Shown in pieces: positions 1 through 64,000 of a DNA stretch of 64,000 bases (positions are counted from its first letter, which is position 1; every line of letters starts with the position of its first letter). The stretch comes from Roseivirga ehrenbergii (GTDB taxonomy: Bacteria; Bacteroidota; Bacteroidia; Cytophagales; Cyclobacteriaceae). Below the pieces are notes generated by a model. That model was not told where the DNA came from. It saw nothing but the letters and a program-made list of their open reading frames with translations, and made no database searches. Location: contig NZ_LQZQ01000002.1 in NCBI RefSeq assembly GCF_001593005.1, positions 124,001-188,000 on the forward strand. Direction: 5' to 3'. The translations under genes were made by a program, and so were the position numbers.

Positions 1-2
1 CT

Positions 3-1397
3 CCTAGCGTAGCCAAAGGTGATGAAATTTTGCTGTTCACCTCCAAAAGAAACGCACATAATGAAGGTATTAGGGTAATTAGTAACGAGGATATTTTTAT
101 TGCTGAGAATACTGAAAATGGCTGGGGCGAAGCCAAACCCTTCGATGCTATTAACAGCAAATACAATGAAGGTTCAGCCGCTATGACTAAAGATGGAAAT
201 ACCATTTTCTTTTCGCGCTGCGATGCCCCCGATAGCTTTGGCAACTGCGATTTGTACACTTCAGTCTTTCAGGGCGACACCCTTTGGACGGAGCCCAAAA
301 ACATGGGAGAATTGATCAACTCCAAAGGTTGGGACTCGCACCCTACGCTTTCACCTACTGAAGATACACTCTACTTTTCATCTGACCGTCAAGGGGGATT
401 TGGTTTAGCCGATTTGTATTACACTTATAAAGACTCCCAAAACAAATGGGCTCAGCCAAAAAACTTAGGGCCAATTGTAAATACGCGTCAGAACGAAGTA
501 AGCCCCTTTTATCACCCCGAACACAATGTGTTGTACTTTAGTAGTAATGGCCATTTATTGAATTTTGGGGATTACGACATCTATAAAGCTTACAAAGTAG
601 GAATCAACTTTTCGGAACCGATCAATATTGGACCTTTGGTAAATGGCCCTGGCACGGAGTTTTACTTTACCATCGATAAAGCTTCTAAAGATATTTTTTA
701 CTCTCGCTCAGAGAAAAAAAGCATGAAAAACCTGGACCTCTTTTCTTTTCCATTACCCATGGGCGGGCAACCTTTGGCCACTACCCGATTTATGGGACGA
801 ATACAGAGCGTAACAGGAAAGATTCCTCAAAATATGGTGGTCTCCATCATCGATTTGGATGAAGGGGTAGAAGTGGCTCCTAAATTTGCCCGTGAAGACG
901 GTACTTTCGAATTCGACCTGATTAACCAAAGAAATTATTTGGTGGTAATTCAAGGAGACGATTTTTTCCGCCTTGAAAAAATGTTTTTCCTAGATGGCGA
1001 TACCGAATATGAAGGCATTGTAGAACGTGTGGCCAGTAAAATTGAATTTGCCTCTTTAGAATTTGAAAATGGGAAGTCAAACATACTTCCAGAAATGGAA
1101 AGTGACCTGAAGAAAGTGGTGGATTTTTTAATTGATCATCCATCATTCAAACTGAATGTATCTGGTCATACCGATTCTAGTGGCGATGCGGTTTTAAATC
1201 TTGCCCTTTCCCAACAAAGGGCTCAATCGATTAAAAACTGGATTGTGGATGGCGGAGTAAATAGTGAACGCATTAATGCCATTGGCTATGGAAGCCAACG
1301 ACCGATTGTTAAAGAAGAAAAAACGGACGAAGACCGCGCAGTCAACCGCAGGGTAGAGTTTGAAATCTATAGAGAGGCGCAGGAGGGTGGTAATTAG
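3..1397 (+). CDS. OmpA-family outer-membrane protein with PD40 beta-propeller repeats, 5' end cut
   Basis: The frame is open to the left edge (first residues PSVAKGDEI), so the gene begins outside the window; the TTG at 30 is internal. The N-terminal two thirds hold repeated PD40/WD40-like blades with motifs such as FFSR, LYFSSDRQGGFG and LYFSSNG. After a short linker of beta-sandwich type, the last 110 residues form an OmpA C-terminal domain (FENGKSNI, SGHTDSSG, RAQSIKNWI, NRRVEFEI), known to bind peptidoglycan. Such proteins in Bacteroidota tether the outer membrane to the wall and are often near gliding or type IX secretion genes, but none is visible here. Family assignment is firm; the exact role is not. 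Confidence 0.9.
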   Translation, partial: PSVAKGDEILLFTSKRNAHNEGIRVISNEDIFIAENTENGWGEAKPFDAINSKYNEGSAAMTKDGNTIFFSRCDAPDSFGNCDLYTSVFQGDTLWTEPKNMGELINSKGWDSHPTLSPTEDTLYFSSDRQGGFGLADLYYTYKDSQNKWAQPKNLGPIVNTRQNEVSPFYHPEHNVLYFSSNGHLLNFGDYDIYKAYKVGINFSEPINIGPLVNGPGTEFYFTIDKASKDIFYSRSEKKSMKNLDLFSFPLPMGGQPLATTRFMGRIQSVTGKIPQNMVVSIIDLDEGVEVAPKFAREDGTFEFDLINQRNYLVVIQGDDFFRLEKMFFLDGDTEYEGIVERVASKIEFASLEFENGKSNILPEMESDLKKVVDFLIDHPSFKLNVSGHTDSSGDAVLNLALSQQRAQSIKNWIVDGGVNSERINAIGYGSQRPIVKEEKTDEDRAVNRRVEFEIYREAQEGGN

Positions 1398-1576
1398 TGT
1401 TTCTCTACGAGGTGGTCACCTTGGGCTTTTTTGTAATCTAAATCAGTAGGAATCCTAACTCCTGTTTGCATACTTTTCACAAAAGTGGAAATCTTGATAT
1501 CGTCTTGGGGGTTTGTGTTTTCCATGTCAACTACTTTTTTATCAGGTTTTGATGTCAAGTTTTTATCCATAGCCAT
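1394..1576 (-). CDS. Small hypothetical protein (60 aa)
   Basis: This is a hydrophilic, lysine- and aspartate-rich 60-residue reading frame that starts at ATG and converges on the OmpA-family gene, overlapping its last four bases. No signal peptide, membrane segment or known motif is visible. A second ATG lies two codons downstream. An AT-rich stretch directly upstream could hold a promoter. I do not recognise it; it is kept because it fills an otherwise empty interval and its composition looks protein-like. Confidence 0.4.
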   Translation of the reverse strand: MAMDKNLTSKPDKKVVDMENTNPQDDIKISTFVKSMQTGVRIPTDLDYKKAQGDHLVEKH

Positions 1577-1680
1577 ATCTTTACGACATATATAAATATA
1601 TTAGACGTATTATAAAAACGCTTTAGCGGAGGGTTTGGTTGTTCGCAAACATCTAATTATGACGAATTCGAGTTGAAAGG

Positions 1681-1792
1681 CCTAAAAGCCCCGTTAAGTC
1701 GCACTGTGATTTATCAGTTTGAAATTGGCTTTAATGACACCCTCGATTCAATCGAGGATGAGGGAATTAATTTTCAGCGGGGCTGTTTTAGG
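1681..1792. repeat. Structured palindromic element next to the DUF998-like gene
   Basis: Outer arms CCTAAAAGCCCCG (1681-1693) and CGGGGCTGTTTTAGG (1778-1792) are complementary apart from a two-base bulge. The interior holds a tight hairpin CCTCGATTCAATCGAGG (1741-1757). The right arm runs over the stop codon of the neighbouring minus-strand gene. It could be a short palindromic mobile element or a structured 3' UTR. Confidence 0.5.
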
Positions 1793-2429
1793 AACTGGTA
1801 GATTTAGTCTGTAACCCTTCTTGGCCATTTCTTATTTGTAACAACCTTAATCCGAAGACGCCAAACCAAAGGAAATAAATTACCAAGGAGATGTTAGTCC
1901 TTATGAATGTTTGGTCATTAAAGACAAATAAGCTCAAGATTCCCATTATTAGAATTATCAGCCCGGTTGTTAATGTATAATACTTTAAGAATTTATCTTT
2001 TATCATTTTTTTAAATTCAATTGCAATGAAGATTAGCCCGACAGGTATAACTATAATCATTGCTATTACTCTAATAATCACAGTGTGAATGTCAGTATCT
2101 GAATAAGGATCCCATGGTATAATTCCAAAACTTGTCCAGGTAAGTCCAGCAATTAGTATTAGAATCTTACCAATGATTATAGGTGTGTCATTTTTCGACA
2201 TCCTAAAAAGTCCAAATACGAAAGTCAAATTAAGAAGTCCTATCATCAAGTAGATGATATAAGCAGCCAACCATCTTCCATTCATTCCTGTTATATTGAA
2301 TGAAGCTATGGTAGTCACGTTGTTGACCTCTTCGATTGTCTGTGGATTGTAAATGAACAGAGAAGCAAAGCCTAAGATGAAAAAGATTGTAATACTAAGT
2401 CCAACTATTCCGACAGTCGTATTATTCAT
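1788..2429 (-). CDS. DUF998-like integral membrane protein
   Basis: The 213-residue protein has about six hydrophobic segments (roughly 5-27, 53-75, 86-106, 118-140, 151-171 and 179-197) with short polar loops and a polar tail, the architecture of DUF998 membrane proteins. No catalytic motif is visible. It starts at ATG, stands alone, and is separated from rseP by a terminator hairpin, so it has its own transcript. Its 3' end overlaps one arm of a palindromic element. The role is unknown; the DUF998 match is from general sequence character and is only moderately sure. Confidence 0.6.
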   Translation of the reverse strand: MNNTTVGIVGLSITIFFILGFASLFIYNPQTIEEVNNVTTIASFNITGMNGRWLAAYIIYLMIGLLNLTFVFGLFRMSKNDTPIIIGKILILIAGLTWTSFGIIPWDPYSDTDIHTVIIRVIAMIIVIPVGLIFIAIEFKKMIKDKFLKYYTLTTGLIILIMGILSLFVFNDQTFIRTNISLVIYFLWFGVFGLRLLQIRNGQEGLQTKSTSS

Positions 2430-2530
2430 AAATCTATAGGTTTTTGGCGTTGGCGGTTCTTCAAATTATAAATGACAATATAATGGTTTTTGCAATACCC
2501 ATGAAAGATTTTGCTTCACGCTCAAACACA

Positions 2531-2556
2531 AAAAAAGGTGCCTTTTCAAGCACCTT
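2531..2556 (-). terminator. Rho-independent terminator of dxr-rseP
   Basis: AAGGTGC (2535-2541) pairs with GCACCTT (2550-2556) around an 8-base loop. On the minus strand the stem is followed by a run of seven T, just past the rseP stop codon. Confidence 0.75.
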
Positions 2557-2580
2557 CTTTATTAAAATTTTTGGTTCAGT

Positions 2581-3888
2581 CTAAATTCCGAAAAGCTTTA
2601 GAATATCATTTCCGAATACAAATACCATTAGTAAAAGGAGAATAACCATACCCACTTTTTGGGCGTTTTCAAGGAATTGATCTGAGGGTGCTTTGCCCGA
2701 TACCATTTCGAAAAGCAGAAACATTACGTGTCCACCGTCCAAAGCCGGAATTGGCAATAAGTTCATAAAGGCCAATACCATTGAAATAAAGCCTGTGATT
2801 CCCCAGAATGCATTCCAGTCCCAAGTTTTAGGGAACATGTTTACAATACCGATAGGGCCACTCATATTTCTGGCAGACATTTCGCCATTGAACTTGAACA
2901 TTTTGCCCATGGCCTTGGCGTTAAGAATTACTGCGCCAAATGCTTTTGAGGTGCCTCTTGGAATGGCTTCAGCCAAAGTGTATTCGTCTATTTCGTAAGG
3001 TGATGACAAGGCAATACCTATTTGCGTTTCTTCATTTACATCAAGATTTACAGTCATTTCCTGACCATTTCTCTCGATTAAAAAAGCCACATTTTGACCC
3101 GCATAGTTTGCCATCTCAGACCTCAATTGATCAAAGTATTTTACTTCAACACCATTGGCCTGTAAAATTTTATCTCCTTCCTGTAATGGAATGTTAAATC
3201 CTTCTTGCAAGCCACCTACAATTGACGGTTGTCTTGGTTCTAAGAATTTTGATTGAAATTCTTCATCGCTCAAATTGTTCAAAAAGCCTTTCGGAATTGG
3301 AAGGTCAAGCTGCTGTCCGTTACGATCAACAGTCCAGTAGCCATCAGTAGTTAGCAGAGTTTCTCCGCTTGCTATATCGCCAAAACGATCATAATCGGCA
3401 CCATTTACCATTATCACTTTATCGCCTGTTTGGAAACCTACTTCTTGAGCAATTTCACCAGCGACCACACCGTATTCTTTTGTGAATTTGGCAGGAATAT
3501 AAGCTTCCCCCTGGTTGTAAGTAAGAATTACAAAGGCAATAATACCTGCGATTACGTTTACGATAATTCCACCCAACATTACGATTAAACGCTGCCAAGC
3601 TGGCTTCGAACGGAATTCCCATGGTTGCGGCTCCTGTTTCATTTGCTCCTTATCCATTGATTCATCGATCATCCCAGATATTTTCACAAAGCCCCCCAAT
3701 GGAATAGCACCTAAACCGTATTCTGTATCTCCCTTTTTGAAACTGAACACTTTTGGAGGAAAGCCAATGAAGAATTTCTCCACTTTCATTCCAAAAAAAC
3801 GAGCGGCAAGCATATGGCCTGCTTCGTGAATTCCTACCAGAATTGATAGGGCCAGCAATAGCTGAGCAATCTGTACTATAGTTTCCAT
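2581..3888 (-). CDS. rseP: Site-2 metalloprotease RseP
   Basis: This is an M50-family intramembrane zinc protease, which in other bacteria cleaves anti-sigma factors and remnant signal peptides in the inner membrane. HEAGH at residues 21-25 gives the two zinc-binding histidines and the catalytic glutamate. The second motif, PALDGGH near residue 380, supplies the aspartate ligand. PDZ-like sequence lies between the flanking membrane segments, with inserts containing NGVEVKY. The length (435 aa) is usual. It starts at ATG three bases after the dxr stop, so the two are co-transcribed, a common pairing. Its substrate here is unknown; the ECF sigma operon near 62 kb has no obvious classical anti-sigma partner. 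Confidence 0.95.
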   Translation of the reverse strand: METIVQIAQLLLALSILVGIHEAGHMLAARFFGMKVEKFFIGFPPKVFSFKKGDTEYGLGAIPLGGFVKISGMIDESMDKEQMKQEPQPWEFRSKPAWQRLIVMLGGIIVNVIAGIIAFVILTYNQGEAYIPAKFTKEYGVVAGEIAQEVGFQTGDKVIMVNGADYDRFGDIASGETLLTTDGYWTVDRNGQQLDLPIPKGFLNNLSDEEFQSKFLEPRQPSIVGGLQEGFNIPLQEGDKILQANGVEVKYFDQLRSEMANYAGQNVAFLIERNGQEMTVNLDVNEETQIGIALSSPYEIDEYTLAEAIPRGTSKAFGAVILNAKAMGKMFKFNGEMSARNMSGPIGIVNMFPKTWDWNAFWGITGFISMVLAFMNLLPIPALDGGHVMFLLFEMVSGKAPSDQFLENAQKVGMVILLLLMVFVFGNDILKLFGI

Positions 3889-3891
3889 TAA

Positions 3892-5055
3892 TTAAATTAT
3901 GTGTTCAAATGCTATTTTTCTCGTCTCCTCGTCTGTAAAGACATAGTCCTCATACGTTGGCTTTTTAACAAAGGATACCTTTTGCATACAAGCTTCAACT
4001 ACATCGGACATTCCTAAGAAGCTGATTTCATCTTTAAGGAATTTTTCTACTGCCACCTCATTGGCAGCATTCAATATACAAGCCATGTTTCCGCCTTGTT
4101 TAAGGGCCTCATATGCCAGTGCCAAGTTACGGAAAGTCTTTGTATCGGCCTGCTCAAAAGTAAGTGCAGGATAATTCAAGAAATCGAACCTTGGAAAGTC
4201 GGTTTTGATTCTTTCAGGATAAGTCATGGCAAATTGAATGGGCAGCTTCATATCGGGCAAACCCATTTGTGCTTTCATACTACCGTCTTCAAACTGCACA
4301 ATCGAATGAATAATTGATTGCGGATGCACAATAACTTCAATCTGCTCTTGCTTTAGGTTGAAGAGCCATTTGGCTTCAATCACTTCCAATCCTTTGTTCA
4401 TCAAAGAAGCAGAATCGATTGTGATTTTTGCGCCCATGTCCCAGTTGGGGTGTTTCAGGGCTTGTTCTTTGGTTACTGTTTTAAGGAAGTTGGTATCCTT
4501 TCCACGGAACGGGCCACCAGAAGCAGTAAGTATAATTTTTTCGATGGGGTTATGAAATTCACCTACTAAGCATTGGAAAATAGCCGAATGCTCAGAATCT
4601 ACTGGGTAAATGTTCACGCCATACTCTTCGGCCAAAGCCGTAATCAGTTCACCCGCCACCACCATGGTTTCTTTATTGGCCAAAGCAATTGGTTTTCCGC
4701 TTTCAATGGCTTTTATAGTTGGTCTTAAACCCGCATACCCCACCAAAGCGGTAAGCACCAAATCAATGCTGTCCATTTGCACTACAGAAGAAAGAGCATT
4801 TTCGCCAGCATAAACCTTAATATCGAGGCTGTCTAAAGCGTCAAAAACTTTGTCGTAATGATGATCATTACCAATGACCACCGCATTCGGTTTGAAGGTA
4901 ATGGCCTGTTCAATCAGTAAATCGCAGTTGTTTTGTGCCGTAAGCACTTCCACCTGAAAACGATCTGGATTGGCTTGAATTACCTCTAAGGCTTGCGTGC
5001 CGATAGAGCCAGTGGAGCCCAAAATGGCAATGTGCTTCTTCTTAATTTCTTCCAC
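3892..5055 (-). CDS. dxr: 1-deoxy-D-xylulose 5-phosphate reductoisomerase
   Basis: Dxr converts DXP to 2-C-methylerythritol 4-phosphate with NADPH, the committed step of the MEP isoprenoid pathway, in the cytoplasm. The sequence shows the NADPH-binding GSTGSIG near the N-terminus, the metal and substrate region VDSEHSAIFQ, the serine-rich segment TASGGPFRG, the flap region HPNWDMG, and SLMNKGLEVIEA. The length of 387 aa is standard. The only suitable start is GTG at 5055, immediately before the conserved N-terminus. It is first in an operon with rseP. Confidence 0.96.
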   Translation of the reverse strand: MEEIKKKHIAILGSTGSIGTQALEVIQANPDRFQVEVLTAQNNCDLLIEQAITFKPNAVVIGNDHHYDKVFDALDSLDIKVYAGENALSSVVQMDSIDLVLTALVGYAGLRPTIKAIESGKPIALANKETMVVAGELITALAEEYGVNIYPVDSEHSAIFQCLVGEFHNPIEKIILTASGGPFRGKDTNFLKTVTKEQALKHPNWDMGAKITIDSASLMNKGLEVIEAKWLFNLKQEQIEVIVHPQSIIHSIVQFEDGSMKAQMGLPDMKLPIQFAMTYPERIKTDFPRFDFLNYPALTFEQADTKTFRNLALAYEALKQGGNMACILNAANEVAVEKFLKDEISFLGMSDVVEACMQKVSFVKKPTYEDYVFTDEETRKIAFEHII

Positions 5056-5572
5056 GTATTGCTTAACTATTTCAGATAATGTAAAAGTGCATCTGCAAGT
5101 TTACGGTAGTTTGAAAGGCGAAGTCAATTATTTTATTCGCCTTACTTGCCCTGCGATTTAATCTACTTTCTGAAAGCATCGCGCGACAATGATTTTACTT
5201 TCAGCGTTTTTCGAATACTACACAAAATCAGATGACCTTAATAAGAATTCATTTTTCGAAGCTGCAAATTTAGGTCTTTTTCAAAGGCCTCCAAATGAGA
5301 AAGTTCTTTGCCAAATCTGGTACTTCTATTCAGACAAAATCCCTACCCACTTAGTGTGCCTTTACCTTTAGCAAAGATATGTTTTTGAGGTGTCGGAATC
5401 ATCAAAAGTTGACAATCTCCGTGCGTCCATTTAACTTTTAACCTTAATTAACAATGCACAGATTACCAACAATATCTCTGTTACGTATGTTTGAATATTG
5501 CGAGGTAAAGTCTCCGAACGACTTCCTCCTATTTCTTTCGAATTTAGATAAAACAATTATTAGCATACAGAT
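5056..5572. other. 517-bp intergenic region between divergent dxr and htrA
   Basis: It contains no convincing gene. A 60-codon frame at 5189-5371 has no recognisable features. The region must hold the divergent promoters for dxr and the HtrA gene, but I could not identify a clear pair of -33/-7 elements. Confidence 0.5.
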
Positions 5573-7057
5573 ATGAAAAGCGCAGCTAAGATTATTCTTC
5601 TGGCTTTTGTAGCCGGACTGGCCGGAGCCTTTGTTTTCCAACAGTTCCTGAGCCCTGCTCAAGTGAATGAAATTATACGAGAAGTACCGGCCAATATTAG
5701 GCAAGCCAGCTATACGACTGACCGAGCGGATAATGAATCAACCGTTAGGCCGTTTGAAACTCCAGCAGATTTTAGAACCGCTGCCGATAAATCCATCCGC
5801 AGTGTGGTATACATTAAGAACTTACAGCGTAACAGAAGGAGCATGTCTTTCTTCGATTACATTTATGGACGAGAAGGCGCTAGTTCCGAAGTGGCCATTG
5901 GCTCAGGCTCAGGCGTGATCTACTCTAAAGATGGATACATTATTACTAACAATCATGTGATTGAAGGGGCAGATGAAATTGAAGTAATGCACGAAAAAAG
6001 AACCTATCGTGCAACACTAGTGGGCACCGACCCTAGTCTTGATTTAGCTGTACTAAAAATTGATGCGAAAAACTTACCAGCAATTGAACTGGGAAAAAGT
6101 TCGGATGTGAGAATTGGAGACTGGGTGTTGGCAGTGGGGAATCCATTCAACTTAACTTCTACAGTAACAGCCGGAATTGTAAGTGCTATTGGTAGCGAAA
6201 CGGCTGCATTAAGAGAAAACTTTCCGCTTGAACTTTATATTCAAACCGATGCCGCCATTAACCCAGGAAACAGTGGAGGCGCTTTGGTAAATACCGATGG
6301 TGAATTGGTTGGTATTAACTCTTCCATTATTTCCAGAACTGGCTCTTACGCAGGTTATGGTTTTGCAGTCCCTTCCGACATTGTTGTGAAAGCGGTAGAA
6401 GATTTGAAAAAGTACAAGTATGTACAGAAAGCATATACTGGTGCCGATGTGGCAGAAATTAATGAAGAGTTAGCCAAGAGAGAAAACCTGAAAGACCTAA
6501 AAGGGGTATTCATTCAGTCGATTAGAAGAGAAAGTGCAGCAGATAAAGCCGGACTCGAGGCTGGCGATGTAATACTTACTTTAAACGGAAAGCACATCAA
6601 CAGCAAATCTACTTTTGATGAACTACTTACTTATATGTCGCCAGGCGATAAGGTGTTGGTGGAGTACAAAAGAAACCAGCGTGTTGGCCAAACCTATGTT
6701 ACTTTAGAAAACATATTGGGGAACACTGACATTCTAAATAGCCAATCTGCCCTTAGTGAGGACGACATTCACTTCTCGGATTTTCTGGGTGCCGAAATGA
6801 GAAAATTAACTCAAGCGGAATTAGAAAAGAACGGCCTGAAGTATGGAGTAAAGATTACCAAAATTAATAAGGATACTGGCTTTATGAGAAAGTTGAGCGA
6901 CCTTAAGGAGGGAGATATTATTGTGGCCATTAACCAAAGGTGGGCAGGAGACCCAGCGGCTGTAGCAAACTACCTTGAACGTTATTCTGGAAGAATACAG
7001 ATCGATATTCTTGACTCAAAAGGAAAACAAAACACACTGAGATATAGGTTTCAGTAA
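5573..7057 (+). CDS. htrA: HtrA/Deg-family periplasmic serine protease with two PDZ domains
   Basis: This is an envelope quality-control protease and chaperone. Residues 1-24 are a hydrophobic signal or anchor. The trypsin-like domain carries the catalytic triad His128 (TNNHVIEG), Asp157 (DPSLDLAV) and Ser234 (NPGNSGGAL). Two PDZ domains follow: one around residues 290-390 (GVFIQSI, AGLEAGDVIL) and a more divergent one at about 410-490 (GVKITKI, LKEGDIIVAI). The length of 494 aa fits DegP/DegQ. It is monocistronic, transcribed away from dxr, and closed by a strong hairpin terminator. Whether it is functionally DegP, DegQ or DegS cannot be told. Confidence 0.95.
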   Translation: MKSAAKIILLAFVAGLAGAFVFQQFLSPAQVNEIIREVPANIRQASYTTDRADNESTVRPFETPADFRTAADKSIRSVVYIKNLQRNRRSMSFFDYIYGREGASSEVAIGSGSGVIYSKDGYIITNNHVIEGADEIEVMHEKRTYRATLVGTDPSLDLAVLKIDAKNLPAIELGKSSDVRIGDWVLAVGNPFNLTSTVTAGIVSAIGSETAALRENFPLELYIQTDAAINPGNSGGALVNTDGELVGINSSIISRTGSYAGYGFAVPSDIVVKAVEDLKKYKYVQKAYTGADVAEINEELAKRENLKDLKGVFIQSIRRESAADKAGLEAGDVILTLNGKHINSKSTFDELLTYMSPGDKVLVEYKRNQRVGQTYVTLENILGNTDILNSQSALSEDDIHFSDFLGAEMRKLTQAELEKNGLKYGVKITKINKDTGFMRKLSDLKEGDIIVAINQRWAGDPAAVANYLERYSGRIQIDILDSKGKQNTLRYRFQ

Positions 7058-7074
7058 AAGATATTAGTGAATTG

Positions 7075-7100
7075 AAAAAGGGGCATTTAGCCCCTTTTTT
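7075..7100. terminator. Bidirectional terminator between htrA and the symporter gene
   Basis: AAAAAGGGGC (7075-7084), loop ATTTA, then GCCCCTTTTTT (7090-7100). A-tract and T-tract flank the GC stem symmetrically, so it can stop transcription of both convergent genes. Confidence 0.9.
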
Positions 7101-7149
7101 GTTTTCTATAACCAACAATTTCGGCCGTAAATCGGCTTTTCTCTTAAGT

Positions 7150-8931
7150 TTAGAATGTCAATTTCTTCCAAGTTCGTAATAAGAGTAAAACACTCACTAA
7201 TGTAACAGAGAGCAGAATCACCGCGGTTGAAATATTACCGTAAAGCAGCATGCCCACACCAAAAAGCGCACTGTATACAATGATTATTCCAAGGAACATT
7301 GCAATCAGGTCTATGCTAAAACGACCAACATGGCTTTCTAATTGAATACCCTCTTTTTGAGCTATTTTTTTGAAGCCATTCCAACCAGCGCCATAAGGTT
7401 TTACAGAATTGAAGAAGGTAGCAAGTTTACTATAATCAGTTGGTTTGGTTAGTAAAGTAACCCCTACCCAAGCTATGGTAGTTATACCTACACTCCACAA
7501 TAATTGGTAATCACCAGGTATGGCAAGCATAAAGTCTGGACCTGTTTTCTCATAAAATAACAATGCCATAATAAACGAAACAACCATGGCCGTAATTTCA
7601 GAATAAGCGTTTACCCTCCACCAGAACCAACGAAGCAAGAATACGGCACCTGTTCCTGCACCTACTTTAAGTAGAATTTGGAAGGCATCATAGGCGCTGG
7701 TAAGTACCAAAGCAAACAAAGCGGCAAAAACCATTAAAAGTACGGTAGATATCCTTCCCACATTTACCAATTCTTTTTCACTTGCTTCTGGCTTCACAAA
7801 TCTTTGATAGAAATCATAGGCCACATAAGAAGAACCCCAGTTGAGGTGCGTTGAAATGGTAGACATAAAAGCCGCAATTAATGACGCAATAACAATTCCC
7901 AAAAGTCCTTTAGGCAAAGTGAGTAACATCGCTGAATAACCTAAATCGTGTCCCATTTTTCCTTCAGAAATATTTGGGAAAGCAGATCTGATAGACTCCA
8001 AATCAGGATAAACCACCAACGAAGCCAATGCAATTAAAATCCATGGCCAAGGGCGCAAAGCATAATGGGTAATGTTGAAAAGTAAAGTAGCTGAAACTGC
8101 GTTTTTTTCGTCTTTTGCCGAAAGCATACGTTGGGCAATGTAGCCTCCTCCACCAGGTTCGGCACCTGGATACCAAACGCTCCACCACTGCACAGCCAGC
8201 GGAATGACTAAAAGTGTAATAAACAACTCTCTATTATTGAAGTCAGGAATCAGATCTAATTTTGGCGCCACATTTGGGTTGGCCAAAAGTTCTGTTAAAC
8301 CACCCACTTCAGGCAAGTTAATGATGTAAACCGCTGCAGCTATGGAACCTACCATAGCCACCAAAAACTGTAAGAAATCCGTAAGAATAACACCCCTTAA
8401 TCCACCCATTGAACTATAGGCTACAGTAATTACCGAAGCGTACAGCATGGTTTTCCAAGGCTCTAAGCCAAACATTATTTCCCCAATTTTAATGGCCGCC
8501 AAGGAAACCGAGGCCATAATCATCACATTGAAGAAAACACCTAAATAAATGGCGCGAAAGCCCCTTAAGAATGCGGCCTCTTTTCCACTATAACGAGTTT
8601 CGTAAAACTCTAAATCGGTAAGTACGCCTGATTTCCTCCAAAGCTTGGCATACACAAAAACGGTGAGCATACCCGTGACCAGAAAAGCCCACCATACCCA
8701 GTTACCCGCCACACCGTTCTGACGAACAATATCTGTTACTAAATTTGGGGTATCGGCAGAAAAAGTAGTGGCCACCATGGAAATTCCTAATAACCACCAA
8801 GGCATATTTCTTCCCGAGAGGAAAAATTCTTTTGAGCTCGTACCTGCCTTTTTTGATACTTTAAGGCCGATTAACAAAAAAATGACAAAAAAACCGAGGA
8901 TGATAATCCAATCGAGTGTCGCTAGCTGCAT
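7150..8931 (-). CDS. Sodium:solute symporter (SSS family)
   Basis: The 593-residue protein has about 13-14 hydrophobic segments and SSS signatures such as GRNMPWWLLGISMVAT near the N-terminus and YSSMGGLRGVILTDFLQ in the middle. The ATG at 8931 is chosen because the conserved protein begins MQLATLDW; the frame runs 59 codons further upstream, but that would overlap the divergent nucleotidyltransferase gene and lacks SSS character. These carriers move sugars, amino acids or other solutes with Na+. The divergent partner operon encodes sugar-phosphate enzymes, so import of an amino sugar or related sugar is the best guess, not a demonstrated one. Confidence 0.92.
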   Translation of the reverse strand: MQLATLDWIIILGFFVIFLLIGLKVSKKAGTSSKEFFLSGRNMPWWLLGISMVATTFSADTPNLVTDIVRQNGVAGNWVWWAFLVTGMLTVFVYAKLWRKSGVLTDLEFYETRYSGKEAAFLRGFRAIYLGVFFNVMIMASVSLAAIKIGEIMFGLEPWKTMLYASVITVAYSSMGGLRGVILTDFLQFLVAMVGSIAAAVYIINLPEVGGLTELLANPNVAPKLDLIPDFNNRELFITLLVIPLAVQWWSVWYPGAEPGGGGYIAQRMLSAKDEKNAVSATLLFNITHYALRPWPWILIALASLVVYPDLESIRSAFPNISEGKMGHDLGYSAMLLTLPKGLLGIVIASLIAAFMSTISTHLNWGSSYVAYDFYQRFVKPEASEKELVNVGRISTVLLMVFAALFALVLTSAYDAFQILLKVGAGTGAVFLLRWFWWRVNAYSEITAMVVSFIMALLFYEKTGPDFMLAIPGDYQLLWSVGITTIAWVGVTLLTKPTDYSKLATFFNSVKPYGAGWNGFKKIAQKEGIQLESHVGRFSIDLIAMFLGIIIVYSALFGVGMLLYGNISTAVILLSVTLVSVLLLLRTWKKLTF

Positions 8932-9013
8932 AATATAATGATTTGTTAAATTGACTCGTCTTGTCTTTTTCGACAACTTCGAGCCAACAATTATAATTAA
9001 AATAGAGGACATT

Positions 9014-9904
9014 ATGGATTTGACTTTGGTAGTATTGGCCGCGGGCATGGGAAGCCGATATGGTGGAAATAAACAATTGGACGGAATTGGCCCACATGGC
9101 GAAATCATTATGGATTATTCAATTCATGACGCCATCAATGCTGGATTCACTAAAGTGGTATTTATTATCCGTACCGATTTGAAGGACGCTTTTGATGAGC
9201 ACTACAAAAATCGATTCAACGGAAAGATTAAAATGGAGTATGCTTTTCAGAATGAATACACAGAACATACTGCGCCATACGAAGCCGATAGAAAAAAGCC
9301 ATGGGGAACAACACATGCTATTTTGGCTGCCAAACATCTCATCAATGAACCTTTTGTAGTAATTAATGCCGATGATTATTATGGTCAGGAATCTTTTGGT
9401 GAAGTGGTGACTACCATGAAAAACTTAAAGGAAAATGAGTACTTGATCATGGGTTACAGTTTGGTCAACACGCTTTCCGATCACGGAACAGTAAACCGTG
9501 GCGTTTGCCATGTGAAAGAAGACATGACCTTAACGGGCATCAAAGAAACGCTGGCCATCAGTAAAGACGGTGACGACATTACTTATGAAGAAAATGGAGT
9601 GAAGCATTCACTCGCGCCAGACACTTACGTGTCGATGAATTTCTTGGGTTTCCCAGCTTCTGCGCTCCCTCATTTCGAAGAAAAATTTATCGATTTTGTG
9701 AAGGAAAACCACACCAACCCTAAGTCGGAGTGTTTTATTCCTGCCGAAATGGACAACCTCATGAACGAAGGCAAAGCTACAGTTAAGGTAGTACCTACTT
9801 CTGCTTCATGGTTAGGAGTAACCTATCAGGAGGATAAACCATTTGTTGTAAGCGGAATTAGTAAAATGATTGCGGACGGGAAATACCCTGAAGAAATAAA
9901 ATAA
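9014..9904 (+). CDS. Sugar-1-phosphate nucleotidyltransferase-like protein
   Basis: The N-terminal motif LAAGMGSRYGGNKQ is the nucleotide-binding signature of the NTP_transferase family. INADDYYG at about residues 117-124 corresponds to the metal-binding region. The length of 296 aa is typical of single-domain enzymes that join a sugar 1-phosphate to UTP, GTP or dTTP. The ATG at 9014 directly precedes the first beta strand; an upstream TTG frame would add a non-conserved extension. The stop overlaps the next start by one base (TAATG), giving tight coupling with the NahK-like kinase. Together they could turn a sugar into a sugar 1-phosphate and then an NDP-sugar. The sugar is not determinable from sequence. 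Confidence 0.88.
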   Translation: MDLTLVVLAAGMGSRYGGNKQLDGIGPHGEIIMDYSIHDAINAGFTKVVFIIRTDLKDAFDEHYKNRFNGKIKMEYAFQNEYTEHTAPYEADRKKPWGTTHAILAAKHLINEPFVVINADDYYGQESFGEVVTTMKNLKENEYLIMGYSLVNTLSDHGTVNRGVCHVKEDMTLTGIKETLAISKDGDDITYEENGVKHSLAPDTYVSMNFLGFPASALPHFEEKFIDFVKENHTNPKSECFIPAEMDNLMNEGKATVKVVPTSASWLGVTYQEDKPFVVSGISKMIADGKYPEEIK

Positions 9905-10920
9905 TGAACATTGCCTTAGCAGCATTAAAGGCATTCCAATTAAAAGGGGCGATCGAGAAGGTTGCCCCTTTCGGTTCTGGCCATATCAATGATACCTTCA
10001 AAGTTGAAACAGGCTGTGGAGACTATTTGCTTCAGAAGGTAAACACCAAAGTTTTTCAGAATACAGAAACTTTGGAAAACAATCTCAACCTGCTGCAAGG
10101 CGTGCAATCAGAAGTATTTGCAAAGCACATTACTACCGAAAAGGGGAAATGCTTTTATGTAGATCAAAATGGCTGTTGGAAATTACAAGAGTTCGTATTG
10201 AATGCCTATGGACCGACAACTGCTAATAATCTCACTTTGGTTAAAGAAGTTGGAAAAGGCTTTGGCATGTTTACCAAAGTCACGTCTGTTTTAGACCCTA
10301 CCGTTTTCAATGAAGCCATCCCGAATTTCCATAACTTAAAATGGCGTTTGGAACAATTGGACGAAGCCATTGAACAGAATAGGGCAAACCGAAGAGAGTC
10401 AAGCCAACACCTCATTGAACAGGCAAACACTTTCCGCTGGATTGCCGACCACTTTAATCAACTTGTAAAGGGCGGTTTAGCGTTAAGGGTGTGTCATAAC
10501 GATACAAAAATTGATAATATTCTTTTGACCGAAGGCAGTGATGAATTTCGGCATGTGATTGATTTAGACACCTCTGGCCCTGGTTATGTGCTCTCCGATT
10601 TTGGCGATATGATGCGCACTTTACTTAGCCCAACCAAAGAAGCTGAACTGGATGAAAGTAAAATCGAAATCAGAGAAGGTTATTTAGAGGCACTAAAATC
10701 AGGTTATCTTTCTTCTTGCACTGAGTCTCTTTCATCTCTAGAAATTCAAAATCTAGAATTTGGCGGTTTATACATGATCTATATGCAGGCTATTCGTTTT
10801 TTAGCCGATTACTTGAATGGTGATTCCTATTACAAAATAAGCTTCGCGGAAGAAAACTATATCAGGGCCAGAAATCAATTCAGGTTATTGGAACTACTGA
10901 ACAAACAAATTGAGCTATGA
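9904..10920 (+). CDS. NahK-like anomeric sugar kinase (aminoglycoside phosphotransferase fold)
   Basis: The protein has the APH-type kinase fold. FGSGHINDTF at residues 23-32 is the characteristic N-terminal glycine loop of N-acetylhexosamine 1-kinases and their relatives, sometimes annotated mucin desulfatase. The catalytic loop is RVCHNDTKIDNIL and the metal-binding segment is HVIDLDTSGPG followed by DFGDMMRTLL. The known reaction of characterised relatives is ATP-dependent C1 phosphorylation of GlcNAc or GalNAc in the cytoplasm. It is the middle gene of a three-gene operon, overlapping the nucleotidyltransferase by one base and the cupin gene by four. The operon logic supports a kinase-then-nucleotidyltransferase salvage route. 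Substrate specificity is inferred. Confidence 0.86.
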   Translation: MNIALAALKAFQLKGAIEKVAPFGSGHINDTFKVETGCGDYLLQKVNTKVFQNTETLENNLNLLQGVQSEVFAKHITTEKGKCFYVDQNGCWKLQEFVLNAYGPTTANNLTLVKEVGKGFGMFTKVTSVLDPTVFNEAIPNFHNLKWRLEQLDEAIEQNRANRRESSQHLIEQANTFRWIADHFNQLVKGGLALRVCHNDTKIDNILLTEGSDEFRHVIDLDTSGPGYVLSDFGDMMRTLLSPTKEAELDESKIEIREGYLEALKSGYLSSCTESLSSLEIQNLEFGGLYMIYMQAIRFLADYLNGDSYYKISFAEENYIRARNQFRLLELLNKQIEL

Positions 10921-11414
10921 AAGCGGAATACTACATTGAAAAACTAAACCTACTGGCTCATCCAGAAGGAGGTTATTACGCTGAAAACTATCGATCGGAA
11001 GAAAGTATTGAAAAAAGCGCATTGCCAAATTACTATCCATCGGCACGAACATTCGGTACTTCAATTTACTTTTTGCTTACACCCAATAGCGTTTCAAATT
11101 TCCATAGGCTAAACTCAGACGAAATTTGGCATTTTCATGATGGAGGTGCGGCCCGTATTCATATACTTTCCCCCGAAGGAAAACTGATTTCTAAAACCAT
11201 TGGAAAAGACTTAGAAAAGGGTGAAAGCTTCCAAGTTGTAATTCCAAAACACCATTGGTTTGCCTCGGAAATCGTTCAAGGAGATTTCATTTTAGTAGGT
11301 TGCACAGTCTCACCGGGTTTCGAATTTGAAGACTTTGAATTGGCCGATCGCTCGACTTTAGCTTCCGTTTATCCAGATCATAAAACACTGATTGAGCGTT
11401 TCACGAAAGCATAG
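10917..11414 (+). CDS. DUF985 cupin-superfamily protein
   Basis: This is a 165-residue single-domain cupin. It has the N-terminal [14 protein letters not shown] typical of DUF985, the barrel segments SIYFLLTP and [16 protein letters not shown], and a C-terminal [15 protein letters not shown]. It begins with an ATGA overlap on the kinase gene, so it is translationally coupled to the sugar kinase operon. The family's biochemical function is not established; the structure suggests sugar or small-ligand binding or isomerisation. Its position suggests a role with the same sugar, for example handling anomers. Confidence 0.85.
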
Positions 11415-11464
11415 TTGTTCGCTGCATGAATTTGTGGCAAAAACTTAAAACCAAAAACAACAAT

Positions 11465-11785
11465 ATGCTTTTAACAACAACCCCAACCATTGAAGGTCAC
11501 ACAATTACAAAGTACCATGGCGTAATTACAGGCGAAGCCATTATTGGCGCCAACCTGTTCAAAGACATTTTCGCCAGTATTACCGATTTAGTCGGAGGCC
11601 GCTCTGGCTCCTATGAAAAAGTGCTTCGCGAAGCAAAAAATAATGCAATGCAAGAATTACAATACGCGGCTCAAGCCATGGGCGCAAATGCAGTAGTGGG
11701 CATTGATTTGGATTATGAAACGATAGGTCAGAGTTCTAGTATGCTAATGGTTACAGCAAGCGGAACAGCAGTAACCTATCAATAA
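11465..11785 (+). CDS. YbjQ/UPF0145 family protein
   Basis: The 106-residue protein shows the family pattern: TTTPTIEG at the start, [17 protein letters not shown], the [14 protein letters not shown] region, [24 protein letters not shown], and the terminal GTAVTYQ. The ATG at 11465 gives the usual family length; an in-frame ATG at 11426 would add 13 residues. The fold forms pentamers in known structures and is sometimes called a heavy-metal-binding domain, but no molecular function is proven. It follows the cupin gene by 50 bp in the same direction and may share its transcript. Confidence 0.88.
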
Positions 11786-11789
11786 TACT

Positions 11790-11807
11790 CACCGATTGGT
11801 GTTTTTT
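11790..11807 (+). terminator. Short hairpin with T-tract after the YbjQ gene
   Basis: CACC (11790-11793) and GGTG (11798-11801) enclose four bases and are followed by six T. The stem is short, so it may act together with the larger hairpin just downstream. Confidence 0.45.
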
Positions 11808-11814
11808 ATCCCAT

Positions 11815-11845
11815 AAAGCCTCGATTTATAGCAGATCGGGGCTTT
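11815..11845 (+). terminator. Hairpin terminator after the sugar kinase operon
   Basis: AAAGCCTCGAT (11815-11825) pairs with ATCGGGGCTTT (11835-11845), with a single G-T wobble, followed by a T-rich stretch. Confidence 0.7.
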
Positions 11846-11946
11846 ACTTTTAACACTCGTATATAAACTTTTACCCACTTGAAATGTTAGTTAAGCATGA
11901 TTAGCGTAGCTCTAAAAGCAAGCGCTTGTACTAACAGAAACTAATT

Positions 11947-12156
11947 ATGCTTTATACATTTATAGAAAATCCTTCAAGCCATTTCGATGCAATGGAATAC
12001 ACTCCTGTAGTTCATCAAAAATCCATTTACAAGGCCAATGACCCAAATGAGACAGACTTTCTTTCTAAAAACCCAGATTTAATTTGGGGTATATTGATTG
12101 GAGTAATGGTGTTAGCTTTTGCCTTTTACGCCTTTTTAAAAAAGAAGAAGGATTAG
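11947..12156 (+). CDS. Small single-pass membrane protein
   Basis: This is a 69-residue protein with a polar N-terminal half and one hydrophobic helix at residues about 46-65 (IWGILIGVMVLAFAFYAF), ending in a lysine cluster KKKKD. The topology is therefore N-out, C-in by the positive-inside rule. It starts at ATG and converges on the DUF2132 gene 29 bp away. No known family is recognised. The clean membrane helix and basic tail make it a plausible real gene. Confidence 0.6.
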   Translation: MLYTFIENPSSHFDAMEYTPVVHQKSIYKANDPNETDFLSKNPDLIWGILIGVMVLAFAFYAFLKKKKD

Positions 12157-12185
12157 TTATATAATGACGCTTGGAGAACAGTTGA

Positions 12186-12410
12186 TTAAATAGAACGCAG
12201 GTATAATTGTTCTACTTTTTCTCTAGCCCAAGGCGTTTTGCGCAAAAAAGTAAGGCTAGATTTAATGGATGGGTTATGCGTAAAACAACGAATATTGATT
12301 CTATCGCCCAATTCTTCCCAGCCATACTTCTTTACCAGTACTTCGAGTATATCGGCCAGTTTTACTCCGTGCAGAGGGTTGTTGGGTTGAGATTCTTTTG
12401 GGGTGGTCAT
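12186..12410 (-). CDS. VF530/DUF2132 family small protein
   Basis: The 74-residue protein matches the compact VF530 family almost end to end: [48 protein letters not shown] and the final VEQLY. The family forms a small helical fold proposed to bind DNA, but its role is unknown. It starts at ATG, and a palindromic repeat lies just upstream, so its promoter may lie in or beyond that element. Confidence 0.92.
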
Positions 12411-12445
12411 AGGTTTTTATTTAGAAGGTTACCTCAATTACTACT

Positions 12446-12522
12446 GGTCACCCTGAGCTTGACTCAGGGTCTGTCAAAATAGACAGACAATAAGCAGGCG
12501 CTGAAACAAGTTCAGAATGACC
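12446..12522. repeat. Short palindromic element (MITE- or REP-like)
   Basis: Arms at 12446-12467 and 12501-12522 are inverted copies agreeing at 17 of 22 positions (consensus GGTCAyyCTGArCTTGwyTCAG), with 33 bp between. The left arm itself contains CCTGAGCTTGACTCAGG, a perfect 6-bp stem. It lies between the lipoprotein and DUF2132 genes. Confidence 0.6.
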
Positions 12523-12546
12523 AATAGCTTTAAGGTAGGCCTTTAT

Positions 12547-13692
12547 TTATATTTCAGAATCTCGGTAAAAATTACTGATACTTCCAATTATTTGATCGTA
12601 GATACGGTCTACAAAACCGATGAAAAGAGTTTGAGGAGGTGGCGGAGGCAACTCCTTCAACTTACTCATTTCTATTTCATCGCGGGTAAGCGCCCTAGAG
12701 TCTCCGTTAAACGAAGCCCATTCGTGTACCCAAACATCTTTGCTTGGCAACTTACGATTGGTCAAAATTCGGTTCGTATAAGCATCTCTTATTTCGAAAT
12801 TCATTACCCCCTGAGACGAAAGCGTTTTGCGATTAATCGTTAACTCGGCTTTCACAGTATTATACACATCGTGCTTCACACCTTTGTCGTCAGTAAACTG
12901 CCCAACCACTACGCTGTCGCGCTTTACTTCTTTGGTTTTCGATTCAATCAAAGTTTGACCTAAAACGAAATCATCAAATTGCATCGACACGATTTGGTCG
13001 GGTTGCAAATCAATCTGCTCTGCTTCATCAACAGTGAAAAACTGAACAAATCGGCCTTGGCTAAATCTATCTAAGTATTCGATTACTCGGTTTTCAAAAT
13101 ACTCATTCGTCAACTCCAAGCTGCGAGAGTGAATGGGAATTGGCTCGATTAAAACCCTAACCGTTCCCATATTTCTAGCGTCAGTCAACAGGCTGTCGAT
13201 ATTTGGTACGTTTCTATCAAAATTGAGCGCAAAATTGAAATGTTTAAAAGCCCTTCTTCCACCTTCAATTGTATTGGTAGCTAAAGCATTATTTCCCAAT
13301 TCTATCTGGTATTCAGCAGCTTTTCTGGCAGCATCGCTTTCTTCGCTAATATATGATTTTGGCATTACCAGTGACAAACAGGCTGGGCATCGCTGAATTT
13401 GACGATAGTAACTGTTCAACTGCTTGTACTGATAGTAAGTAGCTTCCCATTTATTTGGGTCGTTACTAACGGCCAACATGCGGATGTAATCCATATGATA
13501 ATTGCTCGCCAAACGGTAACCCTCAATCAATACATCCTGCGATTTCTTATTGTCTGGGTTCGATTGTAAACGATTGATGGCACGGTCTAAAGCCGTTTCA
13601 TAATTGCCTTTTTCGAGTGCGTTTTTTCCTGTAGCACAGCTTACGATAGTCAGCACCATAAGGGCTAAAAGTGAGTGTAAAAAAGTTTTCAT
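12547..13692 (-). CDS. TPR-containing lipoprotein, function unknown
   Basis: The 381-residue protein has a lipoprotein signal peptide with cleavage before the cysteine in VSCATG near residue 19. It is followed by a tetratricopeptide-like stretch (ALEKGNYETALDRAINRLQSNP) and then a longer domain rich in beta strands. A proline run PPPPP lies near residue 350. The lipid anchor places it at the periplasmic face of the inner membrane or in the outer membrane. It starts at ATG, precedes DUF2132 in the same direction, and follows plsC by about 50 bp. I do not recognise a named family. Confidence 0.75.
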   Translation of the reverse strand: MKTFLHSLLALMVLTIVSCATGKNALEKGNYETALDRAINRLQSNPDNKKSQDVLIEGYRLASNYHMDYIRMLAVSNDPNKWEATYYQYKQLNSYYRQIQRCPACLSLVMPKSYISEESDAARKAAEYQIELGNNALATNTIEGGRRAFKHFNFALNFDRNVPNIDSLLTDARNMGTVRVLIEPIPIHSRSLELTNEYFENRVIEYLDRFSQGRFVQFFTVDEAEQIDLQPDQIVSMQFDDFVLGQTLIESKTKEVKRDSVVVGQFTDDKGVKHDVYNTVKAELTINRKTLSSQGVMNFEIRDAYTNRILTNRKLPSKDVWVHEWASFNGDSRALTRDEIEMSKLKELPPPPPQTLFIGFVDRIYDQIIGSISNFYRDSEI

Positions 13693-13742
13693 AAGCTTTA
13701 TTGTTTGGTTGAGTAAGCCACTATTCCAAAATGAATGCCAAA

Positions 13743-14489
13743 TTAGTGTTTATTCTTCTCATCTAATTCAATGATCTTAGATTTCATCATTTCGTAAACT
13801 TGATTTTTTAGGGCTGGAAGGTCCTCTTGGGTCATATTTTGGGTAGAAATGGGTGGAAGAAAATAATTGTCAATTACACCCGGCTTTAAGCCCAATTGAC
13901 CTTTAGGCATCAGTCTTTTCGCATCGTGAATAATCAATGGCATAATAGGAGTACCCGTTTCAATGGCCAATCGGAAAGGGCCGTTATAAAAAGGAAGTAG
14001 CGGTTTATCGGTATTGTTTCGTGTACCCTCTGGGGCTACCATAATCGAAAGGCCTCGGTTTAAGTTTTTCACCAGCTTCTGAATACTTTTCTTTCTACTT
14101 TCTTCGCTGGTACGGTCTACCCATACGGCAAAGCTGCTGGCAATAAACCCAAACAGCGGAATTTTAGCCAGTTCCTTTTTGCCCAAACCTTTTAACGGAA
14201 CAGGAATGGCCCTTGGAATAGCGGGAGCATCTAAAAACGAAGTGTGATTAATCGTGAAAATATACGGCTGACCGCGTTGAATGAGTTTTCTATTATGGGT
14301 TTTAAAATGTATGAAAGAAACCATCGAAAAAAGGAAGACCCAAACACGGGCAAAAAAGTAACTGAGTTTATCCAGTTTATGACTTATCAATCTTGGAATT
14401 ACTGTAAAAGGAGACAGCGCAATCATAATGGCTACAAACCAAATGGCGCACCAAGCTGTATACAGTATTTGAATCCCTTTTTTCAGCAT
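13743..14489 (-). CDS. plsC: 1-acyl-sn-glycerol-3-phosphate acyltransferase (PlsC family)
   Basis: PlsC transfers an acyl chain to lysophosphatidic acid to make phosphatidic acid at the inner membrane. The acyltransferase motif H-x4-D is at His82-Asp87 (NHTSFLDAP) and the substrate motif EGTR is at residues 154-157. A hydrophobic N-terminal segment of about 60 residues anchors the protein. The length of 248 aa is usual. It starts at ATG, with the lipoprotein gene next on the same strand. Relatives acting on other acyl acceptors, such as ornithine lipids, cannot be excluded. Confidence 0.9.
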   Translation of the reverse strand: MLKKGIQILYTAWCAIWFVAIMIALSPFTVIPRLISHKLDKLSYFFARVWVFLFSMVSFIHFKTHNRKLIQRGQPYIFTINHTSFLDAPAIPRAIPVPLKGLGKKELAKIPLFGFIASSFAVWVDRTSEESRKKSIQKLVKNLNRGLSIMVAPEGTRNNTDKPLLPFYNGPFRLAIETGTPIMPLIIHDAKRLMPKGQLGLKPGVIDNYFLPPISTQNMTQEDLPALKNQVYEMMKSKIIELDEKNKH

Positions 14490-14637
14490 AAAAACTTTTC
14501 TGAAGAATTAGCTAAAATAGTTTTTTTATGTGGAATGCGTCATTAGATTTGAGCGGAAATTAATGACAATTGACCATGATTATTCATCCAAATCATGACT
14601 CAATTTAAAGAAAAGGATGACTTCACTCTTTACTTGC

Positions 14638-14669
14638 AGCCCACACCCTTACCGGTTTGGGCTTTTTTT
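14638..14669 (+). terminator. Terminator-like hairpin with no known gene upstream
   Basis: AGCCCA (14638-14643) pairs with TGGGCT (14658-14663), followed by seven T. It lies between the divergent plsC and DUF72 genes, so no annotated plus-strand gene precedes it; a 27-codon ATG frame at 14595-14678 spans it. Confidence 0.5.
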
Positions 14670-14703
14670 GTGGATTAGTTTAACTTGAGGCAAATCTTAA
14701 AAT

Positions 14704-15590
14704 ATGAAATTCGGAAGCGTTGAACACCCAGAGAAAATTGATTTTACTTTACCGAAAGACCACCCCAATACGGCCACGGTTTTAGGGAAGTCAAACGCTA
14801 AGGATAAACCCAGTATTTATGTGGGTTGTGCCAAATGGAATAAAACCGACTTAAAGGGCTTTTACCCAAAAGGCACAAAGGATGAACTGACTTACTATGC
14901 TACTCAATTCAATAGTATTGAGTTAAACGCCACTTTCTATAATTATAGTAAAAAACAATTTGAAAACTGGTATGGAAAAACACCTGCCGACTTCAAGTTC
15001 TTTCCAAAAATTAATCAGATGATCAGCCATAGAAAGCGGTTGAATGATGCGGATCGCTATACTGAAGATTTTATTAATGCCTTGTCGGGTTTGGAGGAGA
15101 AAATGGAGCTAACTTTTCTTCAATTGCACGATAATTTTGGACCAAAAAACTGGGATAGGCTAGCGCATTTCATTACAAATTTCCCCAAAGGAATTCCGTT
15201 GGCGGTGGAAGTAAGGCACACTGGTTGAATGATGCTGAAGTTGCTGACCGATTTTACGCACTGCTCGAAGAAAACAATGTGACGAATATTATTACCGATA
15301 CGGCTGGTCGGAGAGATTTGCTTCACATGCACTTGACAACGTCCAAAGCTTTTATTCGCTATGTAGGTGCAAATCATGAAAGTGACTATACACGCTTAGA
15401 TGATTGGTTCGACCGAATTAAAAGCTGGATTGAAATAGGGGGGTTGGAAGATATTTATTTCTTCGTTCACCAAAACCTTGAGAAGGCCTCGCCTTTGCTT
15501 TCGGCCTACTTTATTAAGCGACTGAATAACGAACTGGGTTATAATCTACATGTGCCCGAACAACAAACTGGGCAAACCAATATGTTTTGA
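14704..15590 (+). pseudogene. DUF72 family gene broken by a frameshift
   Basis: The first frame (14704-15228) encodes a typical DUF72 N-terminal part (YVGCAKW, GFYPKGTK, FNSIELNATFY, FKFFPKINQMISH, LQLHDNF) and ends abnormally after VEVRHTG. The second frame resumes immediately (tgg at 15222) with W-L-NDAEVADRFYALLEE, then TDTAGRRDLLHMHLT and KRLNNELGYN to a normal end at 15590. Joined, they give one full-length protein. The change near 15217-15222 equals a net loss of one base modulo three, possibly four bases. DUF72 proteins have a TIM-barrel-like fold and unknown function. It could be a true pseudogene or a sequencing error; there is no slippery heptamer suggesting programmed frameshifting. 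Confidence 0.85.
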
Positions 15591-15660
15591 TTGAGTGGAA
15601 GAACAGGTTTTTTAAGAAATGATTCTTTTTACCGCTAAGAACACTGCGTTTTACTAAACT

Positions 15661-15757
15661 TAAATCGAAGCGCAATCGCTCGGTTGCACCGAGTGATGAC
15701 TAGAAGTTTGGCTTCAAGCCATCAAGCTAAAAGTCACTCGGCAAAGCCAAGCGACTG
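15661..15757 (+). repeat. 97-bp structured repeat, copy A
   Basis: This is a full copy of the dispersed element. The left arm CAATCGCTCGG...CCGAGTGATG and right arm GTCACTCGG...CCAAGCGACTG form an imperfect inverted repeat, and a TTGGCTT/AAGCC hairpin lies in the centre. It is preceded by an ACCGC(A/T)AAGAACAC-type leader. Confidence 0.85.
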
Positions 15758-15811
15758 AGAGAGAAGCTTTGAAATTTTCAGCAATACAAGTAAGATTTTA
15801 TTTGGTGAAAC

Positions 15812-15849
15812 GTGAAAAGACCTCTTCGAGGTGACTGTTATAGTGGGCT
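15812..15849 (+). repeat. GTGAAAAG/CCTC hairpin repeat, copy 1
   Basis: GTGAAAAGACCTC, a short loop, then GAGGTGACTGTTATAG: a small hairpin (ACCTC/GAGGT) shared with 52362-52399, a variant at 52713-52760, and 62955-62992. Confidence 0.75.
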
Positions 15850-15887
15850 GTTTTTTCACCGATAAGAACACTGCGTTTCATTAAGCT

Positions 15888-15984
15888 TAAATCGAAGTGC
15901 AATCGCTCGGTTGTACCGAGTGATGACTAGAAGTTTGGCTTCAAGCCAACAAGCTAAAAGTCACTCGGCAAAGCCAAGCGACTG
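15888..15984 (+). repeat. 97-bp structured repeat, copy B
   Basis: It has the same length and orientation as copy A, and differs at only a few positions. The central TTGGCTTCAAGCCAA hairpin is perfect here. Confidence 0.85.
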
Positions 15985-16005
15985 AGAGTTGATATAAAAG
16001 CGAGA

Positions 16006-16521
16006 CTAATTTGGAATGTAATTTCTAAGCACCAAAATTATTCGTTCGGCCTCTTCTTGCGTTATCTGCTTCCCAATTATTTCCGTTCGTTTTCCATATT
16101 TGAATTGAACATTGACATTTGAAAATCCAAACATGGCCGTTCCAGAAGCGCCAGGGTCATTCCGATAATCGTAAACTTTTAATTCAGTGATATTAGCCAT
16201 GATATATTCTTTACTCTCCTTTAACTTACCCACATGCTTACTTAACTTAATGTACTTCTCATGAATCTCTACTGTTTCATAACCTAGAGTTGCCCAATAA
16301 AAGCCAAACAAATTTTTATATGCTAACCACAGGAACAATAGAAAAGCAACAATAAAGAACGGATGTAAGGTGTCTGTTAGAGCCTGTTCTATGAGTTTAC
16401 CACACATCACCAAAATACCGACTATAGGAACAACAAGTAGAATTGCAATCAGCGTCTCCTTCCGCTCTGGGCGAATTGTTAATTCAATAAAACCGTCCTT
16501 CATGTCTAGCTGGATGCCCAT
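16006..16521 (-). CDS. Hypothetical membrane protein with PH-like C-terminal part
   Basis: This 171-residue protein has a short beta-like N-terminus, two hydrophobic helices at about residues 23-43 and 52-74, and a C-terminal region of alternating beta strands (ETVEIHEKYIKLSK, NITELKVYDYR, NVNVQFKYGKRTEIIGK) ending in a helix (EEAERIILVLRNYI). This layout resembles small bacterial PH-domain membrane proteins, but no specific family is claimed. It starts at ATG and is alone between the repeat locus and the GH109 gene. Confidence 0.65.
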   Translation of the reverse strand: MGIQLDMKDGFIELTIRPERKETLIAILLVVPIVGILVMCGKLIEQALTDTLHPFFIVAFLLFLWLAYKNLFGFYWATLGYETVEIHEKYIKLSKHVGKLKESKEYIMANITELKVYDYRNDPGASGTAMFGFSNVNVQFKYGKRTEIIGKQITQEEAERIILVLRNYIPN

Positions 16522-16562
16522 GGATAAAAATTAAGGCCAATCTTAAAGAACAGCCTTTGATA

Positions 16563-17930
16563 TTAATAACTATCGTCTAATGCAAAAATAGGCTTTCGAT
16601 TGATCCATCTGCCTCGTGTAAAGTCAGGGAATTGAACTGGCTCTCCACCTTGAAGAATAGATTGTTCTGAAAGCGCAGTAACTGCCATCCAAGCAGCACC
16701 ATCATAGACATCAATTGGCATTGGCGCACCTCTTTTCAGGGCTTCTACAAAAGCATGGAATACGAAGAAGTCCATACCGCCATGACCAGCACCCGAAGCT
16801 TTTTCGCCATATTTTTTCCAAAGCGGATGATCGTATTTTTCCATCATCTCTTTGTCAGACTGCCACTGATGTGGTCGGCCTTGCCCTTCTACATAAAGTG
16901 ATTTATTAATGTCCATCCAAAGTCCTTTGGTACCCTGAAAGCGGAAGCCTAAAGAATACGGCCTTGGAAGGTTAGTATCATGGGTAAGGTTAATGGTTTC
17001 ACCGTTTACGGTTCTAATCATGGTGGTGACCACATCGCCTAATTTGAAATCTACTTTGGCGTTCGGGTGGTCTTTTCCTCCTTTCGGGTGATTCACAATA
17101 TAGTCGTGTAAACCTCTGCTTTTCGAACTCATGGAAGTAAGGTAGGCCATTCGGTTACCTCTGTTCAGGTTAATGGCCGTAGCTACTGGGCCTAAACCGT
17201 GTGTTGGGTAAAGTTCTGCGTTTCTATGTACCGAATGCGTTGTTCTCCATTTCGATTCGCTATATCCATTTTCACCAAACTCAACCCCTTGTCCATAAGC
17301 CGATTTACCATCGTTGAGTTTTACGCCCCTTAGGTCATGTTGATAGCCTCCTTCTAGGTGAATCATTTCACCAAAAAGGTCATCGCGCACCATGTTTAAA
17401 ACCGCCATTACATCTCTTCTGTAACACACGTTTTCCATAAACATCAAAGGCACACCAGTTTCTTCTTGTGCGTTCACTAAATCCCAGCATTCTTCAATAT
17501 CGGTAGCGCCAGAAACCTCGAGGGCAACCGCCTTTCCAGCCTTCATGGCCGCAACAGCCATTGGTACGTGCCAAACCCATGGGGTGGCAATATACACCGC
17601 GTCTAGGTTATCCATTTCGAGCATCTTGTGGTACGCTTCACCATCACCGTCAAAGCGTACAGGCTTTTTACCTCCGCTTTTTGTAATCATGTCTTCGGCC
17701 TTTTGCAAAACCGCAGTGTCTACATCACAAATGGCTACTACTTCAACATCGTCTCTTAATAAGGCTACATTCAATTGGCTTCGACCTCTTTCACCTGTAC
17801 CAATAAAGCCCATTCTGATAACAGACTTCTTTTGATCTGAAAAAAGCATGGTAGGCGATACAAAAGGCAATGCTGCTCCAACAGTTGCCGTATTTCTAAT
17901 AAAGTTTCTTCTGGAAAGTGGAGGTGTCAT
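16563..17930 (-). CDS. GH109-type glycosidase (Gfo/Idh/MocA fold), probable alpha-N-acetylgalactosaminidase
   Basis: The protein starts with a Tat signal (SRRNFIRN) and continues with a Rossmann domain (GFIGTGERGRSQ, VEVVAICDVD). Segments diagnostic of NAD-dependent family GH109 are present: ENVCYRRDVMAVLNMVR, GGYQHDLR, GVEFGENGYSESKWRT, LYPTHGLGP, NRGNR and GAGHGGMDFF. Characterised relatives release terminal GalNAc by an oxidation-elimination mechanism with bound NAD, folded before Tat export. The ATG at 17930 is preferred over a TTG three codons upstream. The length of 455 aa is normal. It is monocistronic. Specificity for GalNAc is inferred from the family. Confidence 0.88.
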   Translation of the reverse strand: MTPPLSRRNFIRNTATVGAALPFVSPTMLFSDQKKSVIRMGFIGTGERGRSQLNVALLRDDVEVVAICDVDTAVLQKAEDMITKSGGKKPVRFDGDGEAYHKMLEMDNLDAVYIATPWVWHVPMAVAAMKAGKAVALEVSGATDIEECWDLVNAQEETGVPLMFMENVCYRRDVMAVLNMVRDDLFGEMIHLEGGYQHDLRGVKLNDGKSAYGQGVEFGENGYSESKWRTTHSVHRNAELYPTHGLGPVATAINLNRGNRMAYLTSMSSKSRGLHDYIVNHPKGGKDHPNAKVDFKLGDVVTTMIRTVNGETINLTHDTNLPRPYSLGFRFQGTKGLWMDINKSLYVEGQGRPHQWQSDKEMMEKYDHPLWKKYGEKASGAGHGGMDFFVFHAFVEALKRGAPMPIDVYDGAAWMAVTALSEQSILQGGEPVQFPDFTRGRWINRKPIFALDDSY

Positions 17931-18123
17931 AATTGTCAAAATTTGATTTTCAAATTAAGGTATTTTTTCGAATGATGTAGTCAATAAATTTAACTCCTTC
18001 ACTCTCAATAGATTAATTCAAATCGTGTGTTAAGGCTATATTAATAAAGCTCCTTGGTCTTGTTTGAGCCATTATTTTACTAACTTATATCAACCTTTCT
18101 ACTTAATTATTGACCAACCTGAT

Positions 18124-19476
18124 ATGGCAAAAGCTAAGACGCTGAGTGAGAAGAAAATTTTCGTACTTGATACTTCCGTAATACTTTTTGAACACATCTC
18201 CATCATGAATTTCGAGGAACACGATATTGGGATTCCCATTACCGTGTTGGAAGAATTGGACCAGTTCAAAAAAGGAAATGACACCAAGAATTTTGAGGCC
18301 CGTGAGTTTACCCGCTTACTCGATAAGCTGGCGCAGGATAAATCTTTGCAAGACTGGATTCCCCTTAACGGGAAAACCCGCGGTAGCCTGAAGGTGATTA
18401 TGGAAGCAGGCACGGGAAAAGGAGAACTGGATGCCAATGAGGTTTTTGGAGAAACGAAAAACGACCACCGAATTCTCAATGCCGCCCTGCGCATGCGCGA
18501 TGAAAACAAAGGCAGAAAAGTAATTCTGGTCAGTAAGGATATTAACCTTCGGTTGAAAGCAAAGTCGATGGGCTTGGCAGCTGAAGACTACGAAACTGGA
18601 AAGATTAAGAATGTTCAATCGCTGAGAAAAGGGATGATTGAAATCGAAAAGGTAGATTCTGATTTAGTGAATCACCTTTATGAAGATGGAACGATTGAAC
18701 CTAAAGAAGTGCTCAAAAGGAAGAAAGCACATCCGAATCAATACTTTATTTTAAAGAGCGATAAGAACTCGGTATTGGCGCATTACAATGTCAATGAAGA
18801 CTGTATTCAGAAGGTAGACAAACGCCCAGTGTCAGGCATTAAACCGCGCAATGCCGAACAGACTTTTGCAATTCATGCCATTATGAATCCCGATGTTAAA
18901 CTGGTGACCATTCAGGGCGTAGCAGGAACAGGAAAAACCTTGCTGACTTTGGCGGGTGCTTTGGAACAACGCAGAGAATACAAGCAGATTTATTTGGCCC
19001 GACCTATTGTGCCTTTGAGTAATAAAGACATTGGTTATTTGCCGGGTGATATTAAATCGAAGCTAAACCCTTATATGGAACCGCTTTGGGACAACCTCAA
19101 ATTTATTCAGAACCAATACAAAGAATCGGACAAGGAATTTAAAACCATTACTGATATGGTGGCCAAAGAAAAGTTGATGATTACGCCTCTGGCTTACATC
19201 CGTGGACGTAGTTTATCGAACATTTTCTTTATTGTAGACGAAGCCCAAAACCTAACGCCACACGAAATCAAAACGATAATTACCCGAGCAGGCGAAAACA
19301 CCAAAATCGTGTTTACGGGCGATATCTACCAAATTGATACGCCTTACTTAGACTCACAATCGAATGGACTTTCTTACTTGATCGATAGAGTAAAAGATCA
19401 TCCGCTCTATGCGCACATTACCCTTGAAAAAGGCGAGAGGTCTGAGTTAGCGAATTTGGCAAATGAGATGTTGTAG
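18124..19476 (+). CDS. PIN domain-PhoH family ATPase (PhoH2/YlaK type)
   Basis: An N-terminal PIN nuclease domain (KIFVLDTSVILFE, ITVLEELDQFK, LDANEVFGETKNDHRIL, VSKDINLRLKAKSMGL) is fused to a PhoH ATPase domain. The Walker A motif GVAGTGKT is near residue 265 and the Walker B-like FFIVDEAQNL near residue 372. Characterised PhoH2 proteins are ATP-dependent RNA helicase-ribonucleases. The ATG at 18124 is chosen over an upstream TTG because MAKAKTLSEKK leads directly into the PIN fold. The length of 450 aa is typical. The acidic PIN residues appear intact, so an active cytoplasmic nuclease is likely. Confidence 0.93.
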   Translation: MAKAKTLSEKKIFVLDTSVILFEHISIMNFEEHDIGIPITVLEELDQFKKGNDTKNFEAREFTRLLDKLAQDKSLQDWIPLNGKTRGSLKVIMEAGTGKGELDANEVFGETKNDHRILNAALRMRDENKGRKVILVSKDINLRLKAKSMGLAAEDYETGKIKNVQSLRKGMIEIEKVDSDLVNHLYEDGTIEPKEVLKRKKAHPNQYFILKSDKNSVLAHYNVNEDCIQKVDKRPVSGIKPRNAEQTFAIHAIMNPDVKLVTIQGVAGTGKTLLTLAGALEQRREYKQIYLARPIVPLSNKDIGYLPGDIKSKLNPYMEPLWDNLKFIQNQYKESDKEFKTITDMVAKEKLMITPLAYIRGRSLSNIFFIVDEAQNLTPHEIKTIITRAGENTKIVFTGDIYQIDTPYLDSQSNGLSYLIDRVKDHPLYAHITLEKGERSELANLANEML

Positions 19477-19516
19477 GAGCTCTAATATAGTCTTTCAAAT
19501 TATCGTTTTTCTTTTT

Positions 19517-21697
19517 ATGAATGCCCGAGTCATTATTTTCCATCTATTATTTATTCTTTTCTCATTAGCTCTGTTTGGGCAAAAGAAGATCAATTACCCA
19601 ACTGTCGAAAAAGCGAATATTTATGATATCTATCATGGTGATTCCATTCATGATCCCTACCAATGGATGGAAAACCTTGAAGACCCAAGACTTAAAGGTT
19701 GGCTGGAAGATCAAAAGGACATTCTCGAAAAGAAAAAAAGGCAACATGTCAACACTCAAAATCTAAATGCTCAATTGTATTCCTTGTACTCTAAGACTAT
19801 TGAAATAGTAGATAGCGACTACGAACCAGAGTTATACTTTGAGAGTGAAAAGTATCAGTTCGATTATAAAACCGTACGAAATGACCGCACGCCTGAATTA
19901 CTCTTTAAGAGAACTGCGGATAAACGATATCGAGTTTTGTTTAGAATGCGTGACTTAAGACGTAACAAGGACGATAACGTGGTAGTCGAGAATGTGATCA
20001 TTAACGATGATGAGAACCTAGCTGCTCTATTTGTCTCTTTTAATGGTAGCGATTGGAGGGAAGTCTATTTCTGTGATTTAATAAAAGAAGAGTTACTGCC
20101 AGAGAAACTCACTTTTTTACGGAATACTAGTTGGTTGGTCTGGCATGGTAGAAATGTCTATTATGACAGATATAACACTTCTGAAGAGTCAGAAATTACC
20201 AAAATAGCACGTGGTCAAAAACTTTTCTTTCATAATGTTGATGAACCACAAGAAAGTGATCGACTTGTTTATACAAATCAAGATACAACTGGTAAAACAC
20301 ATTTTAGATTTCAAAAATTAGGTCCTGAAAAACTTTTCTTTTCCTACAATACGGAATCAAGAAACCGGTTTTATTCTGTGCTCTCAACAGTCAGTTTAAT
20401 TGACAAGCAATCATTCATTCCAAAAAATTTCTTAGTTTATCCTTCTTCTCAAGATGCAAGCTTCAATCTGGAGGCCATTTTCGGAGATACACTTTTGTTG
20501 AGTACAACCTCGGGGGCACCCAATGGTCGAGTCGTAAAGACAAATATCCATCAGGAAAATCAGCTTGCAGAAGTTATTCCTCAGTTTGACATACCCTTAG
20601 TGGATGTTCTGAAAATTGATAAAGACAAGGTCGTGGCGATTTACGCTGATAAAGGAACAAATAAAGCCTTGGTTTTCGATACTCAGGGCACTCTGTTAAA
20701 AAGTATTGAGGCTCCAGCAGGAAAATACCTTTCAAACGTGGCTCTCGATAAAAAAAGAGAAGGTTATTTAACTTTCACTATATCTTCATTTTATCATCCT
20801 GAGTTAAAATTCCACCTCTCTTTGGATAACTTTAAGTTAGAACCTGCCTCTAGGTTAGAGATGCCTTATGATCCTGAAGAATTAGAAACAAAGTATGTGA
20901 CCTACACCTCAAAGGATGGCACCGAAATTCCAATGTATCTCACAATGAAGAAAGGACTAAAAATGAATGGAAAAAACCCGACCCTTATCTATGGTTATGG
21001 CGGATATGGAATCACATTAAGACCGAATTTCGATGAAGCACATACACTCATGATTTTACACGGTGGAATTTTAGCGGTTCCTGCTGTGCGTGGTAGTGGA
21101 GAGAAAGGACGGGATTGGGCATTGGAAGGTAGACGACTTAAAAAGCAAAATACGATAGATGATTTTATCAGTGCGGCAGAGTACTTGATAGAAAATAAAT
21201 ACACCTCTTGTGAAAAACTGGCTTTAAATGGCTCATCACATGGTGGGCTAATTATGACTTCAGTAATGATTCAGAGACCAGAACTTTTCAAAACGGTTAT
21301 TGCTGAAGCAGGGCCTTATGATATGTTAAGATTGGAAAATTACTCGGCTGGATATACTTTCACCAATCTTGATGAATTTGGATCAGTTAACAATAAAACA
21401 GATTTCGATAATCTTCTCTCTTATTCCCCGCTTCATAATGTGAAATCGGGTATTAAATATCCAAACTTACTGCTCATTACTGGAGATAGCGATACACGTG
21501 TGCCACCTTTTCACACCTATAAATTTCTTGCTACTCTACAGGAAAAAGCATCGAATGAATCATTATACCACCTTTATGTCATCCCTGGGACTGGGCATGA
21601 TCAAGGCCAAACAAATGCTGATTTTTCTGACTACTTGATATACAAATACTACTTTTTGTTTGATCAGCTTGGCATAGAGTTTTACCTGCCCAGGTAA
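19517..21697 (+). CDS. Prolyl oligopeptidase (family S9A), secreted
   Basis: The 726-residue protein begins with a signal peptide (residues 1-22, ending LALFGQ), then HDPYQWMENLEDP of the S9A N-terminus, a seven-blade propeller region, and an alpha/beta hydrolase domain. The nucleophile is Ser574 in GSSHGG, with Asp in GDSDTRVPPFH and His in GTGHDQGQ completing the triad. It cleaves short peptides after proline, probably in the periplasm. The ATG at 19517 is chosen because it starts the signal peptide; the frame extends 18 codons upstream into the PhoH gene. It lies 40 bp after the phoH stop on the same strand. Confidence 0.92.
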   Translation: MNARVIIFHLLFILFSLALFGQKKINYPTVEKANIYDIYHGDSIHDPYQWMENLEDPRLKGWLEDQKDILEKKKRQHVNTQNLNAQLYSLYSKTIEIVDSDYEPELYFESEKYQFDYKTVRNDRTPELLFKRTADKRYRVLFRMRDLRRNKDDNVVVENVIINDDENLAALFVSFNGSDWREVYFCDLIKEELLPEKLTFLRNTSWLVWHGRNVYYDRYNTSEESEITKIARGQKLFFHNVDEPQESDRLVYTNQDTTGKTHFRFQKLGPEKLFFSYNTESRNRFYSVLSTVSLIDKQSFIPKNFLVYPSSQDASFNLEAIFGDTLLLSTTSGAPNGRVVKTNIHQENQLAEVIPQFDIPLVDVLKIDKDKVVAIYADKGTNKALVFDTQGTLLKSIEAPAGKYLSNVALDKKREGYLTFTISSFYHPELKFHLSLDNFKLEPASRLEMPYDPEELETKYVTYTSKDGTEIPMYLTMKKGLKMNGKNPTLIYGYGGYGITLRPNFDEAHTLMILHGGILAVPAVRGSGEKGRDWALEGRRLKKQNTIDDFISAAEYLIENKYTSCEKLALNGSSHGGLIMTSVMIQRPELFKTVIAEAGPYDMLRLENYSAGYTFTNLDEFGSVNNKTDFDNLLSYSPLHNVKSGIKYPNLLLITGDSDTRVPPFHTYKFLATLQEKASNESLYHLYVIPGTGHDQGQTNADFSDYLIYKYYFLFDQLGIEFYLPR

Positions 21698-21912
21698 TCT
21701 GGGAATTAATACCTCACAGCAATCCTACTTCCTAACTTATTTTACAAAAGACTTGATTTCCTTCCATACAGTTATATAACTTGATTGGAAAGGCTTAAGC
21801 CAATGGATTGTCAGATTTGCTGGCGGTGAAAAAAGGAATAAAAATTAAACCACGGAAGGTCATAATGGAGAAGCCGTTAGAAGAGATAAACTGGAGCGTG
21901 ATTTTAAAAAGT

Positions 21913-23073
21913 CTATTTAACCCTTATCGCCTTAGCAACTTCAGTAGCTCGCACCCTTAATTCGTCTGTAGATTCTTCCTTTCCATAAGCCAAGGCTACT
22001 CCCATTCTGCGGAACGGACGGGTAACGGGCTTCCCGAAAATTCTAAAGTCGGAATCTGGAAAATTTGCAGCTTCTACCAAGCCAGAATATACAGGTTCGG
22101 TACCAGCGGATTCGGTTAAAATTACCGCACTGGCTCCGTTGCGCTCTAATTTTATTTCAGGAATAGGCAAGCCCAAAACAGCCCTAGCGTGTAATTCAAA
22201 CTGATTAAAGTTTTGAGTTCCCGCTAAGGTTACCATGCCGGTATCGTGTGGCCTTGGCGAAAGTTCAGAGAAATAAACATCGTCTTTCGTAAGGAAAAAT
22301 TCTACACCCCAAATTCCTGCACCGCCTAAAGCAGTAGTCACTTTTTGAGCAATCTTTTGCGCGCGCTGAAGCTGCCCAGAAGATATGGCGGCTGGTTGCC
22401 AACTTTCCATATAATCGCCCCTCTCTTGGCGGTGGCCAATGGGTGCACAAAAAAGTGTTTCACCATTTTTCTGTGTTACGGTCAGTATCGTTATTTCGGA
22501 TTCAAACTTGATAAATTCCTCCACAATCACTTTGCGGGTAGCCTCGCCACGTGCTTTACTTGCAGCCGACCAGGCCATTTCTATATCCGTAATGTCTTTG
22601 ATCACCGATTGCCCTTTTCCAGAAGAGGACATCAATGGTTTTACCACGCAAGGGAAACCTATTTTATTGACAGAGATAATCAGTTCGTCTAGGCTGGAAG
22701 CGTATAAAAATTTTGGGGTGCGTACCCTTAGTTCTGTAGCGGCTAAATCACGAATGGATTTGCGATTCATGGTGAAGTTGGCTGCCTTAGCACTAGGTAC
22801 CACCTGCATACCTTGTTTCTCATAATCGTATAACCTTTCAGTACGAATGGCTTCAATTTCTGGTACAATCAAATCGGGCTTATGCTTTGCAACAATGCAG
22901 TCAAGTTCCTCCCCATCTAGCATATTAATTACCTCGCACTGATGTGCCACTTGCATGGCCGGGGCTTGATCGTAACTATCGACAGCAATAACATGTTGGC
23001 CTAACCTTTGGCAGGCGATAACAAACTCTTTACCCAGCTCTCCGGAGCCTAAAAGAAGGATTTTCTTGCGCAT
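21913..23073 (-). CDS. purT: Formate-dependent phosphoribosylglycinamide formyltransferase
   Basis: PurT is an ATP-grasp enzyme that uses formate and ATP to convert GAR to formyl-GAR in purine synthesis, an alternative to folate-dependent PurN. The sequence shows the N-terminal [11 protein letters not shown], the ATP-grasp segments [32 protein letters not shown] and [28 protein letters not shown], and the C-terminal [11 protein letters not shown]. The ATG at 23073 fits the family; the frame could start eight codons upstream at TTG. The length of 386 aa is normal. It is monocistronic. Confidence 0.95.
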
Positions 23074-23150
23074 AATTTTAGCTTGATTGGTAGACAAAGA
23101 TAAAATTTATACTCCGAAAATAATCCTTATTTCTAATCTGTTGACTAAGC

Positions 23151-23420
23151 CTACATAGGTACAATTACATAAATGATGAGAGCATAAATGGCATAAATAA
23201 GACCAAGGGTTTGGCTGATATTTTTCTCACGCTTCGGAATGCCCATTTTCTTCACAATACTTACATTCATGCCAATGGCAAAAAGGATAAGCCCTAATGA
23301 AATACCCATGGTTACAGAATGATCTTCCGAAGTGATTTTATCAGTTCTCATTCCAACTTCCAAAACAATGGAGGCAAGAAAAAAGGCCAGTGAAGTACGT
23401 TGAATATGGTGGTGTTTCAT
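23151..23420 (-). CDS. Small membrane protein, function unknown
   Basis: The 89-residue protein has three hydrophobic stretches (about 9-24, 37-52 and 67-88) separated by short charged loops, one being KKMGIPKREKN. Its ATG at 23420 overlaps the stop of the GT9 gene as ATGA, so it is translationally coupled to that gene; an ATG three codons upstream also exists. No family is recognised. The operon position suggests an envelope role. Confidence 0.65.
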   Translation of the reverse strand: MKHHHIQRTSLAFFLASIVLEVGMRTDKITSEDHSVTMGISLGLILFAIGMNVSIVKKMGIPKREKNISQTLGLIYAIYALIIYVIVPM

Positions 23421-24433
23421 GGAATCCAAAAGTCAAAAATAATGTCGTTCATGCACTTGAAATGTCCCTTCGGGCATTTATCGAAACCGATTTTAGAACA
23501 AGGTCGGCAATCCAGTTTCTTGTTTTCTAAAATGGTGAATTTTGTTTGGTAAGGATACATTCCAAACTCAGGAATGGTATTTCCCCAAATGGAAAATATG
23601 TTTTTGTTAAAGGCCGCAGCAATGTGCATTAAGCCTGTATCGTGGGTGAACACATGACTGGCACCTTTTAATATAGAAGCCGATTGATTTAGGTTGAATT
23701 TTCCGCAAGCATTATAAATAATGGCCTTCTTACCCATTTCCTCTAAAGGCGAAATCATATCTTCCTTGTCGTGTTTTCTGTTGAAGAAGTCTTCGAGCCT
23801 TTCGCCATTTTCTACGTCTTCTTTTCCGCCCAAAACCACAATCGGTTTGTTGATTTTATCGCAAAGCTCAATCATCCGATCGATGGGTAGTTTTTTGGTG
23901 TGGAGCTGGCCACCTATGGCAAAAGCAATGTATCCGTTGCGGTGCGTTTCAGGAAGCCAGTCTTTTTCTATTTCATCTTTTTCAGGAATAAAATAATCAA
24001 GCCCAAGCATGTCTTTCTTCACCCCCAAAGGCTTTACCGTTTCAAAATAACGATCTACAATGTGTACGTTCGGTAGTTTGTTCACTTTGAAATTAACAAT
24101 CAGCCACTTTTCCCAATTCAGCTTATCGAATGCGTTACTCGGTTTGCCCAAACGGGTTTTTATAATGCGAGTGCGAAGGTTATTATGGAGGTCTACAATG
24201 TGGTCGAAGTTCTCTTTCTTCAATTCAGCAATCAAAGGGTTTAAGTCCTTTTCTAGCAAATGCACTTTATCAATGTAAGGGTTGGCTTCTAAAATTGACG
24301 CGAAACCCGCTTTTGTACAGAAGTGAATTTCAGCATCATCCAATTGAGTTTTTAGCGCTCGCACAATGGGGGTAGTGAGCACAATATCGCCAATGGATGA
24401 AAACCGAAGTACAAGGATTTTTTGCTTAGCCAT
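23417..24433 (-). CDS. Glycosyltransferase family 9 (heptosyltransferase-like)
   Basis: The protein has the GT9 layout: N-terminal ILVLRFSSIGDIVLTTPIVRAL, a central IAFAIGGQLHTKKLP donor-domain start, and the C-terminal signature FTHDTGLMHIAAAFNK with SIWGNTIPEFGMYPY. GT9 enzymes add heptose or related sugars to lipopolysaccharide core at the cytoplasmic face of the inner membrane. In Bacteroidota the sugar is uncertain. The length of 338 aa is typical. The start overlaps the polX end by eight bases, and the next gene overlaps its stop, so the three genes form one operon. Confidence 0.9.
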   Translation of the reverse strand: MAKQKILVLRFSSIGDIVLTTPIVRALKTQLDDAEIHFCTKAGFASILEANPYIDKVHLLEKDLNPLIAELKKENFDHIVDLHNNLRTRIIKTRLGKPSNAFDKLNWEKWLIVNFKVNKLPNVHIVDRYFETVKPLGVKKDMLGLDYFIPEKDEIEKDWLPETHRNGYIAFAIGGQLHTKKLPIDRMIELCDKINKPIVVLGGKEDVENGERLEDFFNRKHDKEDMISPLEEMGKKAIIYNACGKFNLNQSASILKGASHVFTHDTGLMHIAAAFNKNIFSIWGNTIPEFGMYPYQTKFTILENKKLDCRPCSKIGFDKCPKGHFKCMNDIIFDFWIP

Positions 24434-26138
24434 TCACTGCGATTTTTTGTTTGCGCTCCGCAAAGTACTTCCCGATTTCTTCAGCGCTTAAAGCATTAAA
24501 TGTCATGTCGGCTGTAAGCCCACCCTTGCGGCCAGCCAGCAAACCATAGTACATATGTTGGTAGCCATCCATTTCGTGTGCATCGGGGTTAATCGCCAGT
24601 TTTACACCTTGTTCTAAAGCATAATGTACCCAGCGCCAGTCCAAATCCAGTCGCCAAGGATTGGCATTGATTTCAATCACCACATTGTGTTTTGCACAAT
24701 GGTCGATTACCAGTTTATGGTCAATCGGGTAGCCTTCTCTTCTGAGCAATAAGCGCCCTGTTGGGTGACCTAAAATGGTAGTATAAGGATTTTCAATGGC
24801 TGTTAAAAGTCGTTGTGTGGCCTTTTCAATGTTCATGTTCAAAATTGAATGCACGGAAGCCACAATGAAATCGAAGGTCGCTAAAACGTCATCGGTATAA
24901 TCGAGCTGGCCATCATAAAGAATGTCAGACTCAATGCCTTTGAAAATTTTAAAGGGCGCTAGTTTTTCGTTCAGTCTGTCAATTTCTTCGTGTTGTTGAA
25001 TCACACGGTCTTCCTTAAGCCCATTGGCATAAAAAGCCGATTTACTGTGATCGCAAATACCTAGGTATTCATAGCCCAAATCTTTGCAATGTTGCGCCAT
25101 TTGTTCAAGGCTATGCTTTCCATCGCTGTAAGTGGAGTGATTATGCAGAATACCTTTTAGGTCTTTCATTTCTACCAACTCAGGCAGTTTTCCGTTTTTA
25201 GCCGCCTCAATTTCGAAAGTACCCTCGCGCATTTCAGGAACAATTTCGGCCAAACCAGCCGCGGCATAAATTTCTTTTTCCGAAGCAAAGTTTTGCTGTC
25301 TTACAATGTCCTTTAAAGTCAGTTTGTCTTTTACTTCTAAGCTGAGGTGCAGATTGCTGCCCGTTCTTAAAAACTGCTCTTTTACAAAGTCTTCCTTTTC
25401 GCAGAAAGAAAGTTGAATCGGAATTCTGAGTTCTTTATAATTTCCTCGCCAGGTAATAGGCCCCGATTCTTCAATCACTTGTTCAAAGTTTTCCGCATCA
25501 TCCAGAGCATCTTCAATGATTTCGATATCATCTGTGCCCACAATCAGGTCAATAACTTCGATGACTTCCATTTTTCTTCGCAGTGCGCCAGTAACTTCAA
25601 TTTTAATATCTGGAGCTATTTCGAGAATTTCTGCCATTACAATTTCTGCCAGCTTTTCGGCTTCGGCATAATGGAGTTTATTGGCATTAGCCTCTTTAAA
25701 TTCTAAGGCATTTATAATGGTCTGTTGCGTTTTTTCGCCAAAGCCTTTCAGCTTGGCTACCAAACCAGAATTGGCGGCTTCTTTCAGTTCATGACCACTT
25801 TCAATGCCCAATTCCTTCCAAAGCACTTTTATTTTTTTAGGGCCAATGCCCTTCATATCGAGCAACTCGACAATGCCTTCTGGGGTGTTTTTGAGGTACT
25901 CTTCTAAAGCAGTAGAAACGCCTCTTTGGTTGATTTCATTAATATTGGCGGCAATACTTTTTCCTACACCGTCAATTTTTTCGAGTTCGGCCAAGGATAA
26001 ATTGCCCAACTCAATGTCGGTTTTATCCAGATTGAACACCGCATTCTGGTAGCCTCTGATCTTGAAACTGTTTTCATCGTGCAGCTCCATAAGGGCAGCC
26101 TGAAGCTTTAATTGTTTAAGGATCGTCTTGTTGTCCAA
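24426..26138 (-). CDS. polX: PolX-family protein with PHP domain, polymerase metal site degenerate
   Basis: An N-terminal helix-hairpin-helix region (KIDGVGKSIA, MKGIGPKKI, LKGFGEKTQ), a family X polymerase palm (GALRRKMEV) and a C-terminal PHP phosphoesterase domain from about residue 328. The PHP motifs are intact: HNHSTYSDG, CDHS, GIESDI, GHPTGR and NPDAHEMDG. In the palm, the usual Asp-x-Asp reads V195-I-D197, and the third catalytic aspartate position appears to be Gln242. Polymerase activity is therefore doubtful while the 3'-5' exonuclease or AP-endonuclease activity of PHP may persist. The only start matching the family N-terminus is TTG at 26138. First gene of an operon with GT9. Confidence 0.93.
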   Translation of the reverse strand: MDNKTILKQLKLQAALMELHDENSFKIRGYQNAVFNLDKTDIELGNLSLAELEKIDGVGKSIAANINEINQRGVSTALEEYLKNTPEGIVELLDMKGIGPKKIKVLWKELGIESGHELKEAANSGLVAKLKGFGEKTQQTIINALEFKEANANKLHYAEAEKLAEIVMAEILEIAPDIKIEVTGALRRKMEVIEVIDLIVGTDDIEIIEDALDDAENFEQVIEESGPITWRGNYKELRIPIQLSFCEKEDFVKEQFLRTGSNLHLSLEVKDKLTLKDIVRQQNFASEKEIYAAAGLAEIVPEMREGTFEIEAAKNGKLPELVEMKDLKGILHNHSTYSDGKHSLEQMAQHCKDLGYEYLGICDHSKSAFYANGLKEDRVIQQHEEIDRLNEKLAPFKIFKGIESDILYDGQLDYTDDVLATFDFIVASVHSILNMNIEKATQRLLTAIENPYTTILGHPTGRLLLRREGYPIDHKLVIDHCAKHNVVIEINANPWRLDLDWRWVHYALEQGVKLAINPDAHEMDGYQHMYYGLLAGRKGGLTADMTFNALSAEEIGKYFAERKQKIAVNG

Positions 26139-26242
26139 AGCGGCAATTTTTAGTTCGAAATAAATGGAAGAAAATGTTCTCCTTTTTTAATCATTGAACA
26201 TTTCCTAAATTCCATCGAAAGCTAATTCAAAAATAAGTCTTT

Positions 26243-26650
26243 ATGAACTATTGGTTGATCAAATCGGAACCGAATACCTACTCTTGGGATGATCTGGTGG
26301 CCAAAGGCACCGACCATTGGGATGGTGTGAGAAATTATGCCGCCCGAAATAACATGAAAGCAATGAAAGTGGGCGATTTGGCTTTTTTCTATCATAGCGT
26401 AAAGGAAAAGGCGATTGTAGGAATTGCGGAATGCGTAAAAGAATATTACCCCGACCCAACCACAGATGACGACCGCTGGGTAGTAGTAGATTTTTCGCCA
26501 AAACAAAAGCTAGAGAAACCAGTAACTTTAGAAGATATAAAGGCTGATGATCGACTTCAAGATATGGATTTTCTTCGCTTGTCTCGCCTTTCAGTTCAGT
26601 CCGTTAAAAAAGAAGAATTTGACATCATTCTAGAAAAATCTCAATCCTAA
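26243..26650 (+). CDS. EVE domain protein
   Basis: The 135-residue protein is almost entirely an EVE domain: MNYWLIKSEPNTYSWDDL at the start, WDGVRNYAARNNMKAMKVGDLAFFYHS, IVGIAECVKEYYPDP and RWVVVDFSP. EVE domains are PUA-like folds that bind modified bases in DNA or RNA. Single-domain versions are widespread and their exact ligand is unknown. It starts at ATG, divergent from polX by about 100 bp, and its stop overlaps the next start as TAATG. Confidence 0.93.
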   Translation: MNYWLIKSEPNTYSWDDLVAKGTDHWDGVRNYAARNNMKAMKVGDLAFFYHSVKEKAIVGIAECVKEYYPDPTTDDDRWVVVDFSPKQKLEKPVTLEDIKADDRLQDMDFLRLSRLSVQSVKKEEFDIILEKSQS

Positions 26651-28194
26651 TGCGCCAATTCCTCCTCATATCGAGCCTGTTTCTCCTCTCTCAATTTGCC
26701 CAAGCGCAAATCGAAAACCATAAAAGGTTTGAGTTGGAATATGAATGGAGGGATGAAGACTACCTCTTAATTTCAAATGAACAGTTGGGCCTAACGTTAG
26801 TACAAGCAGATTACAGAGGGCTAAAAGAGTACACGCTATCTATTAAGCAGTTAGATACAGAGTTTAATCAGAAGTGGGAAAAGGTAGTAATGATAAAAAG
26901 GGGTTTCGAACTTTTGGGTTATCATTATGTACATGATAAAACTTACTTAATGCTTCAGGAATTTCCAAGCAGGTTCAAAATCAAAATACTGAGTATTGAT
27001 AACCGAACAGGAGATATTAAAGAGTATAACCCTAAAGAAGTTTTAGAGCTAGACATTCAAGAGTTTGAAGTTATCCAAAACACGGCTGTTATAGGCGGCT
27101 ATTTTGAATCTAGGCCCGTGGTTTTTGCGCTTGATTTAGAAAATGACAAGATTAAGACGCTCTCCAATGTTTATCAGAATGAATCCAAACTGCTTGAAGT
27201 TAGGGTTAATAATGACAGCCTCACTTTTAATGTGTTGGCAACAGAATATAACCGGGGTCGAGATCAGACCATTATGGTAAACACCTATGATTATTTAGGC
27301 AACTCTATTCGTGACTATAAAATAGAAACGCAAAAAGACTACCACCTTACATCAGCGATTTCCTCTTCAATAAACGACATTTCGCAAGTGGTTGTAGGGG
27401 TTTATTCTTATAAAGCCACAAATAGCCCAGCAGGTATATTTATCAACCATGTAGATAGAACCGGCCTGCAAACCATGAAATACTATGGCTTTGGTGAATT
27501 AGAACACTTCTTCTCTTATTTGGGAGAAAAAAAGGCCAACCGTTATAAAGAAAAGGCAGAAGCCACCAGAAAAAAAGGCAAGGAGGTCAGGTACAGGGTT
27601 CAGCCCCTATTTGCTGAAATGATTGAAGATGAAGATCAACTTGTCGTTTTTGGAGAATTTCTAAGAAGCTACAACCATGATACTGGAAGTTACGCATGGG
27701 CAGGAACAAATTATCCAACAGGGTTTAGAAGCCAAGGTGCGAATACCGATAACAACTCGCAAGAAAGAGCCTCATTTCAATTCACCCATGCCTATAGCCT
27801 TGTTTTAGATAAAAAAGGGAACATTCAATGGGACGATTGGATGGAAGTTCCGAAAGATGGAAAGGGGATTCCTGAACCTTTTGGAGACTTCAATTGGAAT
27901 GCGAACCAAGGAACCTATTTCTATTATTTTGAAAAAGAGGTTCACGCCAAGGCGATGGACGGTGAAGAAGACAATGATGTGATTGTAGATAATGTTCAAT
28001 TGAGTGACCCAGAAGACAAACTAAGATATGAGAGTGAAAACAGCTCAGGAACTTTACGTTGGTACAACAATTATTTTATCGTTTATGGCGTACAGAGCAT
28101 TCGCTCTGGAGAGAATAATGGTGAATTGAGAAAGGTTTTCTTCATCAATAAAATTTCATTAAACCCAAACCAAAAAGGAAATGGCATCGATTAA
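26650..28194 (+). CDS. Secreted hypothetical protein (514 aa)
   Basis: A signal peptide of about 19 residues ending AQA is followed by a long, mostly beta-strand protein with no cysteine-rich or catalytic motif that I recognise. Repeated patterns such as LLEVRVNNDSLTFNV and VVGVYSYKATN suggest a beta-propeller-like or sandwich fold. A charged stretch KEKAEATRKKGKEV lies near residue 303. It is coupled to the EVE gene by a one-base overlap. Similar secreted proteins of unknown role are common in Cytophagales. Confidence 0.7.
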   Translation: MRQFLLISSLFLLSQFAQAQIENHKRFELEYEWRDEDYLLISNEQLGLTLVQADYRGLKEYTLSIKQLDTEFNQKWEKVVMIKRGFELLGYHYVHDKTYLMLQEFPSRFKIKILSIDNRTGDIKEYNPKEVLELDIQEFEVIQNTAVIGGYFESRPVVFALDLENDKIKTLSNVYQNESKLLEVRVNNDSLTFNVLATEYNRGRDQTIMVNTYDYLGNSIRDYKIETQKDYHLTSAISSSINDISQVVVGVYSYKATNSPAGIFINHVDRTGLQTMKYYGFGELEHFFSYLGEKKANRYKEKAEATRKKGKEVRYRVQPLFAEMIEDEDQLVVFGEFLRSYNHDTGSYAWAGTNYPTGFRSQGANTDNNSQERASFQFTHAYSLVLDKKGNIQWDDWMEVPKDGKGIPEPFGDFNWNANQGTYFYYFEKEVHAKAMDGEEDNDVIVDNVQLSDPEDKLRYESENSSGTLRWYNNYFIVYGVQSIRSGENNGELRKVFFINKISLNPNQKGNGID

Positions 28195-28229
28195 TTGACA
28201 TGAATCGTTCCAGTAGCCAATCCTTTTAG

Positions 28230-28237
28230 TATCTTTG
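28230..28237 (+). promoter_or_regulatory. Candidate -7 promoter element of pyrR-pyrB
   Basis: TATCTTTG matches the Bacteroidota -7 consensus TAnnTTTG, ending nine bases before the pyrR ATG. No convincing -33 TTG sits at the usual distance. If real, the transcript would be nearly leaderless and have no room for a PyrR attenuator. Confidence 0.4.
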
Positions 28238-28246
28238 ACACTTGAA

Positions 28247-28795
28247 ATGCAACGCAGACTCCTTTTAGGACATCCACAACTGGCCATCACTATCGGCCGA
28301 CTCTGTCAGGAACTGATAGAAAATCACCAGAATTTTGATAATACCGTAATCTTAGGCCTTCAGCCTAGAGGCATTTTCTTTGCCGAACGTATTAAAGAAC
28401 GACTTCTAGAAATTACAGGCACAGAAATCGAACTCGGTTATTTAGATTCTACCTTTTATCGTGATGACTTCAGAAGAAGGGATTCTCCAAAACGTGCTAA
28501 CGAAACCAAAATCGACTTTCTGATTGAGGGCAAAAAGGTAATTCTGATTGACGATGTGTTTTACACAGGCCGTTCTATCAGAGCCGCAATGGATGCCATG
28601 ATTGCTTATGGTCGTCCGGCCAAAGTAGAGTTACTTGTTTTGGTAGAAAGAAAATACTCAAGGCATGTACCTATTAAGCCCGATTATGTAGGCAGACAGG
28701 TAAATACGCTTGATTCGCACAAGGTTTTGGTGGAATGGAAAGGTCAGGGCGTTGATGACGACAACATTTGGTTAATGACTAACGAAGAAGAATAA
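28247..28795 (+). CDS. pyrR: PyrR-type phosphoribosyltransferase
   Basis: The PRPP-binding signature VILIDDVFYTGRSIRAAMDA is clear, together with IGRLCQELIENH, ILGLQPRGIFFAERI and the PyrR-like tail RQVNTLDSHKVLVEW. PyrR proteins are uracil phosphoribosyltransferases and, in Firmicutes, RNA-binding attenuators of the pyr operon. The ATG at 28247 gives 182 residues, the usual size; the upstream TTG is part of the promoter-like element. It overlaps pyrB by one base (TAATG). The 52-bp upstream space shows no attenuator, so RNA-binding regulation here is unproven. Confidence 0.92.
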   Translation: MQRRLLLGHPQLAITIGRLCQELIENHQNFDNTVILGLQPRGIFFAERIKERLLEITGTEIELGYLDSTFYRDDFRRRDSPKRANETKIDFLIEGKKVILIDDVFYTGRSIRAAMDAMIAYGRPAKVELLVLVERKYSRHVPIKPDYVGRQVNTLDSHKVLVEWKGQGVDDDNIWLMTNEEE

Positions 28796-29727
28796 TGCAG
28801 GAACAGTTAAGTGTCAAACATCTTTTGGGAATCAAGGATTTAACGCCTGGAGATATTGAACTTATTTTTGAAACTGCCGATGAGTTTAAAGACGTCATCA
28901 ACAGACCCATCAAAAAAGTACCTTCCTTGCGTGATGTAACTGTCGCCAACGTATTCTTCGAAAACTCAACCCGCACTAAGCTGTCATTTGAATTGGCAGA
29001 AAAAAGGCTTTCAGCCGATATAATAAACTTTTCTTCGAGCAATAGCTCAGTAAAAAAAGGAGAAACCCTGCTTGATACGGTGAACAATATTTTGTCTATG
29101 AAAGTAGACATGATTGTAATGCGACATGCCAGCCCTGGCGCACCGCATTTTCTTTCAAAACACATTAAAGCCAACATTGTAAACGCTGGCGATGGCACCC
29201 ACGAACACCCAACACAGGCTTTACTCGATACTTTCTCCATTCGACAGAGACTAGGCGGAGTGGCAGGAAAAAAAGTAGCCATCATTGGAGATATTCTTCA
29301 CTCAAGAGTTGCCCTATCAAACATCTTTGCGCTTCAAAAATTAGGGGCCGAAGTAATGGTTTGTGGGCCAATAACGTTACTTCCAAAACACATAGCCACG
29401 CTTGGAGTGAAGGTAGAACTGAACGTAAGAAAAGCACTAGAATGGTGCGATGTAGCCAACGTGTTGAGAATTCAGCTGGAGCGCCAACAGATTAAGTATT
29501 TCCCTTCGCTGCGCGAATATTCACTTTACTACGGCATCAATAAAAAGCTTTTAGATTCGCTCAATAAAGAGATAGTAATCATGCACCCTGGGCCTATTAA
29601 TCGCGGGGTAGAACTGAGCAGTGATGTGGCAGATTCCGATCACGCCATCATCTTAGATCAGGTAGAAAATGGAGTGGCCATAAGAATGGCCGTGTTGTAC
29701 TTACTCGCTTCGCTCTCAAAAAATTAA
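28795..29727 (+). CDS. pyrB: Aspartate carbamoyltransferase catalytic chain
   Basis: PyrB condenses carbamoyl phosphate with aspartate in de novo pyrimidine synthesis. The carbamoyl phosphate motif ENSTRTKLSFE, the active-site GDGTHEHPTQALLD, and the aspartate-side HPGPINRGVE are all present. The length of 310 aa is standard. No pyrI is adjacent, so the enzyme may work as an unregulated trimer or with other partners. It is translationally coupled to pyrR, and an alpha/beta hydrolase gene follows four bases later. Confidence 0.97.
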   Translation: MQEQLSVKHLLGIKDLTPGDIELIFETADEFKDVINRPIKKVPSLRDVTVANVFFENSTRTKLSFELAEKRLSADIINFSSSNSSVKKGETLLDTVNNILSMKVDMIVMRHASPGAPHFLSKHIKANIVNAGDGTHEHPTQALLDTFSIRQRLGGVAGKKVAIIGDILHSRVALSNIFALQKLGAEVMVCGPITLLPKHIATLGVKVELNVRKALEWCDVANVLRIQLERQQIKYFPSLREYSLYYGINKKLLDSLNKEIVIMHPGPINRGVELSSDVADSDHAIILDQVENGVAIRMAVLYLLASLSKN

Positions 29728-29731
29728 AATC

Positions 29732-30703
29732 ATGAAGAAATTTTTCAAAATCATGATCATTGGCCTTTTGCTAGTGATTGCAGCATTCTATTTCTTAGTA
29801 TTGCCATACACGGTAAAACTAATTACAGATTATGACCGCTATACTTTTGATTATGTATTAAGCGACACCGCCATGATTACCAAATTTGGTATTGGCGAAA
29901 ATCGTGACCCTGCGGATTACGGCTACCCTAATTTTAAAGAAGTTGATTTTCAAACTTTGGCCGATGGTATCAACCTAAACGGCTGGTATGTTCCTGCTTC
30001 AAAAGAAGGCATTACAAAAACTTTGATGATCAATCATGGGCGTACGTCTAACCGACTAAAAACCATGAAGTACTTGGCTCTAGTGAAAGAAACAGGCCTT
30101 GACTCACGGTACAATGTTTTCATTCCTGATTTACGAAACTCAGGAAAATCAGATGATGCGGAAACAGCCTTGGGTTATGAGTTTGCCGAAGACATTACTG
30201 GCGCTATGAAAATGCTGAAAGACAATTACGGCCAAAACGAATTTGTGCTTTGGGGTTTTTCAATGGGCGCAATGGCGAGTGCCATTACTGTAAACCGACC
30301 AGACTTAGTTGAATTCGCCCAAAATGAAGGCTTAAAAGTAGACAAGCTAATCCTCGATAGCCCTTTGAGTAATATTTATGCTACCACCAAAGCAGAAAGC
30401 GAAAACATGGGAATTCCAGGCTTCATCTTCGACATGTCCTTCAATAAGTTCGATCACGTAATTGACGACTGGGGAGACAATATGAAATTTTCTTACCTGT
30501 TAAATCACAATCCACTACCTACACTGATTCTTTATGGCAATGGAGACTCTACTACGCCTGCTTCAATTTTGGAAGATGAAATAATGGGTCTCAACAATGT
30601 ACGTGCTGAACTTTTCGAAGGTGCAGACCACGTGCAACTCTATACTCGCCCAGAATACAAAGACCGATACACCCAAGCGGTGAATAATTTCTTGAGAAAG
30701 TGA
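29732..30703 (+). CDS. Membrane-anchored alpha/beta hydrolase
   Basis: Residues 7-27 form a hydrophobic anchor. The hydrolase fold follows, with the oxyanion region INHGRTSNR, VFIPDLRNSGKS, the nucleophile elbow WGFSMGAMA (Ser near 172), the acid in LILYGNGDSTTP and the His in GADHVQLY. The substrate is unknown; such proteins are often generically called serine aminopeptidase- or BAAT-like hydrolases. It starts four bases after pyrB and may ride on the same transcript, without obvious pyrimidine logic. Confidence 0.87.
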   Translation: MKKFFKIMIIGLLLVIAAFYFLVLPYTVKLITDYDRYTFDYVLSDTAMITKFGIGENRDPADYGYPNFKEVDFQTLADGINLNGWYVPASKEGITKTLMINHGRTSNRLKTMKYLALVKETGLDSRYNVFIPDLRNSGKSDDAETALGYEFAEDITGAMKMLKDNYGQNEFVLWGFSMGAMASAITVNRPDLVEFAQNEGLKVDKLILDSPLSNIYATTKAESENMGIPGFIFDMSFNKFDHVIDDWGDNMKFSYLLNHNPLPTLILYGNGDSTTPASILEDEIMGLNNVRAELFEGADHVQLYTRPEYKDRYTQAVNNFLRK

Positions 30704-30753
30704 TTCAAATTGTAAGCTGAAATAGTGAGTTTAACTTTTATTGGTTTAGTTAA

Positions 30754-31098
30754 ATGTTGTTACTTGTATATTTCTCACTTCTCTACTTCTTTTTATTTTT
30801 TCGATTTGGTTTTTTCATCCAAAAAAGGAGAAGGGAGTTCTTAAGACTCCTTACTTTTCTTAGGCAAAAAGGTGAATTATCAGATCAAGAGTACCTCGCT
30901 TTTAAGAAAGATCATAATGGACCTTTAAGGATGTTGAGCATCTTGTTTTTGCCTACAATTGAAATAAATGACTCTGCCGATTCAAATTATTATAGGTCCT
31001 TTTTAGAAAGGTCTAATAGAGTTTTAAGGCTCTATTTGGTGACTCTAATCTTTGGTATTGTTCTACTGTTTTTGATATCCTATTTATTCCCTGAATAG
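30754..31098 (+). CDS. Small two-helix membrane protein
   Basis: The 114-residue protein has a hydrophobic helix at each end (about 1-22 and 91-111) and a charged middle with KRRREFLRLLTFLRQKGELSD. The central residues should lie in the cytoplasm. No family is recognised. It follows the hydrolase by 50 bp on the same strand and has its own ATG. Confidence 0.6.
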   Translation: MLLLVYFSLLYFFLFFRFGFFIQKRRREFLRLLTFLRQKGELSDQEYLAFKKDHNGPLRMLSILFLPTIEINDSADSNYYRSFLERSNRVLRLYLVTLIFGIVLLFLISYLFPE

Positions 31099-31214
31099 GT
31101 AATACATCCTTTAAACCCTGGATATAAACGTTGAATCCGGACATATTTCGATTGTGATTACAAGTGTTTTTTTTATTAATTTAGTTAAATTACCAAGAAT
31201 AAAAATACTAAACA

Positions 31215-31355
31215 ATGACCCTAACACTCATAGCTATTACAATACTAGTAACTGCAACTGCAATTATAACAATTCTCAAAAAAGGACTTAATGAAATCAT
31301 TATGGGCCTAAAAGCAATTGAGGAGCAGTTAAAAAGAGCTAACGAAAACAAATAA
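31215..31355 (+). CDS. Candidate 46-aa membrane microprotein
   Basis: An ATG frame encodes a 46-residue protein with one helix (LIAITILVTATAIITIL) followed by KKGL, a short amphipathic segment, and a charged tail EEQLKRANENK that could form a coiled coil. It is preceded by an A-rich stretch. This topology is common among real small membrane proteins, but there is no homology to rely on. Confidence 0.45.
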   Translation: MTLTLIAITILVTATAIITILKKGLNEIIMGLKAIEEQLKRANENK

Positions 31356-31487
31356 CCTCACTGAAAGTTGGACAGAGATCTTATTTAATATGTCACCCCT
31401 AGTTTTGAAGAGCCTGCCGCAGTAAGAGCCACTCTCATTCTTAACAAAGGTTTAAAAACGGGGTTTAGGATTGAGCAATAGAAATCG

Positions 31488-31495
31488 TAATTTTG
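31488..31495 (+). promoter_or_regulatory. Candidate -7 promoter element of the CBS-domain synthase gene
   Basis: TAATTTTG fits TAnnTTTG and lies 16 bp before the ATG. A TTG at 31471-31473 is closer than the usual -33 spacing, so only the -7 box is supported. Confidence 0.4.
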
Positions 31496-31511
31496 TCAAA
31501 ACTTTTAAAAA

Positions 31512-32888
31512 ATGAAGTATTACAATTCGATCATTGAAACCATTGGCGATACGCCTCTTGTAAAGTTAAACTCCGTAACCAAGGGTATTCCGGGCACCAT
31601 TTTGGCCAAAGTAGAATATTTCAACCCAGGGAATTCTATGAAAGATAGAATGGCGGTCAAGATGATTGAAGATGCCGAAAAAGCTGGCTTAATTAAGCCA
31701 GGAGGAACAATTATAGAAGGTACTTCTGGTAACACAGGAATGGGTTTGGCCTTAGCTGCCATTGCCAAAGGTTACAAATGCATTTTCACTTTAGCCGATA
31801 AGCAGTCGCAAGAGAAGATGGACATTTTGAAGGCAGTAGGTGCCGAAGTAATTGTTTGCCCTACTAACGTTTCGCCAGATGACCCTCGCTCCTACTATTC
31901 AGTAGCCAAAAAATTAAACGCTGATATACCAAATTCATACTATCCAAACCAGTACGACAACATGTCGAATTCTGCGGCTCATTACGAAACTACTGGCCCA
32001 GAAATTTGGAGAGATACTGAAGGTAAAATCACTCACTATGCGGCTGGTGTTGGCACTGGCGGTTCAATGTGTGGTACTTCAAAATACTTGAAAGAACAGA
32101 ATGCAGATGTGGTAACAGTAGGAATTGACACTTACGGTTCGGTATTCAAAAAATATAAAGAGACAGGTGTTTTCGATGAAAAAGAGATCTACTCTTACTT
32201 AACGGAAGGTATTGGTGAAGATATTCTACCGAAAAACGTAAACTTCGATCTGATCGATCACTTTGTGAAAGTAACAGATAAAGACGGGGCAATCATGACC
32301 CGTAGACTGTCGCGCGAAGAAGGACTGTTCTGCGGTTGGTCTTGTGGTTCGGCAGTTGCCGGAGCCTTAGAGTGGGCCAAAGAAAACATGAAAGAGGACG
32401 ATGTAATGGTTATTATTTTGCCTGATCATGGTACTCGCTACTTGGGCAAAGTATACAATGATGACTGGATGAAGGCACGTGGTTTTATTGAAAACCGTGC
32501 ATTCGAAACCGCTGCCGATATAATGAGCCACCAAAATGGAAATGGTAAACTGACGACTATTGCTCAAACGGCTACCGTTGCCGAGGCCATTAAATTGATG
32601 ACCTCCAAAGGAATTTCTCAGTTGCCAGTGGTTAATGGCGATGAGTTTGTTGGAAGCTTGGTTGATTCTAAGCTTTTAGCACACATGATTGATGATGCTG
32701 ACGTAAAAGGCAAATCAGTTTCTGAAATAATGGACAAGCCTTTCCAGTTCGTTTCGCCTGATAATACTTTAGATGTGTTGTCTTCAGTAATTACCAAAGA
32801 TAACCCAGCGGTAATGATTAGAGATAAAGCCAACGAAGTACACATCATCACAAGACACGATTTGCTACAAGCCATGGCGAGTAATTAG
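31512..32888 (+). CDS. PLP-dependent cystathionine beta-synthase/cysteine synthase with CBS domain pair
   Basis: The fold II PLP domain (about 1-320) has the Schiff-base lysine at Lys44 in GNSMKDR and the cofactor phosphate loop GTSGNTG at 70-76. The C-terminal part (about 335-458) is a Bateman pair of CBS domains (ISQLPVVNGDEFVGSL, DIMSHQ, IMDKPFQFV). The enzyme either makes cystathionine from serine and homocysteine or cysteine from O-acetylserine; the domain layout matches bacterial CBS. It lacks the heme domain of animal CBS. CBS domains imply allosteric control by an adenosyl ligand. It stands alone and is closed by a strong terminator. Confidence 0.93.
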   Translation: MKYYNSIIETIGDTPLVKLNSVTKGIPGTILAKVEYFNPGNSMKDRMAVKMIEDAEKAGLIKPGGTIIEGTSGNTGMGLALAAIAKGYKCIFTLADKQSQEKMDILKAVGAEVIVCPTNVSPDDPRSYYSVAKKLNADIPNSYYPNQYDNMSNSAAHYETTGPEIWRDTEGKITHYAAGVGTGGSMCGTSKYLKEQNADVVTVGIDTYGSVFKKYKETGVFDEKEIYSYLTEGIGEDILPKNVNFDLIDHFVKVTDKDGAIMTRRLSREEGLFCGWSCGSAVAGALEWAKENMKEDDVMVIILPDHGTRYLGKVYNDDWMKARGFIENRAFETAADIMSHQNGNGKLTTIAQTATVAEAIKLMTSKGISQLPVVNGDEFVGSLVDSKLLAHMIDDADVKGKSVSEIMDKPFQFVSPDNTLDVLSSVITKDNPAVMIRDKANEVHIITRHDLLQAMASN

Positions 32889-32913
32889 GATTCATTCCAC
32901 GATTCAAAAAATG

Positions 32914-32948
32914 AGACCGACTTAGAAATGTTCTGAGTCGGTCTTTTT
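32914..32948 (+). terminator. Terminator of the CBS-domain synthase gene
   Basis: AGACCGACT (32914-32922) pairs perfectly with AGTCGGTCT (32936-32944) and is followed by T-rich sequence. Confidence 0.9.
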
Positions 32949-33057
32949 GTTTCATCTTAGTAGGGTGAAAAAATAAATTTAATAAGCCACAATAAAAATA
33001 ATCCTAAAGGGTTTCTCTATTATATGGTATGGCAGATACTGTATGTTTTGGTTGAAG

Positions 33058-33087
33058 AAAGGGATTGTCAGAAAGGCGATCCCTTTT
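33058..33087 (+). terminator. Second, orphan terminator-like hairpin
   Basis: AAAGGGAT (33058-33065) pairs with ATCCCTTT (33079-33086) and is followed by TTAATTTTT. No gene lies between it and the preceding terminator 110 bp upstream. Confidence 0.6.
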
Positions 33088-33223
33088 AATTTTTATTACC
33101 CCATTTTCATAATTTAAACCGCACAAACCCCTCTCATTGAATACTTAACAATAGCTTTATGAGTTCAAATTTGGTAGAATGTATTCTATCATCAATCTTT
33201 AACCAACCATAATTCGAATCACC

Positions 33224-34000
33224 ATGCCTAAAGGATTTCTAATAGACCAAGACGGAGTTATTTATGTTGAGAACAGATTGATTCCGGGTGCTGACAAATT
33301 CGTAGAGTTACTTCAAAAAGAAAATATTCCCTTCACTTTTATGACTAATAACAGTCAGCGAAGCCCTTTGGATGCCGTACGAAAATTAGAAAAACTTGGT
33401 ATTCATGTTGAAGAAAAGAATGTATACACCAGCGCCATGGCTACCGCTCATTTTATGGGGCAGCAATTCCCGAACGGAACTGCCTATGTGTTAGGAGAAG
33501 GTGGTTTGATTTCGAGTTTACATGAACATGGTTTTACCTTGGTTCAAAATGACCCTGACTTTGTGGTAGTAGGTGAAGGCATCAACTTCACTTTAGAAAT
33601 GGTGAGAAAGGCGATTGATTTTATCCTTGGTGGTTCCAAATTCATTGCTACAAATCTGGACCCCTCGCCTAGAAAAACGGGTTGGAACAATTTAGGCATT
33701 GCTAGTATTGTGGCCATGATTGAAGCGGCAACAGGAAAAGTAGCCTTTACCGTAGGCAAACCTAGTCCGGTAATGATGCGGCAAGCCAGAAAGCACATTG
33801 GCTTGGCTACAGACGAAGTCACCGTAATTGGTGACACGCTAGCTACCGATATTCAAGGCGGAGTACAAGTGGGTTATAACACTATTCTTACCTTGTCAGG
33901 AATGTCAAAAAAAGAGGACTTAAACGATTTCCCGTTTAAGCCCGATATGGTTGTTAATTCGATTGCGGATATAAAACTGCCACTTCCGTGGTGGAAATAG
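33224..34000 (+). CDS. HAD-IIA sugar phosphatase (NagD-like)
   Basis: Motif I is DQDGVIYVENRLIPGA at the N-terminus, motif II the threonine in FMTNNSQRS, motif III the lysine in FTVGKPSP, and motif IV GDTLATDIQGG. The C2a cap and length of 258 aa match NagD/AraL-type phosphatases that hydrolyse small sugar phosphates or nucleotides in the cytoplasm. The first motif has Gln between the two Asp residues, an allowed position. It is monocistronic and convergent with the stress protein gene. The substrate is unknown. Confidence 0.92.
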   Translation: MPKGFLIDQDGVIYVENRLIPGADKFVELLQKENIPFTFMTNNSQRSPLDAVRKLEKLGIHVEEKNVYTSAMATAHFMGQQFPNGTAYVLGEGGLISSLHEHGFTLVQNDPDFVVVGEGINFTLEMVRKAIDFILGGSKFIATNLDPSPRKTGWNNLGIASIVAMIEAATGKVAFTVGKPSPVMMRQARKHIGLATDEVTVIGDTLATDIQGGVQVGYNTILTLSGMSKKEDLNDFPFKPDMVVNSIADIKLPLPWWK

Positions 34001-34012
34001 ATCTTATGTAAT

Positions 34013-34834
34013 CTATTCCGGCATAATCATCAAGGGCATCGGAATGTCCATCACCAATCGTTTGGTTTCACTTCCACGTGCAATTCTATCTATAAAACTA
34101 TGATGGCGTGAAATCATAACGAGTAAGTCGATATTTTCTTCCTTGGAGAATGCCAATAAACCATCTTCCACATCGTAGTCTCTTTTGAAGTGAAAAGAGT
34201 GATTTACCTTTTTCAAATATTTCTCTAAGCTTTTAGCGATTTCAATTTCATCATGCTCCAAGTCTTTATCTTGATCGATATGAATAACAGATAAATGAGC
34301 GAAAAATGCCTTCGTTAATGCAATTACAGGTTCAATGGAATGGGCAGCAGGGCTGTGTTTATAATCACCGGACATTGCAATTTTCTTCATTTTAGTAATG
34401 TCCGCATCTTCAGGTAGTGCTATAACAGGACATTCCACATTTTTAATCACCGTATAGGCATTGCTTCCCATAAATACTTTTTTAAGCCCAGAAGCCCCAT
34501 GAGTTCCCATAATCACATAAGCTACATCATGTTTTTCAAGAACATCGGTTAAGGCGCTCAAGAGTAAGCCTGCGGTTATTTCAGTGCTATACTTTACACG
34601 GTCGAGCTCAGGTGTTTTCTTAATAAAATTGGCCATACTCGACTCAGACGCCTCTTGCAAATCATCTATCATTGAGCCTACTATTAACGGAGTGCCATCT
34701 GTAGTAGCCACAGGCAGCATAAAGGAATGAAGTAAAACCAATTCCATATTCATGCGTTCGGCTACCATTATGGCATTTTTTAACGCATTTCGAGAGCAAT
34801 CAGAGAAATCTATTGGAACAATAATCTTTTTCAT
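34013..34834 (-). CDS. Tandem universal stress protein
   Basis: Two UspA domains occur in one chain of 273 residues. The first (KKIIVPIDFSDCSRNALKNAI, VIMGTHGASGLKKVFMGSNAYTVIKNVECPV) has the ATP-binding G-x2-G-x9-G(S/T) pattern. The second (KKIAMSGDYKHSP, LLVMISRHHSFIDRIARGSETKRLV) is more divergent. The ATG at 34834 is chosen over a GTG eight codons upstream, because MKKIIVPIDFS is the classic Usp start. It acts in cytoplasmic stress responses; the trigger is unknown. Confidence 0.92.
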   Translation of the reverse strand: MKKIIVPIDFSDCSRNALKNAIMVAERMNMELVLLHSFMLPVATTDGTPLIVGSMIDDLQEASESSMANFIKKTPELDRVKYSTEITAGLLLSALTDVLEKHDVAYVIMGTHGASGLKKVFMGSNAYTVIKNVECPVIALPEDADITKMKKIAMSGDYKHSPAAHSIEPVIALTKAFFAHLSVIHIDQDKDLEHDEIEIAKSLEKYLKKVNHSFHFKRDYDVEDGLLAFSKEENIDLLVMISRHHSFIDRIARGSETKRLVMDIPMPLMIMPE

Positions 34835-35012
34835 AATAATGTTTTTTATAGTTAACACGCTAAGTATTAAATCGTTTTATAAATCTAGAGTTGATGACTG
34901 ATATGAAAATACAGACCTTCTAGATTCTATATCCAAGGTATGTTGGTATCTTTAACTTTGGCCTGACAGGCATCAGTAAGAAATATGATTCTCGTCATTA
35001 TTTTAGAAACGC

Positions 35013-36113
35013 ATGGAGATTCCCTTCTTAGACCTTAAGCGACAATACCTTTCCATAAAACCAGAGGTTGATGCTGCGATTCAATCGGTAATTGACGAAC
35101 ATCGCTTTATTGGTGGAGAAGTAGTTTCAAGTTTTGAAAAAGCCTTTGCCAAAGCCCACAAAGTGAAGTATTGCATTGGGCTAGGAAATGCCACCGATGC
35201 GCTTTTTGTGATTTTGAAATCTTTGGGAATAGGAAATGGAGATGAAGTGATTGTTCCAGCCCATGGTTGGCTCTCCGCTGCCGAAATGGTTTCACTCAGC
35301 GGTGCCACACCCGTCTTTGCCGATGTTGAAATGAAGCGTTTTGGCTTAGACCCCATAAGTGTAGAAGAGAAAATTACCGCGCGAACGAAAGCCATTATCC
35401 CCATTCATTTGTATGGACAAATCTGCGAGATTGAAGCTTTGGCCGAACTCGCAAAAAAGCATAACCTGTACTTGATAGAAGATGCCGCCCAAGCGCACTT
35501 TGCAGAAAAGGACGGAAAAATGCCAGGCAGTTGGGGCATTGCTTCGGCCTTCAGTTTTTACCCCAGTAAAATCCTCGGGGCCTTTGGCGATGGCGGTGCA
35601 ATACTCACCAATGATGATATTTTCGCAAACCAGTGCCGAATGTTTGCCAATCATGGCGGTCTATCCAAGAACGACCATCAGGTAAAAGGCATTAACAGCA
35701 GACTTGATACACTTCAGGCCGCTGTGCTCAATGTCAAACTGAAATATGTTGGGGAATGGATTGAAGCCCGAAACCGAATTGCTAAAAGGTATTCAGAGGC
35801 ATTCGCAGCTATTGAGGGAATCATTACACCAGCAGTAAATGAAACTGAGACGCACAACTTTCATATTTACTGTATTCGTACTAAAAGAAGAGATGCGCTA
35901 AAAGCACATTTGCAGAATGCCGGAATTTCAACTGAAATTCACTACCCATTGGCCAGTCCATTGACTCCGGCCTTTAATTCGAATGACTGGCTTGAAAATT
36001 TCCCTAATAGTTCTCAGCTTCAAAACGAAGTGCTTTCAATGCCCATTTATCCAGAATTAACAGAAGCTGAAATAGGGTATATTATTGAAAAGGTAAAGGA
36101 ATTCAAACAGTAA
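35013..36113 (+). CDS. DegT/DnrJ/EryC1/StrS-family sugar aminotransferase
   Basis: This is a PLP-dependent fold I enzyme for amino-sugar synthesis on NDP-sugars. It shows IPFLDLKRQY at the start, GLGNATDALF, the aspartate in LIEDAAQAH, and the Schiff-base lysine in SFYPSKILGAFGDGGAI. NSRLDTLQAAVL and HFHIYCIRT-like NFHIYCIR complete the family pattern. The length of 366 aa is normal. It stands alone rather than in an O-antigen cluster, so the sugar cannot be predicted. Confidence 0.93.
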   Translation: MEIPFLDLKRQYLSIKPEVDAAIQSVIDEHRFIGGEVVSSFEKAFAKAHKVKYCIGLGNATDALFVILKSLGIGNGDEVIVPAHGWLSAAEMVSLSGATPVFADVEMKRFGLDPISVEEKITARTKAIIPIHLYGQICEIEALAELAKKHNLYLIEDAAQAHFAEKDGKMPGSWGIASAFSFYPSKILGAFGDGGAILTNDDIFANQCRMFANHGGLSKNDHQVKGINSRLDTLQAAVLNVKLKYVGEWIEARNRIAKRYSEAFAAIEGIITPAVNETETHNFHIYCIRTKRRDALKAHLQNAGISTEIHYPLASPLTPAFNSNDWLENFPNSSQLQNEVLSMPIYPELTEAEIGYIIEKVKEFKQ

Positions 36114-36185
36114 GAATACCCCGTTATTTAGGTCGTCAACTGATTAATTATCTAATAATAACTGTTTTATAGTTTTCTATCCTGA

Positions 36186-36199
36186 TCCCGAAGTTTCGG
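36186..36199. repeat. Small CCCGAAGTTTCGGG hairpin
   Basis: This is a perfect 6-bp stem with the same GAAGC(T/C)TC-like core as the hairpins at 52305-52320 and 52659-52674, located between convergent genes. Confidence 0.4.
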
Positions 36200-36286
36200 G
36201 AGAAGGAACTATATTTAAACTCTAGACCCTTCGTAAACTCAGGGAAAGAAGTCCGAGGTTTCAGAATCATAGGTACATTAGTTTTA

Positions 36287-36314
36287 TAAAAAAGGATGCC
36301 GTTTCGGACATCCT
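36287..36314 (-). terminator. Terminator of the pirin gene
   Basis: AGGATG (36293-36298) and CATCCT (36309-36314) form a stem with an inner CG/CG pair. On the minus strand it is followed by a run of T. Confidence 0.75.
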
Positions 36315-36323
36315 CGTTAATTT

Positions 36324-37034
36324 CTAAAACTCCATCGGTACTTCAATCACCAGCACTTCAGCATAAGACTTTGCCTTAATTTCGAAGCTGTTAGTTTCGG
36401 TAACCGCCACGGCATCTCGTGTATCTAGCTTTTCATTGGCGGCAATAAGCTCCCCGTTCAAAACAAAAACATAAACTCCATTTCCTGGGTGTTTTACTTC
36501 ATAGGTCAGTTTTGTACCTGCATCTAAATTGGCCAAATTGAATTCCGCATCTTGGTTAATCCAAAGCGCATCGCCTCCGTTTGGAGAAACCACCGTTTGA
36601 AATTTGTTCATGCGGTCTTCAGCCAAATAAGTTTTCTGCTCATACCTCGGCTCAATGTTTCTTTCCTTCGGGAAAACCCAAATCTGAAGAAAATGAACAG
36701 CCTCATCTTTATTGTGATTGAATTCTGAATGTTGAATTCCTGTTCCGGCCGACATGATTTGAACATCACCTTGGCGGATTACCTCATTGCGGCCCGTGCT
36801 GTCTTTGTGTTCCAAATCACCTTGAAGGGGAATCGAAACAATCTCCATGTTATCGTGAGGATGAGTACCAAAACCCTGACCTCCATCTACTTCGTCATCA
36901 TTCAGCACCCTAAGTGCTCCAAAGTGAACGCGCTCAGGATTGTGATAACCTGCAAAACTAAAAGTATGACGGCTTTTTAACCAGCCATGGTCTGCTGAAC
37001 CTCTTGATTCTGATGTATGTACAACGGTTTTCAT
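36324..37034 (-). CDS. Pirin family protein
   Basis: The bicupin protein has the canonical N-terminal pirin signature: SRGSADHGWLKSRHTFSF, NPERVHFGALRVLNDD, GFGTHPHDNMEIVS, LEHKDSTG and SAGTGIQHSEFN, giving three His and one Glu metal ligands. Known family members bind Fe and some act as quercetin 2,3-dioxygenase-like enzymes. The ATG at 37034 starts the conserved sequence; the frame runs 50 codons upstream through one copy of a 67-bp direct repeat, which I treat as non-coding. The length of 236 aa is typical of the short pirins. Confidence 0.93.
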   Translation of the reverse strand: MKTVVHTSESRGSADHGWLKSRHTFSFAGYHNPERVHFGALRVLNDDEVDGGQGFGTHPHDNMEIVSIPLQGDLEHKDSTGRNEVIRQGDVQIMSAGTGIQHSEFNHNKDEAVHFLQIWVFPKERNIEPRYEQKTYLAEDRMNKFQTVVSPNGGDALWINQDAEFNLANLDAGTKLTYEVKHPGNGVYVFVLNGELIAANEKLDTRDAVAVTETNSFEIKAKSYAEVLVIEVPMEF

Positions 37035-37107
37035 AATGAATTTCCTCTCTTGTTTAAAATGTATGTATGTACATATATTAAACTCGCTTTGCTTTAAATC
37101 AGTTCCC

Positions 37108-37174
37108 AATTTCGTTTTTAAAAATAGAAAGTCAAGAATTGTATTGGTCGGGTGGAGCACCTTTAAGGAAACGA
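37108..37174 (+). repeat. 67-bp direct repeat, left copy
   Basis: It matches 37849-37915 at 63 of 67 positions, in the same orientation, and lies upstream of the pirin gene. Confidence 0.9.
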
Positions 37175-37196
37175 CTTTTTCCATGTTGGGTGATAT

Positions 37197-37230
37197 GAAA
37201 AAATGAGCTGCCTTAATTAAAACAGCTCAT
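37197..37230 (-). terminator. Terminator of the secreted-protein gene at 37.3-37.8 kb
   Basis: ATGAGCTG (37203-37210) and CAGCTCAT (37223-37230) form a perfect 8-bp stem. On the minus strand six T follow. Confidence 0.8.
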
Positions 37231-37261
37231 CTTTTGTGTTAACACAGTACGTACTAAAATT

Positions 37262-37783
37262 TTAGCTCCCAGTACTTTGTTCAATCTTGGTTATAATATG
37301 CGTGCTAGGGTTGTAACGAACAACAATAACAGCCTCACTCAGTCCAAACCTCAAAACGATAGCACCATGATGGTTTATTCGATTCGCATAAGAGATTGGA
37401 AAAGTAGACTGTAATGTGCTTATGTTTTCACCTGGTTTTATATAAACTAAATGTCCTACTTTACCGATGTAAAAATTGCTGTTAAAAATTTCAATAAGCC
37501 TTAGTTTGCTGTTTTCAAATGTGAAAGTAGCATCAGTGCCATACTTATATACGTTAACATTCACATCACTCATCTCCCAGTATTCAGTACTGGTGCTAGA
37601 ATACTGACCAAAAGCCGTAACCATGTCTTGTACGGTACTGCCATAAGTTATATTATTGGTCATTGCCAACCCAGTTTTTCTGATTATTACATGGGTTGGG
37701 TCTATTACATCATAAGTATCGACCTGAGCAAATGCTTGAAAAGTTGATGTAAGTATGAATAAAATGATAATTATATTTTTCAC
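37262..37783 (-). CDS. Small secreted hypothetical protein
   Basis: The 173-residue protein has a signal peptide (NIIIILFILTSTFQAFAQ) and a mature part predicted to be mainly beta strands. No family is recognised. The start is GTG at 37783, which directly begins the signal peptide with M-K-N; there is no in-frame ATG at that position. The gene and its terminator lie exactly between the two copies of a 67-bp direct repeat, so it may be a recent insertion or part of a duplicated segment. Confidence 0.65.
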   Translation of the reverse strand: MKNIIIILFILTSTFQAFAQVDTYDVIDPTHVIIRKTGLAMTNNITYGSTVQDMVTAFGQYSSTSTEYWEMSDVNVNVYKYGTDATFTFENSKLRLIEIFNSNFYIGKVGHLVYIKPGENISTLQSTFPISYANRINHHGAIVLRFGLSEAVIVVRYNPSTHIITKIEQSTGS

Positions 37784-37848
37784 GGTTGCTTTTTAATTGT
37801 TACTGTTCGGGAGCTTTCTTCTTAACACGGACAAGTTTATGTGGTTCT

Positions 37849-37915
37849 AATTTCGTTTTTAAAAGTAGAAAGTTAAGAATTGTATTGGTCGGGTGGAGCA
37901 CCTTTATAGAAACGA
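37849..37915 (+). repeat. 67-bp direct repeat, right copy
   Basis: It differs from the left copy at four positions. It runs into the first codons of the longest possible frame of the following glycosyltransferase, which argues that frame's GTG at 37893 is not the true start. Confidence 0.9.
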
Positions 37916-37982
37916 ATTTCAGAATAAAGGAACTAAAGTGTCAATCGAGGCCTTCCTCTTATTAATATTTTTAATTTTGTCC

Positions 37983-38684
37983 GTGAACGAACAGGTGAGG
38001 CCGAACATCAAAGTGGTAATACCCGCATACAACGAAGAGCGATCTATCGCGCATGTAATTGCTGATATTCCAAAAGACTGGGTGAAGGAAATTATTGTGG
38101 TGAACAACGGTTCTACTGACAACACTGCCGAAGTTGCTGAAAACGCTGGGGCTACGGTGCTTCATCAACCCAAGGCGGGTTATGGAAACGCCTGCTTAAT
38201 GGGCATTGAATACTTAAAAGACCCAAGCAAAAGCCCCGATATTCTAGTGTTTATGGATGGCGATTATTCCGACTATCCACAGCAATTGCCAGAAGTAGCA
38301 GGGCCCATTGTAAAAGGTGACGCAGATTTCGTAATTGGTTCAAGGGCTTTGGGAAATCGTGAAGGAGGTTCAATGACCTTTCCACAAATATTTGGAAATT
38401 GGCTGGCCACTTCGATGATGAAATGGTTTTATAAAGTTAATTATACCGACCTTGGCCCTTTCCGTGCTATCGCTTTTCCTCAACTCGTAGCGCTCGACAT
38501 GAAGGACAAAACCTACGGTTGGACGGTAGAAATGCAGTTGAAAGCCGCAAAACAGAAATTACGAATAACAGAAGTGCCCGTAAACTATAAAAAGCGAATT
38601 GGGGTTAGCAAGGTGTCCGGAACGGTGAAAGGCACCGTAATGGCTGGCTACAAGATTATCTTTACCATATTTAAATACCTATAA
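37983..38684 (+). CDS. Glycosyltransferase family 2 (dolichol-phosphate mannose synthase-like)
   Basis: The GT2 fold is clear: IKVVIPAYNEERSIAHVI, EIIVVNNGSTDNT, the metal motif DGDYSD and ADFVIGSRALG, with LGPFRAI and YGWTVEMQLKA in the acceptor part. No ATG precedes the conserved start; GTG at 37983 is the best guess (233 residues), with GTG at 37938 or 37995 as alternatives. It directly abuts the next gene, forming a four-gene operon. A role in making lipid-linked sugars at the inner membrane is likely, since the operon also has a membrane GT-C-type enzyme. Confidence 0.85.
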   Translation: MNEQVRPNIKVVIPAYNEERSIAHVIADIPKDWVKEIIVVNNGSTDNTAEVAENAGATVLHQPKAGYGNACLMGIEYLKDPSKSPDILVFMDGDYSDYPQQLPEVAGPIVKGDADFVIGSRALGNREGGSMTFPQIFGNWLATSMMKWFYKVNYTDLGPFRAIAFPQLVALDMKDKTYGWTVEMQLKAAKQKLRITEVPVNYKKRIGVSKVSGTVKGTVMAGYKIIFTIFKYL

Positions 38685-40172
38685 ATGTATTGGCTAGAGC
38701 TGATCATATTAACATTATACACTGGAGCGCTGTCGTTTATTTTCGTCTATAGCATTTCACAACTGAACCTTGTTTACAAATACCGCAAGGCGAAAAGAAA
38801 GAACTTACTTCCGCAAATCCCCGAAATTCCAGCCGATTATAACCACCCTGTAGTTACTGTACAGTTACCGGTTTACAACGAATTGTATGTAGTGGAAAGG
38901 CTCATCGATGCGGTGGCTTCACTCGATTGGCCGAAAGACAAACTGGAAATTCAAGTGCTGGACGATTCGAATGATGAGACCCTTGATTTGATCGCTGCAA
39001 AAGTAGCCGAATGGCAAGTCAAAGGAATTGACATTACCCAAGTGAGAAGACCCGAACGAAAAGGCTTCAAAGCAGGGGCTTTGCAATACGGAATGAAGAT
39101 TGCCAAAGGGGAATTCATCGCCATTTTTGATGCGGATTTTGTTCCCGAAAAAGACTTCTTAAAAAATACGGTTCCGCACTTTGCGCATGATGGGAAAATT
39201 GGAGTGGTCCAAAGCCGTTGGGGGCACATCAACGAGAATTACTCTATGCTCACCAAGCTTCAGGCCTTTGGACTGAACACGCATTTCTTCGTGGAACAAA
39301 ACGGACGTTCAAGCGGAGGTCACTTCCTTAACTTTAACGGAACCGCTGGCGTTTGGCGAAAAAGCTGCATCAATGATGCTGGGGGCTGGAAAGCCGATAC
39401 ACTTACTGAAGACTTAGATTTGAGTTACCGCGCTCAGCTCAAAGGCTGGCAAATTTTTTATGTATCGAACACGGTGGCTCCTGCAGAACTTCCTGCGGCC
39501 ATGGGTGCTATTAAATCGCAACAATACCGCTGGACAAAAGGGGCGGCTGAAACCAGTAAAAAGCTCCTTCCTCAAGTTTTAAGATCAAACCTTTCTTTCG
39601 GAACGAAATTTCATGCGGCTTTTCATTTACTGAACTCCGCCATTTTTATCTGCATTGTGGTTACGGCCATGCTAAGTATACCCGTTTTGTTCATTCGTAA
39701 TCTATCGACAGGTTGGGTAACGCTGTTGAATATTTCTAGCATTTTCTTACTGGGCTATATCTTTCTGATCATCTTCTATTGGAATGGTTTTAAAGAAAAG
39801 CGTGAAGGTTTCTGGAAAACGCTAAAGGAATTTGTACCACAGATGTTTATGCTGCTTTCCGTATTTCTAGGCTTGAGCATTCACAATGCTGTGGCTGTTT
39901 TTGAAGGTTGGATTGGGAAGAAAACTCCATTCGTTCGTACGCCAAAATTCAACATTAAAAGCAAAAAGGAAGGCTGGAAAGGCAACAAATACTTCGTTAA
40001 GAAAATCAATCCGCTTACCGTTGTAGAAGGGCTGCTTTCGCTCTATTTTATGGCAGGTCTGGGCTTGGCCTTTTACTTTCAAGATTTTGCTTTACTCCCT
40101 TTTCATATTTTGCTTAGCTTAGGCTTTCTGTTGGTATTCTATTATACCGTGCAGCATACGCGAAATGCTTGA
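38685..40172 (+). CDS. Membrane GT2 glycosyltransferase (cellulose synthase-like)
   Basis: The 495-residue protein has an N-terminal membrane helix, then a processive GT2 domain with VTVQLPVYNE, VLDDSNDET, the DxD motif in IFDADFVPE, the catalytic TEDLDL and the QQYRW motif (Q-x2-R-W). Several membrane segments follow from about residue 310. This set of D, D, TED and QxxRW residues is that of cellulose synthase/mannan synthase-like enzymes. It begins immediately after the stop of the previous GT2 and overlaps the next gene by eight bases. The polymer or lipid product is not known. Confidence 0.9.
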   Translation: MYWLELIILTLYTGALSFIFVYSISQLNLVYKYRKAKRKNLLPQIPEIPADYNHPVVTVQLPVYNELYVVERLIDAVASLDWPKDKLEIQVLDDSNDETLDLIAAKVAEWQVKGIDITQVRRPERKGFKAGALQYGMKIAKGEFIAIFDADFVPEKDFLKNTVPHFAHDGKIGVVQSRWGHINENYSMLTKLQAFGLNTHFFVEQNGRSSGGHFLNFNGTAGVWRKSCINDAGGWKADTLTEDLDLSYRAQLKGWQIFYVSNTVAPAELPAAMGAIKSQQYRWTKGAAETSKKLLPQVLRSNLSFGTKFHAAFHLLNSAIFICIVVTAMLSIPVLFIRNLSTGWVTLLNISSIFLLGYIFLIIFYWNGFKEKREGFWKTLKEFVPQMFMLLSVFLGLSIHNAVAVFEGWIGKKTPFVRTPKFNIKSKKEGWKGNKYFVKKINPLTVVEGLLSLYFMAGLGLAFYFQDFALLPFHILLSLGFLLVFYYTVQHTRNA

Positions 40173-41472
40173 AAATAATAACCGCCTTTCATTTGCCTAC
40201 ATTCTATATGCCCTGCTCATTATTGTGGCGGGCTATTACTTAGATCGTGCGCTGACCATTCCTTTGCTATCGTCTTTTATATTGATGGCCGTGGCCATGA
40301 TTTACATTATGCGCTGCACGCAAGAAAAAGAAGCGGATTTGCCCTTTTACTGGGCCATGTTGCTAAGGCTGCTTTTGCTCTTTTCCATTCCTGGTTTGTC
40401 CGATGATGTATACCGCTTTATTTGGGATGGCCGATTGCTGACTCAAATGGTCGATCCATACAAGGAACTGCCTACCACATATTTGGTGCAGGGTGTCGAA
40501 GGCATCAACATCCAATTATTTTCTCAGCTCAATTCGCCAGAGTATTTCTCGGTGTATCCGCCTTTTAATCAGGTGTTTTTCTTCTTGTCGGCTTTGCTTA
40601 GTCCGGGATCCGAATTTTGGTCCATTGTGATTTTACGCGTGATTATTCTGGCCTTCGAGTTTGGCAATATTCGTTTGATCAGAAAGCTATTGCGTCATTA
40701 TGGTTTGCCAGACAGGTATGGCCTTTTCTATGCGCTTAATCCCATGGTAATCTTGGAACTGACAGGCAATCTGCATTTCGAAGCCATTATGATTTTCTTC
40801 CTGCTTTTGGCCTTGTGGAATTACGAACAGAAGAATCTTCATCAGTCGGCCATTTGGTTTGGGCTTTCGGTGGCTACTAAGTTTTTACCGCTGATTTTCC
40901 TTCCCTTGCTTATCCGTAAAATCGGCTTTAAGAAAACGATGATCTACGGCCTCATTGTAGCTGGAGTGCTCGTTATTTCTTTTCTACCATTGATCAATAC
41001 GGCTCATATTTGGGCGATAAAAGACAGTTTAGAGCTCTATTTCCAGAAATTCGAATTCAATGCCAGCATCTATTATTTGACCCGTTGGTATGGTTTTGAA
41101 ACCGAGGGACACAACATTATAGCGCAATCAGGAAAATGGATGATGGCGGCCACTTTTATTGGCATTGTGTTGTATTCGCTTTTGCCGTCAAAAAAAGAAC
41201 TGCCTGTACGAATGCTCTGGGTTTGGACGATCTATTTGCTCTTCGCTACTACGGTTCATCCGTGGTATGCCATTCCTTTGCTGGCCATTAGTGTGTTTAC
41301 CGAAAAACGATTTGCATTCATATGGACCTTGCTCATTTTCTTTACCTACGCCAACTACCTTGGTGGTGAATATTTTGAATGGATTGAAATCGTGATTATC
41401 GAATACAGCTTGGGGGCAATTTTTGCGATTTACGAATCTACAGGCCGCTCATTGCAAAGGTGGTTTTTTTGA
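40165..41472 (+). CDS. GT-C-type membrane mannosyltransferase-like protein (GT87/PIG-M-like)
   Basis: The 435-residue protein has about 11-12 hydrophobic segments. The first large loop carries the GT-C-style acidic motif GLSDDVYRFIWDGRLL, followed by NPMVILELTGNLHFEAIM and TTVHPWYAIPL. These features occur in polyprenol-phosphate-sugar-dependent transferases. In this operon a GT2 could supply the lipid-linked sugar donor. The start ATG lies inside the end of the previous gene, so the genes are translationally coupled. Confidence 0.85.
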   Translation: MLENNNRLSFAYILYALLIIVAGYYLDRALTIPLLSSFILMAVAMIYIMRCTQEKEADLPFYWAMLLRLLLLFSIPGLSDDVYRFIWDGRLLTQMVDPYKELPTTYLVQGVEGINIQLFSQLNSPEYFSVYPPFNQVFFFLSALLSPGSEFWSIVILRVIILAFEFGNIRLIRKLLRHYGLPDRYGLFYALNPMVILELTGNLHFEAIMIFFLLLALWNYEQKNLHQSAIWFGLSVATKFLPLIFLPLLIRKIGFKKTMIYGLIVAGVLVISFLPLINTAHIWAIKDSLELYFQKFEFNASIYYLTRWYGFETEGHNIIAQSGKWMMAATFIGIVLYSLLPSKKELPVRMLWVWTIYLLFATTVHPWYAIPLLAISVFTEKRFAFIWTLLIFFTYANYLGGEYFEWIEIVIIEYSLGAIFAIYESTGRSLQRWFF

Positions 41473-41498
41473 CGCTGAGGATTACTAAATTGGCATCA

Positions 41499-42350
41499 AT
41501 GTTCAGGCACCTTTCCCTTATTTTCGTTTTTCTTATGTTTGGTTTCTTGGCCAATGGTCAGGAAGGTTTTAGGGTGATTCTGTCTTCTGGAAAAAACTAC
41601 AAAAAGACTGAAAAGGGATATTTTGAGTTGAAAAACGGAACGCCTCTGAGCAAAAAAGATCAAATAGAAGTGCTCCCCAACGGCTTGGTCATTTTAATGG
41701 ATAGCGAAGGAAGGTTATTAGAAATTGAATTGGAAGGCCAGTATAATATGGCCACGCTCGATCTTAAAGAACTCTATCCTCCTTCAGAATTGATTTATAC
41801 CGAGTGGGAAAAATTCTATAACCCAAAACGGAATTTAGAAGCTTGGCCACCCAACGATTACGCCAAAGAACCCTCCAATTTTGTGGATCTCCACCTAAAT
41901 TTTCCTTCTTCTACGGAAGTCTATGGAAGGTATATCCAACTGGAATGGGCTGAAATTCACGATCAATATCAAGTAAGATTTTGGAACGAATATGATCAGG
42001 TTTTCGAAACGTATGATGTCAATTCCACTGATTTCACCATTGACCTTTTGAGCAATAGCTTGGCATTTAAAGACATATTTGGGGTGGAAGTTTTTGCCAA
42101 GAATAGTAAACGATCTACGGGCGTTTATTTTCTAGATAAGCTCTCTCCTCCAGACAAGGAATTGCTCGATCAAGCACTACATACTTTTCCTGAAGAAGGC
42201 ACTATGCTGACCGATTTGACCAAGGCCATAATGCTTGAAAACCGAGGCTTATTTGCCGATGCTGCTACAGCCTATCAAAATCTCATTAAGCAATACGGTG
42301 ACTTGATGATTCCCTTCTATCAATCTTATTTAGATCGGTTTGGGTACTAA
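41499..42350 (+). CDS. Secreted hypothetical protein of the glycosyltransferase operon
   Basis: A signal peptide (FRHLSLIFVFLMFGFLANGQ) is followed by a 260-residue mature protein. The first part (about 20-75) resembles a small beta domain with NGTPLSKKDQIEVLPNG, and the C-terminal end has a TPR-like helix pair (ENRGLFADAATAYQNLIKQYG). The ATG at 41499 begins the signal peptide; an upstream GTG lies inside the preceding gene. It is the last gene of the operon. No enzymatic motif is visible; it may process or anchor the glycan made by the upstream enzymes. Confidence 0.7.
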   Translation: MFRHLSLIFVFLMFGFLANGQEGFRVILSSGKNYKKTEKGYFELKNGTPLSKKDQIEVLPNGLVILMDSEGRLLEIELEGQYNMATLDLKELYPPSELIYTEWEKFYNPKRNLEAWPPNDYAKEPSNFVDLHLNFPSSTEVYGRYIQLEWAEIHDQYQVRFWNEYDQVFETYDVNSTDFTIDLLSNSLAFKDIFGVEVFAKNSKRSTGVYFLDKLSPPDKELLDQALHTFPEEGTMLTDLTKAIMLENRGLFADAATAYQNLIKQYGDLMIPFYQSYLDRFGY

Positions 42351-42796
42351 GCTATTTCAGGGATAGACAGGTGCTTTCGTTAATTTATGCAGGTCTGACC
42401 TTCGGTACCGACCTGAGAGTGGCTCTTCTGTAATCGGTCGGTACCGAAGCTCATACCGTACCCTAAAAGAAGATTGAGATTGCTTAACGTATTCTATAAT
42501 TCATAGATGAAATTCTCGATAAGCTACCACAACCCTTAAAAGATTCAGGTGCAAAAAAATGGGAAAACTTTCGCTTTCGTCTTTGCGAGGAATTAAACCT
42601 GTGACAACAGGGTTTAATGACGCGGCAATCTCTATGTACAGAATAGCCGCAATTATGAATAGTGAGATTGCTTCGTCACCTTTCTTTGCTAGCGCAAGAA
42701 AGGTTTCTCGCAATGACTTAGAAGTCACAGTACCTGCGTTAATAATCTTATTTAAGGAAACTGGGGTCTTTTATCTATTCCAGATCAGGAATGCTA
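42351..42796. other. Gene-free region with inverted repeat and intergenic repeat remnants
   Basis: It holds a perfect 14-bp inverted repeat (42400-42449) and a stretch around 42663-42717 that resembles the ATTGCTTCG...CTCGCAATGAC repeats found elsewhere. The small frames on both strands follow the repeat and are not credible genes. Confidence 0.6.
42400..42449. repeat. Perfect 14-bp inverted repeat
   Basis: CTTCGGTACCGACC (42400-42413) and GGTCGGTACCGAAG (42436-42449) enclose 22 bp. Each arm contains its own CGGTACCG palindrome. A decayed relative with GGTCTGACCTTCGGTACC occurs near 62836-62855. Confidence 0.75.
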
Positions 42797-43918
42797 CTAA
42801 ATAGTAAGTTCGTAAGTGATGTGCTTTTTTCCTGGCACAGCGCCTAATGCTTTATGAATGGCAATCATTTTATCATTGAAATCGCCTACCCAAGAGAGTT
42901 CGCCTTCTACATACTGACTTTTCATGGCGCCTTCAAAGCATTTGTAAACCAAAACGGATTCTAGTCCGGTATTTTGGAATTTTGGATGCGTTCCCATGGC
43001 CCAAACCCTAAGCCTAGTGATGGTTTTTTTCCGCTTCAACATCACGAAACGCAGCTTATTCCAAAGGCTGAGTTTACCATTCAGGTGTTTTAATATTTGA
43101 TTTACATCGGGCAGCACCAAAACAAAACTGGCAGGTTGCCCATCTACATAAGCAAACCAGATGTAGTTAGGATCGTAAAAAGGCTTAACTTTTTCGAAAG
43201 TCTCTTTTACATACTCCTTTTTAATGGGGGTGAAGTTTTCGTGATGTGCCCATGCCGAATTATAGATTTCCATGAAATCAGCAGCACATTCATCAAACCG
43301 GTCAGCATTTAAAGGCTTCAATGTAAGGTTTGGCTTTTTCGAAATGGCATACTTCGCAATTTTGACAAAGCGCTCTGGCAAACCATCCTTTATGTTCAAA
43401 TGGTTGGTCAGTTGTTCCATCTTCTTTTTAAAACCATAGGCTTCAAAAAAATCACGGTAATGAGGCGGGTTATAAGCCATTCCGTTTGATGGATGTGTAA
43501 AGCCCTCTACCAAAAGTCCCCAATAAGAGTCGTTTTCGCCAAAATTAATGGGGCCTTGAACTGTATTCACCTTTCTTTCTAACAGCCATTTTTTGGCGGT
43601 ATCAAAAATTTGAAAGGCTATGGATTTATCATTAATGGACTCAAAAAAGCCGATACCACCAATGCGTTGAGTACCAAAGTTAGCTTTGTTCTCATTAATA
43701 AAAGCAGCAATTCTGCCAATCAGGTTTCCCTTATCATCTTTAAAAACCCAACGCGCGGCATCTCCATTTTGAAAGAACACGTTTTCTTTCGGGTCAAAAA
43801 TATTATTGATTTCCTGATCCAATGGGCATACCCAAACCGGATCATTTTTGTAGATAACTCTGGCCACGTCCAGAAAATCCTTCTTATCTTTTTTACTCTT
43901 AACCTCGATGATTTGCAT
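42797..43918 (-). CDS. GNAT-fold protein (putative N-acyltransferase)
   Basis: The 373-residue protein looks like a two-lobed acyl-CoA N-acyltransferase fold: an N-terminal part with DDKGNLIGRIAAFIN, a central conserved PINFGENDSYWGLLVEGF and PPHYRDFFEAYGFKK, and a C-terminal RLRVWAMGTHPKFQNTGLESVLVYK that resembles the acetyl-CoA loop. Proteins of this type are frequent in Bacteroidota and functionally uncharacterised. It starts at ATG and stands alone between repeat sequence and mutB. Confidence 0.75.
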   Translation of the reverse strand: MQIIEVKSKKDKKDFLDVARVIYKNDPVWVCPLDQEINNIFDPKENVFFQNGDAARWVFKDDKGNLIGRIAAFINENKANFGTQRIGGIGFFESINDKSIAFQIFDTAKKWLLERKVNTVQGPINFGENDSYWGLLVEGFTHPSNGMAYNPPHYRDFFEAYGFKKKMEQLTNHLNIKDGLPERFVKIAKYAISKKPNLTLKPLNADRFDECAADFMEIYNSAWAHHENFTPIKKEYVKETFEKVKPFYDPNYIWFAYVDGQPASFVLVLPDVNQILKHLNGKLSLWNKLRFVMLKRKKTITRLRVWAMGTHPKFQNTGLESVLVYKCFEGAMKSQYVEGELSWVGDFNDKMIAIHKALGAVPGKKHITYELTI

Positions 43919-44000
43919 TGACCTAAGCTTATCCCTGATTGTTACAAAGAAATCTGTTATTTAGTTCTGGTTAAAATCTTTAAGCGTTTTTTTCAACAGC

Positions 44001-46118
44001 TCACTCTTCCATCAACTTCAGAAGAATTTCCTGAGCCGCTTTTGCAATTACTGTCCCTGGACCAAAAATGGCCGCAGCTCCCGCCTCTCTCAGAAAATCG
44101 TAATCGGCAGGAGGAATTACACCACCTGCAATAACCATTATGTCTTCACGCCCTAGACGTTTCAATTCGGCAATAAGTTGTGGAATTAAGGTTTTATGTC
44201 CTGCGGCCAAACTCGAAGCGCCAATCATGTGCACATCGTTTTCGGCTGCTTGAAGTGCCGTTTCTTCAGGAGTTTGAAAAAGTGGCCCAATATCTACGTC
44301 AAAGCCTAAATCGGCAAAGCTGGTAGCAATTACTTTAGCACCACGGTCGTGGCCATCCTGCCCCATTTTCGCTACCATAATTCGTGGTCTTCGACCGTCC
44401 ATTTCGGCAAACTTATCGGCCAGTTCTCGGGCTTTTTTAAAGTCTTCGTTGTCTTTCACTTCGTTTGAATATACGCCAGAAATTGATCTGATCACAGCTT
44501 TGTGCCTTCCAAAAACATTTTCCAATGCTGTAGAAATTTCCCCTAAAGAAGCCCTCAACCTAGCGGCATCCACCGCCAGCTCGAGCAAATTGCCTTCGCC
44601 AGAGCGAGCGGCATCTTCTAATGCTTTTAAGCTCGCTTCCGCTTTTGCTGTATCTCTGTTGGCTTTCAAAACCGCCAGCCTTTCCAATTGCGATTTTCGT
44701 ACCGAAGCATTATCCACTTCCAGTAAATCGAAATCTAAGGCTTCATCTACTTGATACTGATTTACACCAACAATAATGTCCTTGCCTGAATCAATTCGAG
44801 CTTGCTTGCGGGCTGCGGCTTCTTCGATTTTCATTTTCGGAAGGCCTTGCTCAATGGCTTTGGCCATTCCACCTAACTCTTCCACCTCTTCAATCAGTTC
44901 CCAAGCCTTTTTCACCAACTCTTCAGTGAGGTATTCTACATAATAAGAACCGCCCCATGGGTCTACCACTTTGGTAATGTCGGTTTCTTGCTGAAGGTAG
45001 ATTTGTGTGTTTCTGGCGATTTTTGCCGAGAAGTCCGTAGGCAAGGCAATGGCTTCGTCTAAGGCATTTGTATGCAGCGATTGCGTATGACCAAGCGCAG
45101 CGGCCATGGCTTCCACACAAGTTCTAGTAACGTTATTGAAAGGATCTTGCTCTGTTAAGCTCCAGCCCGAAGTTTGGCTGTGTGTTCGCAGTGCCATCGA
45201 CTTTTCGTTCTTTGGGTTGAACTGCTTTACGATTTTCGCCCAAAGCAAGCGCCCTGCTCGCATTTTAGCAATTTCCATAAAATGGTTCATGCCAATTCCC
45301 CAGAAAAAAGAAAGGCGCGGGGCAAAGGTGTCAATATCCATTCCTGCGTTAATACCCGTGCGGATGTACTCTAAACCGTCTGCCAACGTATAAGCCAGCT
45401 CGATATGTGCTGGCGCACCGGCTTCGTGCATGTGATAACCCGAAATACTGATGGAGTTAAATCGAGGCATATTTTTGGACGTATACTCGAAAATATCACC
45501 AATGATTTTCATAGAAGGCAAGGGCGGATAGATATAGGTATTCCGCACCATAAACTCCTTCAGAATGTCATTCTGAATGGTTCCACTTAGTTCTTCTTTA
45601 GCCACGCCTTGTTCTTCTGCAGCAGCAATGTAAAAAGCCATAATGGGCAAAACCGCTCCGTTCATGGTCATGGAAACCGACATTTTATCGAGCGGAATTT
45701 GATCGAAAAGCAGCTTCATGTCCAAAATAGAATCAATGGCCACACCTGCTTTCCCCACATCACCTACCACGCGTGGATGATCGGAGTCATAACCTCTGTG
45801 AGTGGCCAAATCGAAAGCCACAGACAATCCTTTTTGGCCTGCCGCTAAATTTCTTCGGTAAAAGGCATTTGATTCTTCTGCCGTGGAAAACCCAGCATAT
45901 TGACGGATCGTCCAAGGGCGTTGGGTATACATTGAAGCATAAGGGCCTCGCAAGTAGGGAGGAATTCCCGCCACAAACTTTAAATGCTCGGCATCTTTAA
46001 TTTCGGAAAAAGAAACGCTTGAAGGCACTTCAATTCCTTCCGCAGTGGTCCAGTTTTCAGCAGCCTTAGCTTGGGTACTTTCAGCCGAGATGTTGAGTGG
46101 TTTTAATGTCGGTCTCAT
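44001..46118 (-). CDS. mutB: Methylmalonyl-CoA mutase large (catalytic) subunit
   Basis: The enzyme interconverts succinyl-CoA and methylmalonyl-CoA with adenosylcobalamin in propionate metabolism. The N-terminal TIM barrel has [19 protein letters not shown] and [16 protein letters not shown], and the C-terminal cobalamin domain has the DGHDRGAKV motif with the cobalt-ligating His near residue 590. At 705 aa it is full length. Its ATG lies nine bases after the mutA stop, so both subunits come from one transcript in the usual small-then-large order. Confidence 0.97.
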
Positions 46119-46127
46119 AATTTCGGA

Positions 46128-47264
46128 TTAAAGGGCTAACGCGTTAATGTCGTTTTCAGAAAGGTTATTCAAACCTCCTTTTGCTTCAATTTGTTGAAGA
46201 ATGGCCCAACTTTTCTCTACCAATTGGGCGGTAAGTGATTCTATATAATAAGAGCCAGCAGACGGATCGAGGGTTTTGTCTAAATACGATTCGTCTTTAA
46301 GAATGGTAGAAATGTTTCTTGCTATGCGCTCGCCTTGGGCCGGGTTCTTCGGAAACAAATGATGGAAAGGTTGAACGATTACAGCGTCTGTTCCTCCGAT
46401 AATGGCAGTCATGGCTTCCGTTGTTGCGCGGAGCAGGTAATTATACTCATCCTTGGTAGGTTCGTTCCATTGGCCAGAGCTAGAGGAAATTTGAATGACG
46501 TTCAGTGCCAATTGAAAACCATATGAATTTGCAAGCTGAGCAACCAAAATCCTGAAAGCACGATGACGGGCGATCTCTAGAAAGTATGATTCACCTACAT
46601 TCAGGTTAAACTGTAATTGCTTAAACCATGCTTGAACCTCTTCAGTTGTGGTCGTATTCGTGTCAATAACATCGATGGTTTTGGCAAGTAGAAGGGCCAA
46701 ACCTAGATTGGCATTTTCATTTTTTTCTTCTGAAATGAAAAATCTGAAATTGGGCAGCTTACTTAAGAAAGGCGATTCATTGGAGCGGATAAAGCCTCTG
46801 ACTTCATTTTTATCAACCTCATTTGCTTTTACATAAGCTTCAAAGGAATTCATTAACGACTCAGCTCCATTTCCTATTTCCAATCCAATATGGCAGAAGT
46901 TGAGTAGCACATCTTTGAGGAGCAGATCGAAGTTTGGAACTGATTTTAAATGAAAGAAGATTCCTGTTGCACCACTGTTCAGGGCTAAAAGTGCCTTTTC
47001 GTTGGCCTCTTTTTCCGAGTATACCTGAATTACTTGGTAGTTGACCCAATTTCTTATTCCTAGGGCTTCTGCCTGATGATTTGGAATTTGTAACTGTGGT
47101 AAAGAGCTCGGCAAATCTTCTTCAGTGTAAAAAGGTTTGCCTTCAACACCAGCAATTTTCCAATTGAGCTCTTCAATAGGTTTGCCCTTCAGTTCTTTAA
47201 TAATTTGGTTCCGCCAAGCCTTGGGCTCTGGCTTTTTAAAGTCATCGAAAAGTCCTTGCTCCAT
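46128..47264 (-). CDS. mutA: Methylmalonyl-CoA mutase small subunit, short form
   Basis: The sequence matches the barrel of mutase subunits: KAWRNQIIKELKGKP at the start, ISSSSGQWNEPTKDEYNYLLRATTEAMTAIIGG and LDPSAGSYYIESLTAQLVEKSW near the end. It stops at residue 378 just after the barrel, so the degenerate cobalamin-binding domain found in longer small subunits (about 600 residues) is missing. Small subunits are structural and inactive, so this is compatible with function. It starts at ATG and is followed by mutB. Confidence 0.93.
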   Translation of the reverse strand: MEQGLFDDFKKPEPKAWRNQIIKELKGKPIEELNWKIAGVEGKPFYTEEDLPSSLPQLQIPNHQAEALGIRNWVNYQVIQVYSEKEANEKALLALNSGATGIFFHLKSVPNFDLLLKDVLLNFCHIGLEIGNGAESLMNSFEAYVKANEVDKNEVRGFIRSNESPFLSKLPNFRFFISEEKNENANLGLALLLAKTIDVIDTNTTTTEEVQAWFKQLQFNLNVGESYFLEIARHRAFRILVAQLANSYGFQLALNVIQISSSSGQWNEPTKDEYNYLLRATTEAMTAIIGGTDAVIVQPFHHLFPKNPAQGERIARNISTILKDESYLDKTLDPSAGSYYIESLTAQLVEKSWAILQQIEAKGGLNNLSENDINALAL

Positions 47265-47531
47265 ACTCCTTCAATTTAATGACACGAAAATAAGGGATTT
47301 CAAATCGCCATGCTGATTTAAAGTGAAATTCGCCTTCATAATCTTGATTCTGAAACCACTTTAGGCCATTTAACAGGCACTGAGGCACATAGCTAAGGCA
47401 GCTAGTTTTGGCGGTCAAATTATTTTCGCCTCTCTTATGAATTCGCCTTTCATGTTCGTCTTATTTTTATCATTTTTGTCGTCCCCCAAAAATCACTTGG
47501 GGATTTTTTATCCAATTTGCATAATCAATTG
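47265..47531. other. Intergenic region between divergent mutA and dnaA
   Basis: It must hold promoters for both directions. A single sequence TTATCCAAT (47508-47516) resembles a DnaA box at seven of nine positions. No box cluster or long AT-rich array that would define an origin is seen. Confidence 0.4.
47484..47509 (+). terminator. Attenuator-like hairpin in the dnaA leader
   Basis: CCCCAA (47484-47489) pairs with TTGGGG (47497-47502), followed by ATTTTTT, about 20 bp before the dnaA ATG. By structure it is a rho-independent terminator, located where it could attenuate dnaA or end a leftover transcript. Confidence 0.55.
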
Positions 47532-48947
47532 ATGGTGAAAGATTGCGTATCGGTTTGGGAAGACTGTCTCCGATTCATTAGGAGCCAGGTGGGCGATCAA
47601 AGTTTCAAAACTTGGTTTGAACCTATCGTTCCACTCAAACTGAATGAAGGTATTCTTACCATTCAGGTACCAAGCCAGTTCTTCTACGAATATCTTGAAG
47701 AACACTATGTTCAGCTCTTAAGGCAGGTGATTCATACCGAACTAGGACCCCATGGCCGACTTGAATACTCTGTAATTGTTGATAGCGGAAGTGCTCAAAA
47801 TCAAGCTTACTCTGTAACCTTACCCAATCAAAACCCAAAGAATAAATGGGAGCAAGACAAGCCGGCAAAAATTCATAGCCCGTTTGACATGCCTTCTGTA
47901 GAAGACGAGTTTCGGCACTCTAACCTGAACCCGAATTACGATTTCGAAAATTATATTGAAGGCGACTGTAACCGTTTGGCGAGGTCGGCTGGTATAGCTG
48001 TAGCTGAAAAACCAGGGGTAACTTCTTTTAACCCGTTGATGGTTTATGGCGGTGTTGGTTTGGGGAAAACTCACTTGATTCAGTCCATTGGAAATAAAAT
48101 TAGAAGAGATGATAAGAAGCATTTTGTGCTTTATGTGTCTTCTGAAAAATTTACGACACAGTTTACTGACGCAATTAAGAACAACAGCATTCAAAGCTTT
48201 ACCAACTTCTACCTACAAGTAGATACTTTGATTATAGATGATGTGCAGTTTTTCTCGGGCAAAGAGAAAACGCAGGAAATGTTCTTCCACATTTTCAATC
48301 ATTTACATCAAAGTGGCAAGCAAATCATTATGTCTAGTGACAGGCCGCCAAGAGACTTGAAGGGCTTGCAAGACAGGTTACTTTCTAGATTCAAGTGGGG
48401 ACTAACGGCAGATTTGCAGATGCCTGATTTTGAAACTAGAATTGCCATTATTTCTAGAAAAATGGAATCGGACGGAATTTATATCCCTGATGATGTAGTA
48501 GAATATTTGGCTTATAGCGTAGACACCAACGTGCGTGAATTAGAGGGCGTTTTGATTTCTCTAATTGCCCATGCAACGCTAAACAAAGCTGAAATCAATT
48601 TAGAACTGGCCAAGCAAACGCTGAAGAACATCGTTCACGACATTGAGTCGGAAGTGGGCGTTGACTACATTCAAAAGTCGGTAGGCGAATACTTCCAGAT
48701 TAGCGTGGAAGATTTGAAGGATAAAACGCGAAAGAAAGAGATTGTAATTGCCCGACAAGTAGCGATGTACTTGTGCAAAGAATATACAAACCACTCATTA
48801 AAATCTATTGGTTACCATTTTGGTGGTCGCGATCACTCTACCGTAATTCACGCGGTGCAATCGGTCAGCGATATGATTGAGATTGACACCAAGTTCTGCC
48901 ATAGCATGGACGAACTCAAGAAGAAAATGAGAATGAAATCAGTATAA
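47532..48947 (+). CDS. dnaA: Chromosomal replication initiator DnaA
   Basis: DnaA binds 9-mer boxes at oriC and melts the origin. Domain I (VWEDCLRFIRSQVGDQSFKTWF) is followed by a linker, then the AAA+ domain with Walker A GGVGLGKTHL, Walker B LIIDDVQFF, SSDRPPRDL and the box VII arginine region, and finally the domain IV helix-turn-helix (HFGGRDHSTVIHAV). The ATG at 47532 is chosen; a TTG five codons upstream is in frame. The length of 471 aa is typical. dnaN is not adjacent. A strong hairpin ends the gene. Confidence 0.97.
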   Translation: MVKDCVSVWEDCLRFIRSQVGDQSFKTWFEPIVPLKLNEGILTIQVPSQFFYEYLEEHYVQLLRQVIHTELGPHGRLEYSVIVDSGSAQNQAYSVTLPNQNPKNKWEQDKPAKIHSPFDMPSVEDEFRHSNLNPNYDFENYIEGDCNRLARSAGIAVAEKPGVTSFNPLMVYGGVGLGKTHLIQSIGNKIRRDDKKHFVLYVSSEKFTTQFTDAIKNNSIQSFTNFYLQVDTLIIDDVQFFSGKEKTQEMFFHIFNHLHQSGKQIIMSSDRPPRDLKGLQDRLLSRFKWGLTADLQMPDFETRIAIISRKMESDGIYIPDDVVEYLAYSVDTNVRELEGVLISLIAHATLNKAEINLELAKQTLKNIVHDIESEVGVDYIQKSVGEYFQISVEDLKDKTRKKEIVIARQVAMYLCKEYTNHSLKSIGYHFGGRDHSTVIHAVQSVSDMIEIDTKFCHSMDELKKKMRMKSV

Positions 48948-48972
48948 AAAAGGGGCTTTAAGCCCCTTTTTT
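48946..48972. terminator. Bidirectional terminator after dnaA
   Basis: AAAAAAGGGGCTT (48946-48958) and AAGCCCCTTTTTT (48960-48972) form a symmetric stem serving dnaA and the convergent permease gene. Confidence 0.9.
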
Positions 48973-49008
48973 ATTGCCCTAAAACCTTTGTCATTATCCA
49001 TTTAATTC

Positions 49009-51615
49009 TCACTCATTCTTCAAACAGTCCACAGGGTTAACTTTGGCTGATTTAAGTGTTTGAAAACCTACGGTAAGCCATGCAATCAGTAAGGCGGAAA
49101 TGCCAGCCAAAGCAAAGAACCACCATTTCAATTCGATGGAATAGGCAAAGTTGTGAAGCCATTCGTTGGAGAAGTAATAGCCAATAGGAATGGCCAGAAC
49201 TATAGAAATCAATACCGTTTTGGTAAATGTAGCAGTAAGTAGTTTCACGACTACCACCTGACTTGCTCCCAATATTTTCCTGATCCCAATTTCCTTGCTT
49301 CTTCGTTCTGCAGTAAAAGTGACCAAGCCAAAAAGGCCAAGGCACGAAATGAGAATGGCAATGCCCGCCATGTAGTTGGACAGTTGGGCTACCTTATCTT
49401 CCGTGCTGTACAGGGCACGATAATCATCTTCTAAAAAGGAAGGTTCGAAGTCATATTTTGGGTTGAACTTGGCGTAAATCGTTTTGATTTTTTCAAGGGT
49501 GTTTACTTCAGTTCCTGGTTGCAGTCTGACGATAAAATCATCTCCGCTGCTTCTGAAACGGAAAAGCATGGGCTCAATTTCTTGGTGTAATGAGCCATAT
49601 TGAAAATCACTTATCACACCTATCACTTCCTTAAAGTCGTCTGGCGAAGCTTCTAGCTGAAAGCCAATCGGATCTTTTAGTCCCATAAACTTTACCGCGG
49701 TTTCGTTGAGCATGATTTTGCTCTCATCGTCATTCATTTCTTTAGAAAATGAGCGCCCCGCGACCAGTTTTAGCCCCAGCGTTTCAACAATGTTGTACCC
49801 TATTCTTGGCGATTTGAACAGGTGATTGTCATCCACGTCACCTTCTTCCCATGAGTAGCCGCTGCTGTTGTCGTTTCCCCAAAGAAAGTCTCCAGACATA
49901 TTGCCAACACTGGTTACGCCAGGCAGTACCCTAAGCTCTGTTAAAAACGGGGTAGGATCGAAGCTTTCTGGGCCTTTTCTGGTAAACGTAATGATGTTTT
50001 CACGGTCATAACCCAGCGGTTTGCTATAGGTATATTCGATCTGTTTGTTGATGGTAATTACCCCGATAATGAAAATAATGGACAGGGTGAACTGCACCAC
50101 CACCAAACCTTTTCTGATCCATTCTTCACCCCTTAGGTTGGCTACTTTTCCTTTAAGCACCGCCACTGGCTTAAAGCCTGAAAGGTAGAAAGCAGGGTAA
50201 CTACCGGCAAGTATTCCTGTACTCATTACGATGGCTAAAAGTGGTAAAATGAAATCGCTTAAATTAAATTCAAGCTGCTTAGAAGTAATCTCATTGAACT
50301 GAGGAAGGAGTAAAACCACTAAACCAATGGCCACTAAAAGCGCCAGTAGCGAGAGTAAAATGGACTCTCCCAAAAACTGGAAAACCAAGTCTCTTCGGTT
50401 GGCCCCAATTGCCTTTTTCACCCCTACTTCTTTCATCTTTTTGGAAGCTTGCGCTGTAGAGAGGTTCATGAAATTGATGCAGGCAATCAGCAGAATAAAA
50501 ATGGCAATGACCGTGAAAAGCCGAACATTCTCAATTCTTCCACCTACTTGGATCCCATTCTCATATGCACCGTAGAGGTAGTTTTTCGCATATGGCTTAA
50601 TGAACAGTGCCTGTTTATTATTGTCTGTTTTTCCATACATTAAACGCGCAATTTTTTGATTCAATTGCTCAGCATCTGCCCCCTCTTTTAAGAGCAAATA
50701 GGTGCGTGCATAACCACCTTTCCAATCTTCGGCCCATTCTTCAGCATCGATCAATGCTTGGTAATTGACAACAATGTTGAATTGCTCGGTGGCATTCTTG
50801 GGCGGATCCTTAAACACACCAGATACCACAAAAGGCTGGTTGAGAAGTGAACTCTCCCAATCAATGGTATTGCCAACTGCATTTTCAACAGTACCAAAAA
50901 CGGTGATGGCCAGCGACTCTGAAATTGCAACTGAGTTTTTGTCTTGAATGATCCTTTCTGTTGTTCCCGAAATCAGCGGGTAAGTCATTACTTGGAAGAA
51001 GTTTGGACTCGCAAAAAGTCCGTTTACTTCAAAGTTTTTTTCGCTGTGGCTAATAGTGCCTTGGGGCCTGAAAAAGTGATTTCCGACCCTGACGGCATCT
51101 TCCACTTCGGGGAATTCTTCTTTTATGGCTTGTGCTAATTTGCCCGAAGTATAATCCCAAGTGAGCACACTTTCGGGTAAAGTGAAATTGGTGAAGACCC
51201 AATATAGCCGATCGTTTTTTTCATTGAACGTATCTACCGAACGTTCATCATTCACCCAAAGGAAAATGAGCAAGGCCGCAGCTAAACCCGTGGAAAGGCC
51301 GATTAAGTTGATGAGGAAAGTAGCTTTGTGTCGCTTGAAACCTCTGAGCGTGATTAATAAATTGTGTTGTAACATACCGAGATAATTGAGTTGATGATTT
51401 CCGCCAAGCCCTCTGACCAAAGCAGGGCGCAGTAGTTTTAAGACTTCACGATTGTAAAGCCTTCTGGATTTTTTGACCGAGTACTCCGCTAAATTTTCAG
51501 CGAATACTTCCTCCATATCGCCTTCTATTTCTTCCAAAAAGTCTTTTTTCAGAAAGAAGCGTAGAAGCCTTAGTGACCAACGAGGCGGTTGAATATCGTT
51601 TTGTGGATTGTTCAA
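49009..51615 (-). CDS. FtsX/MacB-type ABC transporter permease
   Basis: The 868-residue protein begins with a cytoplasmic prefix typical of PadR-linked permeases (RLLRFFLKKDFLEEIEGDMEEVF), then a membrane helix and periplasmic MacB-PCD domain, two four-helix FtsX units with ACINFMNLSTAQASKKMKEVGVKKAIGA and ISCLGLFGLVTFTAERRSKEIGIRKILGAS, and a terminal LKNE. The start is TTG at 51615, two bases after the PadR stop; no ATG matches the conserved N-terminus. No ATPase gene is adjacent. Such permeases are thought to act in export or envelope stress with an ATPase encoded elsewhere. Confidence 0.92.
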   Translation of the reverse strand: MNNPQNDIQPPRWSLRLLRFFLKKDFLEEIEGDMEEVFAENLAEYSVKKSRRLYNREVLKLLRPALVRGLGGNHQLNYLGMLQHNLLITLRGFKRHKATFLINLIGLSTGLAAALLIFLWVNDERSVDTFNEKNDRLYWVFTNFTLPESVLTWDYTSGKLAQAIKEEFPEVEDAVRVGNHFFRPQGTISHSEKNFEVNGLFASPNFFQVMTYPLISGTTERIIQDKNSVAISESLAITVFGTVENAVGNTIDWESSLLNQPFVVSGVFKDPPKNATEQFNIVVNYQALIDAEEWAEDWKGGYARTYLLLKEGADAEQLNQKIARLMYGKTDNNKQALFIKPYAKNYLYGAYENGIQVGGRIENVRLFTVIAIFILLIACINFMNLSTAQASKKMKEVGVKKAIGANRRDLVFQFLGESILLSLLALLVAIGLVVLLLPQFNEITSKQLEFNLSDFILPLLAIVMSTGILAGSYPAFYLSGFKPVAVLKGKVANLRGEEWIRKGLVVVQFTLSIIFIIGVITINKQIEYTYSKPLGYDRENIITFTRKGPESFDPTPFLTELRVLPGVTSVGNMSGDFLWGNDNSSGYSWEEGDVDDNHLFKSPRIGYNIVETLGLKLVAGRSFSKEMNDDESKIMLNETAVKFMGLKDPIGFQLEASPDDFKEVIGVISDFQYGSLHQEIEPMLFRFRSSGDDFIVRLQPGTEVNTLEKIKTIYAKFNPKYDFEPSFLEDDYRALYSTEDKVAQLSNYMAGIAILISCLGLFGLVTFTAERRSKEIGIRKILGASQVVVVKLLTATFTKTVLISIVLAIPIGYYFSNEWLHNFAYSIELKWWFFALAGISALLIAWLTVGFQTLKSAKVNPVDCLKNE

Positions 51616-51616
51616 A

Positions 51617-51943
51617 TTAACTGGTGGCTATGTTGGGCATGGCTGACCAAAGTTGGGTGCGGATGTCTTTCATTTCTTCCAAAACCCTGTGAGCATAAGG
51701 TGTGGCGCTATAAATACGTTTGCGCTTTCCTCCTCGTTTTTGGGTGGCTTCCCCAAATTCTGAAGTTAGAAAACCCTTTTCTTCCATACGCTTTAAAGCA
51801 GACTGGATGGAGCCCACGCTCAGTTTTTCTTTGAGTCGATCTTCCAGTTCGCGCTTAATTTCTACCCCATAAGCTTCGGCTTGAAGTACAACCACCGTCA
51901 TAAGCACCAGCTCTTCAAACTCTCCTAATTTGGTTTTCTTCAT
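51617..51943 (-). CDS. PadR-family transcriptional regulator
   Basis: The 108-residue protein is a minimal PadR: LGEFEELVLMTVVVLQAEAYGVEIKREL, GSIQSALKRMEEKGFLTSE and GGKRKRIYSATPYAHRVLEE. The winged helix-turn-helix should bind a site in its own promoter. It starts at ATG and is followed within one base by the permease gene, so it likely controls that transporter. The same pair arrangement recurs at the right end of the window. Confidence 0.93.
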   Translation of the reverse strand: MKKTKLGEFEELVLMTVVVLQAEAYGVEIKRELEDRLKEKLSVGSIQSALKRMEEKGFLTSEFGEATQKRGGKRKRIYSATPYAHRVLEEMKDIRTQLWSAMPNIATS

Positions 51944-52122
51944 GGCTATATCATTCGTAATTGCAGTAAATATAGAAAATTATTTTATTCGTAATTGCAG
52001 TTTTTATTAAAAAAGCTTTGAACCGCAAAGAGCGCAGAATTACGCAAAGGGAATATCGGGACTTGTATTGAGAATAACTGAGAGCTCTTTAACCACAAAG
52101 TAAACTAAGTTTCGAAAAAGGT

Positions 52123-52219
52123 TAAATCGGAGCGCAATCGCTTAGTTGTACCGAGTGATGCCTAGCGTTTTGGTTTGAAGCCAACGTACTACGACTCACT
52201 CGGCAAAGCCAAGCGACTG
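52123..52219 (+). repeat. 97-bp structured repeat, copy C
   Basis: It has the same length and orientation as copies A and B. The left arm reads ATCGCTTAGTTG, a slightly weakened stem. Confidence 0.85.
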
Positions 52220-52304
52220 TTGAGGAATCCTTTTACCGCAAAGAATACGGAGTTACGCGAAGGTGGTATTGGGTAATAGCCAACAAGCCAAGTCATGCTG
52301 TAAG

Positions 52305-52320
52305 CCCCGAAGCCTCGGGG
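52305..52320. repeat. CCCCGAAGCCTCGGGG hairpin
   Basis: This is an almost perfect palindrome within a longer repeated context (ACAAGCCAAGTCATGCTGTAAG upstream in shortened form, TATTCAG downstream). Its partner is at 52659-52674. Confidence 0.75.
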
Positions 52321-52361
52321 TATTCAGTAACAAATTTGTAAAGGTCAATTTCTTGTGAAGC

Positions 52362-52399
52362 GTGAAAAGACCTCTACGAGGTGACTGTAATAGTGGACT
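52362..52399 (+). repeat. GTGAAAAG/CCTC hairpin repeat, copy 2
   Basis: It has GTGAAAAGACCTC and GAGGTGACTGTAATAG with a four-base loop. Confidence 0.75.
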
Positions 52400-52439
52400 T
52401 GTTTTTTAAACCGCAAAGGGCGTTTAAGGTGGCAAAGGT

Positions 52440-52536
52440 TAAATCAGCGCGTAATCGCTCGGTTGTACCGAGTGATGCCTAGCGTTTTGACTTGAAGCCA
52501 ACGTACTACTAGTCACTCGGCAAAGCCAAGCGACTG
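52440..52536 (+). repeat. 97-bp structured repeat, copy D
   Basis: It starts exactly 317 bp after copy C. Both arms are well preserved. Confidence 0.85.
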
Positions 52537-52658
52537 TTGAGGAATCCTTTCACCGCAAAGAACACGAAGTTTTGCGAAGGCGGTATTGGGACGTACATTA
52601 GCTATAAAACCAAAGCTAGCTTTTGGGTAATAGTTAACAAGCTCAGTCATGCTGTTAG

Positions 52659-52674
52659 CCCCGAAGCTTCGGGG
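52659..52674. repeat. CCCCGAAGCTTCGGGG palindrome
   Basis: This is a perfect 16-bp palindrome and the second copy of the hairpin at 52305-52320. Confidence 0.75.
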
Positions 52675-52712
52675 TATTCAGAAACCCAGGGAGCAAAGCC
52701 GTTTTGTAGGGC

Positions 52713-52760
52713 GTGAAATTCCGTGGCTTCGGAATCTACGAGGTGACTGTGATAGCAAGC
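52713..52760 (+). repeat. GTGAAA/GAGGTGAC repeat, variant copy 3
   Basis: It keeps GTGAAA and TCTACGAGGTGACTGT but has a replaced middle containing the palindrome TTCCG...CGGAA. Confidence 0.6.
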
Positions 52761-52774
52761 TTAAGTTGATGTTA

Positions 52775-52799
52775 GACTGCTTCGTGCCTCGCAGTGACG
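52775..52799 (+). repeat. GACTGCTTCG...CGCAGTGACG repeat, copy 1
   Basis: This 25-bp sequence with ACTGC/GCAGT stem is repeated identically at 63005-63029. Confidence 0.75.
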
Positions 52800-52807
52800 C
52801 ATATCGT

Positions 52808-54295
52808 TTACTTCCCCCTAAAATAAGCCATTACAATATCTCTAACATCGTTTTTGATACCATTGAAATCTGGAGGGGCGATGGCTTGGCTTTCATAATC
52901 TTTGATAAACTCAAGGTTGGCTTCGCCACCGCTAAGAACAAAATCAGGAAGTGCCATTTTATAGGTTTTGGCATTAGAGAGCTTGGCACCTTTAATGTAC
53001 CAACCGTCCGCTTTCTTTTCGGCATTCGCCAATTGTAAATAACCACCAATACCTACATTGGTGACTGTGCCGGTTTCTAAAATGCGTTGTACTACATCGC
53101 CTTTTACATCTATTATGGAAATTCCACCGCCAAAAGGAAAAGAACGAAGAATATCATACTCCGTGATGGTGCCCGTAAGCTGGTCGTCTAAGCGAATGGA
53201 GCCACTATTAAAAATGGCAAAATCTGCTTTTGGTACAGCAAATAAAAATGCCTCGGCTGTCATAATTGGGTAATTGGTAGGGCGATAGCGAATACTGCCT
53301 TCGCGTCCATCGAGGGTGTCGGTAGTGGTCATCACAATCTCATCGGGCGTATAACCCATTGCCGCCATACTCTCATTCGAAATGTTTACCCATTTATCTA
53401 CCACAATCTTCACTTCGGGATCTTCCTCAAGACTATCATCTATAGAAACCAGCTCAGAAGCAATACTCGTTTCACCTGTGGTTTTATTATAACTCACCCT
53501 GTGCACATACACAGTTTTTGCATTGGCATCGGCCTTGGTCATTAGTGTATTTCCGAAAGTATATTTCATGTTAGCGTGGTCATGACCACCTAAAATAAGA
53601 TCGAGCTCCGGCACAAAATAAGTAGCCAAAGAATCGTCCTCCACTTGCTTGAGATGTGTAACACCAATGAATACTTCAGCTTCTTCCTTCACCTTATTAT
53701 AGACCGCTTTCACCGATTCATATTTGTTGGTATAAGCCAAATATGGAGCCTTGTTAAAAGGAAGGGTTGATCCGAAAAAGGCAATATCAACACCATCGAC
53801 AGACTTCATAATATGATCAGGAAAGGGTTTTCCTTTTTGTGTCCATGAAGTGTTTTTACCCTCTACCGCATGAAGCACATTTGTAGTGGTCCATTCAAAG
53901 TCAGATTCATCAATTCTGGCCTGTATTTCATTTTCTTTTAAGTCGAACTCGTGATTACCAGGCACTACGATGTCAACACCCATGGCATTCATCACTTCTA
54001 CCATGTGCTTGCCCGCAATTTTTGCACCCTCATACTTTAGGGTGCCAATAAGCGAAGGACTTACAAAGTCTCCTGAAAGGATAGTGAAAACATTTGGGTT
54101 TTCCTTTAATAGATTTTTTCTGACTGTGGCTACACGGGCCATTCCACCTACTTTACCGCCTTCTAATGGAGCAATTTCATAGACATCATTCATCTGTAAA
54201 ACAATGAAATCTACCGTATCCGAAGGTTTTTTAGGCGAACATGCGCTGGAAAAAATTAAGAAAACAGACAGCAAAAAAAGGGAAAGTCGTTTCAT
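52808..54295 (-). CDS. 5'-nucleotidase/metallophosphatase-like lipoprotein (UshA family)
   Basis: A lipoprotein signal peptide ends at the cysteine of SSACSP. The N-terminal calcineurin-like phosphoesterase domain has QMNDVYEI, SGDFVSPS, GNHEFD and GGHDH, and the C-terminal 5'-nucleotidase domain has IMTAEAFLFAVPKADFAI and NSGSIRLDDQL. The first metal motif has tyrosine where many relatives have histidine (NDVY instead of NDxH). It probably hydrolyses nucleotides or sugar nucleotides on the cell surface or in the periplasm. The ATG at 54295 begins the signal peptide. It is flanked by repeat loci on both sides. Confidence 0.9.
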   Translation of the reverse strand: MKRLSLFLLSVFLIFSSACSPKKPSDTVDFIVLQMNDVYEIAPLEGGKVGGMARVATVRKNLLKENPNVFTILSGDFVSPSLIGTLKYEGAKIAGKHMVEVMNAMGVDIVVPGNHEFDLKENEIQARIDESDFEWTTTNVLHAVEGKNTSWTQKGKPFPDHIMKSVDGVDIAFFGSTLPFNKAPYLAYTNKYESVKAVYNKVKEEAEVFIGVTHLKQVEDDSLATYFVPELDLILGGHDHANMKYTFGNTLMTKADANAKTVYVHRVSYNKTTGETSIASELVSIDDSLEEDPEVKIVVDKWVNISNESMAAMGYTPDEIVMTTTDTLDGREGSIRYRPTNYPIMTAEAFLFAVPKADFAIFNSGSIRLDDQLTGTITEYDILRSFPFGGGISIIDVKGDVVQRILETGTVTNVGIGGYLQLANAEKKADGWYIKGAKLSNAKTYKMALPDFVLSGGEANLEFIKDYESQAIAPPDFNGIKNDVRDIVMAYFRGK

Positions 54296-54685
54296 GAAGA
54301 TGCGTTTTTAAACTTGAAATAAAGTTAGTAAAAATGAAGTTTAAACCGGTAGACTTAAAAGAGCATTTAACCCCAAAGTGCGCTGAGTGACTCAAAGTTT
54401 AAATCGGAGCACAATCGCTCGGTTGGACTGAGTGATGCCTAGCGTTTTGGCTTGAAGCCAATGTACCACGAATCACCCCGCAAAGCCAAGCGACTGTTGG
54501 AGAATACCTTTTGATCCAACTTATCGAAGCTTAAATCACTGTTAATGAGTAATGGTGTGGTGAGAAACAAAATTGAACTACAACTTACTTTTTAGCTTAG
54601 TTCTGTGTTGCCACACGTTTTTAATTTAGAAAATTATTATTCTTTATTTTTTTTATTAATCATTTAAAGAATAGTAATAAAATAA
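54296..54685. other. Intergenic region with repeat copy E
   Basis: It contains one full 97-bp repeat and AT-rich sequence toward the LLM oxidoreductase gene. It marks the left border of the accessory cluster. Confidence 0.6.
54400..54496 (+). repeat. 97-bp structured repeat, copy E
   Basis: It is full length with several substitutions in the arms (TTGGACTGAGTG in the left, CACCCCGC in the right). Confidence 0.8.
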
Positions 54686-55654
54686 CTAGATAGCAACAAA
54701 CTCTGGTAAAACAATTTCTTTAATTTTAACAATAGCCTCACTTACTGGTGTTTCAGATTTTCTGAGGTTGATAGCCATATGATTGACTCCCACATTTTCA
54801 TATGCTTTTAAATATTCGGTAAGATGATTGATACCTACTGTACCACCAAAACGTTGTGGTTTAAAAGTCGCATTGTCGTCTTTGGACAGGTTTAAATGTA
54901 TAGCTGAAATATAAGGTTTTGCCGCTTGGTCTTCGTCATACAAAGCATTACACCAGTACTTTCTGTTCTCCAAAGTTTCGGCAACAGGTCTTGGATAGTT
55001 AAACCAAGCTTGAGCGTTTTTGGCAATCCAATTAATACTTTGTCCAGAATGACCAGCTACGACTAGCGGAATGTCTTTTTTCGGTTTAGGATAAACTTCT
55101 ATACCGTTAGTTAAAAAATCGTATTTAGATTTTAAATCGCTATTGGTTTTCCAAGCTTCCTTAATGATGTCAAGATTATTTCTAAAGATTTCCGGTCTTT
55201 TATTATAATCGATATTATACATCGGGAACTCCACAGGTCTGTCTCCCAAACCTAAACCTAACAAAAGTCTACCGTCACTTAAATTTTCAATAGTCGCAGC
55301 AGCCTTTGCCAATTTTATAGGCTGTTGTAAAGGTAGTACAATGGCTGCAGTACCCAACAAAATGTTTTTAGTTGCTGCAGCTAAATAACCCAAGTACGGT
55401 AGGGTGTCAAACAATTGTGCACCATCACCAAAATTTGGGTCGTACACAGGAACATCTCGCACCCATAAAGCAGCAAATCCTGCTTCGTCAATTTGTTGGG
55501 CCAATGCTAAATGGTTAGAAATGTCTGGCACGCCAAAAGGTCTGTTGTCTTCCAAACGTTTTCGATTTCCTTCTGATGACCAATCATTATCTAAAGGAAA
55601 CTCTATACCAAGTGTCATTTTACTTGGCTTGTATAGTTTATCAAATGGATTCAT
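54686..55654 (-). CDS. LLM-class (luciferase-like) oxidoreductase
   Basis: The 322-residue TIM-barrel protein shows the luciferase-like monooxygenase pattern: DEAGFAALWVRDVPV, LLGTAAIVLPLQQPIKLAKAAATIENLSDGR, LLLGLGLGDRPVEF and KPKKDIPLVVAGHSGQS. These enzymes use FMN or coenzyme F420; in Bacteroidota FMN is expected. The substrate is unknown. It lies downstream of the aldo/keto reductase, but a 13-bp perfect hairpin separates them, so it may receive only read-through transcription. Confidence 0.9.
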   Translation of the reverse strand: MNPFDKLYKPSKMTLGIEFPLDNDWSSEGNRKRLEDNRPFGVPDISNHLALAQQIDEAGFAALWVRDVPVYDPNFGDGAQLFDTLPYLGYLAAATKNILLGTAAIVLPLQQPIKLAKAAATIENLSDGRLLLGLGLGDRPVEFPMYNIDYNKRPEIFRNNLDIIKEAWKTNSDLKSKYDFLTNGIEVYPKPKKDIPLVVAGHSGQSINWIAKNAQAWFNYPRPVAETLENRKYWCNALYDEDQAAKPYISAIHLNLSKDDNATFKPQRFGGTVGINHLTEYLKAYENVGVNHMAINLRKSETPVSEAIVKIKEIVLPEFVAI

Positions 55655-55665
55655 AGTATGTGTTT

Positions 55666-55703
55666 AAAATCATCAGGTATCTGTGAGGACACCTGATGAT
55701 TTT
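55666..55703 (-). terminator. Strong hairpin between the aldo/keto reductase and LLM genes
   Basis: AAAATCATCAGGT (55666-55678) and ACCTGATGATTTT (55691-55703) form a perfect 13-bp stem with a 12-base loop. On the minus strand it ends in TTTT. Confidence 0.8.
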
Positions 55704-55708
55704 CAAGA

Positions 55709-56650
55709 TTAGTTATTCCAGATACTATCTGCGGTGTAGGGTCCGTTTTCAACTTCCCAAAATTTGCCATCAATAAAACGGTGTCCTTTGTCTAGATCCT
55801 TCAACAACACTATATCCTCTTCAGTAAGTGTATGGTTTAAAGTCTCTAAATTCTGAAGCAATCTCGCTTCATTTATAGATTTAGGAATGACCGCAATACC
55901 TCGTTGCACCGTATACGCCAATGCTACTTGCGCAGGGGACATATTTCTTGCGTTGGCAATGTTTTTTATCGTATCATTTTCCAACAAACGTAGTTTGGAA
56001 TTTTTATCTACAAGCGAACCTAATGGTGCATATGCCGTTAGATGCATATCAAAATGCGAGCATAATGCTTTTAATTCTTTCTGTTGTAAAAACGGATGCA
56101 TTTCTACTTGATTCATCTCTGGTTGATGCACTGCAGTCGCTATTATTTCTTTCAACTGATTCTCATTGAAATTGCTCACGCCAATATGCTTTGCAAGTCC
56201 TTGCTCTAAAACAGCTTCCATCCCTTTCCAAGTATTGGTTAATGGCACTTCTGATAATGGAACAAAATCAGATGCTTTTTCTGGCATTTCCGTTCCTTTT
56301 TTAAGAGCGACAGGCCAGTGGATAAGATACAGGTCTAGATACTCTAGCTGTAAATCTTCTAAAGTCTGGTTCAGTGCAGGAATCACATTATCTTCACCGT
56401 GAGAAGCATTCCATAATTTGGAAGTCACCCATAAATCTTCACGCGTAACCAAACCTTGTTTTATCGCATCGGCAATGGCATTACCTACTTCTTTTTCGTT
56501 ACCGTAAGCCGCAGCACAATCAATATGTCTGTATCCTATTTTAATAGCGGAAAGTACTGCATTGTACACTTCATTTGGTTCAGATCTAAATGTTCCTAAA
56601 CCTAAAATTGGCATTTCGTCGTTATTTCTAAATTTTAATGTAGTCATCAT
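55709..56650 (-). CDS. Aldo/keto reductase
   Basis: The NADPH-dependent TIM-barrel oxidoreductase reduces aldehydes and ketones. The catalytic tetrad is visible: Asp44 and Tyr49 in HIDCAAAYGNE, Lys78 in WVTSKLW and His111 in YLIHWPV. The family signature LGLGTFRSEPNEV and the NADP-binding IPKSINEARLLQNLE are present. The length of 313 aa is standard. The start (ATG, followed by a second ATG) lies seven bases after the MFS stop, so both are co-transcribed. The reduction of a toxic carbonyl is a plausible role within this cluster. Confidence 0.93.
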   Translation of the reverse strand: MMTTLKFRNNDEMPILGLGTFRSEPNEVYNAVLSAIKIGYRHIDCAAAYGNEKEVGNAIADAIKQGLVTREDLWVTSKLWNASHGEDNVIPALNQTLEDLQLEYLDLYLIHWPVALKKGTEMPEKASDFVPLSEVPLTNTWKGMEAVLEQGLAKHIGVSNFNENQLKEIIATAVHQPEMNQVEMHPFLQQKELKALCSHFDMHLTAYAPLGSLVDKNSKLRLLENDTIKNIANARNMSPAQVALAYTVQRGIAVIPKSINEARLLQNLETLNHTLTEEDIVLLKDLDKGHRFIDGKFWEVENGPYTADSIWNN

Positions 56651-56657
56651 TATATAT

Positions 56658-57866
56658 TTATATTTTTTCTTTTTTGAATAAAACTATGGTCAACAAGAAT
56701 CCTACGATTACTAGTATACCACCTACCCAAGGCGTCGCTTCAATTCCTAAGCTCGATTCTACAACCATTCCGCCTACATAAGCACCAATAGCAATACCTA
56801 CATTAAATGCTGCAATGTTCAAGGCAGATGCTACATCTTCGGTTCCTGGCAAGTATTTTTCAGCCATTTTCACAACATATAATTGCAATGCAGGTACGTT
56901 TGAAAAGGCTAATATTCCCATAAAAAACAAGGTTATTATGGCAAAAATCTGACTAGAAGCGGTAAAGTATAACACAAACAATACGATGGCTTGTAAAGCA
57001 AACATGACCAATAAGGCTTTTCCTGGTTTGTTGTTAGAAACTTTACCACCTATGATATTCCCAATCGCAATGGCGATACCATAAATTAAAAGAAATACAC
57101 TAGTCATATCCGAAGAGAAACCGGTTACTTCTTCCAACAAAGGTGTTAAGTAGGTAAAAGTGACAAACGTACCACCATAACCAAATGCAGTAATGGCTAA
57201 CACCAATAAAATAGACGGATTCTTAATCACTTTTAATTGGTCTATAAGACGTAATGGCGCTGATTGTTTTATATTTTTAGGAACCAACGCTAAACTAGCT
57301 ATTGCACCTACTAATCCTAATAGGGCAACACCAATAAAGGTTGCTCTCCATCCAAAATTCTGACCGATATATGTTCCTAAAGGCACACCAGTTACAATAG
57401 CCACGGTAAGACCAGCAAACATTATGGAAATAGCAGTTGCTCGCTTATCTTTTGGAACCAAACTAGCTGCAATAGTAGAACCGATAGAGAAAAATACACC
57501 GTGTGCAAAACCTGTTACCACTCTTGATAATAGCAACAACTCAAAACTTGGTGAGATAGCTGCCAATCCGTTACCAATTATAAATAGTAACATAATACCC
57601 ATTAATAACTGTTTTCTAGGAATTTTACCTGTTAAGGCAGTTAATATGGGTGCACCAATGGCAACACCAATGGCGTACAGACTAACTAATAGTCCTGCTG
57701 ATGTTAATGAGGTGCCTAGGTCACTTGCAACGGTAGATAATAAACCTACAATTACAAATTCCGTTGTTCCTATGGCAAATGCACTAATGGTCAATGCCCA
57801 TAATGCGGCTGGTAGACTCTTCTTTTTGGCTACCGTAGTATCTCTATGTATTGTTGATGTTTCCAT
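56658..57866 (-). CDS. MFS transporter (DHA1/AraJ-like)
   Basis: The 402-residue protein has 12 hydrophobic segments and the drug:H+ antiporter 1 signatures AIGTTEFVIVGLLSTVASDLG in helix 1 and GAPILTALTGKIPRKQLLMG between helices 2 and 3. This subfamily exports sugars, arabinose-like compounds or drugs. It starts at ATG, 26 bp after the cyclase stop. In this cluster it most likely exports or imports the small molecule acted on by its neighbours. Confidence 0.92.
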   Translation of the reverse strand: METSTIHRDTTVAKKKSLPAALWALTISAFAIGTTEFVIVGLLSTVASDLGTSLTSAGLLVSLYAIGVAIGAPILTALTGKIPRKQLLMGIMLLFIIGNGLAAISPSFELLLLSRVVTGFAHGVFFSIGSTIAASLVPKDKRATAISIMFAGLTVAIVTGVPLGTYIGQNFGWRATFIGVALLGLVGAIASLALVPKNIKQSAPLRLIDQLKVIKNPSILLVLAITAFGYGGTFVTFTYLTPLLEEVTGFSSDMTSVFLLIYGIAIAIGNIIGGKVSNNKPGKALLVMFALQAIVLFVLYFTASSQIFAIITLFFMGILAFSNVPALQLYVVKMAEKYLPGTEDVASALNIAAFNVGIAIGAYVGGMVVESSLGIEATPWVGGILVIVGFLLTIVLFKKEKI

Positions 57867-57892
57867 AGTTTCTAAGCTTTTTTTTGTTACTG

Positions 57893-58831
57893 TTATTTAA
57901 TAGCAACAGGATTTATTTGTACTTGTGTAGAGCCTTCATATAAAGGATGACCCAACACAAAAAGGAATTCCCAAGCTTTATCCTCAACCAATTCATCTAC
58001 AAGAATATTTTCCAATACTTGTACACCGTATTCGGTTGCCATCATTTGATTTACAGGGAAAGAAAGTGAGCTGTTTTCGTGTGGCACCGCTTCAAAAGAC
58101 CAGTTATCAGCACCTGCTGCTACAATTCCTTTTTTACCTAAGTAATGTGCAGCTTCAGTACCAATTCCAGGTCCGCCAGCTAGGTAACGTTTGTCATCTT
58201 TACCCATTAATTTTGTCCATCCTGTGTAAAACAGAACCACATCTCCTTTACGGATTTCAATGCCTTGTTTTTTAGCTACTTTTTCAATGTCTTCTACCGT
58301 AAAAACAGTGCCTTCTTTTATAATATCTTGATTGTAGTAAGAGCGCATATCTAGCACAACACCTCTAGTAACAATTGGGGGTAATTTTTCTAGACCTAAT
58401 TTTTTTACACCAGAAACGGTTAAAAAATCTTCCACTTTATGTCCGTTATAATGCACATTGTCTCTACCATAATGTGCCAATCCGTTTATTTGAGATCCAA
58501 CACCTGTCCAACCAATTAACTGGTCATCTACGTAAGTGAATTTGTTGGAACCTGCAGCAGCAGTTTCTGGTTGTACAGTTTCAATGTGAAAGTATCTGTG
58601 ACGGAAAGCTGCAGTTTGTGCATTTACCACCATTCCTAAGCGGTATACTTTTCCTTTTTTAACCAATTTTACGGCATCTAAAACCGTTTCTTCATTCAAA
58701 AGATTTAACGCACCAATTTCGTCATCTGCTCCATAAGGTGATGTTGGTACTTGTTGTGCATTTGTTGTTACAGCAGTAAAAAGCGTAGCTGCTAACGCAA
58801 TTGTTTTTAATGTATTTACTATTGTTTTCAT
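57893..58831 (-). CDS. Cyclase-family metal-dependent hydrolase, secreted
   Basis: A signal peptide (TLKTIALAATLFTAVTTNA) precedes a cyclase domain (PF04199 type): EIGALNLLNEETVLDAVKL, GSQINGLAHYG, ITRG-like IVTRGVVLDM, RKGDVVLFYTGWTK and GIGTEAAHYLGKKGIVAAGAD. Relatives include kynurenine formamidase and other amidohydrolases using a divalent metal. The His-rich loop HYGRDNVHYNG differs from the short-form HxGTHxD motif, as in the long-form family. It heads a unit with the MFS and aldo/keto reductase genes and is preceded by a candidate operator at 58881-58923. Confidence 0.9.
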   Translation of the reverse strand: MKTIVNTLKTIALAATLFTAVTTNAQQVPTSPYGADDEIGALNLLNEETVLDAVKLVKKGKVYRLGMVVNAQTAAFRHRYFHIETVQPETAAAGSNKFTYVDDQLIGWTGVGSQINGLAHYGRDNVHYNGHKVEDFLTVSGVKKLGLEKLPPIVTRGVVLDMRSYYNQDIIKEGTVFTVEDIEKVAKKQGIEIRKGDVVLFYTGWTKLMGKDDKRYLAGGPGIGTEAAHYLGKKGIVAAGADNWSFEAVPHENSSLSFPVNQMMATEYGVQVLENILVDELVEDKAWEFLFVLGHPLYEGSTQVQINPVAIK

Positions 58832-58880
58832 TTTAATATGTTTTAAATTTCTTATACAAATTTCCGTTTAAATCGAGGGC

Positions 58881-58923
58881 TGTGCGAGGATGTAGATCAC
58901 CATTTTAAAGTGATATATGTCAC
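58881..58923 (-). promoter_or_regulatory. Candidate operator of the cyclase unit
   Basis: This 43-bp block is shared with 60628-60670 (TGTGCGAGGA, ATCAC, GTGAT-TAT-TCA in the same spacing). Its core is GTGA-TATATG-TCAC (58910-58923), a CRP-like palindrome. It lies 50 bp upstream of the cyclase ATG, opposite the cluster's Crp/Fnr-family regulator. Binding is inferred. Confidence 0.7.
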
Positions 58924-58963
58924 ATTTAATACTGCTCATACATCACTTTACTTTTAATTTTAT

Positions 58964-60061
58964 TTAATCTTGAAGCTTCATTTTTAGCACCAAGTAAGGC
59001 GGTTTACTGGCGTCTTTTCCTTCATTTAATAAAGGCAGATTGTGAAGCTGATTTGCTACGATATACAAGTAGTTTCGGTGTATGGCAACACCATCGGGCC
59101 AAGACAAGTCTTTTTTGGATTGCGCAATGGTTTTCATTCCAGCAGGCGTACTTTCTACAATGGCCGAATTTTCAACATCGGTTACATATACTTTTCCGTT
59201 TGCACCCACTTTAAATCCGTCAGATTTTGGTTTGTTGGAATAAAACTCGATGTATTTATTCAGGTCAATATCTTGCTTACTTTCATCTGCTAATACAGCA
59301 GACGGAATGCGGTAAATTTTAGTATTACCCATTGCACCATAGTAGATGTAGTTGTTTTCGTCATCAATAGAAATTGGGTTTAAAGGATATCTTGGCTGAA
59401 TGGTAGTACCGTCATTTCTTTTGTTGGATACTAATCTGCCGTGAATTTTCACTGGTTCATCAGCAGGTAAAAATGAAGCATTCCCTTCCAAAACACGTCT
59501 TATATAACCCGTTTCTAAGTTAATCACGACAAAAGCTGGTGCAACTGGCGGATTTAAAGCATCTGTCATATCTGCAATTACAGCAGTGTTGTTTTTCACA
59601 TCAATCACAAAATCCTGTAAAAAAGGTTTTGTTGATAATACCGTATTTGGAATAGGAAAAACCTTTGTTACATTACCGGTTACCAAATCAAAACCCACCA
59701 ATTTTGGAACCTGATTTTGTTTTACGTTGCCCATATCCAATACCCAAAGAATTCCGTTGGCATCGGCTTGAATTCCGATAGTTGAATTGATCCCTTTTAA
59801 GCTCCCGTTTTCTGGTTTTACGATCCATTCTTTATCACCAAAAGGAATGGCTTCTCCATTAGGCAAAATTTCTTTCACCATATATTTTGAAGCGCTTAAG
59901 GCACTCATTGTTACAAATATTCTTCCATCGGTAGAGACTGTAATATTACCAGGTCGAGACTCAGGAAATGTTGCTATGGTTTCCAATTGTGCTTGTGCCA
60001 GCATTGTAAAATTCATTACAAATGTCAAGAAGACTGTTTTTATAATTGTTATCGTTTTCAT
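58964..60061 (-). CDS. Yellow/major royal jelly protein-like secreted protein
   Basis: The 365-residue protein has a signal peptide (IIKTVFLTFVMNFTMLAQA) and a six-bladed propeller with bacterial MRJP/yellow features: FPESRPGNITVSTDGRIFVTM, GILWVLDMGN, PFLQDFVIDVKNNTAVIAD, ISIDDENNYIYYGAMGNTKIYR, and SWPDGVAIHRNYLYIVANQLHNLP. Related propellers act as lactonases or ligand-binding proteins; bacterial members are uncharacterised. It follows the cupin gene by 33 bp and is probably co-transcribed with it. Function is unknown beyond secretion. Confidence 0.85.
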   Translation of the reverse strand: MKTITIIKTVFLTFVMNFTMLAQAQLETIATFPESRPGNITVSTDGRIFVTMSALSASKYMVKEILPNGEAIPFGDKEWIVKPENGSLKGINSTIGIQADANGILWVLDMGNVKQNQVPKLVGFDLVTGNVTKVFPIPNTVLSTKPFLQDFVIDVKNNTAVIADMTDALNPPVAPAFVVINLETGYIRRVLEGNASFLPADEPVKIHGRLVSNKRNDGTTIQPRYPLNPISIDDENNYIYYGAMGNTKIYRIPSAVLADESKQDIDLNKYIEFYSNKPKSDGFKVGANGKVYVTDVENSAIVESTPAGMKTIAQSKKDLSWPDGVAIHRNYLYIVANQLHNLPLLNEGKDASKPPYLVLKMKLQD

Positions 60062-60094
60062 CGTTATTGTTTTTAAAAATTGAATGTGATTTGA

Positions 60095-60577
60095 TTAGTT
60101 GCCTAAAAATTTCTTTTGGGTTGAAGGATCTACCCAGATAACATCGCTAGGGTCTCTGGCAATGGCATCAAAAACGAGTACATCTAAGGGGCCTTCTAAA
60201 ATTTTTCCGTTTCCGTGTGCTGTGCCTTTCCCCCAAAAAAGTAAGTCGCCTTTTCCTGCAACAACAGGCCCTTTGTCAGCCACATAAAATTCTGCTTTGC
60301 CATTTAAGATGTAGAGGTAGGCATCAGATTTTGCGTGGTAGTGCATAGGCACTTCGTCATACAACCTGAAGATTCTAACGCCTGCGTGTTCACGGTCTAT
60401 TAATCTGATGTCTTTGATGATACCATTATGACTTTTAGGTAGTAGCGTTACATATTCATCAATATTGATAATACCGTAGGAGTTACCTATTAACGGTCTC
60501 TTATCTTCTTGCGCATAGGTGTTAAAGCCTATGGCAATTACTGTAAATAATAGAAAAAGTGTTCTTGTAGTTTTCAT
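60095..60577 (-). CDS. Secreted cupin
   Basis: A signal peptide (residues 1-22, ending NTYA) precedes a single cupin domain with VPMHYHAKSDAYLYILNGKAEF and GKGDLLFWGKGTAHGNG, giving two or three His metal ligands. The acidic ligand position holds Asp or Tyr rather than the usual Glu. Secreted cupins are rare compared with cytoplasmic ones. It heads a unit with the MRJP-like gene and has two CRP-like palindromes upstream. The role may be isomerisation, dioxygenation or ligand binding. Confidence 0.88.
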   Translation of the reverse strand: MKTTRTLFLLFTVIAIGFNTYAQEDKRPLIGNSYGIINIDEYVTLLPKSHNGIIKDIRLIDREHAGVRIFRLYDEVPMHYHAKSDAYLYILNGKAEFYVADKGPVVAGKGDLLFWGKGTAHGNGKILEGPLDVLVFDAIARDPSDVIWVDPSTQKKFLGN

Positions 60578-60627
60578 AGTACATTGTATTTAATTGTTCG
60601 ATACAAAATTCTATGAAAACCAAGATG

Positions 60628-60670
60628 TGTGCGAGGACATACATCACGGATTTTTTGTGATGTATATCAA
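60628..60670 (-). promoter_or_regulatory. Candidate operator of the cupin unit
   Basis: This is the second copy of the 43-bp block, with core GTGA-TGTATA-TCAA (60657-60670), 51 bp upstream of the cupin ATG. The equal distance in both units supports a shared promoter-operator design. Confidence 0.7.
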
Positions 60671-60675
60671 TCTTG

Positions 60676-60697
60676 AAAAGTGATTTAGGTCACTTTT
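60676..60697 (-). promoter_or_regulatory. Second CRP-like palindrome upstream of the cupin unit
   Basis: AAAAGTGA-N6-TCACTTTT is perfectly symmetric and matches GTGA-N6-TCAC. It overlaps the last two bases of the regulator gene. Confidence 0.55.
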
Positions 60698-61268
60698 AGC
60701 TGTTAAAACGACTTAAAGTCTCTCTGGATACGCCTAAATAAGAAGCGATTAATTTTTTAGGAACGCGTTGAATCAATTTTGGAAGTTTGTTTAATAGGTA
60801 CTCATACCTGCTTTCTGCGGTCATAGTAAGCAATGAAAGGATTCTTTGTTGCAGATTGATATAACCGTGGTTGGATTTAATTCTGAAAAAATTGGCAACC
60901 GCAGGTACTTCAAAGCAAATCTTTTCCCTATTCTCTAGGGATAAACAGAAGAACTCAGAATCTTCAAGACAATCCACAAAAATAGTCCCGGGTTCTTGAT
61001 GTTGAAAAGCACAATGGTCGCTCACCCAATAGTCTTCCATTGCAAATTGAAGAATATGTTCTTTACCTTTATCATCTATAGAGTACGCTTTTACTAAACC
61101 TTTGATAATCCAATATTCAAAATCTACAGGTTGGCCAACTTGAATTAAGAATTGGTGTTTTTTAAGGCTTTTGTATTCAAAATGAAGTCGAATAAAATTC
61201 CATTCGTCATCAGTTATTGAAGATACTTCCTCAAAATGGCGTCTTAGTAAATGAAACTTCTCTTCCAT
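60696..61268 (-). CDS. Crp/Fnr-family transcriptional regulator
   Basis: The 190-residue protein has an N-terminal cyclic-nucleotide-binding-like beta-barrel (FLIQVGQPVDFEYWIIKGLVKAYSID in pieces, then ILQFAMEDYWVSDHCAF) and a C-terminal helix-turn-helix with PKKLIASYLGVSRETLSRF. The cysteine cluster of Fnr is absent. This is the type of small Crp-like regulator frequent in Flavobacteriia and Cytophagia. It lies 118 bp upstream of the cupin gene on the same strand, so it likely controls the cluster through the GTGA-N6-TCAC sites. Effector unknown. Confidence 0.9.
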   Translation of the reverse strand: MEEKFHLLRRHFEEVSSITDDEWNFIRLHFEYKSLKKHQFLIQVGQPVDFEYWIIKGLVKAYSIDDKGKEHILQFAMEDYWVSDHCAFQHQEPGTIFVDCLEDSEFFCLSLENREKICFEVPAVANFFRIKSNHGYINLQQRILSLLTMTAESRYEYLLNKLPKLIQRVPKKLIASYLGVSRETLSRFNS

Positions 61269-61403
61269 AAAGTGAATTTACTCTTACTTTCTGGATAAGA
61301 AAAAACTTTACATTTTTCTTGTCTTCTGAGCGTTCCGTTTTCATTAATGTTTTCGTTTTTCTCAAATTTAGGGCACCTATTTGTGTCGCTTATGATTAAG
61401 GGC

Positions 61404-61463
61404 GTGATAGGGTTTTGGCTTCAAGCCAACTTAAACTAGTCACTCGGCAAAGCCAAGCGATTG
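61404..61463 (+). repeat. 97-bp structured repeat, partial copy F
   Basis: Only the right half is present, including the TTGGCTTCAAGCCAA hairpin and CACTCGGCAAAGCCAAGCGA arm. It marks the right border of the accessory cluster. Confidence 0.75.
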
Positions 61464-61498
61464 CTATATTCTTAAACTACCTGAATGGAGAATTATTC

Positions 61499-61711
61499 CT
61501 ACCCAGCCAATTCATCGCAATAAAAACCTTGGCTGGTCAATATAGTAATAACGGTTTCGGGGGCTACTTCTTCGGTTTCAACCCGTAAGATTTTATCGCA
61601 GTCTTCTAGGTCAAAATTCCACTCTTCGCTAGGCAATAAGATATTCAAAAATGAGCCCACCTGCCGCACTTCTTTTTTACTGGCTACGGAAGTTTTAAAG
61701 ATATGAACCAT
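61499..61711 (-). CDS. Small conserved-type protein downstream of the sigma factor
   Basis: The 70-residue protein (MVHIFKTSVASKKEV, LPSEEWNFDLEDCDKILRVET, VITILTSQGFYCDEL) has the beta-alpha-beta order and length of a ferredoxin-like fold such as heavy-metal-associated domains. It lacks the CxxC metal site. It starts at ATG, 37 bp after the ECF sigma gene and on the same strand. A regulatory or metal-independent role is possible; I do not recognise a named family. Confidence 0.6.
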   Translation of the reverse strand: MVHIFKTSVASKKEVRQVGSFLNILLPSEEWNFDLEDCDKILRVETEEVAPETVITILTSQGFYCDELAG

Positions 61712-61748
61712 GGTGATTGTTGTTGTATAGTTTGAGGTATTTCGTTTA

Positions 61749-62324
61749 TTATTCGTTAATCAATTCTTCATAAGTCGATTTGAGTCGCTTGCGAAGAAAC
61801 TTAACGGCATAATGTTTTCTTGAAAGCAAAGTATTGATGGAAATTCCTGTAACTGCTGAAATTTCTTTTACAGGTACACCTTCCAATTCAGTCAATTCAA
61901 AGATTTCGCGTTGTTCAATAGGCAGCTCTGTAAGCGCAAGTTCCAGTTCTTCCCACATCAATGACCGTATATAAACATTCACCGGACTGTCCGCTTCATC
62001 TGTTTGGGGAAATAGCGAGGCAATCACACCTTCCGAATCATCGCCATCGTGTTCCATGGAAAGTGACGCTTCTTTCTTTTTCTTGCTTTTATTGACAATC
62101 AGGTTTCGGGCAACGCGAAACAGCCAACCAGAAATATTCTCAATAGGATTGTGCGTGGTGTCCATGGTTTTCACGAACTGAAAAAACACATCCTGAGCAA
62201 TATCTTCAGCATCTTCTGTAGAAGGAACCCTGTTCTTGATAAAAGAGCGGATTCTAGGCTGATGTTCCTTAATCTGCCTTTCTACATTTTCCCTATGTTC
62301 AGTTTTGCTCACGGTCAGGACCAT
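61749..62324 (-). CDS. ECF-type RNA polymerase sigma factor
   Basis: The 191-residue protein shows region 2 (IRSFIKNRVPSTEDAEDIAQDVFFQFVKT, ISGWLFRVARNLIVNKSKKKKEA) and region 4 (ELALTELPIEQREIFELTELEGVPVKEISAVTGISINTLLSRKHYAVKFLRKRLKS in pieces). These are typical sigma-70 group 4 features. Its ATG lies 26 bp inside the end of the upstream membrane-protein gene, giving translational coupling. No FecR-like anti-sigma is present, so the membrane protein may serve as a regulator. Confidence 0.93.
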   Translation of the reverse strand: MVLTVSKTEHRENVERQIKEHQPRIRSFIKNRVPSTEDAEDIAQDVFFQFVKTMDTTHNPIENISGWLFRVARNLIVNKSKKKKEASLSMEHDGDDSEGVIASLFPQTDEADSPVNVYIRSLMWEELELALTELPIEQREIFELTELEGVPVKEISAVTGISINTLLSRKHYAVKFLRKRLKSTYEELINE

Positions 62325-62703
62325 CGTTTTCTTTTACGTCCGAATCAGAAAAACAATCATTTTTATGCTCCATCCATTGCGCAAACTTCCTCTTTTTAAA
62401 CCATTCTTTACGTTCCTCTGAACTCATGGTCTTCCATTCTTCACGACCTTTTAAGTCACTCCATTTGTGTTTATGAGAATGTTTCTTTTTACCCCCAATT
62501 CCTGAAAAGAGGATTCTGGAAAGGATGAAGAGTCCTAAGGCCTGCCAAAAACTAATGGTAGTGAGACCAAAGATTTCTGGCATTAACCAGTTCCATAAAA
62601 GCATGATTACGGAACCAAATAAAAACAACGCTGCTGCGCCAAATACAGGGAAGAAAATGTATTTGTACTTATATATAAATTCTTTCTTTCTCATTTCGAT
62701 CAT
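62299..62703 (-). CDS. Membrane protein co-transcribed with the ECF sigma factor
   Basis: The 134-residue protein has two hydrophobic helices (about 15-38 and 46-62; FPVFGAAALFLFGSVIMLLW and FWQALGLFILSRILF) and a hydrophilic C-terminal tail (KKKHSHKHKWSDL, EEWKTMSSEERKEWFKKRKFAQWMEH, then an acidic DSDVKENDGPD end). The histidine-rich start of the tail could bind metal. It overlaps the sigma gene by 26 bp. It could be an unconventional anti-sigma or sensor, which is inference from position only. The start is ATG at 62703 or 62694. Confidence 0.75.
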   Translation of the reverse strand: MIEMRKKEFIYKYKYIFFPVFGAAALFLFGSVIMLLWNWLMPEIFGLTTISFWQALGLFILSRILFSGIGGKKKHSHKHKWSDLKGREEWKTMSSEERKEWFKKRKFAQWMEHKNDCFSDSDVKENDGPDREQN

Positions 62704-62772
62704 TAATTATGTTCTCTTGTATAGGTAGACAAATGAGAGAGAAGAATATTTTAAGTGGGCAGAATTTTTTTT

Positions 62773-62830
62773 TAGAATCGGAGCAAAATCGTTCGGTGAT
62801 GATTAGTGTTTTGAGTTGAGGTCAACTTGG
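62773..62830 (+). repeat. 97-bp structured repeat, decayed copy G
   Basis: AATCGGAGCAAAATCG, GTGATGATTAG and TTGAGTTGAGGTCAACTTGG follow the order of the full repeat with many changes and a lost right arm. Confidence 0.45.
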
Positions 62831-62954
62831 GCTACGGTCTGACCTTCGGTACCAACCAATTACACAGAGGCTATTCGATGGTCGGCACTAACAAGCTAAG
62901 TCATGCTGTAAGCATCTTTTTCAGAAGCGCAGATAGGGAAATATCTTGTGAAAT

Positions 62955-62992
62955 GTGAAAAGGCCTCTACGAGGTGACTGTAATAGTAGGCT
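62955..62992 (+). repeat. GTGAAAAG/CCTC hairpin repeat, copy 4
   Basis: GTGAAAAGGCCTC and GAGGTGACTGTAATAG are nearly identical to 52362-52399. Confidence 0.7.
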
Positions 62993-63004
62993 TAGGTCGA
63001 TTGA

Positions 63005-63029
63005 GACTGCTTCGTGCCTCGCAGTGACG
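63005..63029 (+). repeat. GACTGCTTCG...CGCAGTGACG repeat, copy 2
   Basis: It is identical to 52775-52799 across 25 bp. Confidence 0.75.
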
Positions 63030-63107
63030 GTACTGGGCATTGACTGTTTGAACCGTCATACTGCTCCGAAGCTTCGGAAGGTTTCAGCATCCCTCAAAAT
63101 TAGGTCA

Positions 63108-63162
63108 CGTCCTGAAATAGGTTGACACAATCAATTGATAATTGTCAACTAAAATCAGGACG
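63108..63162. repeat. IS-end-like palindrome
   Basis: Arms at 63109-63127 and 63143-63161 (GTCCTGA...GTTGACA and TGTCAAC...TCAGGAC) are complementary at 15 of 19 positions around a 15-bp AT-rich centre. The arms resemble IS3-group terminal inverted repeats brought together, without a transposase. Confidence 0.55.
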
Positions 63163-63273
63163 AGACATTACCTGAGAAGCAATAACTCCACTCGTTTCAA
63201 TTATTTTTTCCTATTTACTTAACAAGTATGAAACTAATTATTACTTTTACTTTTGTTAAGTAAACAAATAACT

Positions 63274-63603
63274 ATGTCAGAACATTCGTTGGGTGAGTTT
63301 GAGGAACTGGTATTACTGCTGGTAGCCGCCAATAATAAAGAGGCCTATGGCGTACTGATCCTTGAAAACCTTGAAGAAAAATTAGGAAAGAAGGTAAATG
63401 TCAGTGCCGTGCATGTGGCCCTCAAACGCATGGAAAACAAGGGTTTTGTAGAATCTAGTTATGGCGGCATCACCAACGAACGTGGAGGCCGCAGAAAAAA
63501 ATATTATAGTATTACTTCAATAGGGAAAAAGGTACTGGATCAGCAATACGAAGTCAGAACTTCGATTTACCAGCAGATTCCTAAAATTTCATTTGGTCAA
63601 TGA
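63274..63603 (+). CDS. PadR-family transcriptional regulator (second copy)
   Basis: The 109-residue protein repeats the PadR pattern: LGEFEELVLLLVAANNKEAYGVLILENL, SAVHVALKRMENKGFVESS and GGRRKKYYSITSIGKKVLDQQ. The ATG at 63274 is chosen; a TTG seven codons upstream is in frame but unlikely. Its stop overlaps the next start as ATGA, so it is coupled to the permease gene. It likely represses or activates that transporter. Confidence 0.93.
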   Translation: MSEHSLGEFEELVLLLVAANNKEAYGVLILENLEEKLGKKVNVSAVHVALKRMENKGFVESSYGGITNERGGRRKKYYSITSIGKKVLDQQYEVRTSIYQQIPKISFGQ

Positions 63604-64000
63604 AAGCCCAGCCGCCAAAAAGAGCACTCCAATTTCTGCGCTGGTTTTGCAGGGAAGATTACCTCGAAGAATTCGAGGGTGATCTGATTGAGCTCTTTGA
63701 GAAGCATTTTGAAACATCACCCAAAAAGGCGAAAAGAAAATTCTTTTGGGGCGTAATGCGCTCTTTCAGGCCGGGGTTTATGAAAGCATTTTATAAGGTC
63801 AACTATTCAATAACAACAGCTATGTTTAAAAACAACTTGAAGGTGGCGTGGCGCAATGCGCTTCGACAACCTTTCTTCACTTTCCTCAACACATCGGGTC
63901 TTGCCATTGGTATGGCAGGCGCCTTGATTATTACTTTGTTTCTCCACGATGAGCTCAGCTTCGACAAAATGTTTGCCGATGCAGATCGCATTTACCGCGT
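63600..64000 (+). CDS. FtsX/MacB-type ABC permease, 3' end beyond the window
   Basis: The first 133 residues show the same PadR-linked prefix (RALQFLRWFCREDYLEEFEGDLIELF), then MFKNNLKVAWRNALRQPFFTFLN, the first membrane helix (GLAIGMAGALIITLFL) and HDELSFDKMFADADRIYR, the start of the MacB periplasmic domain. The rest lies outside the window. It starts at ATG with ATGA overlap on padR, mirroring the module at 49-52 kb. Confidence 0.9.
   Translation, partial: MKAQPPKRALQFLRWFCREDYLEEFEGDLIELFEKHFETSPKKAKRKFFWGVMRSFRPGFMKAFYKVNYSITTAMFKNNLKVAWRNALRQPFFTFLNTSGLAIGMAGALIITLFLHDELSFDKMFADADRIYR

Follow-up and report, generated by a model that had tools for sequence, protein, structure and literature searches.

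The genome of Roseivirga ehrenbergii carries, within the stretch of 64,000 nucleotides analysed here (the window), a 6.6-kb unit of seven genes whose transfer as a block is strongly supported. In some hosts the vehicle is an integron gene cassette, whose bounds were recognized in Arenibacter, Cellulophaga and Maribacter. We consider it probable that this unit, or module, is a self-regulated electrophile-resistance operon, most likely directed against quinones or other reactive carbonyls, and that it spreads among Bacteroidota at least partly as a very large integron cassette; the chemistry of the seven genes is what we infer from sequence.

ORF calls, together with Pfam and NCBIfam searches, reproduced the seven minus-strand genes between 54686 and 61268, and the families, which an earlier note on this DNA had proposed (Table 1). 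The regulator passes the cut-off of PF00027 and scores 19.9 bits against PF13545, whose cut-off is 27; the propeller passes PF03022 (90.6 bits, cut-off 19.8). The sole solved relative found for the cyclase is 5ibz, and the best NCBIfam matches of the transporter, CmrA, AraJ and PRK03545, all fall under their cut-offs. The cupin, the propeller and the cyclase, which had been called exported, do feature signal-like N-termini, as judged by eye. Composition agrees with the AT-richness initially perceived: the 1-kb windows of the cluster have a GC content of 0.36–0.38, against 0.345–0.465 in the 54 preceding ones, 7 of which fall under 0.382, and six genes have a GC3 (0.228–0.316) lower than the minimum (0.332) of 33 background ORFs of at least 200 aa (mean 0.410, sd 0.035), the cupin gene, at 0.369, being the only one not under it. 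Median dN/dS per gene ranges from 0.025 to 0.13.

Table 1. Features of the inserted region, with positions in the window.
Feature	Position	Strand	Basis or remark
Whole insertion	54356..61500	.	relative G005 has ~220 bp in place of the interval
Palindromic repeat, copy E	54398..54499	-	resident family, outside the module
Remnant of cassette 3' box, R'' GTGTGGCAAC	54607..54616	-	identical to the R'' box of L020
LLM-class oxidoreductase	54686..55654	-	ORF, NCBIfam (TIGR03571 over cut-off); closest solved structure 2b81
Aldo/keto reductase (AKR), near aldehyde and aldose reductases	55709..56650	-	ORF, Pfam, comparison
MFS transporter, probably efflux	56658..57866	-	ORF, Pfam, NCBIfam
"Cyclase" PF04199, subfamily without canonical metal ligands; candidate signal peptide (by eye)	57893..58831	-	ORF, Pfam
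Second promoter region, 5' of the cyclase gene	58832..58963	-	60% invariant in 18 copies
Operator-like GTGACATATATCAC in cyclase promoter region	58910-58923	-	pattern search
MRJP/Yellow-type propeller; candidate signal peptide (by eye)	58964..60061	-	ORF, Pfam; closest solved structure 2qe8
Cupin protein; candidate signal peptide (by eye)	60095..60577	-	ORF, Pfam
Promoter region 5' of the cupin gene	60578..60695	-	conservation in 18 copies
Operator-like GTGACCTAAATCAC in cupin promoter region	60680-60693	-	pattern search
Crp-like regulator (cNMP-binding domain; HTH_Crp_2 under cut-off)	60696..61268	-	ORF, Pfam, NCBIfam
Partial palindromic repeat, copy F	61386..61460	-	same family as copy E

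Twelve named genera of Flavobacteriaceae share the block: in 17 of their loci it is colinear, with sharp edges and a DNA identity of 89–92%, and the rpoB genes of these hosts are only 66–70% identical to that of the window's genome. Far from being rarely adjacent elsewhere, the seven genes are all present and keep their order in 17 of the 18 near-identical loci; in L025 the AKR and LLM genes are missing and the regulator is displaced, and in L033 the AKR gene is broken into two ORFs. The regulator accompanies the block in all 18 near-identical loci, and is absent from a divergent MRJP-cyclase-MFS-LLM-AKR set of Pseudoalteromonas, which features a zinc-type dehydrogenase. No close homologue of the cyclase was found in 18 other genomes of the same genus, and two relatives within the genus have the same flanking genes with the block missing between them. 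These findings bear out the idea of acquired DNA forming a single conserved unit. In the module tree, well-supported groups cross genera.

Of 395 genomes drawn from the phylum, three contain cyclase relatives at E ≤ 1e-60: the genome of the window itself and two whose proteins are 53–54% identical. The best plasmid relative of the cyclase reaches 59.5%; neighbours of the plasmid relatives are mixed, some of them AKR or zinc dehydrogenase genes, in the six records shown, two of which carry no annotation there. No near-identical match to module DNA was found among plasmid and phage records. In three other cyclase loci (L036, L038 and L040) the remaining module genes are missing, save a Crp-like gene (26%) in L036.

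The cluster is indeed bordered by structured repeats, a palindrome of about 100 bp lying on either side, one of them partial. The family occupies at least 9 places, in two clusters, in the 4.24-Mb genome, a lower bound, 150 of 710 candidates having been scored. The nearest relative, which lacks the module, has a strong copy some 1.8 kb away from the insertion site and, at the site itself, a weak one (14.1 bits, E 0.028); the family thus seems to have been resident rather than to have travelled with the module. For this reason, and in view of the lack of GTT ends, as judged by eye, the flanking palindromes (model R1) were rejected as the vehicle.

Three of 18 hosts (L020, L023 and L033) instead show the module flanked by attC-type sites, oriented like the rest of the array, which bound 6948, 6852 and 6852 bp, respectively. 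A model of attC (R2), from whose construction module sequence was left out, places a site directly against either end of the module in L020 and L033 (upstream E 0.0065 and 0.016), and downstream in L023, where the upstream site was recognized by eye and from the repeat. The first bases following the GTT can pair with the R'' box of the same cassette at 7 (L020), 7 (L023) and 5 (L033) of 7 positions; box agreement at 5 or more of 7 positions is seen for 15 of 22 pairs of neighbouring attC sites and for 8 of 68 non-neighbouring ones, a comparison drawn from 37 of the 50 model matches. Over the 18 module loci and the window, R2 produced 20 matches at E ≤ 1, all in module orientation; at E ≤ 0.01 there are 15, in six module loci. 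In 400 kb of other loci it produced no match. Single sites, folded as DNA, are moderately stable (z -1.2 to -2.8; in L020 folding covered 112 of 205 bases).

A default attC search of the window returned no match; with filters off, the best match of the module region, a weak one, falls at 54560–54619 (14.5 bits, E 0.041). In L020, L023, L033, L029 and the window, the module ends with a box that begins with GTGTGGC. Since these copies come from different genera, several of them have probably inherited the cassette end from a common ancestor. Eight loci (L021, L024, L027, L028, L030, L031, L032 and L037) lie among, or share, a different family of direct repeats, and seven of them have no attC match, L027 having one at E 0.0038. 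R2 found no match in L022, L025, L034 and L035, and a weak one in L019 (E 0.52).

Other repeats proved less informative. The copies of the Zobellia type are surrounded by repeat family (ii). Compared with the arrays found beside the recombinase in those genomes, it shows no similarity of the array type, the single match being one of 84 bp in G062; it contains no attC match, reaches the gathering score with no Rfam family, and gave one further match (E 0.87) at the level of chance. A base-pairing scan for attC ends was likewise set aside, as 133, 134 and 130 places in arrays were not separated from 112 in the control. The 18 module loci contain 35 direct-repeat pairs, distributed over 12 of them; 12 stretches selected from four host genomes contain 4, in 3 stretches. 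The duplicated promoter of the module had been removed before the count, except in L020, whose single pair is that promoter; inverted pairs are zero in both groups, so that the direct-repeat excess is only a lead.

In 12 of 18 hosts, and likewise in the genome of the window, a XerA-like recombinase has same-orientation arrays of attC-type sites in its vicinity; the recombinase of the window's genome is broken, that of one host is a fragment, and none was found within the 18 module loci themselves. Recombinases of the array type (at least 168 bits) are present in 16 of 19 genomes. Besides the 4 places from which the model was built, 10 of 16 others have attC matches at E ≤ 0.01 near the recombinase; in all of these the array lies within about 4 kb and points away from it, orientation being taken from coordinates. 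BLAST of the seven recombinase neighbourhoods first examined left three without repeats. The best NCBIfam match of the array recombinases, in 10 cases out of 10, is the XerA-type NF040815 ("site-specific tyrosine recombinase/integron integrase"), whose cut-off is passed by five. They differ from that family in lying near attC arrays and in an N-terminal extension of about 85–110 aa, seen in seven of the ten, the remaining three having been translated from the match start only. All ten stay under the cut-off of TIGR02249 (IntI), always matching it in two stretches, and lack the IntI-specific segment (patch III); in one set of hits about positions 179–239 are skipped.

Integrons are commonly seen as devices that shuffle single genes and whose hallmark is a special domain of the integrase. 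With integron cassettes and sedentary chromosomal integrons, the present arrays share same-orientation attC-type sites, the GTT crossover, matched boxes for each cassette, vicinity to a tyrosine recombinase and the occurrence of integrase-free (CALIN-like) arrays. A cassette usually has one ORF, rarely two, and as a rule no promoter of its own. The module is unlike them in exceeding this content, with seven genes, a regulator of its own and two conserved promoter regions in about 6.9 kb; according to a figure legend of a review, cassettes generally contain one ORF, two or none being also observed (PMC8618304). Tentatively, we suggest that marine Bacteroidota may possess an integron class of their own, with a XerA-like recombinase devoid of the IntI domain, able to mobilise entire regulated operons between genera and distant lineages. 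Among the open-access papers listed by literature searches, no report was found of the gene set, of a seven-gene cassette or of this recombinase class, and none of those listed for integrons in the host genera of the module contains the word integron.

Natural transformation, conjugation or homologous recombination might instead have been the main routes of horizontal transfer, attC capture in a few hosts being incidental. Both cassette boundaries are seen in only 3 of 18 loci, eight loci lie in a different repeat context, and the module tree as a whole has a star-like shape and few supported groups, a pattern expected from recombination between copies. The sharing of the GTGTGGC closing box across genera argues the other way; in our judgement, this explanation is rather unlikely.

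Neither an independent promoter for each gene, which the earlier note had set against a single unit, nor one promoter for all emerges from the comparison of the 18 copies, which reveals two conserved, mutually similar intergenic regions. The cupin promoter region is invariant at 81% of positions, more than any of the seven genes (65–76%), and the cyclase promoter region resembles it in 17 of 18 host loci. The pattern GTGA-N6-TCAC occurs at 3 places in the window, one of them outside the module, against 0.75 expected, a count reached in 5 of 100 shuffles. Genome-wide, GTGAYNTANATCAC is found at 3 distinct places, two being the module promoters, and a reversed control pattern also at 3, so that the exact pattern is not enriched.

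The HxGTHxD motif binds the metal in metal-dependent cyclase/formamidase hydrolases, and the PF04199 family includes kynurenine formamidase and isatin hydrolase. The module cyclase, although over the cut-off of this family, lacks the motif, G, Q and N standing in place of its ligands (the window reads TGVGSQINGLAH, and L003-L005 read THMGTHIDALNH), and may be non-catalytic. Ring opening by it is not supported, which tells against the original suggestion of a catabolic operon, which would take up a ring compound, open or hydrolyse it outside the cytoplasm and degrade it. A transporter, exported enzymes and two oxidoreductases would suit such a role, but the transporter is nearest to efflux-type families, the block contains neither an uptake-receptor gene nor a route into central metabolism, and the neighbours of related genes resemble electrophile-stress genes; we regard catabolism as distinctly improbable. 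Synthesis or modification of a small secreted compound, exported by the transporter, would account for the oxidoreductases, the exported enzymes and the efflux-type pump, but no PKS, NRPS, terpene synthase or peptide precursor, that is, no scaffold-forming function, is found among the seven families, and this possibility seems to us very slight.

The conserved promoters and the neighbours of relatives lead us to favour an inducible operon for the detoxification of electrophiles (quinones or carbonyls). A 53% identical cyclase relative lies near Flavodoxin_2, ABM, DJ-1, AKR, glyoxalase and DoxX proteins, and in Zobellia uliginosa an N-ethylmaleimide-reductase-like gene (under cut-off) and an Ahr aldehyde reductase gene (over cut-off) precede the module. 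Sets detoxifying electrophiles, quinones and aldehydes, which we take to be of the NemA, Ahr and MdaB/YgiN type, have related oxidoreductase families, and such neighbours are those of the relatives; the module differs from them in adding three predicted exported proteins and a Crp-like regulator.

In the detoxification operon here proposed, the Crp-like protein would sense stress and bind the GTGA-N6-TCAC sites in the two promoters. Outside the cytoplasm, the three exported proteins (cupin, MRJP-like propeller and cyclase fold) would bind or chemically alter the compound; what has entered would be expelled by the MFS pump and, inside the cell, reduced by the AKR and LLM enzymes. The recombinase would excise and insert the cassette via folded single-stranded attC sites, as IntI does. 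An anonymous gene set would thereby become a testable resistance system. If arrays near a recombinase lacking the domain do move whole self-regulated operons, integron searches which require that domain miss a reservoir, and operon-sized cassettes would offer a finished stress-resistance pathway a one-step route across genera.

Seven ORFs, all on the minus strand, make up the module, and their products match in Pfam and NCBIfam a cNMP-binding, Crp-like regulator, a cupin, an MRJP, a PF04199 cyclase, an MFS transporter, an aldo/keto reductase (AKR) and an LLM oxidoreductase, agreeing with the single strand and the families read in the earlier note. The LLM protein lies above the NCBIfam cut-off (TIGR03571); the best MFS matches (CmrA, AraJ, PRK03545) are all below theirs, as is the AKR for DkgA/DkgB, its nearest solved structures being aldehyde and aldose reductases. 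GC is low across the module, and GC3 of 6 of the 7 genes is lower than in every background ORF (n=33). Among 18 further genomes of the genus, none has a close homologue of the cyclase, and 5 carry remote matches (30-34% identity). Between the sigma-factor and nucleotidase genes the window has 7.5 kb, and the two relatives closest in their flanking proteins have roughly 530 bp (in G005) and 1130 bp (in G014). The proposal that this AT-rich DNA was acquired is borne out.

Scanning the collection of species genomes for a pattern yielded 23 loci, in 18 of which, from 12 named genera and one unnamed Flavobacteriaceae, cyclase identity is 96-98%. The entire block is colinear in 17 of the 18, with 89-92% DNA identity and sharp ends, and the seven genes keep their order, the AKR gene being split in Maribacter stanieri (L033). 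The remaining copy, from a Maribacter MAG (L025), is devoid of AKR and LLM. These hosts are mostly marine. Compared with the window's genome, the 17 complete hosts show 66-70% identity in rpoB and 89-92% in the module; between hosts the figures are 88-94% for the module and 73-94% for rpoB, and the two are only weakly correlated (Spearman 0.20). Copies of the module form a star-like tree, with good support on 3 of 15 inner branches, all joining different genera (Kriegella and Arenibacter palladensis; Mariniflexile and Winogradskyella; Cellulophaga, Zobellia uliginosa and Olleya), and copies from one genus (two in Arenibacter, two in Maribacter, three in Zobellia) do not group together. The median dN/dS of the individual genes ranges from 0.025 to 0.13. 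The module is real, transferred and conserved, and its history is one of repeated exchange with purifying selection.

Coordinates of the features (window positions, unless a locus or contig is named)
Location	Feature	Remarks
54686-61268	Module	seven genes, minus strand
61500	Flank alignment with relatives ends	
54356 or 54395	Flank alignment with relatives resumes	
54607-54616	3' box	GTGTGGCAAC
54560-54619	Top attC-model match, module region	filters off; weak, 14.5 bits, E 0.041
15659-15760	Palindromic repeat, ~100 bp	
15886-15987	Palindromic repeat, ~100 bp	
52121-52222	Palindromic repeat, ~100 bp	
52438-52539	Palindromic repeat, ~100 bp	
54398-54499	Palindromic repeat, ~100 bp	
61386-61460 (partial)	Palindromic repeat, ~100 bp	
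L019: 14168-14307	Weak attC match immediately downstream of module	E 0.52
L027: 14297-14419	Weak attC match immediately downstream of module	E 0.0038
L025: 6260-12167	Incomplete module	regulator-cupin gene gap ~1.4 kb
G000:C45:710528-711148	Recombinase copy	broken by internal stop
G000:C45:710528-713304	Decayed integron (L085/L086)	broken XerA-like recombinase, two attC sites

Direct repeats surround several module copies, and following them revealed arrays of two kinds. One kind, seen in genomes of Zobellia, Maribacter, Arenibacter and Algibacter, has direct repeats ~140 or ~210 bp long next to a tyrosine recombinase. Self-comparison at four recombinase places gave 36, 18, 4 and 3 direct pairs and no inverted ones, two pairs at the fourth place apparently falling inside genes; none were found at three other places, including that of the window's genome. 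Each repeat starts with a variable box ending in AAC and ends with GTT and another variable box, which in many cases is complementary to the box that opens the following repeat (GTTGTGCATA and TATGCACAAC are one such pair). Such complementarity is a hallmark of integron gene cassettes. Box agreement of at least 5 of 7 was found in 15/22 neighbouring versus 8/68 non-neighbouring pairs, using 37 of 50 attC matches (13 singles, mirror-strand or weaker ones were excluded) and a script which misplaced some boxes, those of L023 and L033 among them. Run on the window and the 18 module loci, the covariance model R2, built from nine short array sites, gave 20 matches with E<=1, all in module orientation; 15 of them, spread over six module loci, have E<=0.01. 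It gave none in 400 kb from other loci, made up of 12 selected stretches and 8 more surrounding four copies of the module that are of the other kind. Matches at E<=0.01 lie near 10 of 16 recombinases left out of model building; the six misses include L091, with a match at E 0.013 cut by the contig start, and L103 and L080, located at contig ends.

All ten array recombinases examined have NF040815 (XerA/'integron integrase') as best family, five above cut-off, and all fall below that of TIGR02249 (integron integrase), which they match as two stretches, leaving out positions ~179-239, the IntI-specific domain. This domain serves as a criterion in PMC9668308 and PMC2426708. Integrons in this phylum are not new, being mentioned for Bacteroidota in PMC9668308 and PMC8618304; among the papers listed by our literature searches we noticed no account of this recombinase class or of operon-sized cassettes. 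Of 19 genomes, 16 carry an array-type recombinase (at least 168 bits). The remaining three have a 111-residue match at 54% identity in one case and XerC/D-level matches only in two, the host of L033 among them. No such recombinase lies inside any of the 18 module loci. In the window's genome the broken copy is followed, after 0.9 and 2.0 kb, by two attC sites whose boxes agree at 7/7 positions: this is a decayed integron.

The module itself is bounded in Arenibacter echinorum (L020) by ...CCGTTGCCACACATTTGAC before it and ...CGTGTGGCAACAACGTG, the start of an attC, after it. Cassette boxes agree at 7/7 positions here and in Cellulophaga fucicola (L023) and at 5/7 in M. stanieri, and the cassettes measure, GTT to GTT, 6948, 6852 and 6852 bp, respectively; the median spacing of attC-type repeats is 943 bp (40 intervals), and the single interval exceeding the module cassettes, 8204 bp, may hide an overlooked site. 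In these three hosts the case for a cassette is strong. The 3' box is retained in L029 (GTGTGGCCAAC) and in the window, where the default attC search found nothing; this box and the weak match with filters off suggest that the window copy is a decayed cassette insertion. Elsewhere contexts are mixed, so that cassette transfer is demonstrated in part of the hosts only: attC matches lie close by in L026 and L029, with no matched boundary pair; L019 has just a weak match; eight loci are set amid or share repeat family (ii) (L021, L024, L027, L028, L030, L031, L032, L037), one of which (L027) has an attC match; L022, L025, L034 and L035 have neither.

Family (ii) repeats, about 165 bp long and in one orientation (L054/L055, L056/L057, L058/L059, L060/L061), showed no link to attC (R2), Rfam or a recombinase; scoring 40 of the 52-77 candidates in each genome (G059-G062) placed all matches within ~20 kb of one contig, save a short one in G060. 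On the downstream side of the Z. uliginosa module (L055, G059:C9), translations read by eye include helicase-, restriction-specificity- and RelE-like genes between direct repeats, a stretch that may represent a defence or accessory array. The palindromic repeat of the window occurs at at least 9 places of its genome, in two clusters (150 of 710 candidates scored), with the same best strand at 9/9, and also near the insertion site of a relative devoid of the module.

As to function, the regions 5' of the cupin and cyclase genes are mutually similar in 17 of 18 host loci, and both contain GTGA-N6-TCAC, which we take to be a Crp-type site. Over the 18 copies, invariant positions amount to 81% in the pre-cupin region, more than in coding sequence (65-76%), and to 60% in the pre-cyclase region. 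Ring opening or hydrolysis outside the cytoplasm, as earlier proposed, is not supported: in the cyclase G, Q and N replace the H, H and D that L003-L005 have in the same alignment, which casts doubt on a metal-dependent opening of rings. In Pseudoalteromonas, a divergent MRJP-cyclase-MFS-LLM-AKR set is accompanied by a zinc-type dehydrogenase (weak quinone-oxidoreductase match) and a nearby LysR regulator gene, with no Crp-like or cupin match within the locus. Two other cyclases (52-53%) lie close to AKR and Crp-like (29%) genes, and the Pfam neighbours of one of them (L128) are Flavodoxin_2, ABM, DJ-1, AKR, glyoxalase, CMD, DoxX and zinc-dehydrogenase. Near the cyclase homologues of L036 and L038 (81%) the other module genes are absent, except a 26% Crp-like gene in L036; a Flavodoxin_2 gene adjoins the former cyclase and, by eye, the latter. 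Ahead of the Z. uliginosa module lie genes for three MRJP-like proteins (28%), an Ahr aldehyde reductase (above cut-off) and an N-ethylmaleimide-reductase-like protein (below cut-off). Together, these findings point, with moderate confidence, to a role in detoxification of electrophiles (quinones/carbonyls), the substrate being inferred from the protein families. Confidence in the whole is slightly lowered by the many host contexts with no cassette signs; on balance, the module is probably an electrophile-resistance operon spreading between Bacteroidota, at least partly as one large integron cassette.
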